Shown here one piece after another: positions 1 to 64,000 of a stretch of 64,000 nt of DNA. Below the pieces are notes generated by a model that saw nothing but the letters and a program-made list of their open reading frames with translations, did no database searches and was not told the origin of the DNA. Origin of the DNA: an uncultured cyanobacterium. Its GTDB lineage: Bacteria; Cyanobacteriota; Cyanobacteriia; Cyanobacteriales; Geitlerinemataceae. The stretch lies in contig CALCCD010000031.1 in the NCBI GenBank assembly GCA_937899645.1, forward strand, positions 1 to 64,000, read 5' to 3'. Made by a program: the position numbers and the translations under genes. Position 1 is the first letter of the stretch. Each line of letters opens with the position of its first letter.

Positions 1-175
1 GGGTTGCTGTTCGTCCTCTAACCACCCTCCCTTAACCGAGCGCTTTTCTCCGCCCTCCCCTTATTCTCTTGTGGTTTCCTTGCGGTTCCGCCCACGACTC
101 CCAGCTGCATTTATTCCCAGTTTTGAGGCGATCGATCAATTTCGGGCGATCACGCGCCATCAAGTCAACCGTGGC

Positions 176-715
176 CTATTCGACGACTTCACCACCGGCG
201 CAGCGGCTAGCCGGATCGTCAGCACCAGCATCGGCAACGCTAACGGTGACGCCAGCGCTGGGCTCGGTTTCACCGCAGGCCGTTGCAGCAGTTTGACCGG
301 CTTTATCGTTGCCATCGGGGAAGACAATCACGGCACCGATGTAGTCGCGGACAGTCTCTTGGTCTCGTGCTTCCGCCACGACGGTCGCGAGTTCGGACGT
401 CGGAGCCGGAGTCATACCAAAGGTGTAGTTGTTGCCCTCAGTCGGAATACCAATTTCAAGCTCCACGAAGTCGGTCGCGAAGGCGGGATTTTCCAGACGG
501 AACGCCTGCTGCGCGCGGTTGACGGCACCAACGTTGTTCTTACCTTCAGCCTGGCGCGCTTTCGCAGCTTGGTTCAGGAACGAAGGCAGCGCGATCGCGG
601 CCAGAATACCGATGATGATGATAACGACGAGCAGTTCGATCAGGGTGAAACCTTCGTTGGCTGCTTTCTTGCTGTTCAAGTGTTGCAGGAACTTAGCTTG
701 GAAGTTGGCGTTCAT
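176..715 (-). CDS. Type IV pilin-like prepilin (PilA/pseudopilin family)
   Basis: Major-pilin-like protein of 179 residues, expected to be cleaved by prepilin peptidase and assembled into type IV pili, which in cyanobacteria serve motility and DNA uptake. The N-terminus has the class III signal: a basic leader ending at Gly22, then Phe23 and the TLIELLVV stretch with Glu at position +5 (Glu27), followed by about 20 hydrophobic residues. Cys147 and Cys172 near the C-terminus could form the D-region disulfide loop seen in many pilins. The ATG at 715-713 is the natural start because it gives a normal 22-residue leader. No other pilus gene lies in the window; more could lie beyond the left edge. 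Which pilin (major or minor) cannot be decided. Confidence 0.93.
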   Translation of the reverse strand: MNANFQAKFLQHLNSKKAANEGFTLIELLVVIIIIGILAAIALPSFLNQAAKARQAEGKNNVGAVNRAQQAFRLENPAFATDFVELEIGIPTEGNNYTFGMTPAPTSELATVVAEARDQETVRDYIGAVIVFPDGNDKAGQTAATACGETEPSAGVTVSVADAGADDPASRCAGGEVVE

Positions 716-1100
716 TTTGAGGCGACCTCTTATGTTGCGTAGGAGTTCGTTGCGAGTTCGTTCGTGATTTTAGATTACCCAGCTCGAGCTAAATAGCGAT
801 CGCCTGGAGCAAAAAAAAATTCTCGCGACGGGTTTAACTGCGCTGAAACCCGGCTGGATGGGCGTTTGTCAGGAATTTGGTAGCGGCCAGCTCGCGCACC
901 CAGCCAGCATCGCGCAGCAAATTCAACGTTGCTTTTGAGATTGGGACGCGCTTGATTTTGGTCGATGGGTTCATTCAGGTCGGGAAAAATCGGAGACGGG
1001 TCGGAAGAAATCGGGTAGAAGGAGCAGGTTACGCGACCCGATACCGGCCTGTCTCGTTGCGATTCTTGTTTTTAGGTATGAATCTTTGCAAACCCCATTG
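716..1100. other. Gene-free spacer upstream of the pilin and downstream of the peptidase
   Basis: No coding region is convincing here. It includes an A-rich run near 811-820 and should hold the pilin promoter on the minus strand, but I cannot point to clear -10/-35 boxes. No hairpin terminator was seen. Confidence 0.4.
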
Positions 1101-3161
1101 CTAGGGTTCTCGGGATGTCAACGTCAGTCCGTTCGTGTGGCCGAGCGCCTGGAGCAAAAACGCCCACTTATCGACCACCTCTTCAATTTGCTTGCTGGTC
1201 GGCTTGCCCGCGCCGTGTCCCGCTCGGGTTTCGATACGGATTAGCTGTGGCCGATCGCCCCCATTCGCGGCCTGGAGCGCGGCGGCGAACTTGAAGCTGT
1301 GTGCGGGAACTACGCGATCGTCGCGATCGGCGGTAATCACCATCGTCGAAGGATAGGCCGTCCCCGGTTTCAGGTTGTGCAGCGGCGAGTAAGCATACAG
1401 CGCCGGAAATTCGTCGGGATCTTCCGGCGTGCCGTACTCCGAACACCACGCCCAGCCGATTGTAAATTTGTGGAAGCGCAGCATATCCAGCACGCCCACC
1501 GCCGGAAGCGCCGCCGCGAACAGATCTGGGCGCTGCACCATACAGGCTCCGACGAGCAGCCCGCCGTTACTGCCGCCGCCGATCGCCAGTTTTTCTTTCG
1601 TGGTGTAGCCCTCAGCGATTAGCCACTCGCCCGCTGCAATAAAGTCATCGAAGACGTTCTGCTTTCGGTCTTTCATTCCCGCCTCATGCCACGCTTCGCC
1701 GTACTCGCCGCCGCCGCGCAGATTCGGAATCGCCAAAATCCCGCCTTGCTCGATCCACAAAAGCTGACTTACGGAAAAGCTCGGCGTCAGCGACACGTTA
1801 AAGCCGCCGTAACCATAAAGATAAGTTGGGTTCGTGCCGTCGCGCTCCAGGGTCTTGAGATGCGTTACGAACATCGGCACGCGCGTCCCGTCTTTGCTTT
1901 CGTAAAACACTTGCTCCGTGACAAAGCGATCGCAGTCGATATTTACGTCTGGCTGGCGGAAAATCTCGCTCTTGCCCGTAGCGCAGTCGTAGCGGTAGAT
2001 CGTCGTCGGCGTCGTAAAGCTGGTAAAGACATAAAACGTTTCGGTATCGGTGCGCTTGCCCGAGAATCCGCCGATCGAGCCGATTCCCGGCAGCTCCACG
2101 ACTTGGCGATCGCTGCCATCCAGCGCGAAATGCTCCACCTGATTTTTCGCATCCACCAGGTAGGCCACGTAAAACCGTCCGCCCAGCGTGCTGACCGAGC
2201 GAATTGTATTACCGGTTTCGGGAATCAGCTCGCGGCGAGCGCCCGTTGCAACATCGATCTCAACGACTTTGCCCTTCGGCGCGCCATCGTTCGTCTCGAA
2301 CCAAAAGCGCGTCCCGTCGTTATCGATAAAGTCGTAGGCCGCGTCGAAGTTATCGATTAGCTCCACCAGCTCGGCGCTCGGATCGCTCAGGTCTCGATAG
2401 TAGAAGCGATTCGTCCGCGTTGTATCGCGCCACACCGCCACCACCAGATAGCGCCCGTCATCGCTAATATCCGCGCCCGAGCCCCATTGCGGCTCCTCTG
2501 GAAAATCCAGAACTAGCGCATCTTCGCTTTGGGGCGTGCCGAGGCGGTGGTAACAGAGCTTCTGAAACTCGTTTACGTCCTGTAGCTCGCTGGTCGGCGC
2601 GTCGTAGCGACAGTAATAGAAGCCCGCCGCGTCGTGCGTCCAGGCCGCACCCGAAAACTTCGACCATTCGAGCGTATCGCCTAGATCCTCGCCCGTTTCA
2701 ATGTCGCGAACGCGCCAGGTGCGCCAGTCCGAGCCGCCCTGGGACAAGCCGTAGGCCATGTATTTACCGCTCGGGTCGATCGACACGCCCCCCAGCGCCA
2801 CCGTGCCGTCTTCCGAGAGCGTGTTCGGATCGAGCAGTACGCGCGGCTCGCCGCCTAAATCCTCCAAAACGTAGAGTACGCTCTGATTTTGCAGGCCGTC
2901 ATTTTTATAGAATAAGTAGCGATCGCCGCGCTTGGAAGGCGCGCTGTACTTGGCGTAGTTCCAAATTTCCGTCAGCCGTTCCCGCAGCCGCTCTCGATCG
3001 GGCAGACCTTCAAGATAGCCCGTCGTCAGTTCCACCTGTGATGCAATCCAGGCCGCCGTCTCGTCGCTGTCTCCATCCTCCAGCCAACGATAAGGATCGG
3101 CCACCGCCGTGCCGTGGTATTGCTCGACGCAATCGATCGTTTTGGTCTCGGGGTAGTTCAT
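1101..3161 (-). CDS. Prolyl oligopeptidase (S9A family serine peptidase)
   Basis: Cytoplasmic serine peptidase of 686 residues, the usual length of the family, cleaving short peptides after proline. The N-terminal part begins with the family-typical YPxT...DPYRWLED segment and continues as a beta-propeller; the C-terminal alpha/beta hydrolase domain carries the nucleophile in GGSNGG (Ser531), the acid in DRDDRVVP (about residues 612-615) and the histidine in RAGHGAG (His649). All three members of the triad are therefore present. The ATG at 3161-3159 gives the family N-terminus directly. There is no signal peptide. It stands alone on the minus strand with long spacers on both sides. Confidence 0.95.
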   Translation of the reverse strand: MNYPETKTIDCVEQYHGTAVADPYRWLEDGDSDETAAWIASQVELTTGYLEGLPDRERLRERLTEIWNYAKYSAPSKRGDRYLFYKNDGLQNQSVLYVLEDLGGEPRVLLDPNTLSEDGTVALGGVSIDPSGKYMAYGLSQGGSDWRTWRVRDIETGEDLGDTLEWSKFSGAAWTHDAAGFYYCRYDAPTSELQDVNEFQKLCYHRLGTPQSEDALVLDFPEEPQWGSGADISDDGRYLVVAVWRDTTRTNRFYYRDLSDPSAELVELIDNFDAAYDFIDNDGTRFWFETNDGAPKGKVVEIDVATGARRELIPETGNTIRSVSTLGGRFYVAYLVDAKNQVEHFALDGSDRQVVELPGIGSIGGFSGKRTDTETFYVFTSFTTPTTIYRYDCATGKSEIFRQPDVNIDCDRFVTEQVFYESKDGTRVPMFVTHLKTLERDGTNPTYLYGYGGFNVSLTPSFSVSQLLWIEQGGILAIPNLRGGGEYGEAWHEAGMKDRKQNVFDDFIAAGEWLIAEGYTTKEKLAIGGGSNGGLLVGACMVQRPDLFAAALPAVGVLDMLRFHKFTIGWAWCSEYGTPEDPDEFPALYAYSPLHNLKPGTAYPSTMVITADRDDRVVPAHSFKFAAALQAANGGDRPQLIRIETRAGHGAGKPTSKQIEEVVDKWAFLLQALGHTNGLTLTSREP

Positions 3162-4371
3162 GACTGTAAAGACGGGTTGGTGACGATCGGGAGCTGGCGC
3201 TCGCCCGATGCTGAGATGTTAATTCGCGTTTCTTTTACTATTCTGTCGAAATTTCGCCGAAATCGCGCCGCACGTTCTGCCACACCTCGAAGACCGGCGA
3301 TCCTCACGTCGAGATGCTACGGCCTCGCCCCGATCGCAGCGTGAAGCACAGCGAAACCTCGGCTCAACACGAGCCGGTAGTGATGCAAGGTAACAGAATT
3401 TCCGATGTGCAGCACTTGGCAAATGGTGGTTTCAGCCATTCAGCGCCATTACGCTGCATCACCACCCACGAGCCGTCTTGGCTAAGCCCCCCAACAACAG
3501 CCGACAGACCGAGCAACCTGACTGAGTATTTCTACTTGGGGCACGGCAATGGAAGCCGCTCGAAAGTTATTTTCCTCAGTACTCAATAGCTGACTGCTGG
3601 CTGTGATTTTGCGATCGCTATGACCGATCCCCAGCTTCGACGGAGGAGTGAGATACCGCTTCAGCTGACATGAACTAAAGATGTGATTAATGCCGACCAA
3701 ATCGAACGACTTCAATGTCAAACTTCGAGCTTTTAAGTGTTGTAAATGCCGAATTAGTGCACTTAACACACGTGGTAATTTATTGCCACGCTAAGTAAAA
3801 ATCAGAGATAAACTCATTCGCTCTCTCGTCACGATCTCCCAATTTTGATAGCGCTCCGAGCGCGAGGTTGCGGCAGTCAGTGCATGAGCCCGTCGGTAGA
3901 AGGGAAGTCGCGATCGGTATTCGCGTCAATCTCGATCGGTATTCGTGCGCGCGATCGCCCGATCGCCAGACAGTAGCTTTTGCTGGCGCTCTGCCGATCT
4001 CACGCCGCAAAACCTCGAACCTCTCCGGCATGGCGGCGACAGTAGCAAGCGAAGCTGCCTGAACTCGTGAAGCCGCACAACGCAGTCGGGAAGAGCGATC
4101 CCATTGCCAGCAGGAGGCGATCGTCACGAATAAAATCGCAGATCGGGCAGATTAAGATTAATAACGGTTGCGGGAAACACTAAATCTCGAATGGCGGTTT
4201 TTCGTGAGATCTTGATAGTCTAGGGAGGCTAGATATCGACTCCTCGAAAAGCGATCGAAAAGCGATCGGAACTCGGATTTTCCGGCTCTCCGCTCGAGTT
4301 CGATCTTTGGGGATCGCGTCTTAGCTGCGGCTTCCGCACGACGTTTCACGACACGTATCAGAGAGAACATT
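3162..4371. other. 1.2-kb stretch with no convincing gene
   Basis: Only short open frames occur here, none of which I recognise. The most protein-like is a 95-codon minus-strand frame at 3482-3769, but it has no recognisable motif and no clear ribosome site. The part around 3440-3790 is visibly richer in A+T than the flanks, which could be a decayed gene or a promoter region. The stretch ends with the leader of the zinc-ribbon gene at 4372. Confidence 0.4.
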
Positions 4372-4776
4372 ATGGCCCGCAAGCGTAAGAAAACTTTCCC
4401 CTGTGGACACAAAGGCTACGGACAGATCTGCCATCGCTGTGCCGAGGAGGCGAAGCTCAAAGAGAGAGCTCAAGAGGTGAAGGCGCAAAAAAAACAAGCG
4501 AAGCAGGTATGGAAGAAAACTTTTGAGAGCGATCCGATCGATCTGACAGGGTTAATGCCAAATCTTGTCGTTAAAGCCAGAAATATTATTCACTCACTAC
4601 ACGATGGTCAAGACTACCGAGATTTCGGCGGAAAACGGCTGAATTACGATCGGCAAGTGATCAGTATTCCTTTAAATCGGGACTATCGGATGATCTGTCA
4701 CGATATAGATGGAAAACCTACGCCAAAGAGCGTTGTTTCCCACGAAGAGTACAACCGTACTAAGCCTGGAGCTTAA
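4372..4776 (+). CDS. Small zinc-ribbon protein with a RelE/ParE-like C-terminal half
   Basis: Protein of 134 residues. The first 23 residues hold the ligand set Cys11, His13, Cys20 and Cys23 (motif PCGHKGYGQICHRC), preceded by a very basic start, so metal and nucleic-acid binding is likely. A lysine-rich helix follows. The last 70 residues (from about DLTGLMP) contain GGKRLNYDRQVISIPLNRDYR and a final SHEEYN, which resembles the core of RelE/ParE/HigB-type toxins, where a buried strand carries a conserved Arg. I recognise the N-terminal motif from cyanobacterial proteins of unknown function; the toxin-fold comparison is my inference. No antitoxin-like gene is adjacent. ATG start. Confidence 0.75.
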   Translation: MARKRKKTFPCGHKGYGQICHRCAEEAKLKERAQEVKAQKKQAKQVWKKTFESDPIDLTGLMPNLVVKARNIIHSLHDGQDYRDFGGKRLNYDRQVISIPLNRDYRMICHDIDGKPTPKSVVSHEEYNRTKPGA

Positions 4777-4895
4777 GTCGGGCCGCGATCGAGCGAATCC
4801 CGCGATTTGTTGTCCTCTCCCTCGTCACTGCGACAGCTGTGCGACAGTTCTGCGATGATATCTACGGCTGTCTCGTGGGGGTCGCTCGATCGATC

Positions 4896-6125
4896 GTGCA
4901 AATTTATCTAGACCACAGCGCGACAACACCGCCCCGTCCGGAGGCGATCGCAGTTATGCAGCACGCCCTCGAGACAGACTGGGGCAATCCGTCGAGCCTT
5001 CACGACTGGGGCAGGCAGGCAGCGACGGTGCTGGAAACGGCGCGATTTCAGGTGGCGGGTTTGCTGAACGCGCCGCCAGAGTCGATCGCCTTTACGAGTG
5101 GCGGTACGGAATCTAATAACTGGGTTTTTGCTGGGGTTGCTGCGACTGCGGAACGGGTTGATTTGCCTCACGCGATCGTCTCGCAGGTCGAGCATTCAGC
5201 TGTCAGCAAACCGGCGACAATGCTGGAAAAATCCGGCTGGCGGGTGACGCGCTTACCTGTGAATGCCGCCGGACGGATAGATCCGGAAACACTGGCAGCG
5301 GCAATCGATCCTGAAACAATTTTCATTTCAATCATCTACGGTCAAAGCGAAGTTGGTACGCTCCAGCCGATCGCCGAGCTAGGCGCGATCGCGCGTCGTG
5401 CTGGCGTCCTCTTCCACACCGATGCGGTGCAAGTCGCAGGTCGCGTGCCGATCGACGTAACCGAGCTACCCGTAGATTTTCTGTCGCTGTCGAGTCACAA
5501 GCTCTACGGACCGAAAGGTGCGGGAGCGCTATACCGGCGACCGGGCTCTGCGTTGGCCCCGCTGCTGCTGGGCGGCGGACAGGAGTCGGGCGCGCGATCG
5601 GGAACGGAAGCCGTGCCGAATATTGCCGGGTTTGGCGTGGCGGCAGAGCTCGCGGCGGCGGAGTTGGAAACCGAGTCGGCGCGGTTACGGGCGTTGCGCG
5701 ATCGACTGTTCGATCGACTGGCGCATCGTACGGAGCTGCGCCCAACGGGCGATCGCGTCCACCGTTTGCCCCACCACGTTAGTTTCGTATTGCAGGATGA
5801 GGCTTCGATCGAGGCGGGCATTTCGGGACGGACGCTGGTGAAGCAGCTCGACTTGGCCGGGATTGCGGCTAGTTCCGGGTCGGCGTGCAACAGTGGGACG
5901 CTGTCGCCGAGCGGGGTGTTGACGGCGATGGGCGTAGACGAGCGCGAGGCGCGCGGGGCACTGCGGCTGACGTTGGGTCGTTCGACGACACTGGCGGATG
6001 TGGACTGGGTCGCGATCGCGATCGGGCAGATTCTCGATCGGCTGAAGGGCGAGGAAAGATCGATGAGCACTGAGCGGAGTCGTTCGCGAAGCATTGGCGA
6101 AGCCAATAGTGTGGTTTTGGGGTAA
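4896..6125 (+). CDS. Cysteine desulfurase, class I (IscS/NifS-like)
   Basis: PLP enzyme that takes sulfur from L-cysteine to form alanine and an enzyme persulfide for Fe-S clusters and thio-modifications. The N-terminus IYLDHSATT, the PLP-lysine motif SSHKLYGPKG and the catalytic-cysteine loop SSGSACNSG with the longer class-I loop are all present. I start it at GTG 4896, which gives a V/M-QIYLDHSATT beginning as in the family; an upstream in-frame GTG at 4839 would add 19 unlike residues. The final residues (STERSRSRSIGEANS) are encoded by a dispersed repeat, see 6065-6228, and are not part of the enzyme fold. It converges on the next gene. Confidence 0.93.
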   Translation: MQIYLDHSATTPPRPEAIAVMQHALETDWGNPSSLHDWGRQAATVLETARFQVAGLLNAPPESIAFTSGGTESNNWVFAGVAATAERVDLPHAIVSQVEHSAVSKPATMLEKSGWRVTRLPVNAAGRIDPETLAAAIDPETIFISIIYGQSEVGTLQPIAELGAIARRAGVLFHTDAVQVAGRVPIDVTELPVDFLSLSSHKLYGPKGAGALYRRPGSALAPLLLGGGQESGARSGTEAVPNIAGFGVAAELAAAELETESARLRALRDRLFDRLAHRTELRPTGDRVHRLPHHVSFVLQDEASIEAGISGRTLVKQLDLAGIAASSGSACNSGTLSPSGVLTAMGVDEREARGALRLTLGRSTTLADVDWVAIAIGQILDRLKGEERSMSTERSRSRSIGEANSVVLG

Positions 6126-6228
6126 AGCCTGTTGCACCAGCCTCTTTGATACAAAATGAGCGTAAGCATCTCCAGTTCCGAGATTGTCGCGTCTAGCGAA
6201 GTCCGCACTGCGACTCCGCTCAGCGCTC
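6065..6228. repeat. Inverted pair of a short dispersed palindromic repeat
   Basis: The left arm 6065-6082 (GAGCACTGAGCGGAGTCG) and the right arm 6211-6228 (CGACTCCGCTCAGCGCTC) are inverted copies with one mismatch, about 130 bases apart. The same core occurs again at 7566-7632. The left arm encodes the tail of the cysteine desulfurase and the right arm supplies the stop codon and last codons of the converging gene. It looks like a REP-type or non-autonomous mobile element. Confidence 0.75.
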
Positions 6229-7503
6229 GTTGACTTGTTTGTCGAATAGCCGGTCGGCAACGCACTCCGCAATCCGCCGCGCCGCGCCCGCATCCCCCAT
6301 CCGGCGACGCCCGTTGTCGGCAATATTCTGCAACCAATCCGGCGACTTCAGCAGCCGCACCACCGTATCCACCGCCACCTCCGGGCGCGGCAACCGAATC
6401 AGCGACGACCCCAGCAAACGTGCCTGCGCCTCCGCAAACGCGGGCGTGAACTGCGGCCCCGCACCGGGAAAAACGATCGCCGGTTTCCCCAACCCGACAA
6501 ACTGCTCCGTCGCCGTCCCGGCCATCGCCAGCGCTATATCGCTGCGGTGCAGACAGTCGGCGTAGGCGTGCTGACTCAGGACAAGCTGAGCGCGAGCGAG
6601 GCTAAAGCACCGGGCGCGAGCGTCGTCGAGCCAGTCTGGTACATCCCGGACGGGTCGCCAGCCATAGCGTTCCAGCGGCAGCGCAAAATCGTCGAGATTG
6701 AGGCCGGGGGCGATCGCAGCCACGAACGTTACGGCGCGATCGGCGAAGGCTTCGCGAATCGGCGGCACAGCGCGCAGAATTACTTCCCAATTGTTTGCGG
6801 CTTCAGGCGATCGCGATCCGGGCAGCAGCAGCACCGTCAGCGATCGCGACTCGATCGCGTTCCGGCAGCGCTCCGATGGCTCCAGTTCGTCCATCATCGG
6901 ATTCCCCAGGTCGTAGGCGGGTAGATTGAATTTATTCAGAACTTTCGCCGTCAGGCTGTCACGGGGAAAAATTGCCCGACAGCGCTTCGAGCTCAGCAGC
7001 CAGCGCTCCCAGGGTAGATACACCGAGCCGGAAAGCCGCTCGATCGCGTCGCTGATACCGGGGCGCGGAATCGGGCCGATCTCGTCGCGCAGGTAATATT
7101 CCGATTTAGCCGTGCCGACAAAGGCGAAATCCGCGCCGCTGAGCCGCGCCATTGCCAGTGGCACGATATCCCCCGCCGCCAACACCACCGCGCCGCGCTT
7201 CGCCCACGATCGCGTCGTGGCGATTTGCGCCCAGGTCAGGCCGAGCAAACCGCCGCGCACGTCCCGCCAAAATTCGCGCCCGTTCATATAGTTAAAGCCG
7301 CCAGAGGGCATGGCCTTGACGTGACCGGCGATTGCGACGCCAGGAAGCTTGGAATAGGCGCGGCCTTCCCCGACGATCGGCAGCGCTAGCAGCTCGATAT
7401 CCGGCGCGATCGCCTGGATCTGGCGCAAAATCGCGACGGCGATCGCGTCTTCGCCGTGGCCGTTACTCAGGCAGAGCAGGGTGGGGGGAATCGTGGAGAG
7501 CAT
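6220..7503 (-). CDS. Lipid-A-disaccharide-synthase-related protein (TIGR03492 family)
   Basis: Protein of 427 residues matching the cyanobacterial/plastid family related to LpxB. Characteristic pieces are the N-terminal LCLSNGHGEDAIA, the segment PSGGFNYMNGR, and a C-terminal half with the glycosyltransferase-B features ALAMAGTATEQ and GLGKPAIVFPG. LpxB itself joins UDP-2,3-diacylglucosamine to lipid X; the substrate of this branch is not known to me, so a nucleotide-sugar or glycolipid role is inference. The ATG at 7503-7501 gives the family N-terminus. The stop lies inside a dispersed repeat arm, so its last few residues may differ from relatives. Confidence 0.88.
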   Translation of the reverse strand: MLSTIPPTLLCLSNGHGEDAIAVAILRQIQAIAPDIELLALPIVGEGRAYSKLPGVAIAGHVKAMPSGGFNYMNGREFWRDVRGGLLGLTWAQIATTRSWAKRGAVVLAAGDIVPLAMARLSGADFAFVGTAKSEYYLRDEIGPIPRPGISDAIERLSGSVYLPWERWLLSSKRCRAIFPRDSLTAKVLNKFNLPAYDLGNPMMDELEPSERCRNAIESRSLTVLLLPGSRSPEAANNWEVILRAVPPIREAFADRAVTFVAAIAPGLNLDDFALPLERYGWRPVRDVPDWLDDARARCFSLARAQLVLSQHAYADCLHRSDIALAMAGTATEQFVGLGKPAIVFPGAGPQFTPAFAEAQARLLGSSLIRLPRPEVAVDTVVRLLKSPDWLQNIADNGRRRMGDAGAARRIAECVADRLFDKQVNER

Positions 7504-7565
7504 GGTAGGCGCGACGAGGTCTGAGGCATTGTCCCACTTTCGTCAGCCCGTTGAGAATGTAGAAG

Positions 7566-7632
7566 GCTGAGCGGAGTCGAAGCCTGGGTGTACCTGCGAA
7601 AAGTGGCCGCACTTCGACTCCGCTCAGTGCTC
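7566..7632. repeat. Second copy of the dispersed palindromic repeat, as a close hairpin
   Basis: GCTGAGCGGAGTCGAAG at 7566-7582 faces CTTCGACTCCGCTCAG at 7612-7627, a perfect inverted match over about 16 bases with a 29-base loop. The core is the same as in the pair at 6065-6228. It sits in the spacer between two divergently oriented genes, where it could form a cruciform or hairpin but has no T-run. Confidence 0.75.
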
Positions 7633-7731
7633 GCATCTCGACGTTTTTGCACAACTGTCTGAAGCGTCCAAGGTTAGCGCACAATCCGAAGTTTTCCTTA
7701 AGATAAGTCCAGTCGCTCCGAACGCAAGCCC

Positions 7732-9543
7732 ATGACCTCCACGATTTCGCCCGATCGCACGCTGCCGACCCCGCTCGATCGCGACTGGGATCTCTCCGAT
7801 CTCTATGCCGGACTCGACGACCCGGCGATCGATGCCGACCTGGCCGCACTGCAGAACAAAGCCAGCGAATTCCGCATCGCCTATCGCGGCAACGTGGCGA
7901 ACCTCGGCGCGGGCGAAATCGCCGCCGCACTGACGAAACTCGCCGAAATCGGCCAGAAGCTCGAATATATCGTCGCCTACCCGATGCTGACCTTCTCGGC
8001 CAACACCCGCGACGCCGACGCCAAGAAAGCCCAAGCTCGTCTGCGCGAAGCGGCCACCGACCTGGATAATCTGCTGCTGTTCTTCGAGCTGGAGCTGAAA
8101 GATCTGAGCGTCGATCGCCTAAAAACACTCCAGGCCGATACGGCGCTGACTGACTACCACCACTACCTCAATCGGACGATCGAGGCGCGCCCCCACAAGC
8201 TCGAAGAAGCCGTCGAGCAAACTCGCAACAAAGACAGCCTCACCGGGCGGCAGGCGTTCGTACAGCTCCGGGGCATCCATCTGGGCGAGCGAGAGTTCGC
8301 GCCCGTCACCCGCGCTGACGGTACGGAAGCCAGCAGCGATGCCGAACTCAGCGCCCTGCTCTTCGACCCCGACGCCGATCGCCGCCTCGCCGCCTACAGC
8401 TCCGTGCGCGAAGTTCTAAAGGAACACAACTCGCTCTACGCCTACATCCTCAACAGCGTCCTGCAAGACCACCGCCTCGAGAGTCAGATGCGCTCCTACG
8501 ACTCAACGCTGCACAAACAGCTCGTGTCCGACGAGGTAACGCGCCCGGTGTTCGACGCCATCCTGGGCGGCACGCGTCAGCGCTTCGACCTATTCCAGCG
8601 CTACTACACCCTGAAACGCAAAGCCCTCGGCCAGCCCAGCCGGATTTGCGACATCTACTCGCCCTGGGCGACGGAGCCCACTGAGCCGATCGACTACGAC
8701 ACCGGTGTCGCGACGCTGCTCGACGCCCTGACGAAGTTCGATGTCAACTATGCCCGCCGCGCCGAGGAGTTTTTCCTGAAAAACTGGGTTGATGCCACCG
8801 TCCGACCGGGCAAGCGCGGCGGGGCGTTCTGCGCCTACTATCACGGGAAACACAGCTACCTGATGCTGTCCTACACTGAGGACTACAGCTCGCTGTTCAC
8901 GCTAGCGCACGAGATGGGGCACGGGCTGCACTTCGCCTGGATCGACGATCGCCAGAACTACTTCAACAGCAACCCGCCACTGGTGTCGGCGGAGGTGGCC
9001 TCGACGTTTAACGAGCTGCTGCTGCTGGACTATCTGCTCGATCGCGCGGGCGACGATGCGGCGCTGCGCCGAACACTGCTGACCCAACACCTCGAAGACC
9101 TGCTAAATCTGCTATTCCGCCAGAGTACGATTAGTCGCTTCGAGCAGGCACTCCACGATCGCGTCGCCCTAGGCACGCTCGATCGCGACTTTATCAACAC
9201 CACCTGGCGCGACTGCTACCGCGAGTTGTGCGGCGACGCCGTCGAAGTCCTCGAGCTCCACCAGTACGATTGGGCACGCATCGGTCACATTTTCTTCAAG
9301 CCGTTCTACTGCTACCAGTACACTGCCTCCAGCCTCGTCAGCCTCGCCTGCTATCAGCAGTACCAGCAGCGCGGCAAAGACTTTATTCCCGGCTACTTCG
9401 AGCTGTTAGCGTCGGGTAGTTCGGCGAATCAGTTCGATCTGTTGCGCCAGCATGTCGGTGTCGATCTGGAAGATACGGCCACGATCGTCAACGCGCTGGA
9501 CTACGTAGAGCGCCGACTGGAGGAACTAGAGGCCACGTTTTAG
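7732..9543 (+). CDS. pepF: M3 family oligoendopeptidase F
   Basis: Cytoplasmic zinc metallopeptidase of 603 residues that cleaves oligopeptides. The zinc motif HEMGH is at residues 393-397 and the third ligand is Glu421 in the segment SAEVASTFNE, as expected for the family. Length and the N-terminal DWDLSDLY opening agree with PepF of the M3B group. The start ATG at 7732 precedes this opening by only a short tail. The gene stands alone, diverging from the TIGR03492 gene and ending at a hairpin terminator shared with the converging SMI1-like gene. Confidence 0.94.
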   Translation: MTSTISPDRTLPTPLDRDWDLSDLYAGLDDPAIDADLAALQNKASEFRIAYRGNVANLGAGEIAAALTKLAEIGQKLEYIVAYPMLTFSANTRDADAKKAQARLREAATDLDNLLLFFELELKDLSVDRLKTLQADTALTDYHHYLNRTIEARPHKLEEAVEQTRNKDSLTGRQAFVQLRGIHLGEREFAPVTRADGTEASSDAELSALLFDPDADRRLAAYSSVREVLKEHNSLYAYILNSVLQDHRLESQMRSYDSTLHKQLVSDEVTRPVFDAILGGTRQRFDLFQRYYTLKRKALGQPSRICDIYSPWATEPTEPIDYDTGVATLLDALTKFDVNYARRAEEFFLKNWVDATVRPGKRGGAFCAYYHGKHSYLMLSYTEDYSSLFTLAHEMGHGLHFAWIDDRQNYFNSNPPLVSAEVASTFNELLLLDYLLDRAGDDAALRRTLLTQHLEDLLNLLFRQSTISRFEQALHDRVALGTLDRDFINTTWRDCYRELCGDAVEVLELHQYDWARIGHIFFKPFYCYQYTASSLVSLACYQQYQQRGKDFIPGYFELLASGSSANQFDLLRQHVGVDLEDTATIVNALDYVERRLEELEATF

Positions 9544-9554
9544 AAGCGCTCCAG

Positions 9555-9585
9555 AAGTCCGACTTTCCCAAAAGCTCGGACTTTT
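9555..9585. terminator. Hairpin between convergent genes
   Basis: AAGTCCGA (9555-9562) pairs with TCGGACTT (9576-9583), an 8-bp stem with a 13-base loop and a few Ts after it. It lies between the ends of pepF and the SMI1-like gene and could stop transcription of either. Confidence 0.55.
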
Positions 9586-10136
9586 CACCCATCGCACGGA
9601 ACCTCCGGTCTCTGGCAAATTCGCGTTGCAAAGCCGTGTAGCCCTGCTTCCTGCGCGGCCAGCTTGCCGACCCGCGCGGTCAGGAAATCGGAGAAGCGAT
9701 CGTACTGGGCGGTTGCCACCTCCAGCCCGCCCTCGTTCTCTTCGCTCCACAGGTACACCGACGGATCGTCACCTTCATCAAGCCGCATAAACGTAAAGCT
9801 AGAGCCAAGCCATTCGTTAATAACGAACAGGTTGTCGGGCAGTTCGGGATCTTCGTCCTCGTCTTCATCTTCCCAACCCGCGATGCAGCTGCGGATATCG
9901 CCGTAGCCGGTCTCCAGCAGGAACTTGACCTGCCGGTAAGAGAAGTCGAGGTGTCGGAAGAGGTTGCCCAGTTTGTGACCGCCGTAGGCCAGGAGTTCGC
10001 AGTAGGCTGCGGGGAGGCGGTAGGGCTCGGGCAGCAAGGCTTCGAGGCGATCGATCTCGGCGGGCTTGCAGGGAACGACTTCGGCGTTGGGGAAGGCGCG
10101 ATCGAAGTGGTGTAAGGCGGTGGTGAGATAGTTCAC
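9585..10136 (-). CDS. SMI1/KNR4-superfamily protein
   Basis: Protein of 183 residues with the layout of SMI1/KNR4 (SUKH) domains: an N-terminal helix ending in EIDRLEALLPEPYRLPAAYCELL, a central acidic turn GWEDEDEDED, then the strand FVINEWLGSSFTFMRLDE and VYLWSEEN near the C-terminus. In bacteria such domains are often immunity proteins against contact-dependent toxins or stand-alone proteins of unknown role; no toxin gene is nearby. The start is a GTG at 10136-10134; no nearer ATG exists. Family assignment is by motif layout from memory, so moderate. Confidence 0.65.
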   Translation of the reverse strand: MNYLTTALHHFDRAFPNAEVVPCKPAEIDRLEALLPEPYRLPAAYCELLAYGGHKLGNLFRHLDFSYRQVKFLLETGYGDIRSCIAGWEDEDEDEDPELPDNLFVINEWLGSSFTFMRLDEGDDPSVYLWSEENEGGLEVATAQYDRFSDFLTARVGKLAAQEAGLHGFATRICQRPEVPCDG

Positions 10137-10365
10137 GGTGGGGGCGCAGATGTGCGGGAATCTATTCAGACATCAAGCAGCAAGCAGAACCGCGCGGTCA
10201 CGCCAGCGGAGCAGGGCGGCGGTGTGGGCTTTGCGTAGCGCCAGCGTGTCGGCTTCGAGGCGCTGGCAATCGAGTGCTTGTTGTTCGGTTTCGGTGCGAT
10301 CGCCGCTCTCTCTCTTGTCCTGCCCTCCGCCCATACTCCAGAACAACGTTTTCCGTTGAGTGCTC

Positions 10366-10968
10366 TTAAGGATTGTTGGCAATCGGTTCTGGGGCGTAAA
10401 TCGTCTCCCATGCGGCCACCGTGCCCGCGCCAATCTCGCTGTCGATCATCTCGCCCGTGTCGCTAATCAGCCGAATCCGAACGACCTCATCCGACGCATT
10501 TTGCAGGGCGATCGCGACTGGCTCGCTAATGGGAAAGACACTGCCCTGGCGATCGAGCTGAAAAATTTCGTTATCGATCTTGATTAGCAACTGAGTGATG
10601 TTTCGCGGGTTGTTGAACTCCGAGCAGCGTGACGAAAGCACCGCCCCCGCCGGAGCGCTCAGACAGTCACGATCGCGCGTCGTCAGCAGCACCCGCGCGA
10701 ACTCGCGCGTCCAGAGGCTCTGCACCTCAATACGCACGCTGGAATTCAGCAGTAGGTCGGAAAAATAGTGGCGATCGAACACGCCCACAAAGCTGCCCTC
10801 GAAGGGGTCGTCGATTTGCACCGGTTCCGACCAGGGCAAGTCGCGATTCACCCCCAATGCTGCCGACTCAACCGGCTCAACCGGCTCCGTCGCGAGCGCC
10901 ATTGGCGTCATCAAGCTCGCCAACACGAGCGGCAGCACACCCGAGCTAATCGTTAGTTGCTTCCACAT
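10366..10968 (-). CDS. Secreted hypothetical protein
   Basis: Protein of about 200 residues. Starting at ATG 10968 it has a clean signal peptide: Lys3, a hydrophobic core SSGVLPLVLASLM and a likely cut after ALA. The mature part has two cysteines about 20 residues apart (DRDCLS and SSRCSE) that may form a disulfide, and it is rich in beta-strand-forming residues. An upstream frame extension to 11028 would destroy the signal peptide position. I do not recognise the family. It diverges from gyrB. Just past its stop, an open frame (10173-10310, minus) encodes a helical-looking tail rich in Ala and Leu that could be gene debris. Confidence 0.7.
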   Translation of the reverse strand: MWKQLTISSGVLPLVLASLMTPMALATEPVEPVESAALGVNRDLPWSEPVQIDDPFEGSFVGVFDRHYFSDLLLNSSVRIEVQSLWTREFARVLLTTRDRDCLSAPAGAVLSSRCSEFNNPRNITQLLIKIDNEIFQLDRQGSVFPISEPVAIALQNASDEVVRIRLISDTGEMIDSEIGAGTVAAWETIYAPEPIANNP

Positions 10969-11285
10969 AGTTCGTGCGTTATTTTCGTGTGCTCGTGCGC
11001 GATTGACCGCTAGCCTCGAACTTAACACAAGCCCCCAATTTCGAGATTTGCATCAGCCCGCGTCGGAACGCCGCAACGAGCAGCAACATTGCAGCGAACG
11101 CCTCTTTTTCTGTGGCGGCGCTTCACACGCGATCGAGGTGGGGATGCAACCCAGCCACGATCGTCTCGCGGAACCCGCTAAAATCGCCCTGTAAGCGTTT
11201 CGTGTTAAAATTCCTATGCTTTTTGACAAACAAGACGCAGATAAGCCGTCCGAGGTCGCGTTAACGCCGAATCAAGGAGAAATAT
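10969..11285. other. Divergent promoter region of the secreted protein and gyrB
   Basis: No gene is seen. The stretch must contain the promoters of both flanking genes. The segment GTTAAAATTCCTATGC near 11205-11220 is locally AT-rich and could belong to the gyrB promoter or leader; I see no clear operator. Confidence 0.35.
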
Positions 11286-13232
11286 ATGAGCACCAATTAT
11301 GGGGCCGACCAGATTCAAGTTCTCGAGGGGCTCGAAGCCGTCCGCAAGCGGCCGGGGATGTACATCGGCTCCACTGGCCCGCGCGGCCTGCACCACCTTG
11401 TATATGAGGTGGTCGATAACTCGATCGACGAAGCGCTGGCGGGCTACTGCTCCACGATTACGATCGCCCTCGAAGCCGACGGCTCGGTCAGCGTCACCGA
11501 CGACGGGCGCGGCATTCCCACCGACATCCACCCGAAAACCGGCAAGTCGGCGCTCGAAACCGTGATGACGGTGCTGCACGCAGGCGGTAAGTTCGGTGGC
11601 GGCGGCTATAAGGTGTCCGGCGGTCTGCACGGCGTCGGTATCTCCGTGGTCAACGCCCTCTCCGAGTGGGTCGAAGTCACCGTCTGGCGCGAGGGCAAAC
11701 AGCACGTCCAGCGCTACGCCTTTGGCAAGCCCGAGGGCGAGCTGCAAGTGTCCCCCAGCGAAAACAAGAAACAGAGCGGCACGCGCGTCTGCTTCATGCC
11801 CGACATCCAGATCTTTAACACCACGGGCGTCGAGTTTGAATACGGCATCTTGGCGAGCCGTCTGCGCGAGCTGGCCTACCTAAACGCCAACGTCCGCATC
11901 ACCTTTAGCGATCTGCGCGTCGATCGCCTCAAGGACAACCAGCCTCGCGTCGAGACCTACCACTACGAAGGCGGCATCCGCGAGTACGTGGAGTACATGA
12001 ACCGCGACAAGGAAGCGCTGCACCCGGAAATTATCTACGTTAATTCCGAGCGCAACGACGTGCAGGTCGAAGCGGCGCTGCAATGGTCGATCGACGCCTT
12101 CAGCGATAACATCCTCGGCTTTGCTAACAACATCCGCACGATCGACGGCGGCACGCACCTAGAAGGGCTCAAAACTGTCCTGACCCGGACGATGAACTCG
12201 ATCGCCCGCAAGCGCAACAAGATTAAGGAGAACCAGTCCAACCTCGGCGGCGAGAATATCCGCGAAGGTCTGACGGCGGTGATTTCCGTGAAGGTTCCCG
12301 ACCCGGAATTTGAAGGCCAAACCAAAACCAAGCTGGGCAACACCGAGGTGCGCGGCATCGTCGATTCGCTGGTCGGTGAAGTGCTCAACGAGTACCTCGA
12401 GTTTCACCCGCAGGTGGCCGATACGATCCTGGACAAGGCGATTCAGGCGTTCAACGCCGCCGAAGCCGCCCGCCACGCCCGCGAGCTGGTGCGCCGCAAG
12501 TCGGTACTCGAATCCTCAACGCTGCCCGGTAAGCTGGCCGACTGCAGCACGAAAGACCCCACCGAATCCGAGATCTTCCTCGTTGAGGGCGACAGTGCGG
12601 GCGGCTCGGCGAAACAAGGCCGCGATCGTCGCTTTCAGGCGATCCTCCCCCTGCGCGGCAAGATCCTCAACATCGAGAAGACCGACGACTCGAAGATTTA
12701 CAAGAATAACGAGATCCAGTCGCTAATCACTGCACTGGGTCTGGGCATCAAAGGCGAAGAGTTCGACGTCGAGCAGCTGCGCTATCACCGCGTCGTAATC
12801 ATGACCGACGCAGACGTGGACGGCGCGCACATCCGCACGCTGCTGCTGACCTTCTTCTATCGCTATCAGCGCGATCTCGTCGATCGCGGGCATATCTATA
12901 TCGCTTGCCCGCCGCTCTACAAGGTCGAGCGCGGTCGCAATCACTATTACTGCTATAGCGATCGCGAGCTAACTAGCCTGATTCAAAACGAGTTCCCCGA
13001 CAATGCTAACTACAATATCCAGCGCTTTAAAGGGCTAGGCGAGATGATGCCGCAGCAGCTTTGGGAAACGACGATGGATCCCGAAACGCGGATGATGAAG
13101 CGCGTCGAGATCGAAGACGCTGCCGAAGCCGATCGTATCTTTACGGTGCTGATGGGCGACAAGGTCGCGCCGCGCCGCGAATTTATCGAAACCGAAGGAC
13201 CGAAGCTCAACCTCGTCGATCTCGATATCTGA
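11286..13232 (+). CDS. gyrB: DNA gyrase subunit B
   Basis: ATPase subunit of DNA gyrase, 648 residues, the normal length. The N-terminal GHKL ATPase domain opens with [17 protein letters not shown], has the ATP-site Asn/Glu region VVDNSIDEA and the loop GGLHGVG. The TOPRIM domain carries the catalytic Glu434 in [11 protein letters not shown] and the metal-binding DADVDGAH. The C-terminus has [10 protein letters not shown] strong ribosome site AAGGAG lies just before ATG 11286. gyrA is not in the window, as is usual in cyanobacteria where the two genes are separate. Confidence 0.98.
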
Positions 13233-13988
13233 TACGCAATCCGATTTCGATATCCGATTTCGATTGGGTCGGTACGCCGATGAGCCCCGAGCTTGTCGTT
13301 GGCGTAGCCTCTGCGCAGCAGATGGGGCAGTTTCCAGCATGGCGCAATCGAGCTTCGCTAGGTTGGGTTTGGTATGAGCCCAATCTAAGCTTCGAGATCT
13401 CGCTTTTCAGAAGCGAGGCGCGATCGCCAGGCTGCAAACTGCAGCGCTCTCAACGCCAATCTCCGTAATATTCTGTAACGTGCGAATGTTGCCGTTATCC
13501 CTGCTTTTGCGCGTTTTTACGCACTTTTGCTCCGTATGACTGCGTGCGCGAAGGTTCGAGTCGGCAAAAAAAGTAACAACTCCGAAACTTTATCCGTATC
13601 AATCGGGTCAATACCTCATGCTGAGTAGGGAGGGCGAGCACTAAGCCGCACTTTCTGCACCGTGTGACTACTGAGCTTGCAATCCCGAACGCGCTGATGC
13701 CACCTAGCTCCAGCGCGATTTTCATGCCAGCAGGTTTACATCAACATCGCCTTCGCCGTATTGCCTCTCTCCGAGGGGGCATACGGGGCTCGATCGCATC
13801 TGCTCGAAGCATTTGCGCAGATTTCGCCAAGTCTTAACGTCGTTTAAACGGATTGGGGGGTTTTCGCCCCGTATTCCTGCACGTGGATATCCTGAAGGCG
13901 ATTTGGGCACAATAGAGCCCACTTAAAAATTTCGCATCTATCCGCTCTTTTCCAACGTTTCCCCGCAGATTATCGATCTACCGATAGC
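13233..13988. other. Long spacer between gyrB and the RTX giant gene
   Basis: No supported gene. It has a pair of adjacent copies of ATCCGATTTCGAT just after gyrB (about 13239-13264), a hairpin-prone CTCGCTTTTCAGAAGCGAG near 13400-13420 without a T-run, and a GGGGGTTTTCGCCCC palindrome near 13856-13870. Two minus-strand open frames (13495-13725 and 13722-13922) have no recognisable features. The last 100 bases presumably carry the promoter of the large gene. Confidence 0.4.
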
Positions 13989-16900
13989 ATGAACACCACT
14001 TCTCCGCGCCTTACTTCCCGATACGATCGCATTGCCTTTATCGACACGAATGTCGAACGGGCCGACCTTCTCGCGCGGCATTTACGTCCGGGAACGAAGG
14101 CTGTCTTCCTCGACGCGCGGCGTAGCGCGTTCGAGCAGATCGATTGCGCCCTGAGCCAAGAGTCCGAACTGCGGGCCGTGGACGTCATCTCCCACGCGCG
14201 CCCCGGCGTGTTGGGCTTCGCGGGTGGTGAGGTCGGCCTTGAGGAACTGGGTCGCTGGCGATCGCGGCTGGGTCGCTGGCGATCGGCCTTGGCGGCAGAA
14301 GCCGAGTGGCTGTTCTACGGTTGTCAACTGGCGGCGGGTCGCGTCGGGCGGCAGTTCGTCGAGGCATTCGGGCAGAGCCTGGGCGTGACGGTGGCGGCAG
14401 CCTCCCACACAGTCGGCGCGGCGACGGGCGGCGGCCGGTGGGATCTCGACGTGGCGATCGGCGATCGGCGCGTCGGGCTAGCGGTAGGCGCGATCGGCCA
14501 GGCGCAGTATCCCGCAACACTTCAGCTACAAAACTCCGTTTTCATCTCGAGCAGCAACGGCACCGCGGGAGAAATCTCGACGATTAGCCTTGCCGATGGC
14601 TCGGCTACGAAAGTTGGCGACCTTCCGTATCGCACCAACTCGCTCGCGCGTCAGTTTGTTAATCTGAGCGACCCGGGGACACTGTTTGGCATATCGCTCG
14701 TCCAAGATACGGGCAACGCTCGGTTGTTCTCGTTCGATCCGTCGAATCCGGCAGCGACTCCAGCCGTTGATGTTGAGTTGAGATTGAATGACGCACCCGT
14801 CACCGCTCCCAACTCCAACAACTTTCAGAAGTTCACCCAGGCCAAAGACGGTACGCTCTACGCGACTCAAACCAATAACTTTCTCTACACCATCAACCCC
14901 GTACCGGTTGACGACCCCGCAAACCCAGGGACGAACATCGCGATCGTCACCGCGATCGGGCAAATCGACTTTCCCGACGTAGCCAACGACAGTGGCGGCG
15001 GCGATATTGCGTTCAACCCGAATAACCCCAACCAGCTCTTCGTGACGCGGATCGGGTCGGGTAGCTTCAGTTTGTATACGGTCAATCTCAATACCTCTGG
15101 CAGCACGCCGAGCATCAGCTCGGTCACGAAGATCGGCAACGTCACAGACTCTTCGGGCTTCCCTGGCGTCACTTCGTCCGGTGCGGGGACTTTGGCCTTT
15201 GGGAGCGATGGCAACCTGTATCTCAGCGGTCGGGTGGGAAGTACTGACGGCGACCCGATCGGCCTATTTCGGGTCAGCACTTCCGACGCCTCGGCGACGC
15301 AGGTGGCGACCTTAGGCATTAACCCCTCGGACTTTGCGAGCTTCCCGATTCCTTCGATCGCCTTAGACCTCGCTGTCGATAAAAGCGATGGCGGTACGGT
15401 GACAGCCGATCCGGGCGACGCGGTTACTTACACGGTCTCGGTTGAGTACAAAGGCGCACGAGACCCGGTCACGGGAAACCTCGTCACTGACTTTCCGGTT
15501 AGCGGCATCAAGATCGAAGACGTGCTGCCCAGCGATTTGCAGAACGCAAGTTGGGTGCGAACGCTGAGCACCGGCAACACGGTTGGCACCGACGGCAAGC
15601 TGACCGGCGGAACGGTGACGCAGACGGTCAACGGCACTGGCAATATCAACGACACGATCGACAACCTCAATGGCGGCTCGGTCATCACTTACACGATTAC
15701 GGGGACGCTTGCCACCTCACTCGTTGGCGATGACACGATTACGAACCAAATCACCATTACGGCGGATGGTTTCACGATCGTTAACCCAGATGGCTCGCTG
15801 ACCACTTCTATCAGCGATTCAGACAGTCTGACGATCAATAACGTGCCGCCCGTTCCAGTCGATGCTGTCAACACAGTCAGCCCAAACGAAGCCGTCCAAT
15901 TGACCGGCCTGTTCGCCACCGATCCTGAAGGTGACGATATTCGCGGCTTCGTGCTCGATCGACCGACGACGGGGACGCTCTTTCTCGGCGATCCGAACAA
16001 TGGCGGCACGGCAATTACTTTCACGAACGGTAAGTCTCCCGAGCTGACCCCCGCCCAACTCGCCACGGTGTTCTATCAAGCTGACGGTACCTTCACGGGC
16101 GAGAGCTTTACTTACACGGCTACTGACGTTAAAGGGAGTACGTCCGAGCCCGCGACGGTGCGGCTCAATCCCCCACCGACAGCTACCGACGACAGCACGA
16201 CGGTGACGCCGGGGTCGCAAAACGCCCTGCCGGACGACATTCTCTCCGGTACGGACACGAACGCGGGCGGTAGCATCTCGCAGTTTCGCCTCACCTCTTT
16301 GCCGACGGGAGGAACGCTATTTGCAGAGGTTAACGGCAACCTCGTTCCCGTGACGACCACGACGAACCTGACGCCCGCGCAGGTAGCCACGCTGGTGTTT
16401 CAGGCTGACCCGAACTTTTCGGGGCCGACCACCTTTAACTTCGTGTCGATCGATAACGACGGTGCGGCATCTTCGCCCGCGACGGTCACCCTCAACAGCG
16501 GCAATGCCCCGCCGACGACAATCGGCGATCCGATTACGACCGCTCCTGCTGGAACACCAACCACACTGACCGGGCTGGGCGGTTCAGACGACGTAACTCC
16601 AGAGGCAGCTCTGCTCTACGAGATCGACGATATTCCCGATCCGAGCCTGGGCACGCTGACCTACACCAGCCGCACGGGTGCAACGGTCACCGTGACTTCG
16701 GCGACGACGATCAATTCCACCGAGCTGGGGACGCTGACGTTTACGCCCACGACAGACACCAGCATCTGGCAAGAAGGCTCCACGGCGAGCTTTACCTACG
16801 CGGCGATCGACGCGAATAACCTTAAAGACCCAACCCCAGCCAGAGCCTACATTAAGGCCAGCGACCCGACGAACGTTCCGCCGGAGACCTTTGCGATTCC

Positions 16901-19900
16901 CAGCACTTTCGGCAGCACGAGTAGCGTGCCTGCTGGAGCTGCAACTCAACTCGCGGGGCTTGGAGGGAACGACCCAGACGGTACCATTCGCGGCTTCAAA
17001 TTCACGACGCTGCCGCCAGCGAATCAGGGGGTTCTGTATCTAGGCGATCCAGCCAATGGCGGACGCATCATCACCCAAGGGGAGGAAATTCCGGCAGACC
17101 AGATCGGCAATATCTTCTTCGATGCAACCGATAGCTACAGCGGAGCGACTTTTGCGTACGCGGCAGTCGATAATCAAGGGCGCGAGGACGCCTCTCCCGC
17201 GCCGATTACGCTGACCGAAGGCAACGCGCCACCGGAGACGGCGGATGTTTCGACTAATGCGCTGTCGAACGCCATCGTGCCCATTGGCGAACAGCTGAGC
17301 GGTACGGACGCCGACGGCATCGCGTCATTCACCATCGACACGCTTCCTCCGAGCAGCCAGGGCGTGCTGTATCTGGGTGGCCCGCCGAGCGCTGGCGGTG
17401 TAGCCGTCACTGCCGGAACTGTGCTGACCCCCGACCAGGTCAAGCTGCTCTACTTCGTGGCGAGTGGTAACTTTAGCGGCGCGAGTTTTACCTACTCGGC
17501 GACGGATACCCAGGGCAACACCGATCCAACTCCGGCAACGGTCTCGATCGGCGGCAACAACGCGGCTCCGGAAACGCTCGATGTCGGCGCTAATGTCGGA
17601 GCGGGCCAGCAGGTGACGCTCGCGGGACTGGGAGGAAGCGACACGGACGGTACGGTTGCTTTCTTCGAGATAGACTCGCTCCCGGCAGCCGCTCAAGGAG
17701 TACTGTTTCTCGGCGATCCGGCCAACGGTCGGACGATTCAGGTCGGCGATCGCCTGACTCAGGCAGAACTCGCCACGCTGGTATTCGTGGCAACAGCGGA
17801 TTTCGTCGGAACGACGTTTACATACTCGGCGATCGACAACCTGGGCTTAAAAGACCCGACTCCTGCGACAGTCACGCTCGGTACGCCCGCGCCGCAACAG
17901 TCGTTCGATGCCCTGTTGAACGCGGGGTCGTCATCGGGATCGGGAGCTTCTGGTGCTGCGACGGTCGTCGTTGCGGGGCCTTGCGATACGCCGGACGAGC
18001 CTGCCATGCCAACGGTCGAGCGTCTCGACGAGTTGGCCGAACCGAGCGCGATCTCTCTACCGGAGATCGCCATCTCCAACGTTCCCGAAATCGCCAGCAG
18101 TCAGCTCGGCACCGACGGTGACGAAAGCCTGTTCGGCGGCGCGGGCAACGACTCGCTGCGCGGCGAGCTGGGCAGCGACGAAATCCTCGGCCTCAGCGGC
18201 CGCGATGTGCTGATCGGCGGGATCTCCAGCGATACACCGGTGGGTGGTACGCGCGATCGCGACTTCCTCGCGGGCAACGAAGATGACGACATCATCCTGG
18301 CGAGCGAGGGCGAAGATACGGCCTTCGGCGGTCAGGGCAACGACCTGGTCTTCGCAGGGAAGGATGACGATCTCGTCTGGGGTGACCTGGGCGACGACAC
18401 GATATCCGGCGACAGCGGCAACGACCAAATTGCAGGTGGCGAGTTCGACCCGAATCCCGAGGCGGACAGCGGCGCGGATCTAATCGTCGGTGGCGGCGGC
18501 AACGACAGCCTTAACGGTAACAACAATGCCGACACGCTCTCTGGCGGCGCGGATGACGACCTGGTCGAAGGCGGTCAGGGCAACGATATCGTTCTCGGCA
18601 ACGGCGGGCGCGACGTGCTGCGCGGCAACCGCGACGACGATACGCTCTACGGCGGCGACCCCGGCAGCGATGCGGCCACCGACACCGATATTCTCCACGG
18701 CGACACTGGCAACGACCTGCTCTACGGCGGCGTCGGCGCGGATACGCTCTACAGCGGCAAGGGTGACGACGTTGCCTTTGGCGGCTCGGAGGACGACGTA
18801 ATTTATGGCGACCTCGGTGGCGACACGCTGTCGGGCAACGACGGCAACGACACGATCGCGGGCAGCAACGGCGCGCCGGGAAGCGTCGATTCGCTGGCCG
18901 GTGACGTGCTGTTCGGCAATGCCGGGGACGACTTCCTCGCCGGTAACGATGGCAATGACACCATCCAGGGCGGTACGGGCGACGATATCGTTTTGGCCGG
19001 TAAGGACGCCGATCGCGTCTTCGGCGACGAGGGTGCGGACACGATCGCGGGCGAGCGCGGCAACGACACGATCGTCGGCGATCGCGAGAACGGCGGCGGC
19101 GACCCGGCCGACGCTAACGATCTGCTATTCGGCAACAACGAAAACGACCTGATTAAAGGCGGCATCGGCGATGATTTCATCTTTGCCGGTCGCGATGACG
19201 ACCTCGTTTACGGCGAAAGCGGTAACGATTTTGTCTACGGCGATCGCGGTAAAGACACGCTGCTCGGTAACGAAGGCAGCGATACAATTCTCGGCGATAC
19301 CGCCGACTTTACGATCGTCGATGCTGACGGCGACGACATCATCTTCGGCGGTGCGGGAACAGATTTACTGTTCGGCGGCAACGGCGACGACACCGTCATC
19401 GGCGGCGCGGACAACGACACCGCGCGCGGCGGCAAGGGCGACGATCGGCTCTACGGCGACGGCGGCAACGACTTGCTGTTCGGCGACCTGGGCAACGACA
19501 CCATCTGCGCTCACGAAGGCGACGACACACTGGTCGGCCACAACGGCCTCAACAGCGCTGAAGACGGCAACGACTACATGATTGCCGACGCCGGGAACGA
19601 CCTGTTGCTGGCGAACATCGGCGACGACATCCTAGACGCGGGCGACGGCAACGACTGCCTCTATGGCGGTCAGGGCAACGACTCGCTTTTGGGCGGTGCG
19701 GGCAACGATCTGCTCTCGGGCGATCGCGGTAACGATACCCTCGTCGGCGGCGCGGGCTCGGATCGCTTCGTCATCGGCCCCGGCAAAGGCGTCGAAACCA
19801 TCTCGGACTTCAGCACCGTCGAGGACTTCATCGCCCTCGACGGCGTCAACTTCAGCGAGCTGACCTTCCTCGCCACCAACGCGGGCCTGCAAATCCAGCT

Positions 19901-20903
19901 CGGTGACGAGGTGCTGGCGATTGTCACCAACATCACGGCGTCGTCGCTGAGCTTCGATCGCTTCACTACCGATATCTCCTGTGGGGACGGCGCAGCTGAT
20001 GACGGACTCTGTCCCGCCGAGCCAACATTTGACGTCGCTAGTGTGGCAATTGGTGACACCTTCGCCAGTGTACAAATCGGTGGTGATGCGGTCGATGCCA
20101 TCATTGGCGTCACGGGAGCGGACTCGATCGTTGGCGATGTAGGGAACGACCTGATTCGCGGTGGTTCTGGAGATGACATTATTCGTGGCGGTAAGGGTAT
20201 AACGGCCAATGCCAACAGCGAGAACGATCGCGATTTCCTCGCAGGCAACGAAGGCCGCGACGTCATCTTCGGCAACGAGGGTAACGACACCATCCTGGCC
20301 GGGAAGGACGACGATGTGGTGCTGGCCGGTAAGAACGATGACCTGGTCTACGGCGACTTGGGCAGCGACACGTTGCTGGGCGAGCTGGGCAACGACACCA
20401 TCATCGGCAGCACGATCGACCAAAACGTTGCCGATCCGGGCAGCGACCTGATCTTCGGCAACGACGGTAACGACGTGCTGTCGGGCAACCAGGGCGCGGA
20501 CAGCCTCGTTGGCGGCGCGGGTGACGACGTTATCTTTGGTGGCCAGGAGAATGACATTCTCTGGGGCGGCGAGGGCAACGACCTGCTCACCGGCGATCGC
20601 GGTACGGACACGCTCTGTGGCGGTGCAGGCGACGACACGCTGACCGGCGGTACGGACGATCGTTTGGTGGGCGATGCGGGTAACGATACGTTCCTGCTGT
20701 CGCGCACCTCGCTTGCCGTAACGATCGCAGACTTCCAGGCTGGCGACACCGTCGGTCTGAGCGGCGACTTGACATTTGCGGAGCTGAGCATCGTCGATAC
20801 CACCAGTGGCGCGACGATCGCTGCCGGTGGCACGACGATCGCGCTGGTGTCGGGGGTTACGGCAGCGACGCTGACGGAAGATCGATTTACGGCTGGCCTG
20901 TAA
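13989..20903 (+). CDS. Giant DUF4347 - cadherin-like - RTX calcium-binding protein
   Basis: A 2304-residue modular surface or secreted protein. Residues 1 to about 175 form a DUF4347 domain (RIAFIDTNVERADLL, VDVISHARPG, WLFYGCQLAAG). Residues about 180-455 look like a repeated beta structure with a WD/propeller-like composition. Residues about 459-617 resemble a DUF11-type domain (AVDKSDGGTVTADPGDAVTY). Six cadherin-like repeats of about 110 residues follow (about 617-1297), each with a VLYLGDPANGG-like and a FTYSATD-like strand. Two blocks of RTX nonapeptides (GGxGNDxL) lie at about 1374-1927 and 2024-2238, each closed by an ISDF...FSEL...FDRF-type unit. No Sec signal is present; such proteins are exported by type I secretion with a C-terminal signal, but no transporter gene is in the window. 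Its 3' end overlaps the converging gene by 17 bases. Confidence 0.92.
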   Translation: MNTTSPRLTSRYDRIAFIDTNVERADLLARHLRPGTKAVFLDARRSAFEQIDCALSQESELRAVDVISHARPGVLGFAGGEVGLEELGRWRSRLGRWRSALAAEAEWLFYGCQLAAGRVGRQFVEAFGQSLGVTVAAASHTVGAATGGGRWDLDVAIGDRRVGLAVGAIGQAQYPATLQLQNSVFISSSNGTAGEISTISLADGSATKVGDLPYRTNSLARQFVNLSDPGTLFGISLVQDTGNARLFSFDPSNPAATPAVDVELRLNDAPVTAPNSNNFQKFTQAKDGTLYATQTNNFLYTINPVPVDDPANPGTNIAIVTAIGQIDFPDVANDSGGGDIAFNPNNPNQLFVTRIGSGSFSLYTVNLNTSGSTPSISSVTKIGNVTDSSGFPGVTSSGAGTLAFGSDGNLYLSGRVGSTDGDPIGLFRVSTSDASATQVATLGINPSDFASFPIPSIALDLAVDKSDGGTVTADPGDAVTYTVSVEYKGARDPVTGNLVTDFPVSGIKIEDVLPSDLQNASWVRTLSTGNTVGTDGKLTGGTVTQTVNGTGNINDTIDNLNGGSVITYTITGTLATSLVGDDTITNQITITADGFTIVNPDGSLTTSISDSDSLTINNVPPVPVDAVNTVSPNEAVQLTGLFATDPEGDDIRGFVLDRPTTGTLFLGDPNNGGTAITFTNGKSPELTPAQLATVFYQADGTFTGESFTYTATDVKGSTSEPATVRLNPPPTATDDSTTVTPGSQNALPDDILSGTDTNAGGSISQFRLTSLPTGGTLFAEVNGNLVPVTTTTNLTPAQVATLVFQADPNFSGPTTFNFVSIDNDGAASSPATVTLNSGNAPPTTIGDPITTAPAGTPTTLTGLGGSDDVTPEAALLYEIDDIPDPSLGTLTYTSRTGATVTVTSATTINSTELGTLTFTPTTDTSIWQEGSTASFTYAAIDANNLKDPTPARAYIKASDPTNVPPETFAIPSTFGSTSSVPAGAATQLAGLGGNDPDGTIRGFKFTTLPPANQGVLYLGDPANGGRIITQGEEIPADQIGNIFFDATDSYSGATFAYAAVDNQGREDASPAPITLTEGNAPPETADVSTNALSNAIVPIGEQLSGTDADGIASFTIDTLPPSSQGVLYLGGPPSAGGVAVTAGTVLTPDQVKLLYFVASGNFSGASFTYSATDTQGNTDPTPATVSIGGNNAAPETLDVGANVGAGQQVTLAGLGGSDTDGTVAFFEIDSLPAAAQGVLFLGDPANGRTIQVGDRLTQAELATLVFVATADFVGTTFTYSAIDNLGLKDPTPATVTLGTPAPQQSFDALLNAGSSSGSGASGAATVVVAGPCDTPDEPAMPTVERLDELAEPSAISLPEIAISNVPEIASSQLGTDGDESLFGGAGNDSLRGELGSDEILGLSGRDVLIGGISSDTPVGGTRDRDFLAGNEDDDIILASEGEDTAFGGQGNDLVFAGKDDDLVWGDLGDDTISGDSGNDQIAGGEFDPNPEADSGADLIVGGGGNDSLNGNNNADTLSGGADDDLVEGGQGNDIVLGNGGRDVLRGNRDDDTLYGGDPGSDAATDTDILHGDTGNDLLYGGVGADTLYSGKGDDVAFGGSEDDVIYGDLGGDTLSGNDGNDTIAGSNGAPGSVDSLAGDVLFGNAGDDFLAGNDGNDTIQGGTGDDIVLAGKDADRVFGDEGADTIAGERGNDTIVGDRENGGGDPADANDLLFGNNENDLIKGGIGDDFIFAGRDDDLVYGESGNDFVYGDRGKDTLLGNEGSDTILGDTADFTIVDADGDDIIFGGAGTDLLFGGNGDDTVIGGADNDTARGGKGDDRLYGDGGNDLLFGDLGNDTICAHEGDDTLVGHNGLNSAEDGNDYMIADAGNDLLLANIGDDILDAGDGNDCLYGGQGNDSLLGGAGNDLLSGDRGNDTLVGGAGSDRFVIGPGKGVETISDFSTVEDFIALDGVNFSELTFLATNAGLQIQLGDEVLAIVTNITASSLSFDRFTTDISCGDGAADDGLCPAEPTFDVASVAIGDTFASVQIGGDAVDAIIGVTGADSIVGDVGNDLIRGGSGDDIIRGGKGITANANSENDRDFLAGNEGRDVIFGNEGNDTILAGKDDDVVLAGKNDDLVYGDLGSDTLLGELGNDTIIGSTIDQNVADPGSDLIFGNDGNDVLSGNQGADSLVGGAGDDVIFGGQENDILWGGEGNDLLTGDRGTDTLCGGAGDDTLTGGTDDRLVGDAGNDTFLLSRTSLAVTIADFQAGDTVGLSGDLTFAELSIVDTTSGATIAAGGTTIALVSGVTAATLTEDRFTAGL

Positions 20904-22530
20904 GCCGCCGGTCGGTCTCGTCGATATCCGACTGAGACAGTTTCCATAAAACGTAGTCATCACGCTCGAAGATTTTGCGATCTTCGGGCGTTTTTTGTGG
21001 TGGGGTTGTTTTGTGGAGTTGTTGGCGGAGTTGTTGTTGGATGAGGGTGTCGAGGTCGTCGTTGTCGCGGCTATGGATGAGGAGGTCGGTGTCGGGGAGT
21101 GCGAGATCGATCGGGCGATCGGTGTCGATCCAAATCAGCGGGTATTCGGGTGGAAGTTGGGGCGCGATCGTGAGGAGTTCTGCGAGAGGGGCATCGGAGA
21201 CGAGCGTTACGTCGGATTGTTGCGCGATCGCCTGGGCGAATTCCACGGTGCGAAAGGGTTCGGGTTCCCAGCTTTCGCGACTGGAATAGCCGACGACGTT
21301 AGACAGACATAGGATCGCGAGTACGATGGCGATCGCACTACGTTGCAGAACGTTTGCCCGATCGAAAACTCGACCCAGCGCCCCGCCCAGCAGCACGATC
21401 GCGCCCACGAACGAGAGCAAAAAGTAGCGCGGAATCATCGATCGCGCCCCGCCCAGCAGCACGTCCGGCACAGCCACCAGCAAAAACGGAATCAGTGTTA
21501 GACAACCCGCCGCTGCTACGGCTCGCCTCTCGCCCGATCGCCATAGCCACACTGCTGATGCGAGACTCAGAGTAACCACACCAGCCGCCACCAGGAGCGC
21601 AACACCTGACGGTAAGCGATCGGGCAAAAAGACAACGGCTTCCGCACTCCGTTGTAGCCAAGCCGACACCAGCTCTCTCGGTGATGTTTCAGCAAAGCGG
21701 GCATAGGCAGCAGGCTTACGCAGATAATCCTCCTTACCGAGTGCCATGAGCGGCCAGGGCGCGACGATTGATGCAGCGATCGCGATGCAAGTCAGCCAGC
21801 TTCGCCACGCTCGACGACGATCGCGGGTGGCGGCTGCACGGGTCGAAATCGCGACGATCGCACCATGCACGATTGCCAGCGAAGCCGTCAGCAAATGCGT
21901 CGCGCCCGCCAGCGTCAAGTACCAACCGTACTGCCGCCACCAACCTTTATTTGAGTCGCGATCGAGAGCCTTCAGTAGACAAATCGTCGCCAGGATTCCG
22001 AACAGCAGCCACAGCCCATAATGTCGAATCTCTTGCGAGTACCGCAGCAATACCGGCGATGCGACGGCAAGCATAACCGCACCCCAACCCGCACTCTCGC
22101 GGCGAAACAAAGTCCAGCCGAGAGACCAAATTGCGACCACCGCGAATGCTCCCGTCGTCACTGAAAATATTCGCGCCTCAGGGTTTGATTGAAACTCCGA
22201 TACGAAACCTCGCAACAGTAAAAAATACAGTGGTGGATGCTCGGGCTTCGATTTCAGCGCGACCCAGGTTTCGTTCCAACTGCGCGGGGTGTTGGCCGGG
22301 TCGAGGTATTTCGCTAAATCCCCTGCGACAACGTTTTGCTGGTGGAGTTCGCGGGCGATCGTCCGTTCGATGCGATACCCCGCCGCGCGTGTCAGCGAAT
22401 AGACTTCGTCCTTCCAGAGCGGCTTGTTATCGAGACCGGCAAAGCGTATCAGGAATGCGAGCTGCAACACCACCACAAGGCCAATCTGCGTAACCGTAGG
22501 CAGCATCGATCGCTTGCCACGGTCAGACAT
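20887..22530 (-). CDS. Membrane glycosyltransferase, GT-C fold (GT39/ArnT-like)
   Basis: Polytopic membrane protein of about 547 residues. The first membrane segment ([13 protein letters not shown]) is followed by the periplasmic loop motif [10 protein letters not shown], whose Asp-Glu is typical of GT-C enzymes that use polyprenyl-phosphate sugars. The segment [13 protein letters not shown] and about ten further hydrophobic stretches fit the family; a soluble tail ends it. The acceptor is unknown. I start it at ATG 22530, whose first eight bases overlap the end of purL (ATGTCTGA contains the purL stop), which suggests translational coupling; a further upstream start would lie deep in purL. 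The 3' end overlaps the RTX gene by 17 bases. Confidence 0.82.
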
Positions 22531-24844
22531 GTAAGCGACGCTCGATCGCAGTGTTGTACGACTCCGCGATCGCCGCCACATTCACCTCGATCGCCACCGC
22601 ACCACCGCAAACCGCCACCAGCTTCGAGCCGCCAACCGCTCCGAGCTTGCACCAGTTCTCACCCAGCGAATCCGCCAGTGACGCCTCGAACGCATCCGCA
22701 TCCGCCGCCGACACCGACACGACAATCCGCGCGCCCGCCTCGCCGAACAGCAGCGCATCGATGCGATCGCCCACCGCCACCTTCGTCAGATCCACGCTCG
22801 CGCCGACACTGCCCGCGATACACGCCTCTGCGATCGCCACAGCCAAGCCGCCTTCCGCGCAGTCGTGTGCCGAACGAATCGCGCCCGAGCGAATGCCTTG
22901 ACGGCACACTGCCTGAACCGCCTTCTCCGCGTCGTAGTCCACGCGCGGCGGTTTACCGGCGATCGTGCCGTGAATCGTCGCTAGATACTCCGAAGCCCCC
23001 AGCGTCGGTACTTGCTTCGCCCCCAGCAGATAAATCGCGTCGCCCTCCGACTGGAACGCCTGCCCGACGATGTTTGCCACATCCTCCACCAGGCCAACCA
23101 TACCGACCACCGGTGTCGGATAAATCGGCGTCGGTTTGCCGTCGGAGTCTAGCGTTTCGTTGTAGAGCGAAACATTGCCGCCCGTCACAGGCGTCTCGAA
23201 CGCTTTACAGGCATCAGACAAACCGGCACAGGCCGAAGCGAGCTGCCAGTAGCCGATCGGCTTCTCCGGACTGCCGAAATTGAGGTTATCCGTCACGGCC
23301 ACCGGTTCCGCGCCGACGCAGCTCAGGTTGCGCGCCGCCTCGGCCACGACGTACTTCGCGCCTTCTAGCGGGTCGAGATAGACGTATCGCGAGTTGCAGT
23401 CCACCGTTGCCGCACAGCCGCGATCGGTGTCAGTGTCAGCTCCACCGAGGACGGAACGCAGGCGAATCACCGCCGCATCGCCACCACCGGGAACCAGCAC
23501 CGTGTTGTTCTGTACCTGGTGGTCGTACTGGCGATAGACCCAGCGCTTTGATGCCAGTGACGGCGTATCGAGCAACGTCAGCAGCACGTCGCTCCAGGTT
23601 TTGGTCTCGCCCGCGATCGCCACGCCCGTCTCCGTCGCTTCCGGCAGCGAATCCACCGACCACTTCCAGGCTTCCTGCGCGTACTCCGGCGGCTCGGCCA
23701 TCACCTCACGCTTGTAGAGCGGCGTATTGCTGGTCAGCGCCGATGCGGGAATATCGGCCGCCACTTCACCGTGCCAAAGAATCCGCACCACTGGCTCTTC
23801 GACGACGCGACCGGCCACCACCGCCTGCAATCCCCACTCTTGGAAGATATCGATTAGCTCCTGCTCGCGGCCTTTCGCCCCGACAAACAGCATCCGCTCT
23901 TGGGACTCGGACAGCAGGTATTCGTAGGGAACCATGCCCGTTTCCCGCGACGGAATTTTGTCGAGATCTAGCTCGATACCGACGCCGCCATTGGCCGCCA
24001 TCTCCGAGGTCGAGCAGGTGATGCCCGCCGCACCCATGTCCTGCGCCGCGACGACCGCGCCAGTTTTAAAGGCTTCTAGGCAAGCTTCGACGAGGCATTT
24101 TTCGAGAAACGGGTCGCCGACCTGCACGGCGGGACGATCGTCCATCGACTCGTCGGTCAGTTCCGCGCTGGCGAAGCTCGCGCCGCCCATGCCGTCGCGC
24201 CCGGTGGTGGAGCCCACGTAAAGGACGGGATTGCCAACACCGGACGCGCCGGATTTGACGATCTCATCGGTTTCCATTAGCCCGATCGCCATCGCGTTCA
24301 CGAGCGGATTGCCGCTGTAGGCCGGATCGAAGTAGACCTCACCGGCGACCGTCGGCACACCAAAACAATTTCCGTAGTGGGAAATGCCGTCGACGACACC
24401 TTCAAAAATGCGACGGTTGCGAGCGTCTTCCAGGTGGCCGAAGCGTAGCGAATTCAGCGCTGCGACAGGACGCGCGCCCATCGTAAAAATATCGCGCAGG
24501 ATGCCGCCGACACCGGTGGCCGCACCTTGAAATGGCTCGATCGCCGACGGGTGGTTGTGCGACTCGATCTTGAACGCCAGCCGCAGTCCATCGCCGAAAT
24601 CGACCACGCCCGCATTCTCGCCAGGGCCGACCAGGACGCGATCGCCCTCCGTTGGAAACTGGCTCAGCAGCGGTCGCGAATTTTTGTAGCAGCAGTGTTC
24701 CGACCACATGACGCCGAACATGCCCAGCTCGGCCTTGTTGGGATGGCGTCCGAGGCGATCGACGATTTCGTCGTACTCCTCGGGCTTGATGCCTTCGGAA
24801 GCGATTTCTTCAGGCGAGAACGGGGCGTCTTGCAGGGTAGACAT
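22523..24844 (-). CDS. purL: Phosphoribosylformylglycinamidine synthase subunit PurL (small type)
   Basis: Fourth step of purine synthesis: converts FGAR to FGAM with ATP and ammonia delivered by PurQ, with PurS completing the complex. The length of 773 residues is that of the small PurL form, so separate purQ and purS are required; neither is in the window. Motifs include [42 protein letters not shown] and the C-terminal [19 protein letters not shown] start at 24844. The downstream glycosyltransferase gene starts within its last codons, an unusual partner for a purine gene. Confidence 0.97.
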
Positions 24845-24943
24845 AAAGCAACCGCGAACGACTGACGGCGAACCGACGGAATTATTGTATCCGCGTGGTG
24901 TCGCTCTTCGCGATCGGCGATCGCGCTCGACTTTCCAGCGGGC

Positions 24944-25702
24944 TCAACCCAGCTCGATTGCGACTTCTTCGATATCGTCGAAGTCCGGCAGCGCGATCGC
25001 GTCGGTTTCGGGCTCATCGGCAAGCTGGAGACAGGCGCAGTTGGGATCTTCTCGACCGAGGTCGCGGCAGCGGGGAAAGTGAGCCCCGGCACGGCAGCGC
25101 GCCAGCCGCTCGAGCAGGTCGGCAATCTCGTGCCGATCGCGATCGAACCCCTCGGCGCTGTAAGGCAGGCGCACGATGTTACTGGCTTCACCCTCCCGAG
25201 ACTCCGCAAACCAGTAGACCATTGCAATGCGATCGGGCGGATAGTCGCTGGTCGCGGCCAGAACGTAGCGATAGAGCCGCGTCTGCCAGTTTTGCGTCAG
25301 CTTTTGTGCCTGCCTCGGTCGGGCGTAGGTTTTCCAGTCGATGATGTCCGCGCCGCTGGCGTTGGCGAGCAGGGCGTCGTAACGGACGAGCAGCTCGAAG
25401 GGCGGCAGCGCCAGGATGCGGGTGTGTTCGGCGAGGTGGTATTTGCTCGGGTCGTCGGTGGCGATCGCGCTCTGCGCCAGCCGATCGAGCCAGCGATCGA
25501 GCTGCGGGTCTTCGCCGCCGACCGTCAGCCCGAGGGCGCGCTGCTGGAGCAGATGGTGGAAGCGCTGACCGCGATCGAGCGCCTGCCGCCCATTGCTTTC
25601 GATCGGCAGCTCGCGGCGCTCGAGAATTTCGGCCTGGTAGCGGCGCGGGCACTGCTCGAACAGGCTTAGATGCCGCTGGGAAACTACGATAGGGTTCGTC
25701 AT
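24944..25702 (-). CDS. PD-(D/E)XK nuclease family protein (RecB/Cas4-like)
   Basis: Protein of 252 residues resembling the stand-alone RecB-type nucleases common in cyanobacteria. The N-terminus VSQRHLSLFEQCPRRYQ is the standard opening of this family, and the active-site motif appears as FELLVRYDAL followed by ADIIDWKTY (Asp and Lys of the catalytic core) and a Q-containing helix TRLYRYVLA. A CxC near the C-terminus (DPNCACLQL) together with RCRDLG might be a remnant metal site. No CRISPR array or cas gene is adjacent, so a repair or general nuclease role is more likely than adaptation. ATG start. Confidence 0.82.
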   Translation of the reverse strand: MTNPIVVSQRHLSLFEQCPRRYQAEILERRELPIESNGRQALDRGQRFHHLLQQRALGLTVGGEDPQLDRWLDRLAQSAIATDDPSKYHLAEHTRILALPPFELLVRYDALLANASGADIIDWKTYARPRQAQKLTQNWQTRLYRYVLAATSDYPPDRIAMVYWFAESREGEASNIVRLPYSAEGFDRDRHEIADLLERLARCRAGAHFPRCRDLGREDPNCACLQLADEPETDAIALPDFDDIEEVAIELG

Positions 25703-25808
25703 ATCGACCGTTTGAGGCGCTGGAACGAGAAAATTGTCGGTGAGTCTGGCAAGGCGCTCGTTGCTATGCTACTGTTAGGTGCCTTTAAACGAAGGCAGAC
25801 TACTTTGC

Positions 25809-25882
25809 CGGGGCGTAGCGCAGCTTGGTAGCGCACCACTTTGGGGTAGTGGGGGTCGTGGGTTCAAATCCCGCCGCTCCGA
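25809..25882 (+). tRNA. trnP-UGG: tRNA-Pro (anticodon UGG)
   Basis: Full cloverleaf by eye: acceptor stem CGGGGCG pairs with CGCTCCG, anticodon arm CCACT-TTGGGGT-AGTGG with anticodon TGG, and T-arm GTGGG-TTCAAAT-CCCGC. Discriminator A at 25882; the 3' CCA is not encoded. Confidence 0.96.
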
Positions 25883-25935
25883 TTCTAGAGAAGAGATCGC
25901 CTACGCGGTGACAGTTTGATTTACCCCCAAGAAAG

Positions 25936-25967
25936 CCTGTCGTGCATTTGTGCGGCAGGTTTTTTTT
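25936..25967 (+). terminator. Rho-independent terminator after the tRNA
   Basis: CCTGTCGTGC and GTGCGGCAGG form a stem with one mismatch and two G-T pairs around a short ATTT loop, followed by eight Ts (25960-25967). It lies 54 bases after tRNA-Pro and would end that transcript. Confidence 0.7.
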
Positions 25968-26082
25968 GGCTAAATTTGCCCCACGCACGATCGGTAGAGT
26001 GCCGCGCCTACAATAGACGCGTGAAGTACCACCCGCGCGACTGCGCCTCCCGATCTGTCGTCACGACCCTCAGTCTCAAACC

Positions 26083-26478
26083 ATGAATGCGATAACTCGC
26101 CTGTGGCTTGTCCGTCTCGAACTCCTCGCCCTTAGCGCGATCGCCGCTCTGACGATCGTGAGCCCGCCCGCTTACAGCGAAGAGGTCTGCCTCCGCGACG
26201 CCGAAAACGGTGACGAGTGTCCAGTGCCGATCCGCCTGCGTCCGACGTTCTCTGAAGAGGGTGAGCGCGGCTTTGCCCAACGCAGCTTCGCTGACTCGTT
26301 CATCGGAGAGGCGCTCGGCGGCGTTGCCGACCCGTTCGGGGGCGGCAGTGTCGGCGGCGAAAACTCCGGGCTCGACGCTACGGCAGATGACCTAGACGCG
26401 GGAGATCGCGGCTTGACGTTCGATGCGCCGTTTGACCCCACCAACGTCATCATCCCGCTCGATGCGGTGTCGAAATAG
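26083..26478 (+). CDS. Small secreted hypothetical protein
   Basis: Protein of 131 residues with an N-terminal signal peptide (ELLALSAIAALTIVS core, probable cut near AYS). The mature part has two cysteines (EEVCLR and DECPVP), a Gly-rich middle (GGVADPFGGGSVGGENSG) and an acidic end. I do not recognise the family. It lies 75 bases before the YHS lipoprotein on the same strand and could be co-transcribed with it. Confidence 0.6.
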   Translation: MNAITRLWLVRLELLALSAIAALTIVSPPAYSEEVCLRDAENGDECPVPIRLRPTFSEEGERGFAQRSFADSFIGEALGGVADPFGGGSVGGENSGLDATADDLDAGDRGLTFDAPFDPTNVIIPLDAVSK

Positions 26479-26553
26479 CCCCCAACCCAAAAGCAAATCC
26501 TCGCAAGGCCGTCCGGCGTATATCAAGATAAGAAACAAAATATCGGTATTCTC

Positions 26554-27171
26554 ATGCTCTCCCTGAAGAAGACGACACTGTTTGGTTTGCTGATGACCGC
26601 CGGTCTGTTGGGCGCGTGCAGTCAGCCCGGACAGAGCGGCACGGCAGACGAGCCCGTCAGCGCAAGCACTGAAGTCGCGGCGGATACGAGCGCCGACACG
26701 CCGGGCGTCGAACCCGCAAAGTCAGCGGCGGACGCACCGGATGGGGCAGGTGCTGAAATGGCAAGCGCTGACACGGGCGATGCGGTTGCGCGCTTTATCA
26801 ATAAATCCGGCAACGTGGCGATCGAGGGAACCGATCCGGTAGCGTACTTCACCGAAGGCGCGCCGGTGGCTGGCTCAGAGGAGTTCGCCCATGAGTGGAA
26901 CGGGGCGCAGTGGCACTTCTCGAGCGCCGAAAATCGCGACCTGTTCGCTGCTGAGCCGGAGAAGTACGCGCCGCAGTACGGTGGACACTGCGCCTGGGCG
27001 GCGGCACAGGGCTACGTGGCGGACATCGACCCGACGGCTTGGAGCATTGTGGACGATCGCCTGTATCTGAACTACGACGCGCGAATCCAGGCACGCTGGG
27101 AGCGCGACATTCCGGGCTTTATCGCGACGGCGGATCGGGTGTGGCCGACGGTGGTTGAAGAGAATCTGTAG
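26554..27171 (+). CDS. YHS domain-containing lipoprotein
   Basis: Protein of 205 residues. The signal peptide ends in a lipobox (LLGAC, Cys22), so it should be a membrane-anchored lipoprotein. A low-complexity Ala/Asp/Glu/Ser linker of about 50 residues follows. The C-terminal part is a YHS domain: GTDPVAYFTEGAPV, EWNGAQWHFSSAENRDLF, EKYAPQYGGHCAWA and AWSIVDDRLYLNYD. YHS domains occur in metal-related and membrane proteins; in this stand-alone form the ligand is unknown. It ends before a long-stem hairpin. Confidence 0.88.
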   Translation: MLSLKKTTLFGLLMTAGLLGACSQPGQSGTADEPVSASTEVAADTSADTPGVEPAKSAADAPDGAGAEMASADTGDAVARFINKSGNVAIEGTDPVAYFTEGAPVAGSEEFAHEWNGAQWHFSSAENRDLFAAEPEKYAPQYGGHCAWAAAQGYVADIDPTAWSIVDDRLYLNYDARIQARWERDIPGFIATADRVWPTVVEENL

Positions 27172-27208
27172 GTCGCGTGTAGGTCACTGCGATCGCGCAC
27201 AGTTGCGC

Positions 27209-27280
27209 AGCGCCGCCAGTTTCGTTCGCGGGAGTCTCTTTTAGGGGGAGGCAGGTGCGGGCTGACTGGCGGCGCTTTTT
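27209..27280 (+). terminator. Long-stem hairpin after the YHS gene
   Basis: AGCGCCGCCAGT at 27209-27220 is perfectly complementary to ACTGGCGGCGCT at 27265-27276, followed by a T-run to 27280. The 44-base loop is longer than usual, so it may be a terminator or a small inserted repeat. Confidence 0.6.
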
Positions 27281-27345
27281 AGGCTGTTTTGATTGATGTG
27301 GTGAGGCTAAAATCATGAAACGATAGTTTATCGAAGGGTGAGGCG

Positions 27346-29355
27346 ATGGTGGATGTAGGTGAACCGTACGATCGGTGGCTTGAGATAGCTAAATATCCAA
27401 CGCTCAAAGAAGTATCAAAGATAATTCAAGAGGCAAAAAAGAAAAGCGCAACAGATTTAAACTTGAGCCGACTGGGATTAAAAGAAATCCCTAAGGAAAT
27501 CACGTCTCTAGAGCACTTGACCACTCTGAATCTGTGTGGAAATCAGCTAACTGAAATCCCGGAATTCATTTCACAGCTAACAAAGCTCAACACCTTAAAT
27601 TTATCTGGGAACCAACTCACCGAAATCCCAGACTTTTTGCTAAACTTACCAGGTTTTACAAAGTTAAGGGTCAGACATCACGAGCACATCAGCGGTGAAG
27701 GAGCCTTGACAATCGGTCTAAATCCGGTGACGACACCACCCCAAGAAGTTCTGGCTCAAGGAATAGAAGCGGCTCGCAACTACTATCGTCAGCTTAGAGA
27801 AGAAGGGACGGAAAAACTTTACGAAGCTAAGCTACTTGTTGTTGGTGAAGCTGGAGCTGGGAAAACAACGCTCGCTCAGAAAATCCAGAATCGAGACTAC
27901 CAACTCGACACTCTTCCCAGCACTGAAGGAATTGATATTCTTCATTGGCAGTTCCAGCACTCTAGCGGCTCTTCTTTTCGAGTCAATATTTGGGACTTTG
28001 GTGGACAAGAAATTTATCATTCGACCCACCAATTCTTCCTAACTAGACGTTCTTGCTATGTCCTGGTCGCTGACAATCGCAAAGAAGATGACAACCTTTA
28101 CTACTGGCTGAGTATTGTCGAACTTCTTGCAGAAGACAGTCCTGTTCTGGTCGTCAAAAATGAGAAAGGCGATCGTCAGCGCGATCTAAATTGCAATCAA
28201 ATGCGCGGCGAGTTTCCACAGCTCAAAGACAGTCTTGCCACAAACCTCAAAACCGATCGTGGTTTCTCCGCAATCCTTAGTCGGATCCGCTACCACCTTA
28301 CAAATCTTCCGCATATTGGAGATGAGCTACCTAAAACTTGGGTGCGTGTCCGCAAAGCACTTGAAGACGATCCGCGCAACACAATTTCGCTCGATACTTA
28401 TCTTCAGATTTGTGAGGAGAATGGCTTTAAGAAGCGTCGAGATGCTCTTCAGCTTGGACGGTATCTACACGATCTTGGCGTTTTTCTACATTTTCAGGAT
28501 GACGATCTTCTCACTAAAACAATTATCCTGAAGCCTACTTGGGGAACTGATGCCGTTTATAAAGTTCTCGGCAATCCGATTGTTAGACGCAATCAAGGCC
28601 GTTTTACTCGCCAAGACATCGAACGTGTATGGTTTGCAGAAGAATATGTTGGTTTGCACGGCGAGCTTCTTAAGTTAATGATGAAGTTCCAGCTCTGCTA
28701 TGAGCTGCCGAGCCATCCTAGAAGTTATATTGCTCCACAACTCCTCAATCCCAATCAACCTCGATATCCTTGGAATGAATCCAACAACCTGCTTCTCCGT
28801 TATAGCTATGAGTTTATGCCAAAGGGTATTCTGACTCGCCTTATTGTTGCCTTGCACCGTTCCATCGCAACACTTCGTACGAGGAAAAGACAAATGGTTT
28901 GGCGTACTGGGGTCATTCTTGCTAAAAATCAAACCTTTGCGGAAGTGATAGAGTTTCACGACCGACGCAAGATCGATATTCGATTGCAGGGAAAAAACAA
29001 ACGCGATCTTCTGACAGTGATCGCTCATGAAATCGACAAAATTCACGAAAACTTGCATCGGCTTAAGTATAAGAAACTTATTCCCTGCAACTGTAATTCT
29101 TGTCAAGATAGCCAGTTCCCGAATATGTACGATCTCGAACATCTTCGAGAAAGACTCCGCCGTGGCAAGCAAACGGTGGAATGCTACAAAAGCTACGAAG
29201 ATGTCAACGTTCGCGGCCTGATTGATGATTCTGTCGGTTCTGTTGAGGCTCAGCAAAAAAGCGAGCGCCCCCCACAGGTCGTGACCAACATTTATCAGAA
29301 CAATTTCGGCGATGGCGACAACGTCGGGAATAACAAAAACATTCAGAACAGTTGA
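27346..29355 (+). CDS. ROCO-family GTPase (LRR - Roc - COR)
   Basis: Protein of 669 residues. Leucine-rich repeats occupy about residues 35-105 (LTTLNLCGNQLTEIPEF and LNTLNLSGNQLTEIPDF). The Roc GTPase domain has the P-loop GEAGAGKTT (about 167-175) and the switch DFGGQE (from Asp217). A COR dimerisation domain follows (KTWVRVRKALE, FKKRRDALQLGRYLHDLGV). Near the C-terminus a CxCxxC cluster (Cys581, 583, 586) with a later Cys (TVECYKSYEDVNV) could bind zinc, and the last 25 residues are Asn/Gly-rich (NNFGDGDNVGNNKN). The gene is clearly more AT-rich than its neighbours and I find no GCGATCGC in it, which suggests recent acquisition. Its role is unknown; related bacterial ROCO proteins are tied to signalling and possibly to conflict systems. 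Ribosome site AAGGGTGAGG before the ATG. Confidence 0.93.
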   Translation: MVDVGEPYDRWLEIAKYPTLKEVSKIIQEAKKKSATDLNLSRLGLKEIPKEITSLEHLTTLNLCGNQLTEIPEFISQLTKLNTLNLSGNQLTEIPDFLLNLPGFTKLRVRHHEHISGEGALTIGLNPVTTPPQEVLAQGIEAARNYYRQLREEGTEKLYEAKLLVVGEAGAGKTTLAQKIQNRDYQLDTLPSTEGIDILHWQFQHSSGSSFRVNIWDFGGQEIYHSTHQFFLTRRSCYVLVADNRKEDDNLYYWLSIVELLAEDSPVLVVKNEKGDRQRDLNCNQMRGEFPQLKDSLATNLKTDRGFSAILSRIRYHLTNLPHIGDELPKTWVRVRKALEDDPRNTISLDTYLQICEENGFKKRRDALQLGRYLHDLGVFLHFQDDDLLTKTIILKPTWGTDAVYKVLGNPIVRRNQGRFTRQDIERVWFAEEYVGLHGELLKLMMKFQLCYELPSHPRSYIAPQLLNPNQPRYPWNESNNLLLRYSYEFMPKGILTRLIVALHRSIATLRTRKRQMVWRTGVILAKNQTFAEVIEFHDRRKIDIRLQGKNKRDLLTVIAHEIDKIHENLHRLKYKKLIPCNCNSCQDSQFPNMYDLEHLRERLRRGKQTVECYKSYEDVNVRGLIDDSVGSVEAQQKSERPPQVVTNIYQNNFGDGDNVGNNKNIQNS

Positions 29356-29368
29356 GGAGGTTATTGCC

Positions 29369-29953
29369 ATGTCTCCTTCAGTCGATCGCCTGATCTCCCA
29401 ACTCCCCACCCTCCGCTGGCAAATCGCCGACTACCACACCGCGATCGCCAGCGGCCTCCTCGACGATCGCCCTGTCGAACTCCTCGCCCACCGCCTCATC
29501 GAAATGAGCCCCGAAGGCCCCGAACACGCCCAAATTAGCACCGACGCCGCCGACTACCTCCGTCAACAGCTTCGCGATCGCGCCATCGTCCGCGACGCCA
29601 AACCCATCACACTGCCTGCCGTCGGCTCCGAACCCCAGCCCGACCTGGCGATCGCCTATCCCGATCGCGCCACCTATCGCCAACGCCACCCCCAACCCGA
29701 CGAAATCTTCTGGGTCGTCGAATACGCCAAAACCACCCTCGCCCGCGACCTCGACATCAAACGCCTCCTCTACGCCGAAGCCGGAATCCCCGAATACTGG
29801 GTCGCCAACCTCGAAGGCCGCGAACTAATCCGCTTCTGGCAACCCGAAGCAGGCGACTACCGCCAACGGCAAACCCTCACCGCCGGGACGGTCTCGCCCG
29901 TCTGCTTCCCCGAGCTAGCGCTCTCCGTTGCGACGATGCTCCGAGGCTGGTAG
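29369..29953 (+). CDS. Uma2 family endonuclease-like protein
   Basis: Protein of 194 residues of the Uma2 (DUF820) family, a PD-(D/E)XK nuclease fold hugely expanded in cyanobacteria. Diagnostic parts are the opening [36 protein letters not shown], the acidic [11 protein letters not shown], and the catalytic-like [34 protein letters not shown], where the usual Glu-x-Lys is read as EYAKTT. I start it at ATG 29369 because GAGGAGG lies eight bases upstream; an in-frame ATG at 29312 lies within the ROCO gene. It follows the ROCO stop by 13 bases, but its GC-rich codon use differs sharply from that gene. Cellular role unknown. Confidence 0.9.
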
Positions 29954-30003
29954 GGCGACGGCTTTGCTACGATCGAGACCGGCATCTCTTACACGAAACC
30001 GCC

Positions 30004-30954
30004 ATGACCGTTTCCCCCGATCGCCAGCAGGCCAGACAAAAAAAACGCCAGCAAACTCGGCAACAACTACGTGCCGAACTCACTGCCCTGCCCGACTGGC
30101 TGCGCCGCCCGATCGGCAACGCCAGCGAAATTTCCACCGTGCAGCGCCTCGTTAAACAGCACGGCATCCACACTATCTGCGAAGAAGGCCGCTGCCCGAA
30201 TCGCAGCGAGTGCTACGCCAACCGCACCGCCACCTTCCTGCTGATGGGGCAAACCTGCACCCGCGCCTGCGCTTTCTGTCAGGTGTCGAAAGGTCGCGCG
30301 CCGATGCCCCTCGATCCGGGAGAACCGGCTAAGGTGGCCGACTCAGTGCAGCAGCTCGGGCTGCGCTACGTGGTGCTGACCTCCGTGGCACGCGACGATC
30401 TGGCCGACAGCGGCGCGGGCTGGTTCGCGACAGTGATGGACGCGGTGCGCGGTGCCAACCCCGGCATCGAGATCGAGGTGCTGACGCCGGACTTTTGGGG
30501 CGGCAAGTCCGCGACGCTGACGCCGGAAGCGCAGCAACGATCGCGCGTCGCCACGGTCGCTGCTGCTAAACCCGCCTGCTATAACCACAATCTGGAGACC
30601 GTCCGCCGCCTCCAAGGCCCAGTGCGACGCGGCGCGAAGTACGAGCGATCGCTCGCGGTGCTGCGTACCGTGAAGGACACCGACCCGACGATCGCAACCA
30701 AGTCCGGGCTAATGCTGGGGCTGGGCGAAACCGAGGCGGAGATCGTCGAGGCGCTGCGGGATTTGCGCGAGGTGGGCTGCGATCGCCTGACGCTGGGGCA
30801 GTATATGCGACCGGCGCTCGATCGCCTGCCGGTGGAGAAATATTGGACGCCGGAGGAATTCGATCGTCTCGGTGCGATCGCCCGCGACTTGGGGTTCGCT
30901 CACGTGCGATCGGGGCCGCTGGTTCGCAGCTCGTATCACGCGGGCGAGGCGTAG
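30004..30954 (+). CDS. lipA: Lipoyl synthase
   Basis: Radical-SAM enzyme of 316 residues that inserts two sulfurs into octanoyl chains on lipoyl-dependent enzymes. Both iron-sulfur cluster motifs are intact: the auxiliary cluster CxxxxCxxxxxC in [12 protein letters not shown] and the radical-SAM CxxxCxxC in CTRACAFC. The C-terminus carries the conserved RSSYHAGE. The N-terminal 20 residues are unusually basic and Gln-rich but the ATG at 30004 is the only good start. It ends at a terminator facing the converging gene. Confidence 0.97.
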
Positions 30955-30957
30955 ATC

Positions 30958-30987
30958 CCGGCTAGAGATTCAGAAGCCGGACTTTTT
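30958..30987 (+). terminator. Terminator after lipA
   Basis: CCGGCT (30958-30963) pairs with AGCCGG (30975-30980), followed by a T-run at 30983-30987. The stem is short. Confidence 0.5.
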
Positions 30988-31016
30988 AAAAGGATACGAC
31001 TGCTCGGGGGATCGGG

Positions 31017-32330
31017 TTAGTCGGCTTTGGCGGTGACTGGGCTGTCGGGTTCGCTGGCAGGCTTTTGGGCGGACTTTTTCGTGGACTGGTTGGCGGTGTG
31101 GGAGCCGTTTTCTTTCGCGAAGGGCAGTTCGGCGTTGATGGCATCGATTTGCATCTGTTCGTGCTCGTTGATTTGGCCGAGGTAGGGCACGATGACCTTA
31201 CCGAGCTGGCGGGCGTAGAAGCGGTGGACGCTGTAGTTAGGCGTGGCGGGGAAGCCGCGTCGCTTTTTGTGGCGACCGCCCGCGCCGGGGTCGAAAGTTT
31301 TGATGCCGCGATCGATGCCCCACTCGATCGGGCTGTAGTAGCAAGCGTCGAAGTGCAGGCAATCGATGTCGTTGTCGCTGCCCCAGTAGCGCCCGTAGAG
31401 TCGATCGCCTTTGGTCAGGCAGAACGACATGCCCAGAGGCCGCTCGGGGCTGCCGCCTTCGTTGTAGGCCGCGACGAAGACGATGCGGTGGCGGTAAGAG
31501 TGCTGGAGTCGCTCGAAAAACTCTGGCATTAAGTACTTGCTGCCCCACCAGCCGAATTTGTCGCAGGTGCTGGCGTAGAAGCGGTACATCTGCGAGAAAA
31601 ACGAGTCGGGGATCTCGTCACCGGCAAACACCTGGAGCCTGAGCCCCGCTTTGGTGACGGCTTTGCGTTCGCGCTTGATATTGCGGCGCTGGTTAGCGTT
31701 GAAAATCTTGAGATAGTCGGAAAAATCTGCGAATTCGTCGTTCGACCAGATGAAACTATGGTGGAGCCATTTGTTAAAGCCGCACTGCTCGATCGTCGCT
31801 CGCCATTCGGGGTCGGTGTAGAGAAAGTGACAGCTGGAGATGCTGTTGCGATCGCAGAAGCGATCGATTTGCCGCACCATCTGCGCCGTCATCTCGGCGT
31901 CGTCTTCGCTGGGCGCGATCAAGAAACGATAGCCTTCGGCGGGAGTAAATGGGCTCATGCCGAGCAGCTTGGGGTAGTAGTTGACCCCGATGCGATCGGC
32001 GAGTTCGGCAAACTGCTGGTCGAAGACGAATTCGCCGTAACTGTGGCCCTTCAGGTACATTGGCGCGGTGGCGATGAGGTTGCCTTCGCGGCGCACGGTC
32101 AAATGGCAGGGCATCCAGCCCGCTTGGGCGACAGCGCTGCCGGATTTCTCCAGGTCGTTGAGCCAATCCCACTCAAAAAACGGGGTCGCCAGCGGCATCG
32201 CCAGAGCGTCCCACTCGGCTTTCTCGACTTCGCTCACCTGCTGGATCCAGGCAAATTCGTAGCGACTTTGTCCGAACATAATCTGGTATTTGAGGGGGGG
32301 CGCTGTCGATCGAGACGGCTCGGTCTCCAT
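31017..32330 (-). CDS. Peptidogalycan biosynthesis/recognition protein (PF04339, FemAB-like GNAT)
   Basis: Protein of 437 residues of the DUF482 family, related in fold to FemAB-type aminoacyl transferases and GNAT acetyltransferases. Recognisable parts are ATPFFEWDWLNDLEKSG, YGEFVFDQQFAELA, YYPKLLGMSPFTPA, FNANQRRNIKRERKAV and the C-terminal YGRYWGSDNDIDCLHFDACYY with FDPGAGGRHKKRRGF. The reaction is not established; transfer of an amino acid or acyl group to an envelope or small-molecule acceptor is inferred. The last 45 residues are a charged tail unlike the domain. CAGGAG lies five bases before the ATG at 32330, supporting this start. Confidence 0.87.
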   Translation of the reverse strand: METEPSRSTAPPLKYQIMFGQSRYEFAWIQQVSEVEKAEWDALAMPLATPFFEWDWLNDLEKSGSAVAQAGWMPCHLTVRREGNLIATAPMYLKGHSYGEFVFDQQFAELADRIGVNYYPKLLGMSPFTPAEGYRFLIAPSEDDAEMTAQMVRQIDRFCDRNSISSCHFLYTDPEWRATIEQCGFNKWLHHSFIWSNDEFADFSDYLKIFNANQRRNIKRERKAVTKAGLRLQVFAGDEIPDSFFSQMYRFYASTCDKFGWWGSKYLMPEFFERLQHSYRHRIVFVAAYNEGGSPERPLGMSFCLTKGDRLYGRYWGSDNDIDCLHFDACYYSPIEWGIDRGIKTFDPGAGGRHKKRRGFPATPNYSVHRFYARQLGKVIVPYLGQINEHEQMQIDAINAELPFAKENGSHTANQSTKKSAQKPASEPDSPVTAKAD

Positions 32331-32482
32331 AGATCTCCTGAATCGCAGCGCATGGCGATGGAGCTAGGATTCACGTGCATTTGTAAGGCTGTTTAGCGGT
32401 GCTGCGATCGCGACGCCTTTTACCGTTCGTACTATGGCATTTTCTTTTCCTGCGTGCCGCCCTCCATACACCTCTTCTTCCC

Positions 32483-33508
32483 ATGAATCGCTTTTACTCC
32501 TCGATCTTCTCCCCACCCCCTCGCCTGCGGGTTGCCATGTTGGCCGGTCTGCTCGCTTTACCCGTGGCGGGCGCTCTGGCCTCTGAGGTGCGGGCGCTTC
32601 TCCCAGAAGAATCTGACATGGCCCCAATTTCGGAGCGAGTCGCTCAGTCGGGCAATTCCATTCCGGGGTCGGGCGTGCCAGACAGCTCGCCGCTGACGGG
32701 CTCGGCGCGTTTTATTCCGCCGACAGATGACGAGGTGGGCGAAACGGGCAGCGGCTCGACGCGCGATGGCTGCAATCACATGTTTGCAATGGTACCGAGC
32801 TCCAGCGGCGCGCAGGCTCAGCAAGCGTTTCAAAATCTGCCGGTCGATCGCAGTCGAGAGGCGTTCGATCTATTCGTCTACGTAGCTCCCAAAACTGTAA
32901 CGTCAGAGGACTCTATAGATGAGGATTCGGCAGCTAGCAGTGGAGACTCACAATCCCTGATTGTTGCTCTGTCTGATGCCGCTCAACTCACTCCCGCTCC
33001 TACTGCTTTACAGAAGGTCACCCCAGCCGATGACCAATCTGTTATTTTGCGCGTGCAGCTGGCATCTTCGCTAGCGGAAGAAATCGAACACGAATGGATA
33101 GCTTTTCTGTGTGCGGGGAATGACATTGACGTAGAGGATGACGTCGCACAAGAGGAGATAGAAGATGCACTAAAGGAGATCGACGATATACAGTTCGGAA
33201 TTTTAGAGCTTGCTGATGTCCCCAGCGCGGCCAGCATTGAAATAGAAACCGCAACGGCGCTCGTGGCGCGCGCGCAAGCGTTGGCTGCTGCCGGTTTTTG
33301 GTTCGATACGCTAGCGGCTCTCGACGACGCACGACGTATGGCGACGACGCCGGAAGAGCGCGCTCTAGTCGAAACCAACTGGCAGTCGGTATTCGAGTCG
33401 ATCGACTGGGACTTTGAAGCGCATCCTCTAGCCGACGTGCCGGTGATGACAATCGAAGAGCTCGAGGCGGAAACCGGTATTGTGGCCGAAACCCTAATCA
33501 TGCCCTAG
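32483..33508 (+). CDS. Secreted protein, divergent DUF928-like
   Basis: Protein of about 341 residues when started at ATG 32483, which places a normal signal peptide first (MLAGLLALPVAGALA core). An upstream in-frame start at 32399 would bury this peptide. The mature part contains a variable Ser/Thr/Asp-rich start, FDLFVYVAP, a long acidic middle (DIDVEDDVAQEEIEDALKEI) and a C-terminal AAGFWFDTLAALDDARR followed by ETNWQSVFESIDWD. This last pattern resembles the C-terminus of cyanobacterial DUF928 proteins, whose function is unknown; the assignment is by resemblance only. It stands alone between divergent and co-directional neighbours. Confidence 0.62.
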   Translation: MNRFYSSIFSPPPRLRVAMLAGLLALPVAGALASEVRALLPEESDMAPISERVAQSGNSIPGSGVPDSSPLTGSARFIPPTDDEVGETGSGSTRDGCNHMFAMVPSSSGAQAQQAFQNLPVDRSREAFDLFVYVAPKTVTSEDSIDEDSAASSGDSQSLIVALSDAAQLTPAPTALQKVTPADDQSVILRVQLASSLAEEIEHEWIAFLCAGNDIDVEDDVAQEEIEDALKEIDDIQFGILELADVPSAASIEIETATALVARAQALAAAGFWFDTLAALDDARRMATTPEERALVETNWQSVFESIDWDFEAHPLADVPVMTIEELEAETGIVAETLIMP

Positions 33509-33634
33509 CTTCTGGAGCGATCGAGATGGCCACGAGGGGGGAGATTCTGCGTTCCGACAACCCGACGCGATCGCGCTAGAATCCCGAACGTCGAGTTCGG
33601 TTACACTCACGATCTGGGCTGGGTATTTTTGTTG

Positions 33635-35524
33635 ATGAGGGCTATGAGGCAGATCTCCCCCGTGGGAATTCAACTCCGTCGCGTACTCGAACAGTGGCGC
33701 TCTATTTTGACCGTCTCGACGGGGATGACGCTCTTGACTTCCGCCTTTGGCTATATCGGCGGTTTGCAAGGGGTCGAGCTGAGTTTTTACGACGCTTTTA
33801 TGCGACTGCGTCCGTCGGCAGACCGCGACGAGCGCATCGTTCTGGTGACGGTTAACGAAGCCGACCTGGAGCGGTTGCAGCACTGGCCGATCTCCGACTT
33901 CGACCTGGCCCGCGCGATCGAGGCGATCGCCGCCCAGAAGCCCAGCGCGATCGGCCTGAACATTTACCGCAACCTGCCGGTGCAGCCCGGACACGCCCTC
34001 TGGCGGACGGTGGCCCACAGTACCGACAACCTAATCGGCGTCTACAAACTCGGGATTCCGCGCGTCGAAGCGCCGGAGGCTCTGGCGGAGGTCGATCGCG
34101 CTGCTTTTAGCGACCTGCCGATCGACTTCGATCGTCGCCAGCGCCGCGCCATGCTCAGCCTGCGTGCCAACGAAATGCGGCCCCGCGCCCAGCTCGATCT
34201 GCCCGACGATATCCAACTGAGCTTCGCGATGCAGCTCAGCCTGCTGCACCTGGAGCGCGACGGCCTGCTGCCGGATTTGTCGGCGGCCTCGGCGGCCTCG
34301 CCGACGATCGCGTGGGGAGAGGCGACGTTCCGCCCGCTGCTCAGCTACGGCGGCGGTTATGCGAGCGGTCGGATTCCGGGCTACCAAATTTTGCTCGACT
34401 ATCGCGGCGTCGCGCCGGAGACCTTTTCGTCAATTTCGCTCGCGCGCGTGCTCGAGGGGGATGTCCCCGCCGATTTGTTTCGCGATCGCGTCGTTATCTT
34501 AGGCACGACGGCAGTAAGCCTCGATGCTCGCTGGCACACGCCATTTTCTTACAGCACGCTCGATAACCTCGACGCGACGCCCAGTCTCTACGTCCACGCC
34601 AATATCGTCAGCCAGATTCTCAGCGCGGTGCTCGACGGTCGCAATTTTTTACAGGCCGCGAAGCCAACGCAGAAGTTCTTGTGGCTCTGGAGCTGGACGA
34701 TCGTCTTTCACAGCCTGTGCGTCGCGATCGCCTGCGCCAGCGACAAGCCCCACGCCAAGGCTCAATCCCTGACCTCGCAGCTGGCATTCGGCGCGGTCGT
34801 GCTGTCCGGCCTCACGATCGCCACCAGCTACGGCGCGTTTTTGATGCACCTGTGGCTACCGACCTTTTCGCCGATCGCCTCAGGCATGATGGCGAGCCTT
34901 GCCGTCCTCGTCCGCCAGCGCAACTCGTTCGCGCGGCTGGCGACCACCGACGACCTGACCCAGCTCGCCAATCGCCGCTACTTCGACGAGTTTATCGAGC
35001 GCTCTTGGAAAGACCGCCGCATGCGCCAGGAAATTTCGCTGCTGCTCTGCGATGTGGACTTCTTCAAGCGCTATAACGACACCTACGGCCACCAGGCGGG
35101 CGATGTTTGTTTGAGTTCGGTGGCCCGTGCCATGTCCAACGCCGTGCGCAGTAACGACCTGGTGGCGCGCTACGGTGGCGAAGAGTTCGCGATCGTCATG
35201 CCCGGTTGCCCGCTGGAGGTTGCCGAGCGGGTTGCCGAGCGTATGTGTCAGGCGGTGCGCGACCTGAGTTTGGATCACCAAGCCTCGGACGCCGCGCCCC
35301 ACGTGACGATTAGCTGTGGTATTGCCTCGACCAGTTTGGGAGTGTTCGAGCGACCCGAAGAGCTAATCGAAGAAGCCGATCGGGCGCTGTATCTGGCCAA
35401 AAAGGAGGGACGCAACTGCTACCGCGTCTTGGTGAGCTTGGATATCGAAGTGACGAGTTCCCCGTCGCCGACGACCGACCTGCCCGCCGCATCGGAAACA
35501 GACGACGACCCGCAGCCTGCCTAG
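33635..35524 (+). CDS. CHASE2 sensor diguanylate cyclase (GGEEF)
   Basis: Membrane-bound enzyme predicted to make cyclic di-GMP from two GTP in response to an external signal. After an N-terminal membrane segment (LTVSTGMTLLTSAFGYIGG) comes a periplasmic CHASE2 domain (about residues 40-330: ELSFYDAFMRLRP, DDRIVLVTVNEADL-like, RDRVVILGTTA), then two or three membrane segments (LWLWSWTIVFHSLCVAIA, LAFGAVVLSGLTIA, SPIASGMMASLAVLV) and a GGEEF domain (TTDDLTQLANRRYFDEF, DVDFFKRYNDTYGHQAGD, RYGGEEFAIVMPG). The catalytic GGEEF is intact and an RxxD inhibitory site (RSND) lies five residues before it, so product feedback is expected. No EAL domain. Start chosen at the first ATG; a TTG at 33629 and an ATG at 33644 are alternatives. 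Confidence 0.93.
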   Translation: MRAMRQISPVGIQLRRVLEQWRSILTVSTGMTLLTSAFGYIGGLQGVELSFYDAFMRLRPSADRDERIVLVTVNEADLERLQHWPISDFDLARAIEAIAAQKPSAIGLNIYRNLPVQPGHALWRTVAHSTDNLIGVYKLGIPRVEAPEALAEVDRAAFSDLPIDFDRRQRRAMLSLRANEMRPRAQLDLPDDIQLSFAMQLSLLHLERDGLLPDLSAASAASPTIAWGEATFRPLLSYGGGYASGRIPGYQILLDYRGVAPETFSSISLARVLEGDVPADLFRDRVVILGTTAVSLDARWHTPFSYSTLDNLDATPSLYVHANIVSQILSAVLDGRNFLQAAKPTQKFLWLWSWTIVFHSLCVAIACASDKPHAKAQSLTSQLAFGAVVLSGLTIATSYGAFLMHLWLPTFSPIASGMMASLAVLVRQRNSFARLATTDDLTQLANRRYFDEFIERSWKDRRMRQEISLLLCDVDFFKRYNDTYGHQAGDVCLSSVARAMSNAVRSNDLVARYGGEEFAIVMPGCPLEVAERVAERMCQAVRDLSLDHQASDAAPHVTISCGIASTSLGVFERPEELIEEADRALYLAKKEGRNCYRVLVSLDIEVTSSPSPTTDLPAASETDDDPQPA

Positions 35525-35544
35525 AGATATGCGTGAATCGAGGC

Positions 35545-35802
35545 TCAGCTCGCCGGGTCGTTCTGGTGACGATCGCTGTGGTGCTGGTGCTGGACGCGGC
35601 GATCGAGCTGGACGGCGCGGCCGATATCTTTGGCGGCGCGGCGGATCGTCTCGAAGTCTGCTGCTGAGTCGGCGGCGGTGGCGTCGCGCTCTGCGAGGCG
35701 ATCGAGGGCGGCGAGAACAATATCGAACTGTTCGCTGAGGCGATCGCTCGACTGCTTGACGCAGGACTCGAAATCGCCATCGGACTGGGGCGCGTGGGTC
35801 AT
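35545..35802 (-). CDS. Possible small helical protein
   Basis: Open frame of 85 codons starting at ATG 35802, downstream of tgt on the same strand. The product is acidic and strongly helical in pattern (LSEQFDIVLAALDRLAERDATAADSA) with a His-rich end. I recognise no family. The codon use resembles neighbouring genes but no good ribosome site is visible, so it may be a chance frame. Confidence 0.35.
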   Translation of the reverse strand: MTHAPQSDGDFESCVKQSSDRLSEQFDIVLAALDRLAERDATAADSAADFETIRRAAKDIGRAVQLDRRVQHQHHSDRHQNDPAS

Positions 35803-35903
35803 GACGTGGGGGAAGAGGGCCGCGCGAATCGCGCCGAAATGCTGTGTAATCTCGCCAGTATTATATCAACCGCATCCAGCCTCCTCTGGAAGGGGCCGTT
35901 CCC

Positions 35904-37085
<1,182 letters not shown>

Positions 37086-37117
37086 TCAGTCGAGCGATCG
37101 GGCCGTCGAGCGAGCCG

Positions 37118-38356
37118 TCAGGATTCGTCCGCCTGCACGTCCTGCCAGTCGGCGCGCTGCCCGAGGCGATCGGCCCAGCGGACGCCCTGGGCGAAGTTAC
37201 CGATCGCAGTGAGCAGCGACAGCAGGAAGTAGAAAATGCGAATTCCCCACATGCAAATCGCGAACACCTGGGGCAAGTCCAGCGAAAAGGGCAGCGGCGT
37301 CAGTATATTTTCTAAGCGATCGGCGGCTTGGGATTCGAGGGAGTCGATGCGCTCCATCTGTATCTGGGTTGTCGGCAGGCCGGGATATTTAGCGGTGTGG
37401 AGATAAAAGCCCAGCGCGCCGGTGCGATCGACTTTATCTTGCAGATAAATGTCAGTTTGGGCGATCGCCTGCTCGGTGGTCAGTTCCTCGGCCCGCGCGA
37501 ACTCGTCAAGCCAGCTTTCGTAGCGGATGGTACTGCTGATGCTGAGGATCGCGGGCAGCGCGAGCAGCCCCACCGTGGCGTTGACGCGGATACCCAGATC
37601 GCGTGGTACGAGCAGCGTCGCCAACCCCAGGCCGAGGCCGAGGATAGCAAAGACGACGACGTTAAATACCTCTGAAGCTTCGACGCCGCGCAGCAGGTCG
37701 CCGAGGAACTGAATCTGATAGAGCGAGATTTCGGTGAACCGGGCCGTCAGTTGCTTGACCTGGAAGGCGAGCACGACCGTCGCGACGGAGAGAGCCACGA
37801 AGACGATCGCGGCGAGGCCGGTCAGCAACTGCTGGGCGAAGCGTGGCGCTTTAGCAAAGCGCGAGGTTGCGGTTCGTGAGGTTGCGGGGCGCGATGTCGT
37901 GGAACGACGCTGCCGCAGCGAGGTGGCTTCGGTTTTGGGCGAGCCTCCGGTCTCGGACAAGCCTCCGGTCTTGGACAAGCCGGAAAGTGGCGGGCGGGTC
38001 GTCGGTTGTCGGGTCGTCGATGCGGTCTCGTTCGGGTTGGAAATAATCTCGAGCGGGGCATTGCGGCGAGGGTCGTATTCCGCCGTCCACAGCGAACTCA
38101 CCCCACCGAGGGCATAGCCGCGAATCACGACGCGATCGACCTGTTGGGGGCGCAGACGATCGAGGCCGCGCCGGACGAAGTTCGCCATAAACGTCGCGTC
38201 CGGGCCTTCGCGGCTCGTGGCCAGGATCGTCAAACAGCCCGCCTGCAGAGCCGCACGCACTGTCACCTGCTTGCGCTGTAGCGAGTGATTCATCAGGGTG
38301 GCGATCGCGTCGGGATTGCCGCCTTGAGCCTGGGAAAAAATATCGGAACGAACCAT
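37118..38356 (-). CDS. Cyanobacterial membrane protein of unknown function
   Basis: Protein of 412 residues in three parts. Residues 1 to about 100 form a soluble domain opening with AQGGNPDAIATLMNHSLQ, a pattern I associate with an N-terminal domain shared by several cyanobacterial proteins of unknown role. Residues about 110-170 are a low-complexity Ser/Thr/Arg/Pro linker with imprecise repeats (LSKTGGLSETGG). The C-terminal part has about four membrane segments (AAIVFVALSVATVVLAFQ, FNVVVFAILGLGLGLATLL, VGLLALPAILSIS, FAICMWGIRIFYFLLSLL) with a helical loop carrying DKVDRTGALGFYLHTAKYPG. It lies 56 bases upstream of tgt on the same strand. I cannot give a function. Confidence 0.8.
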   Translation of the reverse strand: MVRSDIFSQAQGGNPDAIATLMNHSLQRKQVTVRAALQAGCLTILATSREGPDATFMANFVRRGLDRLRPQQVDRVVIRGYALGGVSSLWTAEYDPRRNAPLEIISNPNETASTTRQPTTRPPLSGLSKTGGLSETGGSPKTEATSLRQRRSTTSRPATSRTATSRFAKAPRFAQQLLTGLAAIVFVALSVATVVLAFQVKQLTARFTEISLYQIQFLGDLLRGVEASEVFNVVVFAILGLGLGLATLLVPRDLGIRVNATVGLLALPAILSISSTIRYESWLDEFARAEELTTEQAIAQTDIYLQDKVDRTGALGFYLHTAKYPGLPTTQIQMERIDSLESQAADRLENILTPLPFSLDLPQVFAICMWGIRIFYFLLSLLTAIGNFAQGVRWADRLGQRADWQDVQADES

Positions 38357-38442
38357 GCGTCGGGTGCGGCTTCGTGGGGCGCAGTAAGCGCGCCATATCG
38401 CGCAATTGTATCGCGCGACACTCTCGACTCGGACGGCCGCTC

Positions 38443-39597
38443 TTAATTGGCCAAGGTCGTCAGGGTTTGCGATAAGTAGGCCGCTGCGGCCTCGACGGTG
38501 GCAATCGCGTTTTCATAGAGCATCCGAGTCGGCCCGAGGACGGAGACGCTGCCCACCGGGCGATCGCGGCGCTGGTAGCAGGCGGAGACCAAAGCGCAGC
38601 TCTGCATCGGTTCGAGGGGGTTCTCCGTGCCGATGCGGATCGTGGCGCGCGGCCTTGCCGCTGTCGCTTCGTCTGCTTCGGGCGCGGAGTCTGGCGCGAG
38701 AAGGGGGGCGAAGACAAAGGGAAACAGGCGATCGGGCTCTTCTTCGATCAAGTTGACCAGGGGCAGCACCTGCATGGTCTCGGAAAATTCCGGCTGGCCG
38801 AGCACCTGGGACAGTCCGCCGACGGTCATATTGGCGTGGGTGACGCTGGCGAAGCGCTGGGTGACTTCGGCGAGCATCGCGGCGATCCCGTCGCTGTATT
38901 TTTGAAATTCGCGCCCGAGTTCTCGATCGTCGAGCTGGGCCAGGTCGGAAACGGGGCAGTCGCGCAGGTGCTCGGTCAGGAAGTTCGAGAGGATCGTCAG
39001 CTCGCGATCGAGCTGTTCGTCCAGGCGATCGCGCTGTTTGCTATCGAGGGTCGCGTCGCTGTCGGGCAGCGCGAACAGCACGGACTTGGTTTCGTAGCTA
39101 TCGGTCACGACCACTGCCATGACCTTACGATCGTCGACGCGTACGAGCTGCAGGTGCTTGAGTTTTGCGCCGTCGGGCTGGGGCAGCGTGATGAGCGTAA
39201 TGCAGCCGCTCAGGCGCGAGAGGAGCTGGGCCGCGTGGCGCAGGGTTGCTTCGACGTTGCCGTTCCAGTCCAGCCGCTCGTCGAGCGATCGGGCGATCGC
39301 GTCGCTATAAGCTTCGCTGAGGTCGAGGAGTCGATCGACGTAGACCCGATAGCCCGAGTCCGACGGGATGCGCCCTGCCGAGGTGTGGGGTTGGTAGAGC
39401 AGTCCAGCCCGCTCGAGCGCACCCATGCTCGAACGAATTGTTGCCGAACTCACGCTTAGGTTGTAGTCGCGCACGAGAGCCTTCGACCCGACGGGCTCCG
39501 CCGTGGCGACGTAGTGACGGACTGTCGCCCGCAGGATGTGTTTCTGGCGACCGGTCAAACCAACGCCGCACTCTGGCAGGGACTCGGGGATCGACAT
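38443..39597 (-). CDS. hrcA: Heat-inducible transcription repressor HrcA
   Basis: Repressor that binds CIRCE operators of groESL/dnaK operons and is kept active by GroEL. The 384-residue product begins with a winged-helix domain (LTGRQKHILRATVRHYVATAEPVGSKAL, SSATIRSSMGALERAGLLYQPHTSAGRIPSD), then GAF-like and dimerisation regions (VVVTDSYETKSVLFALPD; PVGSVSVLGPTRMLYENAIATV at the end). I use ATG 39597; a TTG three codons upstream is possible. I found no CIRCE inverted repeat and no chaperone gene in the window. Confidence 0.96.
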   Translation of the reverse strand: MSIPESLPECGVGLTGRQKHILRATVRHYVATAEPVGSKALVRDYNLSVSSATIRSSMGALERAGLLYQPHTSAGRIPSDSGYRVYVDRLLDLSEAYSDAIARSLDERLDWNGNVEATLRHAAQLLSRLSGCITLITLPQPDGAKLKHLQLVRVDDRKVMAVVVTDSYETKSVLFALPDSDATLDSKQRDRLDEQLDRELTILSNFLTEHLRDCPVSDLAQLDDRELGREFQKYSDGIAAMLAEVTQRFASVTHANMTVGGLSQVLGQPEFSETMQVLPLVNLIEEEPDRLFPFVFAPLLAPDSAPEADEATAARPRATIRIGTENPLEPMQSCALVSACYQRRDRPVGSVSVLGPTRMLYENAIATVEAAAAYLSQTLTTLAN

Positions 39598-39848
39598 GGG
39601 CTTCAATCAGTTTCGGTACGTCGGATGTTGCGGGCGCGGTTGGGAAGCAGCGGTTTTTTTTCGGGTGAGTTTACCGCGATGCCCACTTCTTATGATAAAC
39701 GCGCTCTATTTCTGAAGGCGTCCATGATAAACCGTTGCTGTCGAACTCACGTCGCCGGGTCATTGCGTCTCCCGACGCGCGATCGCCGCAAACTTCCGAT
39801 ATGGCAAGTCTCAGAGATTCGAGCGAAATCTCGCCGTTCGATCGCGCC

Positions 39849-42578
39849 CTAGGCTTCGGCCTCAGTTTCGCTGCGCGCACCCCGCACCAAAATCACCGTC
39901 GCCTTGCAGCCCCGCGCAATTTCGTAGGGAATATTGCCCCGCAATGCCTGCTGGATCGACTTTTGCTCGCTCGCCCCCAGCAGCACCACGTCGTATTTGT
40001 GGCGGTGGGCGATCGAGATCGTCCGCTCGACGACCGAGTGCCCCACCAGCGGCGTCGCCGACACCGGCAGCTCGATCCGCTCGCTCAGGTCGCGGGCGAT
40101 ATCTCTGAGCTCCTGGCCGCGTAAATCGACTTGCTGTGGATCGAAAACGCGGCACAGTCGTACCGCCGGTTTCTGCGCCAGACTCAACAGTCCGGGCAAC
40201 AAGTCCAGGCCCAGCTTGGCATTCTGGCCGCCTGCGACCGGCACCAGCCAGCGATCGAGGACCAGAGCTTCGGCTTCGGCGGGAGCGTTGCGCGACTGAT
40301 GGGGGTGGGCTCCGTTGCGCGCCGCCGACTTGACCGCCTCACCCCACTTCACCAACATCACATCGCAACGTACCCGGCGCAGCAGGCGATCGATTCGCGC
40401 CCCGACAAACTGCCCCGGCGCGAGTTCTTCGGTACTCCAGCCCATCACCAGGCGATCGATGCGGCGGTAGCGCAGCGTCTCCAGAATCGTCGGTACGATG
40501 TCGTGGGCGACGCGGATTTGTGCGTGGGTGGCGACGCCGCAATCGCCCGCGATCGCAGCAACGGTTTCGATGTCGCGGCGGTGGCGATTGAAATCTACGT
40601 CCGCCTCCGAGGGTTCGATGTGCTGGGGGACCGTCACGACATGCAGGCACTCGAGTTCGTAGTCGAGCGATCGCGCGACCTCCGCCGCTAGCCGCACCAG
40701 CGCCGCCGAGCGAGCGGGGTCAGACAAAGCCACGAGCATCCGCCCGCGCCCGCTAGAGGGCGCTTGGGTGCGGTAGATCAAGTACGACGGATCGACGCGA
40801 TCGTCGATTTCTTTGGGTAGGTCGAGCTGGCGAAACTCCGTACGGATAATGTCGCTGCGGGTAATGATCCCGACCAGCCGCCGCCCTTCGACCACCGGCA
40901 AGCGACCGATCTTGTGGTAGTTGAGCCGGTAGAGCACATCGGCGAGGGTGCCGCTGCTTTGGACGGAGACGGGGTTGCGCGTCATCACCTGGCTCAGGGG
41001 AACCTCGTCGCGAGACTGCACTCGATCGATCAGGTCGCTGTGGGTGACCATCCCGACCAGCTTGCCGTCGCGCAGCACGGGAAAGCCCCGGTGTTTCGAG
41101 CGCGCGAACCGCTGGCGCACCTCGCCCATTTTTAGATCTTCGGGGAGGGTTTCGACGCGGCGTTGCATCACCGCCCCCGCTTCTAGATCGCTGAGGTACT
41201 CACGCTCGGGTTGAGACTCGTTTTGCTTGAGGCCGCTTAGCTTATAGATACGGTCGTCGAGCGAGCCGCTCCAAAGACGCTCCGACACCACGTTAGACAC
41301 CAGCACCACCACCATCAGCGGCAGGACGATATTGAAATTCATCGTCATCTCGAAGACGATCGCGATCGCCGTGATCGGAACCTTCGAGACCGCCCCGAAA
41401 AAGCCCCCCATCCCGGCCAGGGCGTAGGTGGTGGGGTTGCCCAGGCCGAGCCAGAGCTGAGTGAGCGTCCCGATCAGCGCCCCGAGGGCTGCGCCCAGGG
41501 TCAGCGCTGGCGCAAACACCCCGCCCGAAGCCCCCGACCCAAAGGCAATCGTCGTCATCACGAACTCTGCCACTAGGGCCAGCACCAGCGTCCCGAGGCC
41601 CACATCTCCCGTTTGCAGCAGCTCGCGCAGGGCCGTACTGTCGCGAAAGGCCACCGGTAGCAGGCAGACGATCGTCCCCGACAGCAGCCCTGCCAGCGCC
41701 ATCCGTTTGGGCAGGCTCCAGTTCAGGCGGCGGTTCCACTCCAGGCTGGCGATCGCGCAGCGGTTGAACCAGCCGCTGAGCACCCCTGCCATCACTCCCA
41801 GCAGCAGCAAAAAAGGAATATCGATCGCCTCGAAGGTCACCTCGAACTGCGGCAGCACCTCTGGATCGAGGCTCCAGGTGTTGCCCCCCAGCAGCCGCGA
41901 CACCACCGCCCCGATAAACGAGGCCAAAATCGCTGTCTCCAGCGTCAGGCTCGACATATCTCGCAGCAGCTCTTCGATCACGAATAGCACCCCGGCGATC
42001 GGTGCGTTAAAGCCTGCCGCCAGCCCCGCCGCCGCCCCCGCCGCGATCGTCTGGCGACGAAACGCGGGTGAAGTGGGAAACCAGCGCGTCATCACCGCCG
42101 CGAGGGTGGCCCCGACATACACCGTCGGCCCCTGCCGTCCCAGCACCAGCCCCGACCCCGCCACGGCGATCGTCGCGACCAGCTTGACGATCGCCGTTCG
42201 CAGGTTCATCACCACCTTCGACTGCGCTAGCCCGCGCGGGGCCAGCGCCAGCTTGATATAGGGCAAGCCGCTCCCTTTTGCCTGGGGCGCGAGTTCGACA
42301 ATCGCGATCCCCGCCAATCCCGCGCCGATCGCGCCGAACAGCGGGAGCACGAACCACGCCATATCTTCGGCGGCCGCCACCCGCAGGCCGCCGACCCAAC
42401 CGATCCCCTGCCGCAAGAAGAACGCTGCCAGCCCGGAAACGATCCCGATGGTGCAAGCCTGGAACAGCGCGACTCGCCGCGAGGCCACCCCCGTGGACGG
42501 GTTCGCCAAAACTTGCCAGATCTTTTGCCAGACCTTAATGAGTGAGTGATGCACGAATCCGTTCGCCGGGCGCTCCAT
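39849..42578 (-). CDS. ClC-family chloride channel/transporter fused to CBS pair and two Usp domains
   Basis: Inner-membrane ClC protein of 909 residues. The membrane domain (about residues 1-450) has the selectivity motifs GSGLP (102-106), GRQGP (around Gln149) and GGVFAP (about 350), plus PIAGVLFVIEELL, which corresponds to the helix holding the proton glutamate of ClC-ec1. The GREGP glutamate that gates known antiporters is Gln here, and the central Tyr region EMTDNYQ reads EMTMNFN. A CBS pair (about 470-590) and two UspA-like domains (about 615-755 and 775-900) follow, giving adenine-nucleotide or stress control. I recall GRQGP in other cyanobacterial homologues, so it may be a clade trait. 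Transport mode (channel or antiporter) cannot be decided from sequence. ATG start at 42578. Confidence 0.93.
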   Translation of the reverse strand: MERPANGFVHHSLIKVWQKIWQVLANPSTGVASRRVALFQACTIGIVSGLAAFFLRQGIGWVGGLRVAAAEDMAWFVLPLFGAIGAGLAGIAIVELAPQAKGSGLPYIKLALAPRGLAQSKVVMNLRTAIVKLVATIAVAGSGLVLGRQGPTVYVGATLAAVMTRWFPTSPAFRRQTIAAGAAAGLAAGFNAPIAGVLFVIEELLRDMSSLTLETAILASFIGAVVSRLLGGNTWSLDPEVLPQFEVTFEAIDIPFLLLLGVMAGVLSGWFNRCAIASLEWNRRLNWSLPKRMALAGLLSGTIVCLLPVAFRDSTALRELLQTGDVGLGTLVLALVAEFVMTTIAFGSGASGGVFAPALTLGAALGALIGTLTQLWLGLGNPTTYALAGMGGFFGAVSKVPITAIAIVFEMTMNFNIVLPLMVVVLVSNVVSERLWSGSLDDRIYKLSGLKQNESQPEREYLSDLEAGAVMQRRVETLPEDLKMGEVRQRFARSKHRGFPVLRDGKLVGMVTHSDLIDRVQSRDEVPLSQVMTRNPVSVQSSGTLADVLYRLNYHKIGRLPVVEGRRLVGIITRSDIIRTEFRQLDLPKEIDDRVDPSYLIYRTQAPSSGRGRMLVALSDPARSAALVRLAAEVARSLDYELECLHVVTVPQHIEPSEADVDFNRHRRDIETVAAIAGDCGVATHAQIRVAHDIVPTILETLRYRRIDRLVMGWSTEELAPGQFVGARIDRLLRRVRCDVMLVKWGEAVKSAARNGAHPHQSRNAPAEAEALVLDRWLVPVAGGQNAKLGLDLLPGLLSLAQKPAVRLCRVFDPQQVDLRGQELRDIARDLSERIELPVSATPLVGHSVVERTISIAHRHKYDVVLLGASEQKSIQQALRGNIPYEIARGCKATVILVRGARSETEAEA

Positions 42579-42701
42579 ACTGGGTTCTCAAAATCGACCG
42601 GAATCGCGATCGCAACATCAAGAATGTAAAGATTTGATACGAAAATTATATTTGCGTGTTAATATCGTCACCAAGATTAAACATTTTGAGTATCAAAGCT
42701 T

Positions 42702-42884
42702 ATGCCTTACGTCAGCGAAGATGGTGGTCGCCTCAACAACTATGCCGTCGAGCCCAAAGTGTACATGGCAGAGCCGCCCACGAATGTCGAGAAACGCAAC
42801 TATCTCATCCTTGGTGTTGGCGGCGCTGTCGTAGTTGCAGCCGTTGTTGCGATCGCCTTCTTCGCGTCGAGCGCTGCAGCGTAA
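42702..42884 (+). CDS. psb34: Psb34 (ssl1498 family) photosystem II assembly protein
   Basis: Single-span thylakoid protein of 60 residues. The N-terminal part GGRLNNYAVEPKVYMAEPP is the hallmark of the ssl1498/Psb34 family, which resembles the high-light-inducible proteins and binds CP47 during late photosystem II assembly. KRNYLILG leads into one membrane helix (GVGGAVVVAAVVAIAFFA). The upstream region 42630-42700 is notably AT-rich, as expected for a strong promoter/leader. It is a lone gene, as usual for this family. Confidence 0.95.
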   Translation: MPYVSEDGGRLNNYAVEPKVYMAEPPTNVEKRNYLILGVGGAVVVAAVVAIAFFASSAAA

Positions 42885-43253
42885 CTGATGCGACTCGCCC
42901 GGACTGTCCTCAGGCGCTCGTTCAATTGCGGTAGTCCCTCTATCTGATAGCGCTATCGTATCGATCTGGCTCGCTGAATTGGTAAGGGCAGATACAGCCC
43001 GCCATGTTGCGCAGTCGCGCGGTTCTGCTAGAGTTGCAGCCAGCGTGCGGATTAGGGGACAGATTTAAGAGCGAATCGCAGAATTTAGAAGCCTCCTAGT
43101 CAATAGGGGGCTTTTTAGCGTGAAAAGCTGTTATCTACTGGTTCGAGCAACCCCATCGCGCTGACATGCCGAGAATCGGAGCCCGACTTTCAATCGGCCG
43201 ATCGCGTGCCCTGCGACCGCATCCATCGCCGCCTTCCCGTGGAGTTTCGCCCC
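42885..43253. other. Spacer after psb34
   Basis: Apart from the terminator at 43090-43116 I see no gene. About 200 bases separate psb34 from that terminator, long enough for an extended 3' UTR or a small RNA, but no known cyanobacterial sRNA motif was recognised. Confidence 0.35.
43090..43116 (+). terminator. Terminator downstream of psb34
   Basis: AGCCTCCTA (43090-43098) pairs with TAGGGGGCT (43104-43112) with one G-T pair and a 5-base loop, followed by TTTTT. Confidence 0.75.
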
Positions 43254-43904
43254 ATGTTCGATCTCGAAGCGGCGCTCGAACGCGCCATTCCCGAGCTGAA
43301 CCTTCTGACCTTGGCCACACCAGACATCACGCCGGGCGCGCTGCTCGAGTCGCGCCGCATCGATCGCTGCGTCGGGCGGATCGAGCCGTTTTTGGTGCCG
43401 CCTTTCGATCGCTCGACCTTTGAGACCGAGCGCCACCCTGCCGCGATCAACCTGCGCAGCCTCGAGGCCGAACGGTCGGGCAGTGGGGCACTGGGCCTAC
43501 TGCAAATGTTCGGCCTCGACCTGGCCGGAATCAACGCCAGCACCTCGAAGGCTCTCTCGATTCACCTCCAGCTCGAGAAGGTGACGGTGCAGCAATTCAA
43601 GCCCGAGCTGAGCAAGTTTCGCCTCGAGGCGGCGCTGCGAGCCCTCAAAGAGCGCGACTCGCGATCGTTCCGCCAGCTCAAGCGCCACTTCCTGGTGATG
43701 GCGACCTACTATGCCAGCAACTTTCGCCTGACGTTCCGCCGCGAGCTGCTCGATGCGATCGACCTGGACTCGAAGCTTAAGACCTCGGCGCGGACGACGA
43801 TCGAGCGCCGCGAGAACACCGTCTGGGTCGCGCGCAACAACACCCTGCCGTTTGGCGTGTTCGGCTACGAGATCACGCGCGGACGCAGAATCTTAGAGAA
43901 CTAG
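43254..43904 (+). CDS. Hypothetical protein with a possible gasdermin-like pattern
   Basis: Protein of 216 residues started at ATG 43254, ten bases after GGAG; an in-frame GTG at 43206 would add 16 residues including Cys3. No family is certain. The order of motifs reminds me of bacterial gasdermins: a short N-terminal helix then NLLTLATPDITPGALL, a first strand pair ending CVGRIEPFL, SGSGALGLLQMFGLDLAG, KALSIHLQLEKVTVQQFKPEL, later FLVMATYYASNFRLTF, and near the end LPFGVFGYEIT. Known bacterial gasdermins are somewhat longer, with a cleavable inhibitory tail and often a neighbouring protease; this one ends right after the last strand and has no protease neighbour. The resemblance is from memory and could be wrong. 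It converges on a histidine kinase gene 34 bases away. Confidence 0.7.
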   Translation: MFDLEAALERAIPELNLLTLATPDITPGALLESRRIDRCVGRIEPFLVPPFDRSTFETERHPAAINLRSLEAERSGSGALGLLQMFGLDLAGINASTSKALSIHLQLEKVTVQQFKPELSKFRLEAALRALKERDSRSFRQLKRHFLVMATYYASNFRLTFRRELLDAIDLDSKLKTSARTTIERRENTVWVARNNTLPFGVFGYEITRGRRILEN

Positions 43905-43938
43905 AGCCGCGTCGAGCGCAGCGACGGCCCGCAGCGAT

Positions 43939-45954
43939 CTACGAAGCGAGATCGCCATCCTCGGTCACGTTTAGCTCCGCTGCCAGCTTCAGCGTTTCGG
44001 AGTCGAGGTTGCTGCTGCTGATGTCTTCGAGATCGAGATCGGTATCGAGTCCGAGAGCGAGATCGGCATCGAGCGCTGCCTGCGCCTGGGTTTCGAGTTC
44101 CGATGCAATCTCCGACACCGCGTCCGGCACCGAAATTCGACCGTTGCGATCGAACGGCAGGTCGGTATCCTCGCCGCTTTCCTTCGCGACCAGAATATCC
44201 GCCACGCTCTGCGCTGCCGAGACGATCACTGGCTCGTGGAACAGCGGCGCAGTGAACGTCACCGTCGAGCCCAGCCCTTCGCCCATACTGAAGAAGTTCA
44301 CCTTGCCGCCCATCATTTCAATAAGCTTCTGGGAAATCATCAGGCCCAGCCCGGTGCCGCCGTAGGTGCGCGTCCGCGAGCCGTCCACCTGGCTGAAGGA
44401 CTCGAACAGGCGGTCTTGTTTGTCGAGGGCGATGCCGATACCCGTATCGGAAACGAGGACTTTGAGCGTGGCGGGTAGATCTTTGCCATCGACCGTCACC
44501 GGACGCTTGAGGATTTCGCAGGAGACGGTGATGCCGCCCTCGTGGGTGAACTTAATCGCGTTGCCCACCAGGTTGAGCAGCACTTGCAAAAGGCGCTGGT
44601 AGTTGCCGTAGAGGATGATTTCGTCGTCCGTGCGCGGCATCGTGATCTCGAGTGAGAGCCCCTTAGAGTGGATTTGCGATTGGGTGAAGTCGCGCACGTG
44701 CTCGAACAACTCCGAAAGCTTGACCAGCTCGAAGTCCAGTTCCATTTTGCCGGACTCGATTTTGGCGACGTCGAGGATGTCGTTGATGATATTGAGCAGG
44801 TGAACGGCGGAGCGGTAGGCTTCTTCGATAAATTCCGTTTGCTCTTCGGGGTTATCGGCCATGCCGTCGAGGATGAGCTTGAGGAAGCCCATCATGCCGT
44901 TGAGCGGCGTGCGCAGCTCGTGGGAGGTGTTGGCTAGGAATTCGCTCTTGAGCTGCGAGAGTTCTTCGGCTTGGACGCGGGCGGCTTCTAGCTCGCGGTA
45001 AAGGGTGGCGTGGGCGGCGGCGGTTCCAACTTGGTTGGCGATCTCTTCGATAATTTCGATCTCGATCGGAAACCAGGGCGTCTGCGGCGGTGTCGGGGTG
45101 CTCTTGCGACGCGGCGTGCGCGAAATCTCGCGGTCGAGGACGATTACGCCGTTGGCGATGCCCTGGTGGGAGGTCGCGATCGCAAAGCGCGATCGCAGCT
45201 CGCCCCGTTTGAGCGTGACGATCGTCGGGGTCAGGCGCTCGATAGCGTGGGCGAAGTCGGGCCAGTCAGCTAGGGGCAGCGCGTCGTCAACCAGCACCGG
45301 GTCGATGTCGCCCAAGGAGGCGATGCATTGGAGCTGCTCGGCATCGGGCGAGAAAGTGAAGATATGGCAGGCAGCCAGGTTAAACGCTTCGTTGAGCCCT
45401 TCGGCAGCCTGAGCCCAGACGGTCTCGAAGTCGAGGGTCTGGCGGATCTTGCGGGCGATATGGGTCAGAAAGCGCGGGTAGGAGACGCGCGAAAGCAGGT
45501 TGCCGTTGCTGCCCAGGTTGACTGCCGAGCCGCTAACCGCGTAGCCGCCGAGGGTACGGAGCTCGCGCTCGCCGTCGGCGTTGGCGCGCGGTAAAAGCCG
45601 TCCCATCGCTAGGATGCGATCGATCGTCGCTGTAGAGTCGGCGATCGGCGTCAGGGTTAGATCGAACGAAAGGACGTAATTCTGACAGGTGAAGGAAACA
45701 ACACTGCGCTGCGGGAAACCTTCGCGAAAGACAGTGCTCAGAAGCTGCTTGTATGCCTGAAGGTCGCACGGCCGAAACCACTCGGACACTGACTCGATCG
45801 GGGTCGGTGAAATGTCGTAGCGGTCTGCTTGCTTCCAATGGAACGCAGCGTACCTACCCTGGCAGGTCTGCACGAAGGCAAGATCCGTACCGAGTACGGA
45901 GAGGTCGTACGGGTAAGAGGAGTCGGGCACGTGAGATTCAGCCGAGGAATTCAT
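43939..45954 (-). CDS. Sensor histidine kinase with GAF domain
   Basis: Soluble two-component kinase of about 671 residues. An N-terminal PAS-like region (about 15-140, YAAFHWKQADRYDI) precedes a GAF domain (about 165-305, IARKIRQTLDFETVWAQAAEGL). The HisKA domain has the H-box FLANTSHELRTPLNG with His345, and the ATPase domain has the N-box LLNLVGNAIKFTHEGG, G1 SDTGIGI and G2 GGTGLGLMISQKLIEMMGG, so it should be active. An acidic C-terminal tail of about 90 residues replaces any receiver domain. No response regulator is next to it. Start at ATG 45954; an upstream GTG at 46035 is possible. Confidence 0.93.
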   Translation of the reverse strand: MNSSAESHVPDSSYPYDLSVLGTDLAFVQTCQGRYAAFHWKQADRYDISPTPIESVSEWFRPCDLQAYKQLLSTVFREGFPQRSVVSFTCQNYVLSFDLTLTPIADSTATIDRILAMGRLLPRANADGERELRTLGGYAVSGSAVNLGSNGNLLSRVSYPRFLTHIARKIRQTLDFETVWAQAAEGLNEAFNLAACHIFTFSPDAEQLQCIASLGDIDPVLVDDALPLADWPDFAHAIERLTPTIVTLKRGELRSRFAIATSHQGIANGVIVLDREISRTPRRKSTPTPPQTPWFPIEIEIIEEIANQVGTAAAHATLYRELEAARVQAEELSQLKSEFLANTSHELRTPLNGMMGFLKLILDGMADNPEEQTEFIEEAYRSAVHLLNIINDILDVAKIESGKMELDFELVKLSELFEHVRDFTQSQIHSKGLSLEITMPRTDDEIILYGNYQRLLQVLLNLVGNAIKFTHEGGITVSCEILKRPVTVDGKDLPATLKVLVSDTGIGIALDKQDRLFESFSQVDGSRTRTYGGTGLGLMISQKLIEMMGGKVNFFSMGEGLGSTVTFTAPLFHEPVIVSAAQSVADILVAKESGEDTDLPFDRNGRISVPDAVSEIASELETQAQAALDADLALGLDTDLDLEDISSSNLDSETLKLAAELNVTEDGDLAS

Positions 45955-46161
45955 CGAAACAGGTAAAAACGGCTGCGATAACGAAGGCTCGCTGGGATCT
46001 GGCTGCAGGGTTGGAGCTTTGGGCCTGATGGCCACTTGCCAAAGTCTGCGCGATCGGCGGATTTGGGGCTGCGGATTTGGGGCTCGGGCTCAGAGTGCAG
46101 GTTTTAGCCATAAGCTCCGGATACGGCTTCAGGATAACCGAACGCTTCCGGATCTCTGGGG

Positions 46162-46401
46162 CTAATCGTTCCACTCACCGCGCGGTGGCACGGGCGGGTT
46201 GCGCGGCAAGCGGCGGCTGAGTTCGTCATCGCGATTGGCTTCGCCCCGCAGCCACTGACGCAGCGCGGTTTCGACCAGCTTGCTGGGGTTGCTGGTCAGG
46301 TGGCTCATACGTTCGACCAGTTCGGCATCGACCTGTACGGACAGCTCGACTTTCTTGCGATTCGAGTCGGTGGCGTTTTGGGGCGTAATCGGTTCCGTCA
46401 T
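46162..46401 (-). CDS. Small ribbon-helix-helix type protein
   Basis: Protein of 79 residues. The segment KKVELSVQVDAELVERMSHL followed by NPSKLVETALRQWL has the strand-helix-helix spacing of CopG/Arc-type DNA-binding proteins or CcdA-like antitoxins. The C-terminus is basic then proline-rich (RRLPRNPPVPPRGEW), a pattern that could bind a partner toxin, but no toxin gene adjoins it. Its start is ATG 46401. It precedes the kinase gene on the same strand by about 200 bases. Confidence 0.65.
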   Translation of the reverse strand: MTEPITPQNATDSNRKKVELSVQVDAELVERMSHLTSNPSKLVETALRQWLRGEANRDDELSRRLPRNPPVPPRGEWND

Positions 46402-46919
46402 GGTCTGTGGATTGCAATTGCGGCCAGCATTTTACGAGCGGTTGGCGCTCGCTTCTGGTCGGTAAGTCATGTTCGACTATTCTACAGAACGAGTGGTGAC
46501 AGTTGGTTGCTGGCTCGGCGCAGGCGATCGCTTCGCGATACAGTTGCTGTTTTTCGGGCCTTGCTTGCAGAAATTTAGAAATTATTGCGAAAATCAAAGA
46601 GTGCTGTTTTTTTGACGACGATCGCCAAAGCCCCGCCGCACGGAACTCGCACACCGAACCGCACGACGAGGCTCTACGGTTAGCCTCTACAGATCGGCCC
46701 TACGGGTGAAGATGCTGTGACGACGCGATCGCGCGAAAATAGCCTCGAAATCGCGGTAGAGCCCCGAAATTGCGTCCAAAACTGCCACGAAAACGGGCAA
46801 AGGTTGAGCCGCATTACAAATTGAGACAGTCGATTGAAAAGATCGACCCCGGCCAAATTTCCGGTGCTAGTCTGAAGTTTCTTTCGCAGCCCTATCGCCC
46901 CGCCAATCCCGCGCGACCG
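46402..46919. other. Divergent spacer upstream of smc
   Basis: No gene is supported. An open frame continues upstream of smc to a TTG at 46770, but those 50 residues do not look like the family. Promoters for smc and the ribbon-helix-helix gene should lie here; none is clear by eye. Confidence 0.35.
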
Positions 46920-49900
46920 TTGGTTTACATCAAGCAGATCGACCTTACCAACTTCAAATCCTTCGGCGGCACGACTCACGTTCCTTTGACGCCGGAGTTC
47001 ACTGTCGTGTCGGGGCCGAACGGCTCGGGGAAGTCGAATATTCTCGACGCGCTGCTGTTTTGCCTGGGGATCTCGTCATCAAAGGGGATGCGCGCCGATC
47101 GCCTGCCGGATCTGGTCAACCAAAACCAAGCGCAGCGCAAGGGCACGTCCGAAGCCAGCGTTACGGTTACCTTCGATCTCGATAGCGAATTTCCCCTCGC
47201 GCCGGACGGCACGCCCGCCAACGTGGTCGATGCTGCCGCGATCGCCGAAATCGGCCAGGGCGATCCCGAGTGGAGCGTCACCCGCCGCCTGCGCGTCACC
47301 AAATCCGGCTACACCTCTAGCTACTACATCAACGGCGAAGCGGCCACATTGGGCGAGCTGCACGAAAAGCTCAGCCAGCTACGGATCTACCCTGAGGGCT
47401 ATAACGTCGTGCTGCAAGGCGACGTGACCAGCATCATCTCAATGAACCTGCGCGAACGGCGCGAAATTATCGACGAGCTGGCGGGCGTAGCGGCATTCGA
47501 TCGCAAAATCGAGCAGGCCAAACGCAAGTTCGAGGCCGTCCAGGAGCGCGAAGAGCAGTGCCACATTATCGAGCGCGAGCTGATCGCCCAGCGCGACAAG
47601 CTGGCCGACGATCGCATCAAGGCCGAAAAGTACAAAGCGCTCAAGGCCGAATTACTCGAAAAACAAACCTGGGAAAAGGTCTTGCAGTGGCGGCAAATCC
47701 AGGCGCAAACGGTGCGGCTGCGCGAGCAGATCGAGTCGGGCGATCGCGAGCGGCTCGAATTAATGGAACAGCTCGCTAAGCTCGGTGATGAGATCGCACA
47801 GAAAAGCGAGGAGCTAGAGCGCCTTAACGCCGAAGTTAAGGCCCTGGGCGAAGACGAAGCCCTGGCGCAGCAAACCCAGCTCGCTCGCCAGGAGGCCGAT
47901 CGCGACCGCGTCCAGCAGCGCTGCGATGAACTGGAAACCGCGATCGAGCGCGCTGGAAACCGCGTCACCGAGATCGAGGCCGAGATCGAACGCGATCGGC
48001 TGCAAATCGCCGAACTCACCACGCGCCAGACGGCCTTAGACGGCGAAGTCGAGCGGCTGCGAACGGTTCGTAACGAAGCCGCCGCCAAGCTGGAAGCCGA
48101 TCGCGAGACCGCCAGCGAGATGGCCGCCACTGCCGATGCCTGGATGCGCGAACAAATGGAGCTGCGCCACCAAACCGAGGAACTGCAAAACCGCATCGCG
48201 CCGCAGCAAGCCGAGCGCGCCCAGCTCCAGGAGCGCCTCAGCCAAGCCGATCGCCAGCTTGCCGAACTGACTGAAAGCCGCGATCGGCTCACCGTCGAAC
48301 TCGCCACCGCCCGCCGCCAGCAGGCCACGATCGTTCGCGACCGCGACGCTGCCCAACAGTCCCAGCAGCAGCTCGAAGCCGCCGCCACCGAAGCCGAAAC
48401 CGAGCTACAAGTCCAGCAGCAGACCCGCACCCGCCTCGAGAACGAACAGCGCGACAAACAGCGCCGCCTCGACAAGCTCGAAGCCCGCGCTCAGGCAATG
48501 CAGGAGGCCTCCGGCAGTCAGGCCACGCAGCTCCTGGTGAAGTCGGGGATCGAGGGCATCTGCGGCCTGGTGGCGCAGCTCGGGCGCGTCGAAAACGAGT
48601 TTCGCATGGCGCTAGAGACGGCGGCGGGCGGGCGGCTCGGGCAGCTTGTGGTCGAAGACGATCTGGTGGCGGCGACGGGAATTCGGCTGCTGAAGGAGCG
48701 ACGGGCGGGACGGGCGACGTTTTTGCCACTCAATAAAATTCGATCGCCGCGCATCAACCTCAACCCCGAGGTCAAACGCGCGCCGGGATTTATCGATCTA
48801 GCGCTGGATCTAATCGACTGCGAGCCGCGATACGACGACGTGTTTGCCTACGTCTTCGGCAGCACGGTGGTCTTCGATAACTTGGCGAACGCCCGTACCG
48901 CTCTGGGTCGGGCGCGGATCGTCACTCTCGACGGCGAGCTGCTCGAAGCCAGCGGTGCGATGACGGGCGGCGCGAGTCGGCATCGCAGCCAGTTGCGTTT
49001 CGGCGACGCGGCGGCGGGCGAGCCGAAGGAACTGCGCGAGCTGCGCGAACGTCTGGAGCAGATTTCGACGGTACTCGATCGCGGCGAGGTCAAGATTGCC
49101 GAGTGGGCGCTGCGCGTCAAAGAGACAGCGCGATCGCTGCAAGAGGCCAGCCAAACCGCCCGCGATTTGGGGCGCGACCTGGAACGCGCCGATCGCGATA
49201 TCGAAGCGCTGCAAACCCAACTCGAACGCGCCACTGCCCAATTGGAACGCGCCACCACCGATCGCCAGACCGCCGAAACCCGCCTCGGTGAAATCGATCG
49301 CGCCCTACCCGAACTCATCGAGCAGCTCCAAACCCTGCAAACTCAGCTCGACGAACTCGAAGCCTCCCAAAGTCAGAGCGAGTGGACGACGCTACAAGCC
49401 ACCATCCGCCAACAGGAGGCCGACCTGCAAGCGCGCGACGCCGAACTCCAGCAGGCGCAGCAGCGACGCAAGGACGCCCGCGACGCCGAGGAGCGCCTGC
49501 GCGAGGGCATCGATCGCGCCACCGCCCAGATTGCCGAACTCCAGCAAGCTCAGGCCGACGATCGCATCAAGCTGACAAACAATCGCGATCGCCTCGCCGG
49601 GTTCGCCAAACTTATCGAGCAGATCCGCGCCGCGATCGCCACCCTCGACTCGAAGCTGCTGGCGCAAAAGCAAGCCCGCGATCGCGCCGAAACCGAGTTA
49701 CGCGATCGGCAGACCACCCAGCAGCAAACCGACTGGCGACTGCAAAAGTCGATCGAAAATCAGGAAGGGCGGCGATCGCAGCTCGAAACCCTCAGTCGCG
49801 ACCTCGAAGAGCGTCAAGCCGATCTCCCGGATCCTCTGCCGGAGCTGCCCCCCGCCGTCCGCGACCCGAACCAAATCGAAGCGCTGCAAAAGAGCATCCG

Positions 49901-50528
49901 AAACCTCTCGCGGCGCATCGAAGCGATGGAGCCGGTCAATATGCTGGCGCTCGAAGAGTTCGACAAAACCCAGGCGCGCCTCGACAGCCTTACCGAAAAG
50001 CTCGAAACCCTAGAGGCCGAGCGCACCGAAGTTCTGCTCCGCATCGAGAACTTCACGACGCTGCGGGTGCGCGCTTTTACCGAGACTTTCGACGCCGTCA
50101 ACGAGAATTTTTCGCGGATTTTCGCAGAGCTATCCCAGGGTGACGGCTACCTCCAGCTCACCAACTCCGAGAACCCGTTCGAGAGCGGCCTCAATCTGGT
50201 CGCTCACCCGAAAGGCAAGCCGGTACAGCGCCTAGCGTCGATGTCCGGCGGCGAAAAATCACTGACGGCGCTGAGCTTTATCTTCGCGCTCCAGCGCTAC
50301 CGCCCGTCGCCGTTCTATGCCTTCGATGAAGTGGATATGTTCCTCGATGGGGCGAACGTGGAGCGGCTGGCGAAGACAATCCGGCGGCAGGCCGAGCAGG
50401 CGCAGTTCCTGGTGGTGAGTTTGCGGCGTCCGACGATCGAGGCATCGATGCGAACGATCGGCGTGACTCAGGCGCGGGGTGCGTACACGCAGGTGTTGGG
50501 GCTAAAGCTACCGAAAAGCGCATCGTAA
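46920..50528 (+). CDS. smc: Chromosome segregation protein SMC
   Basis: Condensin-type ATPase of about 1202 residues that organises chromosomal DNA with ScpA and ScpB. The head is made from the N-terminal Walker A GPNGSGKSN (about residue 32) and the C-terminal signature SGGEKSLTAL (about 1109) and Walker B FYAFDEVDMF (about 1132). Long coiled coils flank a hinge at about 540-690 (GIEGICGLVAQLGRV, LVVEDD, GGASRHRSQL). The best start is TTG 46920, giving VYIKQIDLTNFKSFGG as in relatives; no ATG is available and the upstream TTG at 46770 adds unlike residues. scpA and scpB are not in the window. Confidence 0.95.
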   Translation: MVYIKQIDLTNFKSFGGTTHVPLTPEFTVVSGPNGSGKSNILDALLFCLGISSSKGMRADRLPDLVNQNQAQRKGTSEASVTVTFDLDSEFPLAPDGTPANVVDAAAIAEIGQGDPEWSVTRRLRVTKSGYTSSYYINGEAATLGELHEKLSQLRIYPEGYNVVLQGDVTSIISMNLRERREIIDELAGVAAFDRKIEQAKRKFEAVQEREEQCHIIERELIAQRDKLADDRIKAEKYKALKAELLEKQTWEKVLQWRQIQAQTVRLREQIESGDRERLELMEQLAKLGDEIAQKSEELERLNAEVKALGEDEALAQQTQLARQEADRDRVQQRCDELETAIERAGNRVTEIEAEIERDRLQIAELTTRQTALDGEVERLRTVRNEAAAKLEADRETASEMAATADAWMREQMELRHQTEELQNRIAPQQAERAQLQERLSQADRQLAELTESRDRLTVELATARRQQATIVRDRDAAQQSQQQLEAAATEAETELQVQQQTRTRLENEQRDKQRRLDKLEARAQAMQEASGSQATQLLVKSGIEGICGLVAQLGRVENEFRMALETAAGGRLGQLVVEDDLVAATGIRLLKERRAGRATFLPLNKIRSPRINLNPEVKRAPGFIDLALDLIDCEPRYDDVFAYVFGSTVVFDNLANARTALGRARIVTLDGELLEASGAMTGGASRHRSQLRFGDAAAGEPKELRELRERLEQISTVLDRGEVKIAEWALRVKETARSLQEASQTARDLGRDLERADRDIEALQTQLERATAQLERATTDRQTAETRLGEIDRALPELIEQLQTLQTQLDELEASQSQSEWTTLQATIRQQEADLQARDAELQQAQQRRKDARDAEERLREGIDRATAQIAELQQAQADDRIKLTNNRDRLAGFAKLIEQIRAAIATLDSKLLAQKQARDRAETELRDRQTTQQQTDWRLQKSIENQEGRRSQLETLSRDLEERQADLPDPLPELPPAVRDPNQIEALQKSIRNLSRRIEAMEPVNMLALEEFDKTQARLDSLTEKLETLEAERTEVLLRIENFTTLRVRAFTETFDAVNENFSRIFAELSQGDGYLQLTNSENPFESGLNLVAHPKGKPVQRLASMSGGEKSLTALSFIFALQRYRPSPFYAFDEVDMFLDGANVERLAKTIRRQAEQAQFLVVSLRRPTIEASMRTIGVTQARGAYTQVLGLKLPKSAS

Positions 50529-50556
50529 TCTCGCATCGTATATCTCGCAATCATCG

Positions 50557-52062
50557 TTCCGACGCTCTGCGTCTGCGGTGTATACAGAAGTCAGCGAGTA
50601 AAGTGAGAGGAAAGACGAAATGGCTGTAAACCCGATAACGCTACACGGTCGAGGCGTGAAGACAGCAGTGTTTGGAGACAAGCGACTGGAAAAAAGGGGG
50701 CGAACCTGTACGAAGCGCTGTGCGAGACTCAATCGGTGAGCATCCGGGAGTTGGGCGGAGACTGGGCGGAGCAAATGGGGTACTACCGATTCTTGAACAA
50801 CGAGAGCGTGAGAGTGAGCGAACTGAGCCGAAGCTTGGGGAGTCAGTGCCAAGAGCAAGTGTCAGGCCGCCACGTGCTGTCAGTGAGCGACACGAGCGAA
50901 ATCGTCCTGCAAAGGAACGCTGGGAAGCTAAAGGCAGAAGGGCAGGGAATCGTGGGAATCCATCAGAGCCCGGGGTTCTTGATTCACCCGAGTCTGGTTT
51001 TGGATAGCCAGAGTGGTTTCCCACTGGGAATCAGCCATGTGAGAGTGTGGAGCCGAGCCAAAGGCGCACCAAACAAACGAGGACGCCAGTATCAAAACCT
51101 GCCGATGGGAGAGAAAGAATCGTTCAAGTGGCTCGACTCGGCTCAAAACAGCCAGCGCTGCCTGGAGGCGGGAGGCAGCATCCGAGTGACTCACATCGGC
51201 GACCGCGAGGCCGACATCTACGAAGAGTGGGTGGAAAAGCCCGGTCGCACCAGCGAGATTTTGGTGCGCGCTCGTTCTAACCGCCGCATTGGCAATAGCG
51301 GGCAGAAGCTCTTCCAACACCTGAGCGAGCAGCCAGTGGAAGGGACGTACTGCTTTCACATCACCCCAGACGCTCGCCACCCTCGAACTCAGCGCGAAGC
51401 GTGGATGGCCGTTCGGATTGCCCGCGTCGAACTCCAGCGTCCTTACCGACTGCGGGCAACCGACTACCCAGCTTCCGTCTCTGTATTTGCTGTCGAAGCT
51501 CGTGAGGTTCAACCGCCCGCTGGGGCAACCCCGATTCATTGGCGGTTATTGACGACTCACCGCGTCACTGGCATCGAGCAAGCCCTGCTGGTGATTCGTT
51601 GGTACGGCTGGCGCTGGCGCATCAAGCAGCTATTTTTCTCTCTCAAGCAAGGCGGGCTCGACATCGAGAGTTCTCAACTCTCTTCTGCTCCGGCTATCGA
51701 ACGCCTTACCGTTCTCGCTTTGGCTGCAGCTTTGCGGGTTCTTCAACTGATTCACGGACGTGATGATGATTCCTGGCCTGCTACGGTGGCCTTCTCCTCT
51801 GCCCAGCTCGCCTGCCTCCGCGAGCTTGCCCCTTCGCTCAATGGGCGAACCCTTGCCCAGCAGAATCCACACACGCCTCTCTCTCTTGCCTGGGCTGTTT
51901 GGGGCATTGCTCGCTTGGGGGGCTGGTCGGGGTTGTCCAGCCAGCGTCCCCCTGGGGCGAGGACTCTCTTTCGCGGGCTCCAGAAGTTCCACGACCTCTT
52001 CCACGGCTGGTCTCTCGCTCGCACCTACGATGTGTATACACCGTAGACGCGGAGCGTCGGAA
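50557..52062 (+). mobile_element. IS4-family insertion sequence, probably inactive
   Basis: The ends are imperfect inverted repeats of 30 bases: 50557-50586 and 52033-52062, both beginning TTCCGACGCTC when read inward and ending in TGTATACA, with two differences. Between them lies one transposase gene with a frameshift and a changed catalytic residue. I see no matching target duplication at the flanks (left CATCG, right TGCCC). The element is about 1.5 kb. Confidence 0.9.
50620..52046 (+). pseudogene. IS4-family transposase, frameshifted
   Basis: The gene begins at ATG 50620 with a normal IS4 N-terminus including FGDKRLEKRG. At the run AAAAAAGGGGG (50690-50700) the frame changes by -1; the family sequence continues as ANLYEALCETQS from 50700 to 52046. 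The first catalytic Asp is in VSDTSE and the second in HIGDREADIYEEW. The family motif Y-x2-R-x3-E-x6-K reads YGWRWRIKQLFFSLK, so the catalytic Glu is Lys. With the frameshift this suggests a dead copy, unless the slippery run allows programmed frameshifting and the Lys was misread. Confidence 0.85.
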
Positions 52063-52154
52063 TGCCCTGACAGACGCTCTGCGTCGAGTCATGCGGCGCT
52101 GAGCGCTGGACACTGCATTCCCGAACGATGTGGATGGGTTCAAGGAGACCGATC

Positions 52155-52649
52155 GTGAACACAGGAACGCTGACATTTTTCTGCGGCAAGATGGGTGCGG
52201 GCAAGTCCACCAAAGCCAAAGAAGTCGCGCGCGAAACCAACGCCGTCCTGCTCTGCGAAGACGAGTGGCTGGCCGCTCTCTTTCCCGGCGAAATTTCGTC
52301 GCTCGAAGACTACGTAAAGCGTTCCAAGCGGCTGAAGCCACAAGTCAAGAAGCTGGTGCAGTCGATTCTGAAGACCGGCACGAACGTCGTGATGGATTTC
52401 CCCGCCAATACGGTGCAACAGCGGGAGTGGTTCAGGGGAATTTTCACGGAAGTCGGTGCGCCCCATCGACTGGTTTACATCGACGCCACGGACGAAGTCT
52501 GCCTCCAACAGATCGCCAACCGACGACTCGAGCAGCCGGAGCGCGCCGCGACCGATACGGCAGAAATGTTTGAGACCGTCGCGCAATACTTCGCCGAGCC
52601 TTCACCGGAGGAAGGGTTTGCGATCGCGAGAGTCGCTAGAAATGCTTAG
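52155..52649 (+). CDS. P-loop kinase, zeta-toxin/AAA-33-like
   Basis: Protein of about 164 residues with one P-loop NTPase domain: strand LTFFCGKMGAGKST (Walker A GKMGAGKST), CEDEW after the second strand, a long helix, VVMDFPANT (Walker B-like Asp), and a lid with arginines IANRRLEQPER. This layout is that of small kinases and zeta-toxin-like proteins that phosphorylate small molecules or antibiotics; the substrate is unknown. I start it at GTG 52155 because AAGGAG lies at 52142-52147; an ATG at 52134 lacks such a site. It lies immediately downstream of the IS element. Confidence 0.82.
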   Translation: MNTGTLTFFCGKMGAGKSTKAKEVARETNAVLLCEDEWLAALFPGEISSLEDYVKRSKRLKPQVKKLVQSILKTGTNVVMDFPANTVQQREWFRGIFTEVGAPHRLVYIDATDEVCLQQIANRRLEQPERAATDTAEMFETVAQYFAEPSPEEGFAIARVARNA

Positions 52650-53037
52650 AAATACGTAGCACCAAACATGGCGCGCATCGAACCTTACGCCGTTGAGGCG
52701 CGAACGACGGAGTTCAAAGAGCCCAACAGCGCTCACCCTAAGTAGATTCACTTGCTTTTGGCCTGAAATTCCCCAAATCCTGGCAAACTTCACGGGAACT
52801 TCATCAAAATCACCGTATTCTTCACGGAAGCTTTAATCAGTAGCCCTGTAAAAATCAATACAATACGGACGAGCAGATCGGTGATATTCGCTACAAATTT
52901 CCCGGAGACGCCGTCGATCGCGACTTAATTCACGCGCAGCCTGCGTGATACTTGCGATCTCAATGCGGCTTCTACCCGGACTCAGGTCTGGCAACATGCG
53001 GACGTGCTCTCGCCAACTTTTCTATATTGAGGTCGCC
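52650..53037. other. Spacer with the PEP-CTERM gene leader
   Basis: No gene is seen. The middle (about 52740-52880) is AT-rich with repeated AACTTCA/CTTCACGG words (for example CTTCACGGGAACTTCA near 52786 and CTTCACGGAAGC near 52813), which might be a direct-repeat operator of the downstream gene. Confidence 0.35.
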
Positions 53038-53778
53038 ATGAAACTAAGCAACACCCCCATTCGCTTCACCGTCGGCGCTGCCGCCCTCGCGATCGGCGTT
53101 GTCGTCGGCGTGGCTCCCGCAGCGCGCGCAGGCTTCGACTCGAGCGTTAAAACTCTGGTTCCCAGCGATAACATCATTAGCTACGACCTGCGCAGCCACG
53201 CTGACGGGAACGCTGCCTCGCCTTTCTACGGCCTACGCATGGATGGCCTGATTGCCAACGGTCACAATACCTTCAACTTCGACCACGAAGATGCTGGCCT
53301 CTGGCTCGACTACGACGTGGTCAATGGCTCGATTCACATCCACGGTCAAGCGTTCGGCGGCAAAGATACCGGCTCTGAGTACGATCCCCACAACTCCGGC
53401 TTCGCCCAAATCGACTTCTGGTATAGCGGCGTCCAGGCCACCGGTACGGATGGTGAGGTCGTTGTTAACAGTGCCCTTGACGGTAGCGGTGGCGAAGGTT
53501 CGATTACTTTCGACGGTGTAGAGTACACCCTGCGATCGAAGTCGAACGGTCACTACGACTTCAAGCTCAAGTACGGCCACCGCCTCCCAGGTAACGACCA
53601 GCTCGTCGGCTACGGCTGGATGCAGTATGAAAAAGGCGGCGATTGGTACGGCGGCAACACCGGCAACACCACCGACTGGCTCTTTGAAGCCGACCCGAAA
53701 GACGTTCCCGAGCCCGGTGTCGTGCTGGGTCTGCTGAGCGTCGGTGCGCTGAGCGCAATCCGCAAGCGCCGCGTCTAG
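53038..53778 (+). CDS. PEP-CTERM sorting-signal protein
   Basis: Exported protein of 246 residues. It has a Sec signal peptide (VGAAALAIGVVVGVAPAARA) and a C-terminal sorting tail VPEPGVVLGLLSVGAL followed by RKRR, the PEP-CTERM signal processed by an exosortase. The mature domain is rich in Gly, His, Asp and aromatic residues (FNFDHEDAGLWLDYDVVNGSIHIHG) and probably all-beta. ATG 53038 follows GAGG by five bases. No exosortase gene is in the window. It ends at a strong hairpin shared with the converging TPR gene. Confidence 0.9.
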   Translation: MKLSNTPIRFTVGAAALAIGVVVGVAPAARAGFDSSVKTLVPSDNIISYDLRSHADGNAASPFYGLRMDGLIANGHNTFNFDHEDAGLWLDYDVVNGSIHIHGQAFGGKDTGSEYDPHNSGFAQIDFWYSGVQATGTDGEVVVNSALDGSGGEGSITFDGVEYTLRSKSNGHYDFKLKYGHRLPGNDQLVGYGWMQYEKGGDWYGGNTGNTTDWLFEADPKDVPEPGVVLGLLSVGALSAIRKRRV

Positions 53779-53786
53779 CGTTTGCC

Positions 53787-53830
53787 CTGGTCGGGAAGCC
53801 GTGCGAGTCGGTTTCCCACCAGCTTTTTTG
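53787..53830. terminator. Terminator between the PEP-CTERM and TPR genes
   Basis: CTGGT-GGGAA and TTTCCC-ACCAG arms (53787-53798 and about 53811-53822) form a long imperfect stem followed by TTTTTT at 53824-53829. It would stop the plus-strand gene and may also act on the opposite strand. Confidence 0.75.
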
Positions 53831-54796
53831 CTAATTCTGCAAGAGGCGCAGCCGATCGAGGGCGCGCTCTTGCCAGTCCGTTTGGCTCTGACGCTCGTAG
53901 AGTAGCGCCGCGATCTGGTAGTCCGCGACTGCCGCCTCGCGGTTGCCGACTTGCTCTGCGATCGCCGCCCGCACGAAGTAGGCATTGGCGTACAGTTCGT
54001 CGATCGCGATAACCGTGTCGAGATCTGCCAGTGCTGCCGTGTAGTCCGCCCGTAGGAAGTGGGCGTTGCCCCGGTTGTAGTAAGCGTCGCGGTAGGTATC
54101 GTCGCGGCGGATCGCCTGGGTGTAGTTGGCGATCGCGCGGGGCTTCTGGTCGAGGGCGGCGTAGGCGAGGCCGCGATTGTTGTAGGCCGGGGCGTAGTCC
54201 GGATCTAGCTCGATCGCCATGTCGTAGTCCGCGATCGCCGCTTCGTAGTCTTGCTGGGAGTAGTGCAGCACGCCGCGATGGTTGTACGCCAGGGCGTAGT
54301 CGGGGTCGAGTTCGATCGCGCGTTCGTAGTCCGCCAGTGCCAGGTCGGCGCGCCCGGTGGAGTAGTAAGCCAAGCCGCGATCGCCGTAGAGCGTCACCTG
54401 GATATCGTCGTCGTTCGTCAGTGCCAGCGCCCGGTCGTAGTCGGCGATCGCTGCAGCGTATTCCCCCCGCTGGTGGTGTGCCAAACCACGGAAACGGTAA
54501 GCGTCGGCACTGCGGCTGTCTCGCTCGATCGCGCGATCGAGCAGCTCGATGCTCCCGACATAGTTGCCCGCGCGATATTCCGCCACGCCGCGCTCGACTA
54601 GCGAGTCCGCTGATTCGCCTGTCGTTCCTGCATCCGACTCTGCGTCTGACCCTGCGTCCGACCCTGCGTCCGTCTGGGCGATCGCGTCTGGCACGGCGGT
54701 GTCGAGTGGCCGAGCGGCCTGCGCGGGAGCGGCCAGTGCGGCAACAGCGGCCAGCACGGCGATCGGGAAAGTTAAACGAGAGAAGGGCAGTGTCAT
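53831..54796 (-). CDS. TPR-repeat protein with signal peptide
   Basis: Exported protein of about 321 residues. Started at ATG 54796 it has a typical signal peptide (FPIAVLAAVAALAAPAQA). A short Asp/Ala/Ser-rich linker with near-repeats (DAGSDAGSDAESDAG) is followed by about seven tetratricopeptide repeats (for example ALAYNHRGVLHYSQQDYEAAIADYDMAIELDPDY split over two helices), a scaffold for protein contacts in the periplasm. The upstream TTG at 54814 is less likely. Partner unknown. Confidence 0.88.
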   Translation of the reverse strand: MTLPFSRLTFPIAVLAAVAALAAPAQAARPLDTAVPDAIAQTDAGSDAGSDAESDAGTTGESADSLVERGVAEYRAGNYVGSIELLDRAIERDSRSADAYRFRGLAHHQRGEYAAAIADYDRALALTNDDDIQVTLYGDRGLAYYSTGRADLALADYERAIELDPDYALAYNHRGVLHYSQQDYEAAIADYDMAIELDPDYAPAYNNRGLAYAALDQKPRAIANYTQAIRRDDTYRDAYYNRGNAHFLRADYTAALADLDTVIAIDELYANAYFVRAAIAEQVGNREAAVADYQIAALLYERQSQTDWQERALDRLRLLQN

Positions 54797-55049
54797 GATC
54801 GATGGGGGAGACAACGCTTGGAAGGCGTTATCGCCCTGGAAACAGTCTGGAAGGATGAAAGGCGAGAAACGCGATCGTCAACACCGCCAATGTTCGGTCC
54901 GGCCTTAGGGCATCACAAAAAGTCCTGCCGGTCTATCCATCATGTCGCACGATCGCGCGTTCGCCGTAGGGTAAGCTCGAATTCGCTGAAAACGAAACAA
55001 CCTAGCAGGAGGTAAGTCCGGCCGCCGCGCGCGATCGGACATCGGGCGA

Positions 55050-56051
55050 ATGGAGCGATCGGAGCGAACACGGGTTTTCTTGACGGGCGCGAGCGGCTGC
55101 ATCGGCCAGTACATCGCCGAAGCGCTAATCGAGCAGACGGACTGCGAGCTGTTTCTGTTTCTGCGCGACCCGGCCAAGCTCGCGATCGATCCCGATCGGC
55201 GCGACGGAGTCCATATCATCGTCGGCGACCTGAACGACATCGGTCAGCACGCTGACCTGCTGACAACCATGCACTGCGCGATTCTCACTGCGGCGGCCTG
55301 GGGCGGCGCGGCCACCACCCACGACATCAACGTTTCGCGCACGCTCCAACTCGTGAACCTGCTCGACCCGGCGGTGTGCGATCGCGTCATCTATTTCTCG
55401 ACGGCCAGCCTGCTCGATCGCGGCGGTGAGATTCTTCGCGAGGCCGCTCACTTCGGCACGGACTATATCCGCACGAAGTACGACGCGCTCAGCCAGATTC
55501 GCCGATCGCCCCTGGCCGATCGCCTGACGGTGCTGTTTCCGACGCTGGTGTGGGGCGGCGACGATCGCAAGCGCCAGTCGCACCTCAACGCCGGACTGCC
55601 GGAAATCTTCAAGTGGTCGTGGCTGCTGCGGTTTATCAAGCTCGATGGCAGCTTCCACAACATCCACGCGCGCGATATCGCCCAGGTGGTGACGCATCTG
55701 GTGACGCAACCCGATCGCGAATACGCGCCGCAGTCTTGGGTGTTGGGCGGCAAGCCTTACAGCGTTAACGACGCGCTGGCCGAGATTTGTCGCTACTGCG
55801 GACAGTCGGTGGGCTTTCGCGTTGAGCTGCGATCGTGGCTGCTGGAAGCGGTCATCAAGATCTTCAATATCCAGCTCGCGTCTTGGGATCGGTTCTGCCT
55901 GGACTATCGGCACTTTGTCTACGACGGCGCGATCGACCCGGCTAAGCTGGGGATGGTTCCGTTTTGCGCGAGCCTCAGCGACATTTTCGAGGTCAGTAGC
56001 GTCCCGAAACAAGACACGATCGAGCAGGCCAATGAGCCTAATGAGCCCTGA
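55050..56051 (+). CDS. NAD(P)-dependent epimerase/dehydratase (extended SDR)
   Basis: Protein of 333 residues with a Rossmann N-terminus: the glycine motif TGASGCIG right after the first strand (VFLTGASGCIGQYIAE), an acidic residue after strand two, and YIRTK matching the catalytic Tyr-x3-Lys. The downstream HNIHARDIAQVVTHLV is typical of the extended SDR family acting on nucleotide-sugars or related substrates. The exact substrate cannot be read. ATG start at 55050. A repeat element lies between it and the next gene. Confidence 0.87.
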   Translation: MERSERTRVFLTGASGCIGQYIAEALIEQTDCELFLFLRDPAKLAIDPDRRDGVHIIVGDLNDIGQHADLLTTMHCAILTAAAWGGAATTHDINVSRTLQLVNLLDPAVCDRVIYFSTASLLDRGGEILREAAHFGTDYIRTKYDALSQIRRSPLADRLTVLFPTLVWGGDDRKRQSHLNAGLPEIFKWSWLLRFIKLDGSFHNIHARDIAQVVTHLVTQPDREYAPQSWVLGGKPYSVNDALAEICRYCGQSVGFRVELRSWLLEAVIKIFNIQLASWDRFCLDYRHFVYDGAIDPAKLGMVPFCASLSDIFEVSSVPKQDTIEQANEPNEP

Positions 56052-56064
56052 GGCCGCATCCCGC

Positions 56065-56164
56065 GTAGGGGCGCATGGCATGCGCCCGAAAATTGGACGA
56101 AATAGCGTAAAAATTCAGTTTTTGTCGGTAAATTTCGGCGGGCGCACTGCCGTGACGCCCCTAC
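56065..56164. repeat. 100-bp inverted-repeat element (MITE/REP-like)
   Basis: The ends GTAGGGGCG...GCGCCCG (from 56065) and CGGGCGC...CGCCCCTAC (to 56164) are inverted copies over about 24 bases with a few differences. The inner part is AT-rich. The GTAGGGGCG end is one I recall from dispersed repeats in many cyanobacterial genomes. It lies wholly in the spacer between two co-directional genes. Confidence 0.8.
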
Positions 56165-56260
56165 CTTTCCCGAACGTCTACTTCTTTCGCGTACTCTCGC
56201 ATTTTGCAGACGCGACGCCAACAACAAGCTCGAGACCCATTGCATCCTTTGCTATTTCTG

Positions 56261-57142
56261 ATGGATTTCCTGTCCCCACTCATCGAGCCGCTGCAATACG
56301 GCTTTATGCAGCGCTCGCTGGCGATCGCCGTCATCGTCGGCATCACCTGCGCCCTCGTCGGTACGTACCTAATGGTGCGGCGCATGGCGCTGCTCGGCGA
56401 TGCGATCGCCCATTCCGTCCTGCCCGGACTAGCGATCGCTTTCTGGCTCGGTTTTAACATCTTCCTCGGCGCGTTCGTCGCAGGCGTCTCCAGCACCGTC
56501 GTCGTCACCTGGATTCGCACGAAGTCGCCGATCAAAGAAGACGCCGCAATGGGCATTGTCTTCTCCGCCTTTTTCGCCGCCGGGGTGACGCTGATCTCGC
56601 TAATCCAGAAAGACAATAAAATCGACCTCAACCACTTCCTGTTCGGTAATATCCTCGGCGTGACGTTTGGCGAAGTGCGCGAAACCGCCATCGTCGGGCT
56701 CGCCGTGATCGTCGCTGTCGTCGTTCTCTACAAAGAGCTGCTGTTCTATTGCTTCGACCCGCTCGGGGCCGAGGCTGCGGGGTTGCCCGTGCGCTGGCTC
56801 GACTTCGGGCTGATGGTGGCGATCGCGCTGACCGTCGTCGCCAGCCTGAAGGTGGTGGGCGTGATTCTCGTGCTAGCGCTGCTAATTACGCCTGGAGCGA
56901 CGGCCTATTTGCTCGTGCCGCGCTTGCATCAAGTGATGGCACTGGGCGCGGTTATCGGCGTGGTTTCCAGCGTTAGCGGCATGTATCTGAGCTACTTTCT
57001 CAACGTGCCGTCTGGCCCCGCGATCGTGATGGTGGCGTCGGGGTTTTTCGTGCTGGCGCTGCTGCTGAGTCCGCGACATGGCGTATTGACGCAGCCGGGA
57101 ACGGCGATCGGAGACATGCTGCGCCGTTTGGGAGCTCGCTGA
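56261..57142 (+). CDS. Metal ABC transporter permease (ZnuB/MntB family)
   Basis: Integral membrane subunit of 294 residues of the ABC-3 family that imports zinc, manganese or iron. Family landmarks are the opening PLQYGFMQRSLA, MVRRMALLGDAIAHSVLPG (where permeases meet the ATPase), and VGVILVLALLITPGATAYLL. About eight membrane segments are visible. ATG 56261 gives the normal N-terminus; a TTG at 56204 is less likely. The ATPase and solute-binding subunits, normally adjacent, are absent on both sides, so the metal cannot be inferred from context. Confidence 0.92.
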   Translation: MDFLSPLIEPLQYGFMQRSLAIAVIVGITCALVGTYLMVRRMALLGDAIAHSVLPGLAIAFWLGFNIFLGAFVAGVSSTVVVTWIRTKSPIKEDAAMGIVFSAFFAAGVTLISLIQKDNKIDLNHFLFGNILGVTFGEVRETAIVGLAVIVAVVVLYKELLFYCFDPLGAEAAGLPVRWLDFGLMVAIALTVVASLKVVGVILVLALLITPGATAYLLVPRLHQVMALGAVIGVVSSVSGMYLSYFLNVPSGPAIVMVASGFFVLALLLSPRHGVLTQPGTAIGDMLRRLGAR

Positions 57143-57256
57143 ATTGAGGTGGTTTGGTGAAGCGCTGAGCCGAACATACCGAGCGGTCAAATTGGCTCGT
57201 TCGAGTCGAGAATTCGTGATATATGATGGCGATCTTATCAACATCCGGTTATCGCC

Positions 57257-58177
57257 ATGGCCCAGCTCACTTCAGAAGACGTACTGGAAAAGATCGCCGC
57301 AGGAGAGTCCCTGTCTCAAGCCGAACTCAGTACGCTAGACCTCGCGGGGCAAACCCTCGACGGCGCGGATTTTTCCGAGGCTTACCTCCGATCGGCGAAG
57401 CTGACCGACGCCTCTTGTCGCGGTACGAACTTCCAGAAAGCTATCCTCGTCCTCTGCCAGCTCGAGCGAGGCGACCTCTCCAACGCAACCCTAAATAATG
57501 TCTTCTTGATGCAGGGTAATCTGAACGGGGCGAAACTACGAGCGATCGAAGCAACGGGCAGCAAGCTGACCGGCGCAGACTTGACCGGCGTTGACGCCAC
57601 TGTTGCAACCCTGAACGAGGCCGATCTGCGCGAGGCGATCGCACCGAACTCCATCTTCACCGGCGTGTCTGCGATGCAGGCTGTCTTCGTCCGTTCTGAC
57701 TTCACCGGGGCTGACTTCACCCGCGCCAACCTTGCCAACTCCCAGTGGAGCGAGACCACGCTCGATCGCGCTCAGCTCAACGAAGCAGCGATGGATCGCG
57801 CCACGTTTGGCGGAGCCTCCCTGCTGGGCACGGATCTCACGAGCGCAACCGCCATCAATGCGGACTTCGCTGAGGCGAACCTAAGCGGTGCGATTTTGCT
57901 GCGATCGCAGCTCGACTTTAGCAACCTGACGAAATCGAACCTAACTGGCGCAAACCTATCAGAAGCGTCGTTGTTCGGCGCGACCCTTAAGGGCGCAAAT
58001 CTCCAAAATGCCAATCTGGCCGACGCGAACCTGATGGACGCGAACTTAGAAGAAGCCGACCTGACGGGTGCGAACCTCAGCAACTGTGACGTGGCCGGTG
58101 CGATCTTTACCGATGCGAAGGGGCTTTCGGCAGAGCTGCGTGCGGACTTACTCGAACGCGGTGCACTCAATCTTTAA
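57257..58177 (+). CDS. Pentapeptide-repeat protein
   Basis: Protein of 306 residues, almost entirely A(D/N)LxX repeats (for example LTGADLTGVDAT, LTGANLSEASLFGATLKGANLQNANLADANL in two halves), which fold as a right-handed beta-helix. N-terminal residues 1-35 (TSEDVLEKIAAGESLSQAELSTLDLAG) form a cap. No signal peptide. Such proteins are common in cyanobacteria and mostly without known function; a gyrase-protecting role is known for other family members but not suggested here. It ends at a bidirectional terminator. Confidence 0.93.
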   Translation: MAQLTSEDVLEKIAAGESLSQAELSTLDLAGQTLDGADFSEAYLRSAKLTDASCRGTNFQKAILVLCQLERGDLSNATLNNVFLMQGNLNGAKLRAIEATGSKLTGADLTGVDATVATLNEADLREAIAPNSIFTGVSAMQAVFVRSDFTGADFTRANLANSQWSETTLDRAQLNEAAMDRATFGGASLLGTDLTSATAINADFAEANLSGAILLRSQLDFSNLTKSNLTGANLSEASLFGATLKGANLQNANLADANLMDANLEEADLTGANLSNCDVAGAIFTDAKGLSAELRADLLERGALNL

Positions 58178-58187
58178 GACTCAAAAA

Positions 58188-58236
58188 AGAGAGACCGCCC
58201 TGTCTTATCAACCAACGAGCGGTCTCTCTTCTTTCT
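58188..58236. terminator. Bidirectional terminator between convergent genes
   Basis: AGAGAGACCGC (58188-58198) is perfectly complementary to GCGGTCTCTCT (58219-58229), an 11-bp stem with a 20-base loop. A T-rich stretch follows on the plus strand and an A-run precedes it, so it can serve both flanking genes. Confidence 0.85.
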
Positions 58237-58261
58237 AAACTCGAGATCGGAATCTGGGCAA

Positions 58262-58714
58262 TTACGTTTTCACCAGAACGAGATCGTCCTCGATTTTCGC
58301 TTCGAACATACCGAGCGGATCTTCGGCCGGGCCGGAGGTCACGCTACCGTCCGGCGCAAATGCCGAACCGTGGCACGGGCAGGCAAAAGCGCCCTCACCC
58401 GCTTCCCACTCCACCGCGCAACCCTGGTGGGTACACAGCGAGTTGACGGCGATCAGCGCTTCGGCGTTGGCCGGGTCGCGGATCACGGCCACCGACAGCG
58501 TTTTGCTGCTCACCGAGCCCGTTTCATCGAGTTCCGACACGCGGCCGATCGCGGCGAAGCCATCTTCGCGCGGTGTGGTGTCCACCGGCTCCGGTGCGTC
58601 GCCGCCACCGGCGGTATCGGTTCCGGTGTCAGTTTGGCAAGCGGCGAGGACAACCGGCAAAGACGTGGCAAAGAAGCCCACACCAACCCAGTTCAAAAAG
58701 TTACGACGTTTCAT
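58262..58714 (-). CDS. Rieske [2Fe-2S] lipoprotein (PetC3-like)
   Basis: Protein of 150 residues with an N-terminal twin-arginine-type start (KRRNF) and a lipobox LAAC ending at Cys26, so it should be a folded-export membrane lipoprotein. The cluster motifs are complete: C94-T-H96-Q-G-C99 and C112-P-C114-H115-G-S. It lacks the transmembrane anchor and size of the cytochrome b6f Rieske protein and resembles the plasma-membrane PetC3 type. Electron partner unknown. It is the last gene of a co-directional set with the two cytochrome c maturation genes, 69 bases after ccsA. Confidence 0.88.
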   Translation of the reverse strand: MKRRNFLNWVGVGFFATSLPVVLAACQTDTGTDTAGGGDAPEPVDTTPREDGFAAIGRVSELDETGSVSSKTLSVAVIRDPANAEALIAVNSLCTHQGCAVEWEAGEGAFACPCHGSAFAPDGSVTSGPAEDPLGMFEAKIEDDLVLVKT

Positions 58715-58783
58715 TTACGATAATCCGGATTAATTGCAAGTCAGCTCTAAAAGAGCCAACACGGCGGAGTTGACAGACGCGAC

Positions 58784-60493
58784 CTACTCCGGCTGCGCTT
58801 CGGCAGAGCTCAGTTCGGCGGAGGCCACCGCTTGGGTAAACCAGCCGTAATGGCGTGCCGCAGCGATCGCCACGAGTAGCAGGTCGAGACCGACCACTCC
58901 CAAAATCAGCATCCCAGAACCACCCGTTCCAAAGCCGTAGCTGTGGAGACCGGTTCCCAGGACGAAATTAACGCCGTACCAAGCCATCAAGACGGCATTG
59001 AACGATACGACGCTAAAGACATCGAGCCCGAAGTCACCAATCCAGCCCACCAGGCGACCGTGGAGCGGTACGAGGTAGCAGAGCAGCGCGATCAGCGCCC
59101 AGGTTTCCTTCGGATCCCAGCCCCAGAAGCGACCCCAGGAGAAGTGCGCCCAGATGCCGCCCAGAATAATCCCGGCGGTCAGTAGCAGCACGCCCACCTG
59201 AAGGACGCGGTAGTTGAGCTGGGACAGGGTTTTGAAGCGGCCCGTAGCGGCGGGCGCAAACAGGCGATTGCCGAGTGCGACGTGACCCAAACCGAGCGCG
59301 AGCGCGAAGCTGGCATAGCTCAGCGCGATCGTCGGGACGTGGATGCTCAGCCAGAAGTTATCGCGCAGCACCGGTACGAGCGGCGAAATGCTGGCGTCGA
59401 GCACCGCAGGAAGGCTATCGGCCAAAATCAGGCAGGCCACCGACAGTGGCGCGGCCGCGAGCAGGTAGTAGCGCGATCGCGATACCAGCTCGAACACCAG
59501 CGCGATCGCCGCGATGCCGAAGCCAACCCAGACCACCGACTCGTACATATTCGTTACCGGCGGGCGACCGGCAATCTGCATCCGTACCCAGAAGCCGTAG
59601 GCGTTGACCGCAATCCCTGCCGAGAATATGCCGATCGCGCCCCAGTACAGTTCCCACGGCTTCACCCACAGCGCCACCAACATTACGACGAAGGCCAGCG
59701 CGTAAATCTGCCACGCTTTCGCGAAGGGATGAAAGTGATTGAATCCCACTTCGCGCTGGAGGGTTGCTGTCGTCGGGTACACCGTCGGGCTCAGCTCCGA
59801 AAGCTGCGACTTAAACGTCGTGCCGATTTGCCCGATCATCTCTAAGTGGCTGTTGAAATCGCGCAACAAACCCTGCTGCATCATCGCGAACTCCGCTAGC
59901 AGCGGCGCAACGGTCTCGGGCTCGTAGAGCGTCGTGGCTTCTTCCAGGCTGACCCACGTGCCTTTGATATCGTCCGGATGCGGAACGAGGGGCAGACTCT
60001 TGTCGCCCACCGACGCGAACAGCAGCGTCAAGCGATCTTCGACGATCAGCGCCTCGCGAGCATCGCGATCGAGCGTCTTGTCGTCCAGCTCGTCTAAGTG
60101 GGCTTGCTTGACGATTTCGCCCAGCGACTGATTGGTCATCAGCTCCTGGAACGTGAAATATTTCCGCTCGAGATCGAGGCCGACCGCCTCTTTCAGCGGG
60201 CGGTAGCTCATCAGCACGATCGGCTCTTCGTTCCAGTTGCGGGTGTTGAACCAAAGCGCCAGATAGGTGGTCAGCGCGTCCTCGGTCGTACCCTCCGCAG
60301 TTTTGTACGTGGTCGAACCGTGGATTTTCGCCAGGGTTTCGTTGGCCACCGTATCGAGGGGCTTTTTGCGACCGTCGAGCTGGACGGCCAGACTGCGAAC
60401 CGAGTCGAGCGTGTCAGGCTGGAACTGACTGACGGGCAGCACTAGCACCAAACAGCCCAACACCAAACCGAGTAAAAATTTCAGCAGTTTCAT
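58784..60493 (-). CDS. ccsA: Cytochrome c biogenesis protein CcsA/ResC (large form)
   Basis: Membrane protein of about 569 residues of System II cytochrome c maturation, which carries haem across the membrane and with ResB/Ccs1 attaches it to apocytochromes. The haem-handling WWD motif is clear (FWGWDPKETWALIALLCY), with conserved histidines in flanking loops (LSIHVPTIALSYASFAL, WAHFSWGRFWG). About eight membrane segments occupy the C-terminal 320 residues; the N-terminal 240 residues form a large extracytoplasmic region absent from the usual short cyanobacterial CcsA. I start it at ATG 60493; a TTG at 60553 is an alternative. ResB ends 72 bases upstream. Confidence 0.93.
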   Translation of the reverse strand: MKLLKFLLGLVLGCLVLVLPVSQFQPDTLDSVRSLAVQLDGRKKPLDTVANETLAKIHGSTTYKTAEGTTEDALTTYLALWFNTRNWNEEPIVLMSYRPLKEAVGLDLERKYFTFQELMTNQSLGEIVKQAHLDELDDKTLDRDAREALIVEDRLTLLFASVGDKSLPLVPHPDDIKGTWVSLEEATTLYEPETVAPLLAEFAMMQQGLLRDFNSHLEMIGQIGTTFKSQLSELSPTVYPTTATLQREVGFNHFHPFAKAWQIYALAFVVMLVALWVKPWELYWGAIGIFSAGIAVNAYGFWVRMQIAGRPPVTNMYESVVWVGFGIAAIALVFELVSRSRYYLLAAAPLSVACLILADSLPAVLDASISPLVPVLRDNFWLSIHVPTIALSYASFALALGLGHVALGNRLFAPAATGRFKTLSQLNYRVLQVGVLLLTAGIILGGIWAHFSWGRFWGWDPKETWALIALLCYLVPLHGRLVGWIGDFGLDVFSVVSFNAVLMAWYGVNFVLGTGLHSYGFGTGGSGMLILGVVGLDLLLVAIAAARHYGWFTQAVASAELSSAEAQPE

Positions 60494-60565
60494 AAAGTGA
60501 GGAGATGAAAAGATCGGGGCTGGACGCGATCGCAACTCGATCGCGTCCAGCAAAAAACGCTCGGG

Positions 60566-62461
60566 CTATCCGGCTAAATCGGGAATCGCTTCGGTTGCCG
60601 GGGTCTCACCAGTCTCGGAAACCTCGCTTGCCGTCGTCGCGCCTGGGCTGACCGCATTCGATCGAGCCGCGCGCGCCTTGCGGAATCGCTTCAGCAGCGC
60701 CGGTGCGTAGAACATCGTCGCGATACCGACCACCACCAGCACCGATCCCAGCCAAGTCAGCGCCGTCACCCACCAGGGCTCGCGCTTGAGCTGGAGCGTC
60801 GATTGCTGCAAGTCGCCGGGGTTCCAGGACGCCTGCGCCAGCTTCCAACCCTCGAACCAGGTGGGGTGGTTCATCCAGACGCGGCGCTGTACCCGATCGC
60901 CGCGATGGGCGTCGGTTAGCGTCACGGCGCTCGTCCACATCGCCACCGACTCGCTGCCCTCGTTGCGCTCCACGATGAAGTCATCGAGCTGGACGCTAAA
61001 CGGCAGTTGCAGCAGTTTCGGGCTAAAGGCGGCGTAGTAGTCGCCCGCGCTGCTGGCCACGGTGGTCGGCTCACCCCAGGGCAGCCAGGTATCCGTGCCG
61101 TCGGCCAGCGTCACGTGCAGCGCCGGAGAGCCTTGCGGCGCGCCACCGGGAACGGCAACGGGCGTCACCGGCACGATCGAGCGCTGCACCCGAGCCCGAT
61201 CGAGCGATTCGGCAAGCGTAATTTCAAAGTCCGCCCACCCCGGCGTCACGGACTGCCCCAGTGCCAGCGATCCCGACTTAAATCCTTTCGAAGACAGCGC
61301 GGCGTAGAACAGCTCGCGATCGGGCGACTCGACCACGCGGAAGAAGTCCGACGGGGTTTGCTTGGGCGGTGTGTAGCTCAGAGCTGTGGGGTCGAGCGCG
61401 ATCGTTTCGCCGGAGCGAATCGGCTCGAAGCCCGTCTGCGCGAACACGAACCAGCGTTCGGAGGTTTCGCCCTGCGTCACCTCAAGCTGCACTGCTGGAT
61501 TGCGAAACTCCGACGAGGCGCTGCTGGGCAGGCCGTCGCGATCGAGCCGGAAGTCCGGCCAGAGCTGCGCGATCGTTACGGTGACGCCGTCGGGCAACGC
61601 GATCGGCGTAAAACTTTGCTGCTCCACGTCGATGTCTTGCGCGCCAATCTGCAGCACACCGAGCAGATGCGTCTCCGCCACCGGTGGACTCAGCAGTCCT
61701 TGCAGTTCGGCGTCGGTGTCGGCATGCATCAGCTGAAGCTGGGCGGGGCCGACTTCGAGGTCGCTGTAGGCGGCAGGAGCGATCGCCAGCCAGCGCTCCA
61801 ACGTCTGACCCATGCGATCGCTGCTCAACTCGAGCCTCACCGCCCGGTTGTCCACCGCGCCACCTTCGCGAAACTCCACCGTCTTGATGGCGTTGTCGCT
61901 GTAACTGACTAGCTCGATGCCCGCGAACTGCGGCGGGTACACCGACCCGTCTGGCTTGACGAAGATATCGGTTTGCTGGCGACGACCATCGGGTGCAATC
62001 ACCTCCAGTAGATCGCCTTCCACGCGAACCTGACTGTTTGCCGCACTGTCCGTCCGTACTAGCAGCATCCCCTCTGTACTGAGGTGAATTACCGCTGCCG
62101 AACCCGCAATCAGCACGATCAGACCGAAGTGCGTCAGCGCAAAGCCGACCTTGCGCGCGCCACGCCAGGGATAGCGCGTCAGAGTCGAGACGCCAAGGTT
62201 CGCTGCCAACAGAAACATCAGCAAACCGAACCACCAGCTCTTATATATCTGCAGCTGAACCGTTGCCGAACCGACTTCCGACTCGTAAAAAGTCGCCCCG
62301 ATCAAAATCGCCGCGATCGCCGTCATCAACGGAACCGCCAACTTGACCGATCCCAAAAAGCGCGTGAACTGCGTTGCCAGATTCAACATGTAGCCGCCAA
62401 TTGAAGAATTGTGCCCAACACCTTTGCGGCTTTCGCTTTTTTCTTTTGTATCAGTCGGCAC
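60566..62461 (-). CDS. resB: Cytochrome c biogenesis protein ResB/Ccs1-like
   Basis: Membrane protein of about 631 residues, the apocytochrome-binding partner of CcsA. N-terminal membrane segments (LGSVKLAVPLMTAIAAILIGATFYES, YKSWWFGLLMFLLAANLGV, FALTHFGLIVLIAGSAA) match the ResB pattern, and the last membrane helix (ALTWLGSVLVVVGIATMFY) is preceded by PTWFEGWKLAQASWNPG, also typical. Between them lies a large extracytoplasmic domain of about 420 residues. The start is either GTG 62461 or ATG 62389, neither with a strong ribosome site. It heads the set resB-ccsA-Rieske. Confidence 0.9.
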   Translation of the reverse strand: MPTDTKEKSESRKGVGHNSSIGGYMLNLATQFTRFLGSVKLAVPLMTAIAAILIGATFYESEVGSATVQLQIYKSWWFGLLMFLLAANLGVSTLTRYPWRGARKVGFALTHFGLIVLIAGSAAVIHLSTEGMLLVRTDSAANSQVRVEGDLLEVIAPDGRRQQTDIFVKPDGSVYPPQFAGIELVSYSDNAIKTVEFREGGAVDNRAVRLELSSDRMGQTLERWLAIAPAAYSDLEVGPAQLQLMHADTDAELQGLLSPPVAETHLLGVLQIGAQDIDVEQQSFTPIALPDGVTVTIAQLWPDFRLDRDGLPSSASSEFRNPAVQLEVTQGETSERWFVFAQTGFEPIRSGETIALDPTALSYTPPKQTPSDFFRVVESPDRELFYAALSSKGFKSGSLALGQSVTPGWADFEITLAESLDRARVQRSIVPVTPVAVPGGAPQGSPALHVTLADGTDTWLPWGEPTTVASSAGDYYAAFSPKLLQLPFSVQLDDFIVERNEGSESVAMWTSAVTLTDAHRGDRVQRRVWMNHPTWFEGWKLAQASWNPGDLQQSTLQLKREPWWVTALTWLGSVLVVVGIATMFYAPALLKRFRKARAARSNAVSPGATTASEVSETGETPATEAIPDLAG

Positions 62462-63122
62462 AAAGACGGCAATTCCAGACTTAGGCTTCGCGCACGCAAC
62501 GGATTTCTAAATAGTAAATAAGTTCAGCACGAATTATCCTAAAAAACCATACAGAGCAAACGCTTGATACATAATCGAGAGGATTAATCGCTCACAGAAT
62601 CCTCAATTTATTGACTCTAGCTCTCAATAAAATTCACAAAAGATCTCTAGGTAGACAAGTATTACCGCTTGCCTCGCGTCGCTCCAAAGATCCGGGCCGC
62701 AAGGTTTTAGGGCTTTGAAGGTCGAAAGCAATTCTTGCATCATATCTATGCAGAATCAGGCCGTACTCGTGTAGTTTATGTATCTCTAAACACGGAATAA
62801 CTCTGAGGAAGTCGATAACCTCTGCTGCATAATTTATCTTTGGAAAGCAGTGACCCAATTGATCGATGCAGCAAGGGCTTAGAGGGATTCGGGTTTAAAA
62901 CCCGCTCGAATGTCGCTTCGCACTTCGGTTGGCTCGGGTTTGTTTAAGGTTCTGTCAGATCGGCATCTTTCTATTTGATAAGGATTTGCTTGACGACTGG
63001 AATTACGGGGCATCTCGTCCCTCCGCTCACTCGCGCGGGTCTAGTTTCGTGCAGGCAAGACTTCCCGTGTCTTTTCTGACAAGAATTTCGGCACTTTTTT
63101 AGAGAAAGGAGTTACAAGATCG
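62462..63122. other. AT-rich spacer upstream of the globin gene
   Basis: No gene is supported; a 74-codon minus-strand frame (62634-62858) has no recognisable motif. The first 200 bases are unusually AT-rich. A perfect inverted repeat CGGGTTTAAAACCCG lies at 62890-62904 and could be an operator or a small hairpin. The globin ribosome site AAAGGAG is at 63107-63113. Confidence 0.4.
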
Positions 63123-64000
63123 ATGACATCAAACGTCAATGCACCCCAGTCTGAGACGGGGCTCCAAGTCGAGCTACTGGAGACTAGCTTTGCGAAGGTC
63201 GGCCCGCGCGCAGAGGAGTTCGCAAGCAGCTTTTACGATCGCCTGTTTACCGACTACCCCGATGCGAAGCCGCTGTTCGTTCACACTGATGTGAAGGAGC
63301 AAAGCAAGAAGCTTCTGGCGTCGCTGGTGTTCGTTGTCGAGAATCTGAAAAGCCCCGGCAAACTTACCGACGCGCTGAAAGGTCTCGGCGCGCGTCACGT
63401 GAAGTACGGCGCGCTGCCCGAGCACTATCCGCTGGTGGGCAACACTCTCCTCAACACCTTCGAGGAGTACCTGGGCAGCGACTGGACGCCCGATGTCAAG
63501 CAGGCTTGGGTCGATGCCTACGGTGTCATCACTGAAGTTATGCTCGACGGTGCGGACTACTCTAAATCTGAGGTCGAGCTGGAAAGTGCTGCTCCCGAAG
63601 CGGCGGAGCCCGAAGTTGACGAAGCCACTGGCCTGAAGGTGAAGCTGCTCGAAGACAGCTTCGAGAAGGTGAAGCCCAAGGCGGATGACTTCGTCGATAG
63701 CTTCTACAACAACCTCTTTACGGACTACCCTGCGGCCGAGCCGCTGTTCGCGCACTCGAACATGAAAGAGCAGGGCAAGAAACTGCTGACTTCGCTGGTG
63801 TTTGTCGTCGAGAACCTCAAAAGCCCCGGCAAACTCACCGACGTGCTGAAAGGTCTCGGCGCGCGTCACGTGAAGTACGGCGCGCTGCCCGAGCACTACC
63901 CACTAGTGGGCAACACGCTGCTGAAAACCTTCGGACAGTACCTGGGCAGCGATTGGACGCCGGACGTCAAACAAGCTTGGGTCGATGCCTACGGCCTAAT
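63123..64000 (+). CDS. Tandem globin protein, cut by the window end
   Basis: Open to the window edge (292 codons seen). Two globin domains are present, each about 140 residues, repeating with a period of 157 residues: GLQVELLETSFAKV... and GLKVKLLEDSFEKV.... Each has SFY(D/N)xLF, the FVVENLKSPGKLT region and GARHVKYG, whose His is the likely proximal haem ligand (F8), then PLVGNTLL and SDWTPDVKQAWVDAYG. Acidic linker SEVELESAAPEAAEPEVDEAT joins them in two parts. I recall cyanobacterial proteins with several such globins, some ending in a cyclase or kinase; what follows here is unseen. ATG 63123 has AAAGGAG nine bases upstream. Confidence 0.93.
   Translation, partial: MTSNVNAPQSETGLQVELLETSFAKVGPRAEEFASSFYDRLFTDYPDAKPLFVHTDVKEQSKKLLASLVFVVENLKSPGKLTDALKGLGARHVKYGALPEHYPLVGNTLLNTFEEYLGSDWTPDVKQAWVDAYGVITEVMLDGADYSKSEVELESAAPEAAEPEVDEATGLKVKLLEDSFEKVKPKADDFVDSFYNNLFTDYPAAEPLFAHSNMKEQGKKLLTSLVFVVENLKSPGKLTDVLKGLGARHVKYGALPEHYPLVGNTLLKTFGQYLGSDWTPDVKQAWVDAYGL

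Follow-up and report, generated by a model that had tools for sequence, protein, structure and literature searches.

Can a gasdermin pore-forming domain exist in bacteria without the tail and the protease that control the known examples? Known bacterial gasdermins are described as inhibited by a short tail until a protease releases them (PMC9612521, PMC12547243). In the canonical proteins the core is followed by a tail that wraps the domain, a neighbouring caspase-like protease cuts about 20 residues from the end, and the N-terminal cysteine is palmitoylated in most, though not all, of them (PMC9612521, PMC12547243, PMC10989679). The question is raised by a small gene in the window, i.e., the whole stretch of 64,000 nucleotides of cyanobacterial DNA that was analyzed.

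The Gene and Its Immediate Setting

The following features of the locus are used below:

43254-43904, + strand: gene of the predicted tail-less gasdermin-fold protein (ATG 43254, TAG 43904, 216 aa, stop included)
43299-43781, + strand: segment aligned by the bacterial gasdermin (bGSDM) profile, residues 16-176
43848-43901, + strand: codons 199-216, covering the final predicted strand of the core (199-206, DSSP of the model) and the short 3' end
43241-43244, + strand: possible ribosome-binding site GGAG, 9 nt before the ATG, read from the sequence
43093-43117, + strand: stem-loop with a weak resemblance to a terminator, separating the tail-less gene from the small gene before it

The open reading frame proposed in the initial annotation is intact, and the existence of orthologues and purifying selection (see below) mean that it is more than a chance frame. 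Its start coincides with that of the closest orthologue in the family alignment. The six segments on which the gasdermin reading had been based were all found in the product in the stated order, namely NLLTLATPDITPGALL (residues 16-31), CVGRIEPFL (39-47), SGSGALGLLQMFGLDLAG (75-92), KALSIHLQLEKVTVQQF (99-115), FLVMATYYASNFRLTF (146-161) and LPFGVFGYEIT (198-208).

Upstream lies a small membrane-protein gene (42702-42884, + strand), downstream the convergent gene of a histidine kinase (43939-46035). The stem-loop between the small gene and the tail-less gene is weak, as the terminator consensus scan found one instance versus 1.4 expected in shuffled sequences; it suggests that the tail-less gene is transcribed alone. 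Farther out, the window contains a ClC/CBS/Usp channel gene, hrcA, a CcdA-like gene and smc. A domain search revealed no protease domain among the window neighbours and, as had been noted, no gene bordering the tail-less gene encodes a protease. RNA families were not found near the gene; a distance of 17 kb separates it from the only tRNA. The surroundings do not resemble a defence island.

Two of the neighbours deserve a short description. The product of the small upstream gene has 60 aa and a single membrane span (MPYVSEDGGRLNNYAVEPKVY...) and gave no Pfam match; it presumably resembles the photosystem II assembly factor Psb34. The CcdA-like antitoxin gene (46162-46401, - strand) had a Pfam E-value of 4.6e-4, just under the cut-off, and no obvious toxin partner adjoins it.

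Sequence Profiles and Predicted Structures

The PADLOC bGSDM profile matched the window protein with an E-value of 5.5e-9, and residues 16-176 were aligned with positions 16-179 of 257. The alignment is collinear over 160 residues, almost one to one, which agrees with the segment order and spacing that had been claimed for the protein. Two orthologues were also matched by this profile (6.2e-11 and 5.8e-6); the most distant relative (37% identity) was not, and neither were reversed and shuffled copies. With the NCBIfam profile prok_gasdermin (NF051890) the E-value was 6.4e-5 and the score 22.8 bits, far under the 100-bit equivalog cut-off.

Other sequence searches were negative, and they would fit the view that the protein is no gasdermin at all and that an unrelated fold shows a chance resemblance. 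A Pfam search of the window protein gave no match, and no gasdermin was retrieved from the PDB chains by sequence, either with the single protein or with the family profile. A comparison of profiles, in which three proteins represented the canonical side and which was too thin, gave a weak result (probability 7%), and an HMM of three canonical gasdermins did not separate the family from shuffles; the low NCBIfam score belongs here as well. Against this view stand the PADLOC E-values with their clean scrambled controls and two separate structure models, the top ranks of which are filled by gasdermins. A chance resemblance is therefore very improbable.

The first AlphaFold model was that of the window protein, and its alignment consisted of the protein's own four-member family, without any known gasdermin. 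It reached a pTM of 0.71 and a pLDDT of 71.5, with poor confidence at residues 22-45. With Foldseek (E-value 3.4e-5) the top five matches were all bacterial gasdermins (Runella, Bradyrhizobium), and the probability was 1.00 for the first four. With VIA, ranks 1-10 were all gasdermins, and the Z-scores to Vitiosangium 7n51, Runella 7n52 and Bradyrhizobium 7n50 were 8.2, 7.6 and 7.6, respectively, with rmsd values of 4.0-4.3 over 172-183 residues. The 37% relative was modelled as a target of its own, the alignment holding the same four sequences (pTM 0.64, pLDDT 62.1, poor confidence at residues 1-50). In this case the Z-scores to the same bacterial gasdermin structures were 9.8, 9.4 and 8.4, and ranks 1-19 were all gasdermins, followed by a drop to Z 4.0. 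Thus, in the structure comparison that the initial annotation had proposed, both models retrieved bacterial gasdermins as their best PDB matches.

The models have the predicted gasdermin fold, i.e., a twisted central antiparallel sheet with helices. Identity to canonical bacterial gasdermins in the structure alignments is only 11-14%. Residues 1-216 of the window model span 7n51 5-244, and residues 1-217 of the relative span 7n51 2-232. According to structure and sequence alignments, the core is complete, including both hairpin regions, and has near-canonical length. The gasdermin reading was thus supported, and the outcome that had been named in advance as speaking against it, i.e., no profile match together with a non-gasdermin fold, did not occur. 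The window protein is very probably related to gasdermins. In our judgement the kinship is deep but secure, because the PADLOC matches and the two models agree, while the other sequence searches were negative.

Relatives, Selection and Distribution

The two remaining genomes of the genus contain orthologues (identities of 71-72% and 57%), and the distant relative (37%) is encoded in genome G463, from another family of the same order. In total, members were found in four of the 291 genomes searched in the order, i.e., in all three of the genus and in one distant cyanobacterium, in whose family one of nine genomes carries the gene. An even sample of 386 cyanobacteria yielded the window gene itself only, and no relatives were found in plasmids, phages and viral contigs. 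The distribution is patchy and rare. One copy was found in each member genome searched, and a second gasdermin-like gene was not found in the window's genome. Five borderline matches (L008-L010, L017-L018; E 0.002-0.01) were treated as chance, because they were interrupted by stop codons or were fragments and were not regained with the family profile.

The dN/dS ratio between the window gene and its nearest orthologue is about 0.12 (0.205/1.70), the changes being mostly at codon position 3, and that between the two other genus members is about 0.21. The gene is under purifying selection. These values bear on the view that it derives from a canonical bacterial gasdermin by loss of the 3' end and is now decaying. 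The early end of one member (genome G519), directly after the last strand, and the existence of a truncated canonical gasdermin in another cyanobacterium (genome G185) would agree with decay. However, the frames are intact in four genomes, the ratios are in the range of about 0.12-0.21, and the end point is common to members with 37% identity. The dN/dS values and the intact frames led us to dismiss a pseudogene or a gene in decay; the probability of this view is minimal.

Absence of Tail, Cysteine and Protease

The four members have about 206-217 aa and end 0-9 residues past the last core strand, and the inhibitory tail, which comprises about 20 residues in bacterial gasdermins, is therefore absent. 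The ends map to about Vitiosangium residue 229-232 of 266 (8sl0 and 9a84, for the relative also 7n51). In the comparison with 7n51 the window model extends to residue 244; however, the pLDDT of its final eight residues is below 50. The Vitiosangium oligomer entry 8sl0 contains a 237-residue chain, and the natural tail-less protein stops even earlier. It had been stated that the window protein stops just after its last strand; with the last predicted strand at residues 199-206 this was confirmed, and the absence of the tail proved to be common to the relatives.

The N-terminal cysteine is missing from the whole family. The window protein has Cys39 only, which is not conserved, and two of the four members are devoid of any cysteine. 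The comparison of the neighbourhoods revealed no protease neighbour that is conserved across the relatives.

A canonical cyanobacterial gasdermin from genome G609 served as positive control. It has 276 aa, a tail, an N-terminal cysteine (position 4) and a protease nearby. In its region (L020:7338-15524), genes for a CHAT-TPR protein, a phage lysozyme, a Peptidase_C39 and a caspase (Peptidase_C14) are found near the gasdermin gene, an arrangement like a holin-endolysin-protease cassette. None of these genes accompanies the tail-less gene in the window.

The window protein was filed as a member of the gasdermin pore-domain superfamily and not as a canonical autoinhibited bacterial gasdermin, because it lacks the tail, the N-terminal cysteine and an adjacent protease and stays below the NCBIfam cut-off.

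Neighbourhoods of the Relatives

The survey of homologue neighbourhoods for proteases, which had been suggested as a test of a system, showed that the neighbours differ and that a conserved protease partner is missing. In two species of the genus (genomes G512 and G519; loci L014:385-2014 and L012:373-2288) the tail-less gene directly precedes the housekeeping gene dnaE on the same strand. In G519 the readable upstream side comprises about 345 bases, after which the contig ends. In the window's genome dnaE is on another contig than the tail-less gene, and therefore either the tail-less gene has been relocated or the DNA around it has. The neighbours of the distant relative in G463 are a cell-wall hydrolase gene and a piece of a transposase. 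The former encodes a Hydrolase_2 cell-wall hydrolase and lies 233 bases upstream of the relative on the same strand (L011:8171-9463). That gasdermins can be accompanied by endolysin-like genes has been pointed out earlier (PMC9612521).

A CHAT-TPR gene is situated two genes upstream of the tail-less gene in G512. The N-terminus of its product is signal-peptide-like, which suggests that the protein may be exported, and the window's genome encodes a 70% match on another contig. It was considered as a partner of the tail-less gene but not retained, as the linkage of the two is not maintained in the family.

These genes are relevant to the possibility that the protein is controlled by a protease encoded elsewhere, e.g., a CHAT-domain protein, and that an inhibitory part within the domain is cut internally. 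A Peptidase_C14 match on another contig of the window's genome, the many CHAT-TPR-like matches in that genome and the CHAT-TPR gene in G512 would be in line with such control. But there is no tail to cut, the best match of the G512 protein is encoded on a contig other than that of the tail-less gene, and its N-terminus points to export. Furthermore, CHAT proteins are so numerous in the window's genome that proximity is expected by chance. Control by an unlinked protease is thus improbable.

Comparison with Known Gasdermins

The canonical bacterial gasdermins of Vitiosangium (7n51/8sl0/9a84), Runella (7n52) and Bradyrhizobium (7n50) share the pore-domain fold and the profile match with the window protein. 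The canonical proteins, including the cyanobacterial ones of G609 and of Gloeothece verrucosa PCC 7822, also have the same one-domain size class and segment order. In contrast to them, the window protein falls short of the canonical 3' end by about 30-50 residues, so that the tail is missing, and its family lacks the N-terminal cysteine and the adjacent protease.

Similar in architecture are two eukaryotic examples, which form pores without cleavage (PMC12547243, PMC11760362). TrichoGSDM of Trichoplax consists of the pore-forming domain only and is restrained as a disulfide-linked dimer (PMC12547243). The Trichoplax adhaerens protein (8jyv/8jyw) likewise lacks an inhibitory C-terminal domain, and the fold match had Z 5.0-6.8. 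It has intermolecular disulfides, whereas in the tail-less family no cysteine is conserved and two members are free of cysteines altogether. RCD-1 of Neurospora is also a pore-domain-only gasdermin and needs two different alleles (PMC11760362). In this case (RCD-1-1/RCD-1-2 of Neurospora crassa, 8jyx/8jyy/8jyz) the fold match was weak (Z 3.2-4.9), and in contrast to the two alleles the window's genome shows one gasdermin-like gene only. In architecture, we read the window protein as the bacterial equivalent of TrichoGSDM and RCD-1. A description of tail-less bacterial gasdermins was not found in the open literature searched.

Two further cyanobacterial loci were encountered. In G185 a gasdermin of the canonical type is cut short at 151 aa (L013:7931-8386), and the frame of a pentapeptide-repeat protein (L013:8349-9377) overlaps its 3' end; either the gasdermin has decayed, or the locus is an effector gene that has undergone rearrangement. 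On plasmid Cy782201 of Gloeothece verrucosa PCC 7822 the "hypothetical protein" WP_013334731.1 (L022:7998-8954) is clearly recognisable as a bacterial gasdermin (E-value of 6.6e-64 with PADLOC). Its gene is followed by another hypothetical gene, and type III-B CRISPR genes are near.

Proposed Function and Restraint

The window protein is best explained as a stand-alone gasdermin pore-forming domain, i.e., a putative lytic pore protein that is restrained by its expression or by an unlinked partner; we give this reading a probability of about 0.5. When its amount is sufficient, or when it meets its trigger, the protein would bind to the cytoplasmic or the thylakoid membrane. Its two beta-hairpins would then rearrange, and the subunits would assemble into a large beta-barrel. 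The cell would thereby be permeabilised, and the most plausible purpose would be suicide. As no tail exists, none would have to be cleaved off, in contrast to known bacterial gasdermins. Pore formation independent of proteolysis has even or slightly lower odds.

How such a protein would be kept harmless is the critical point. Truncation of the tail of canonical bacterial gasdermins arrests growth in E. coli (PMC10989679); a natural tail-less version should therefore be toxic unless something restrains it that did not turn up in the analysis, and this counts against the best explanation. The moderate confidence of the two models, the low NCBIfam score and the strand amphipathicity, which shows no consistent excess over shuffles, speak against it as well. 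The absence of a palmitoylated N-terminal cysteine should lower the basal membrane affinity. Harmlessness could be kept by tight, low or conditional expression; alternatively, the missing palmitate could keep the affinity for membranes low, or an unlinked partner could hold the protein in check. The restraint is probably expression-level or partner-based. The sequences exclude regulation through a conserved disulfide, because they have no conserved cysteines.

The main rival is that the protein has the gasdermin fold but does not make pores, having been repurposed, e.g., for membrane binding or signalling, so that autoinhibition would be unneeded. Three safety or membrane features, i.e., tail, cysteine and protease, have been lost together. 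In addition, a conserved partner gene is missing, and in G512 and G519 the gene precedes dnaE in the same direction. The count of strand amphipathicity revealed no consistent excess over shuffles, which agrees with repurposing as well. Nevertheless, the core is complete with both hairpin regions and near-canonical length, and the patchy distribution, together with the change of neighbours, fits conflict genes better than housekeeping genes. Repurposing is unlikely, if a rival to be taken seriously.

Taken together, the preferred reading of a restrained stand-alone pore domain would imply a bacterial lineage that has lytic pores without tail, palmitate or protease and with an undiscovered off-switch, a proposition that we hold tentatively, at somewhat less than even odds. 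A conserved natural version without tail and protease lets one ask what else restrains a gasdermin pore domain. It bears on the question whether tail-based autoinhibition is ancestral or a later addition, and it raises the question of protease-free suicide pores in cyanobacteria. Surveys that use the NCBIfam cut-off or protease neighbours will miss such members. If the family indeed represents a cleavage-independent bacterial gasdermin, pore-domain-only gasdermins would not be peculiar to eukaryotes.
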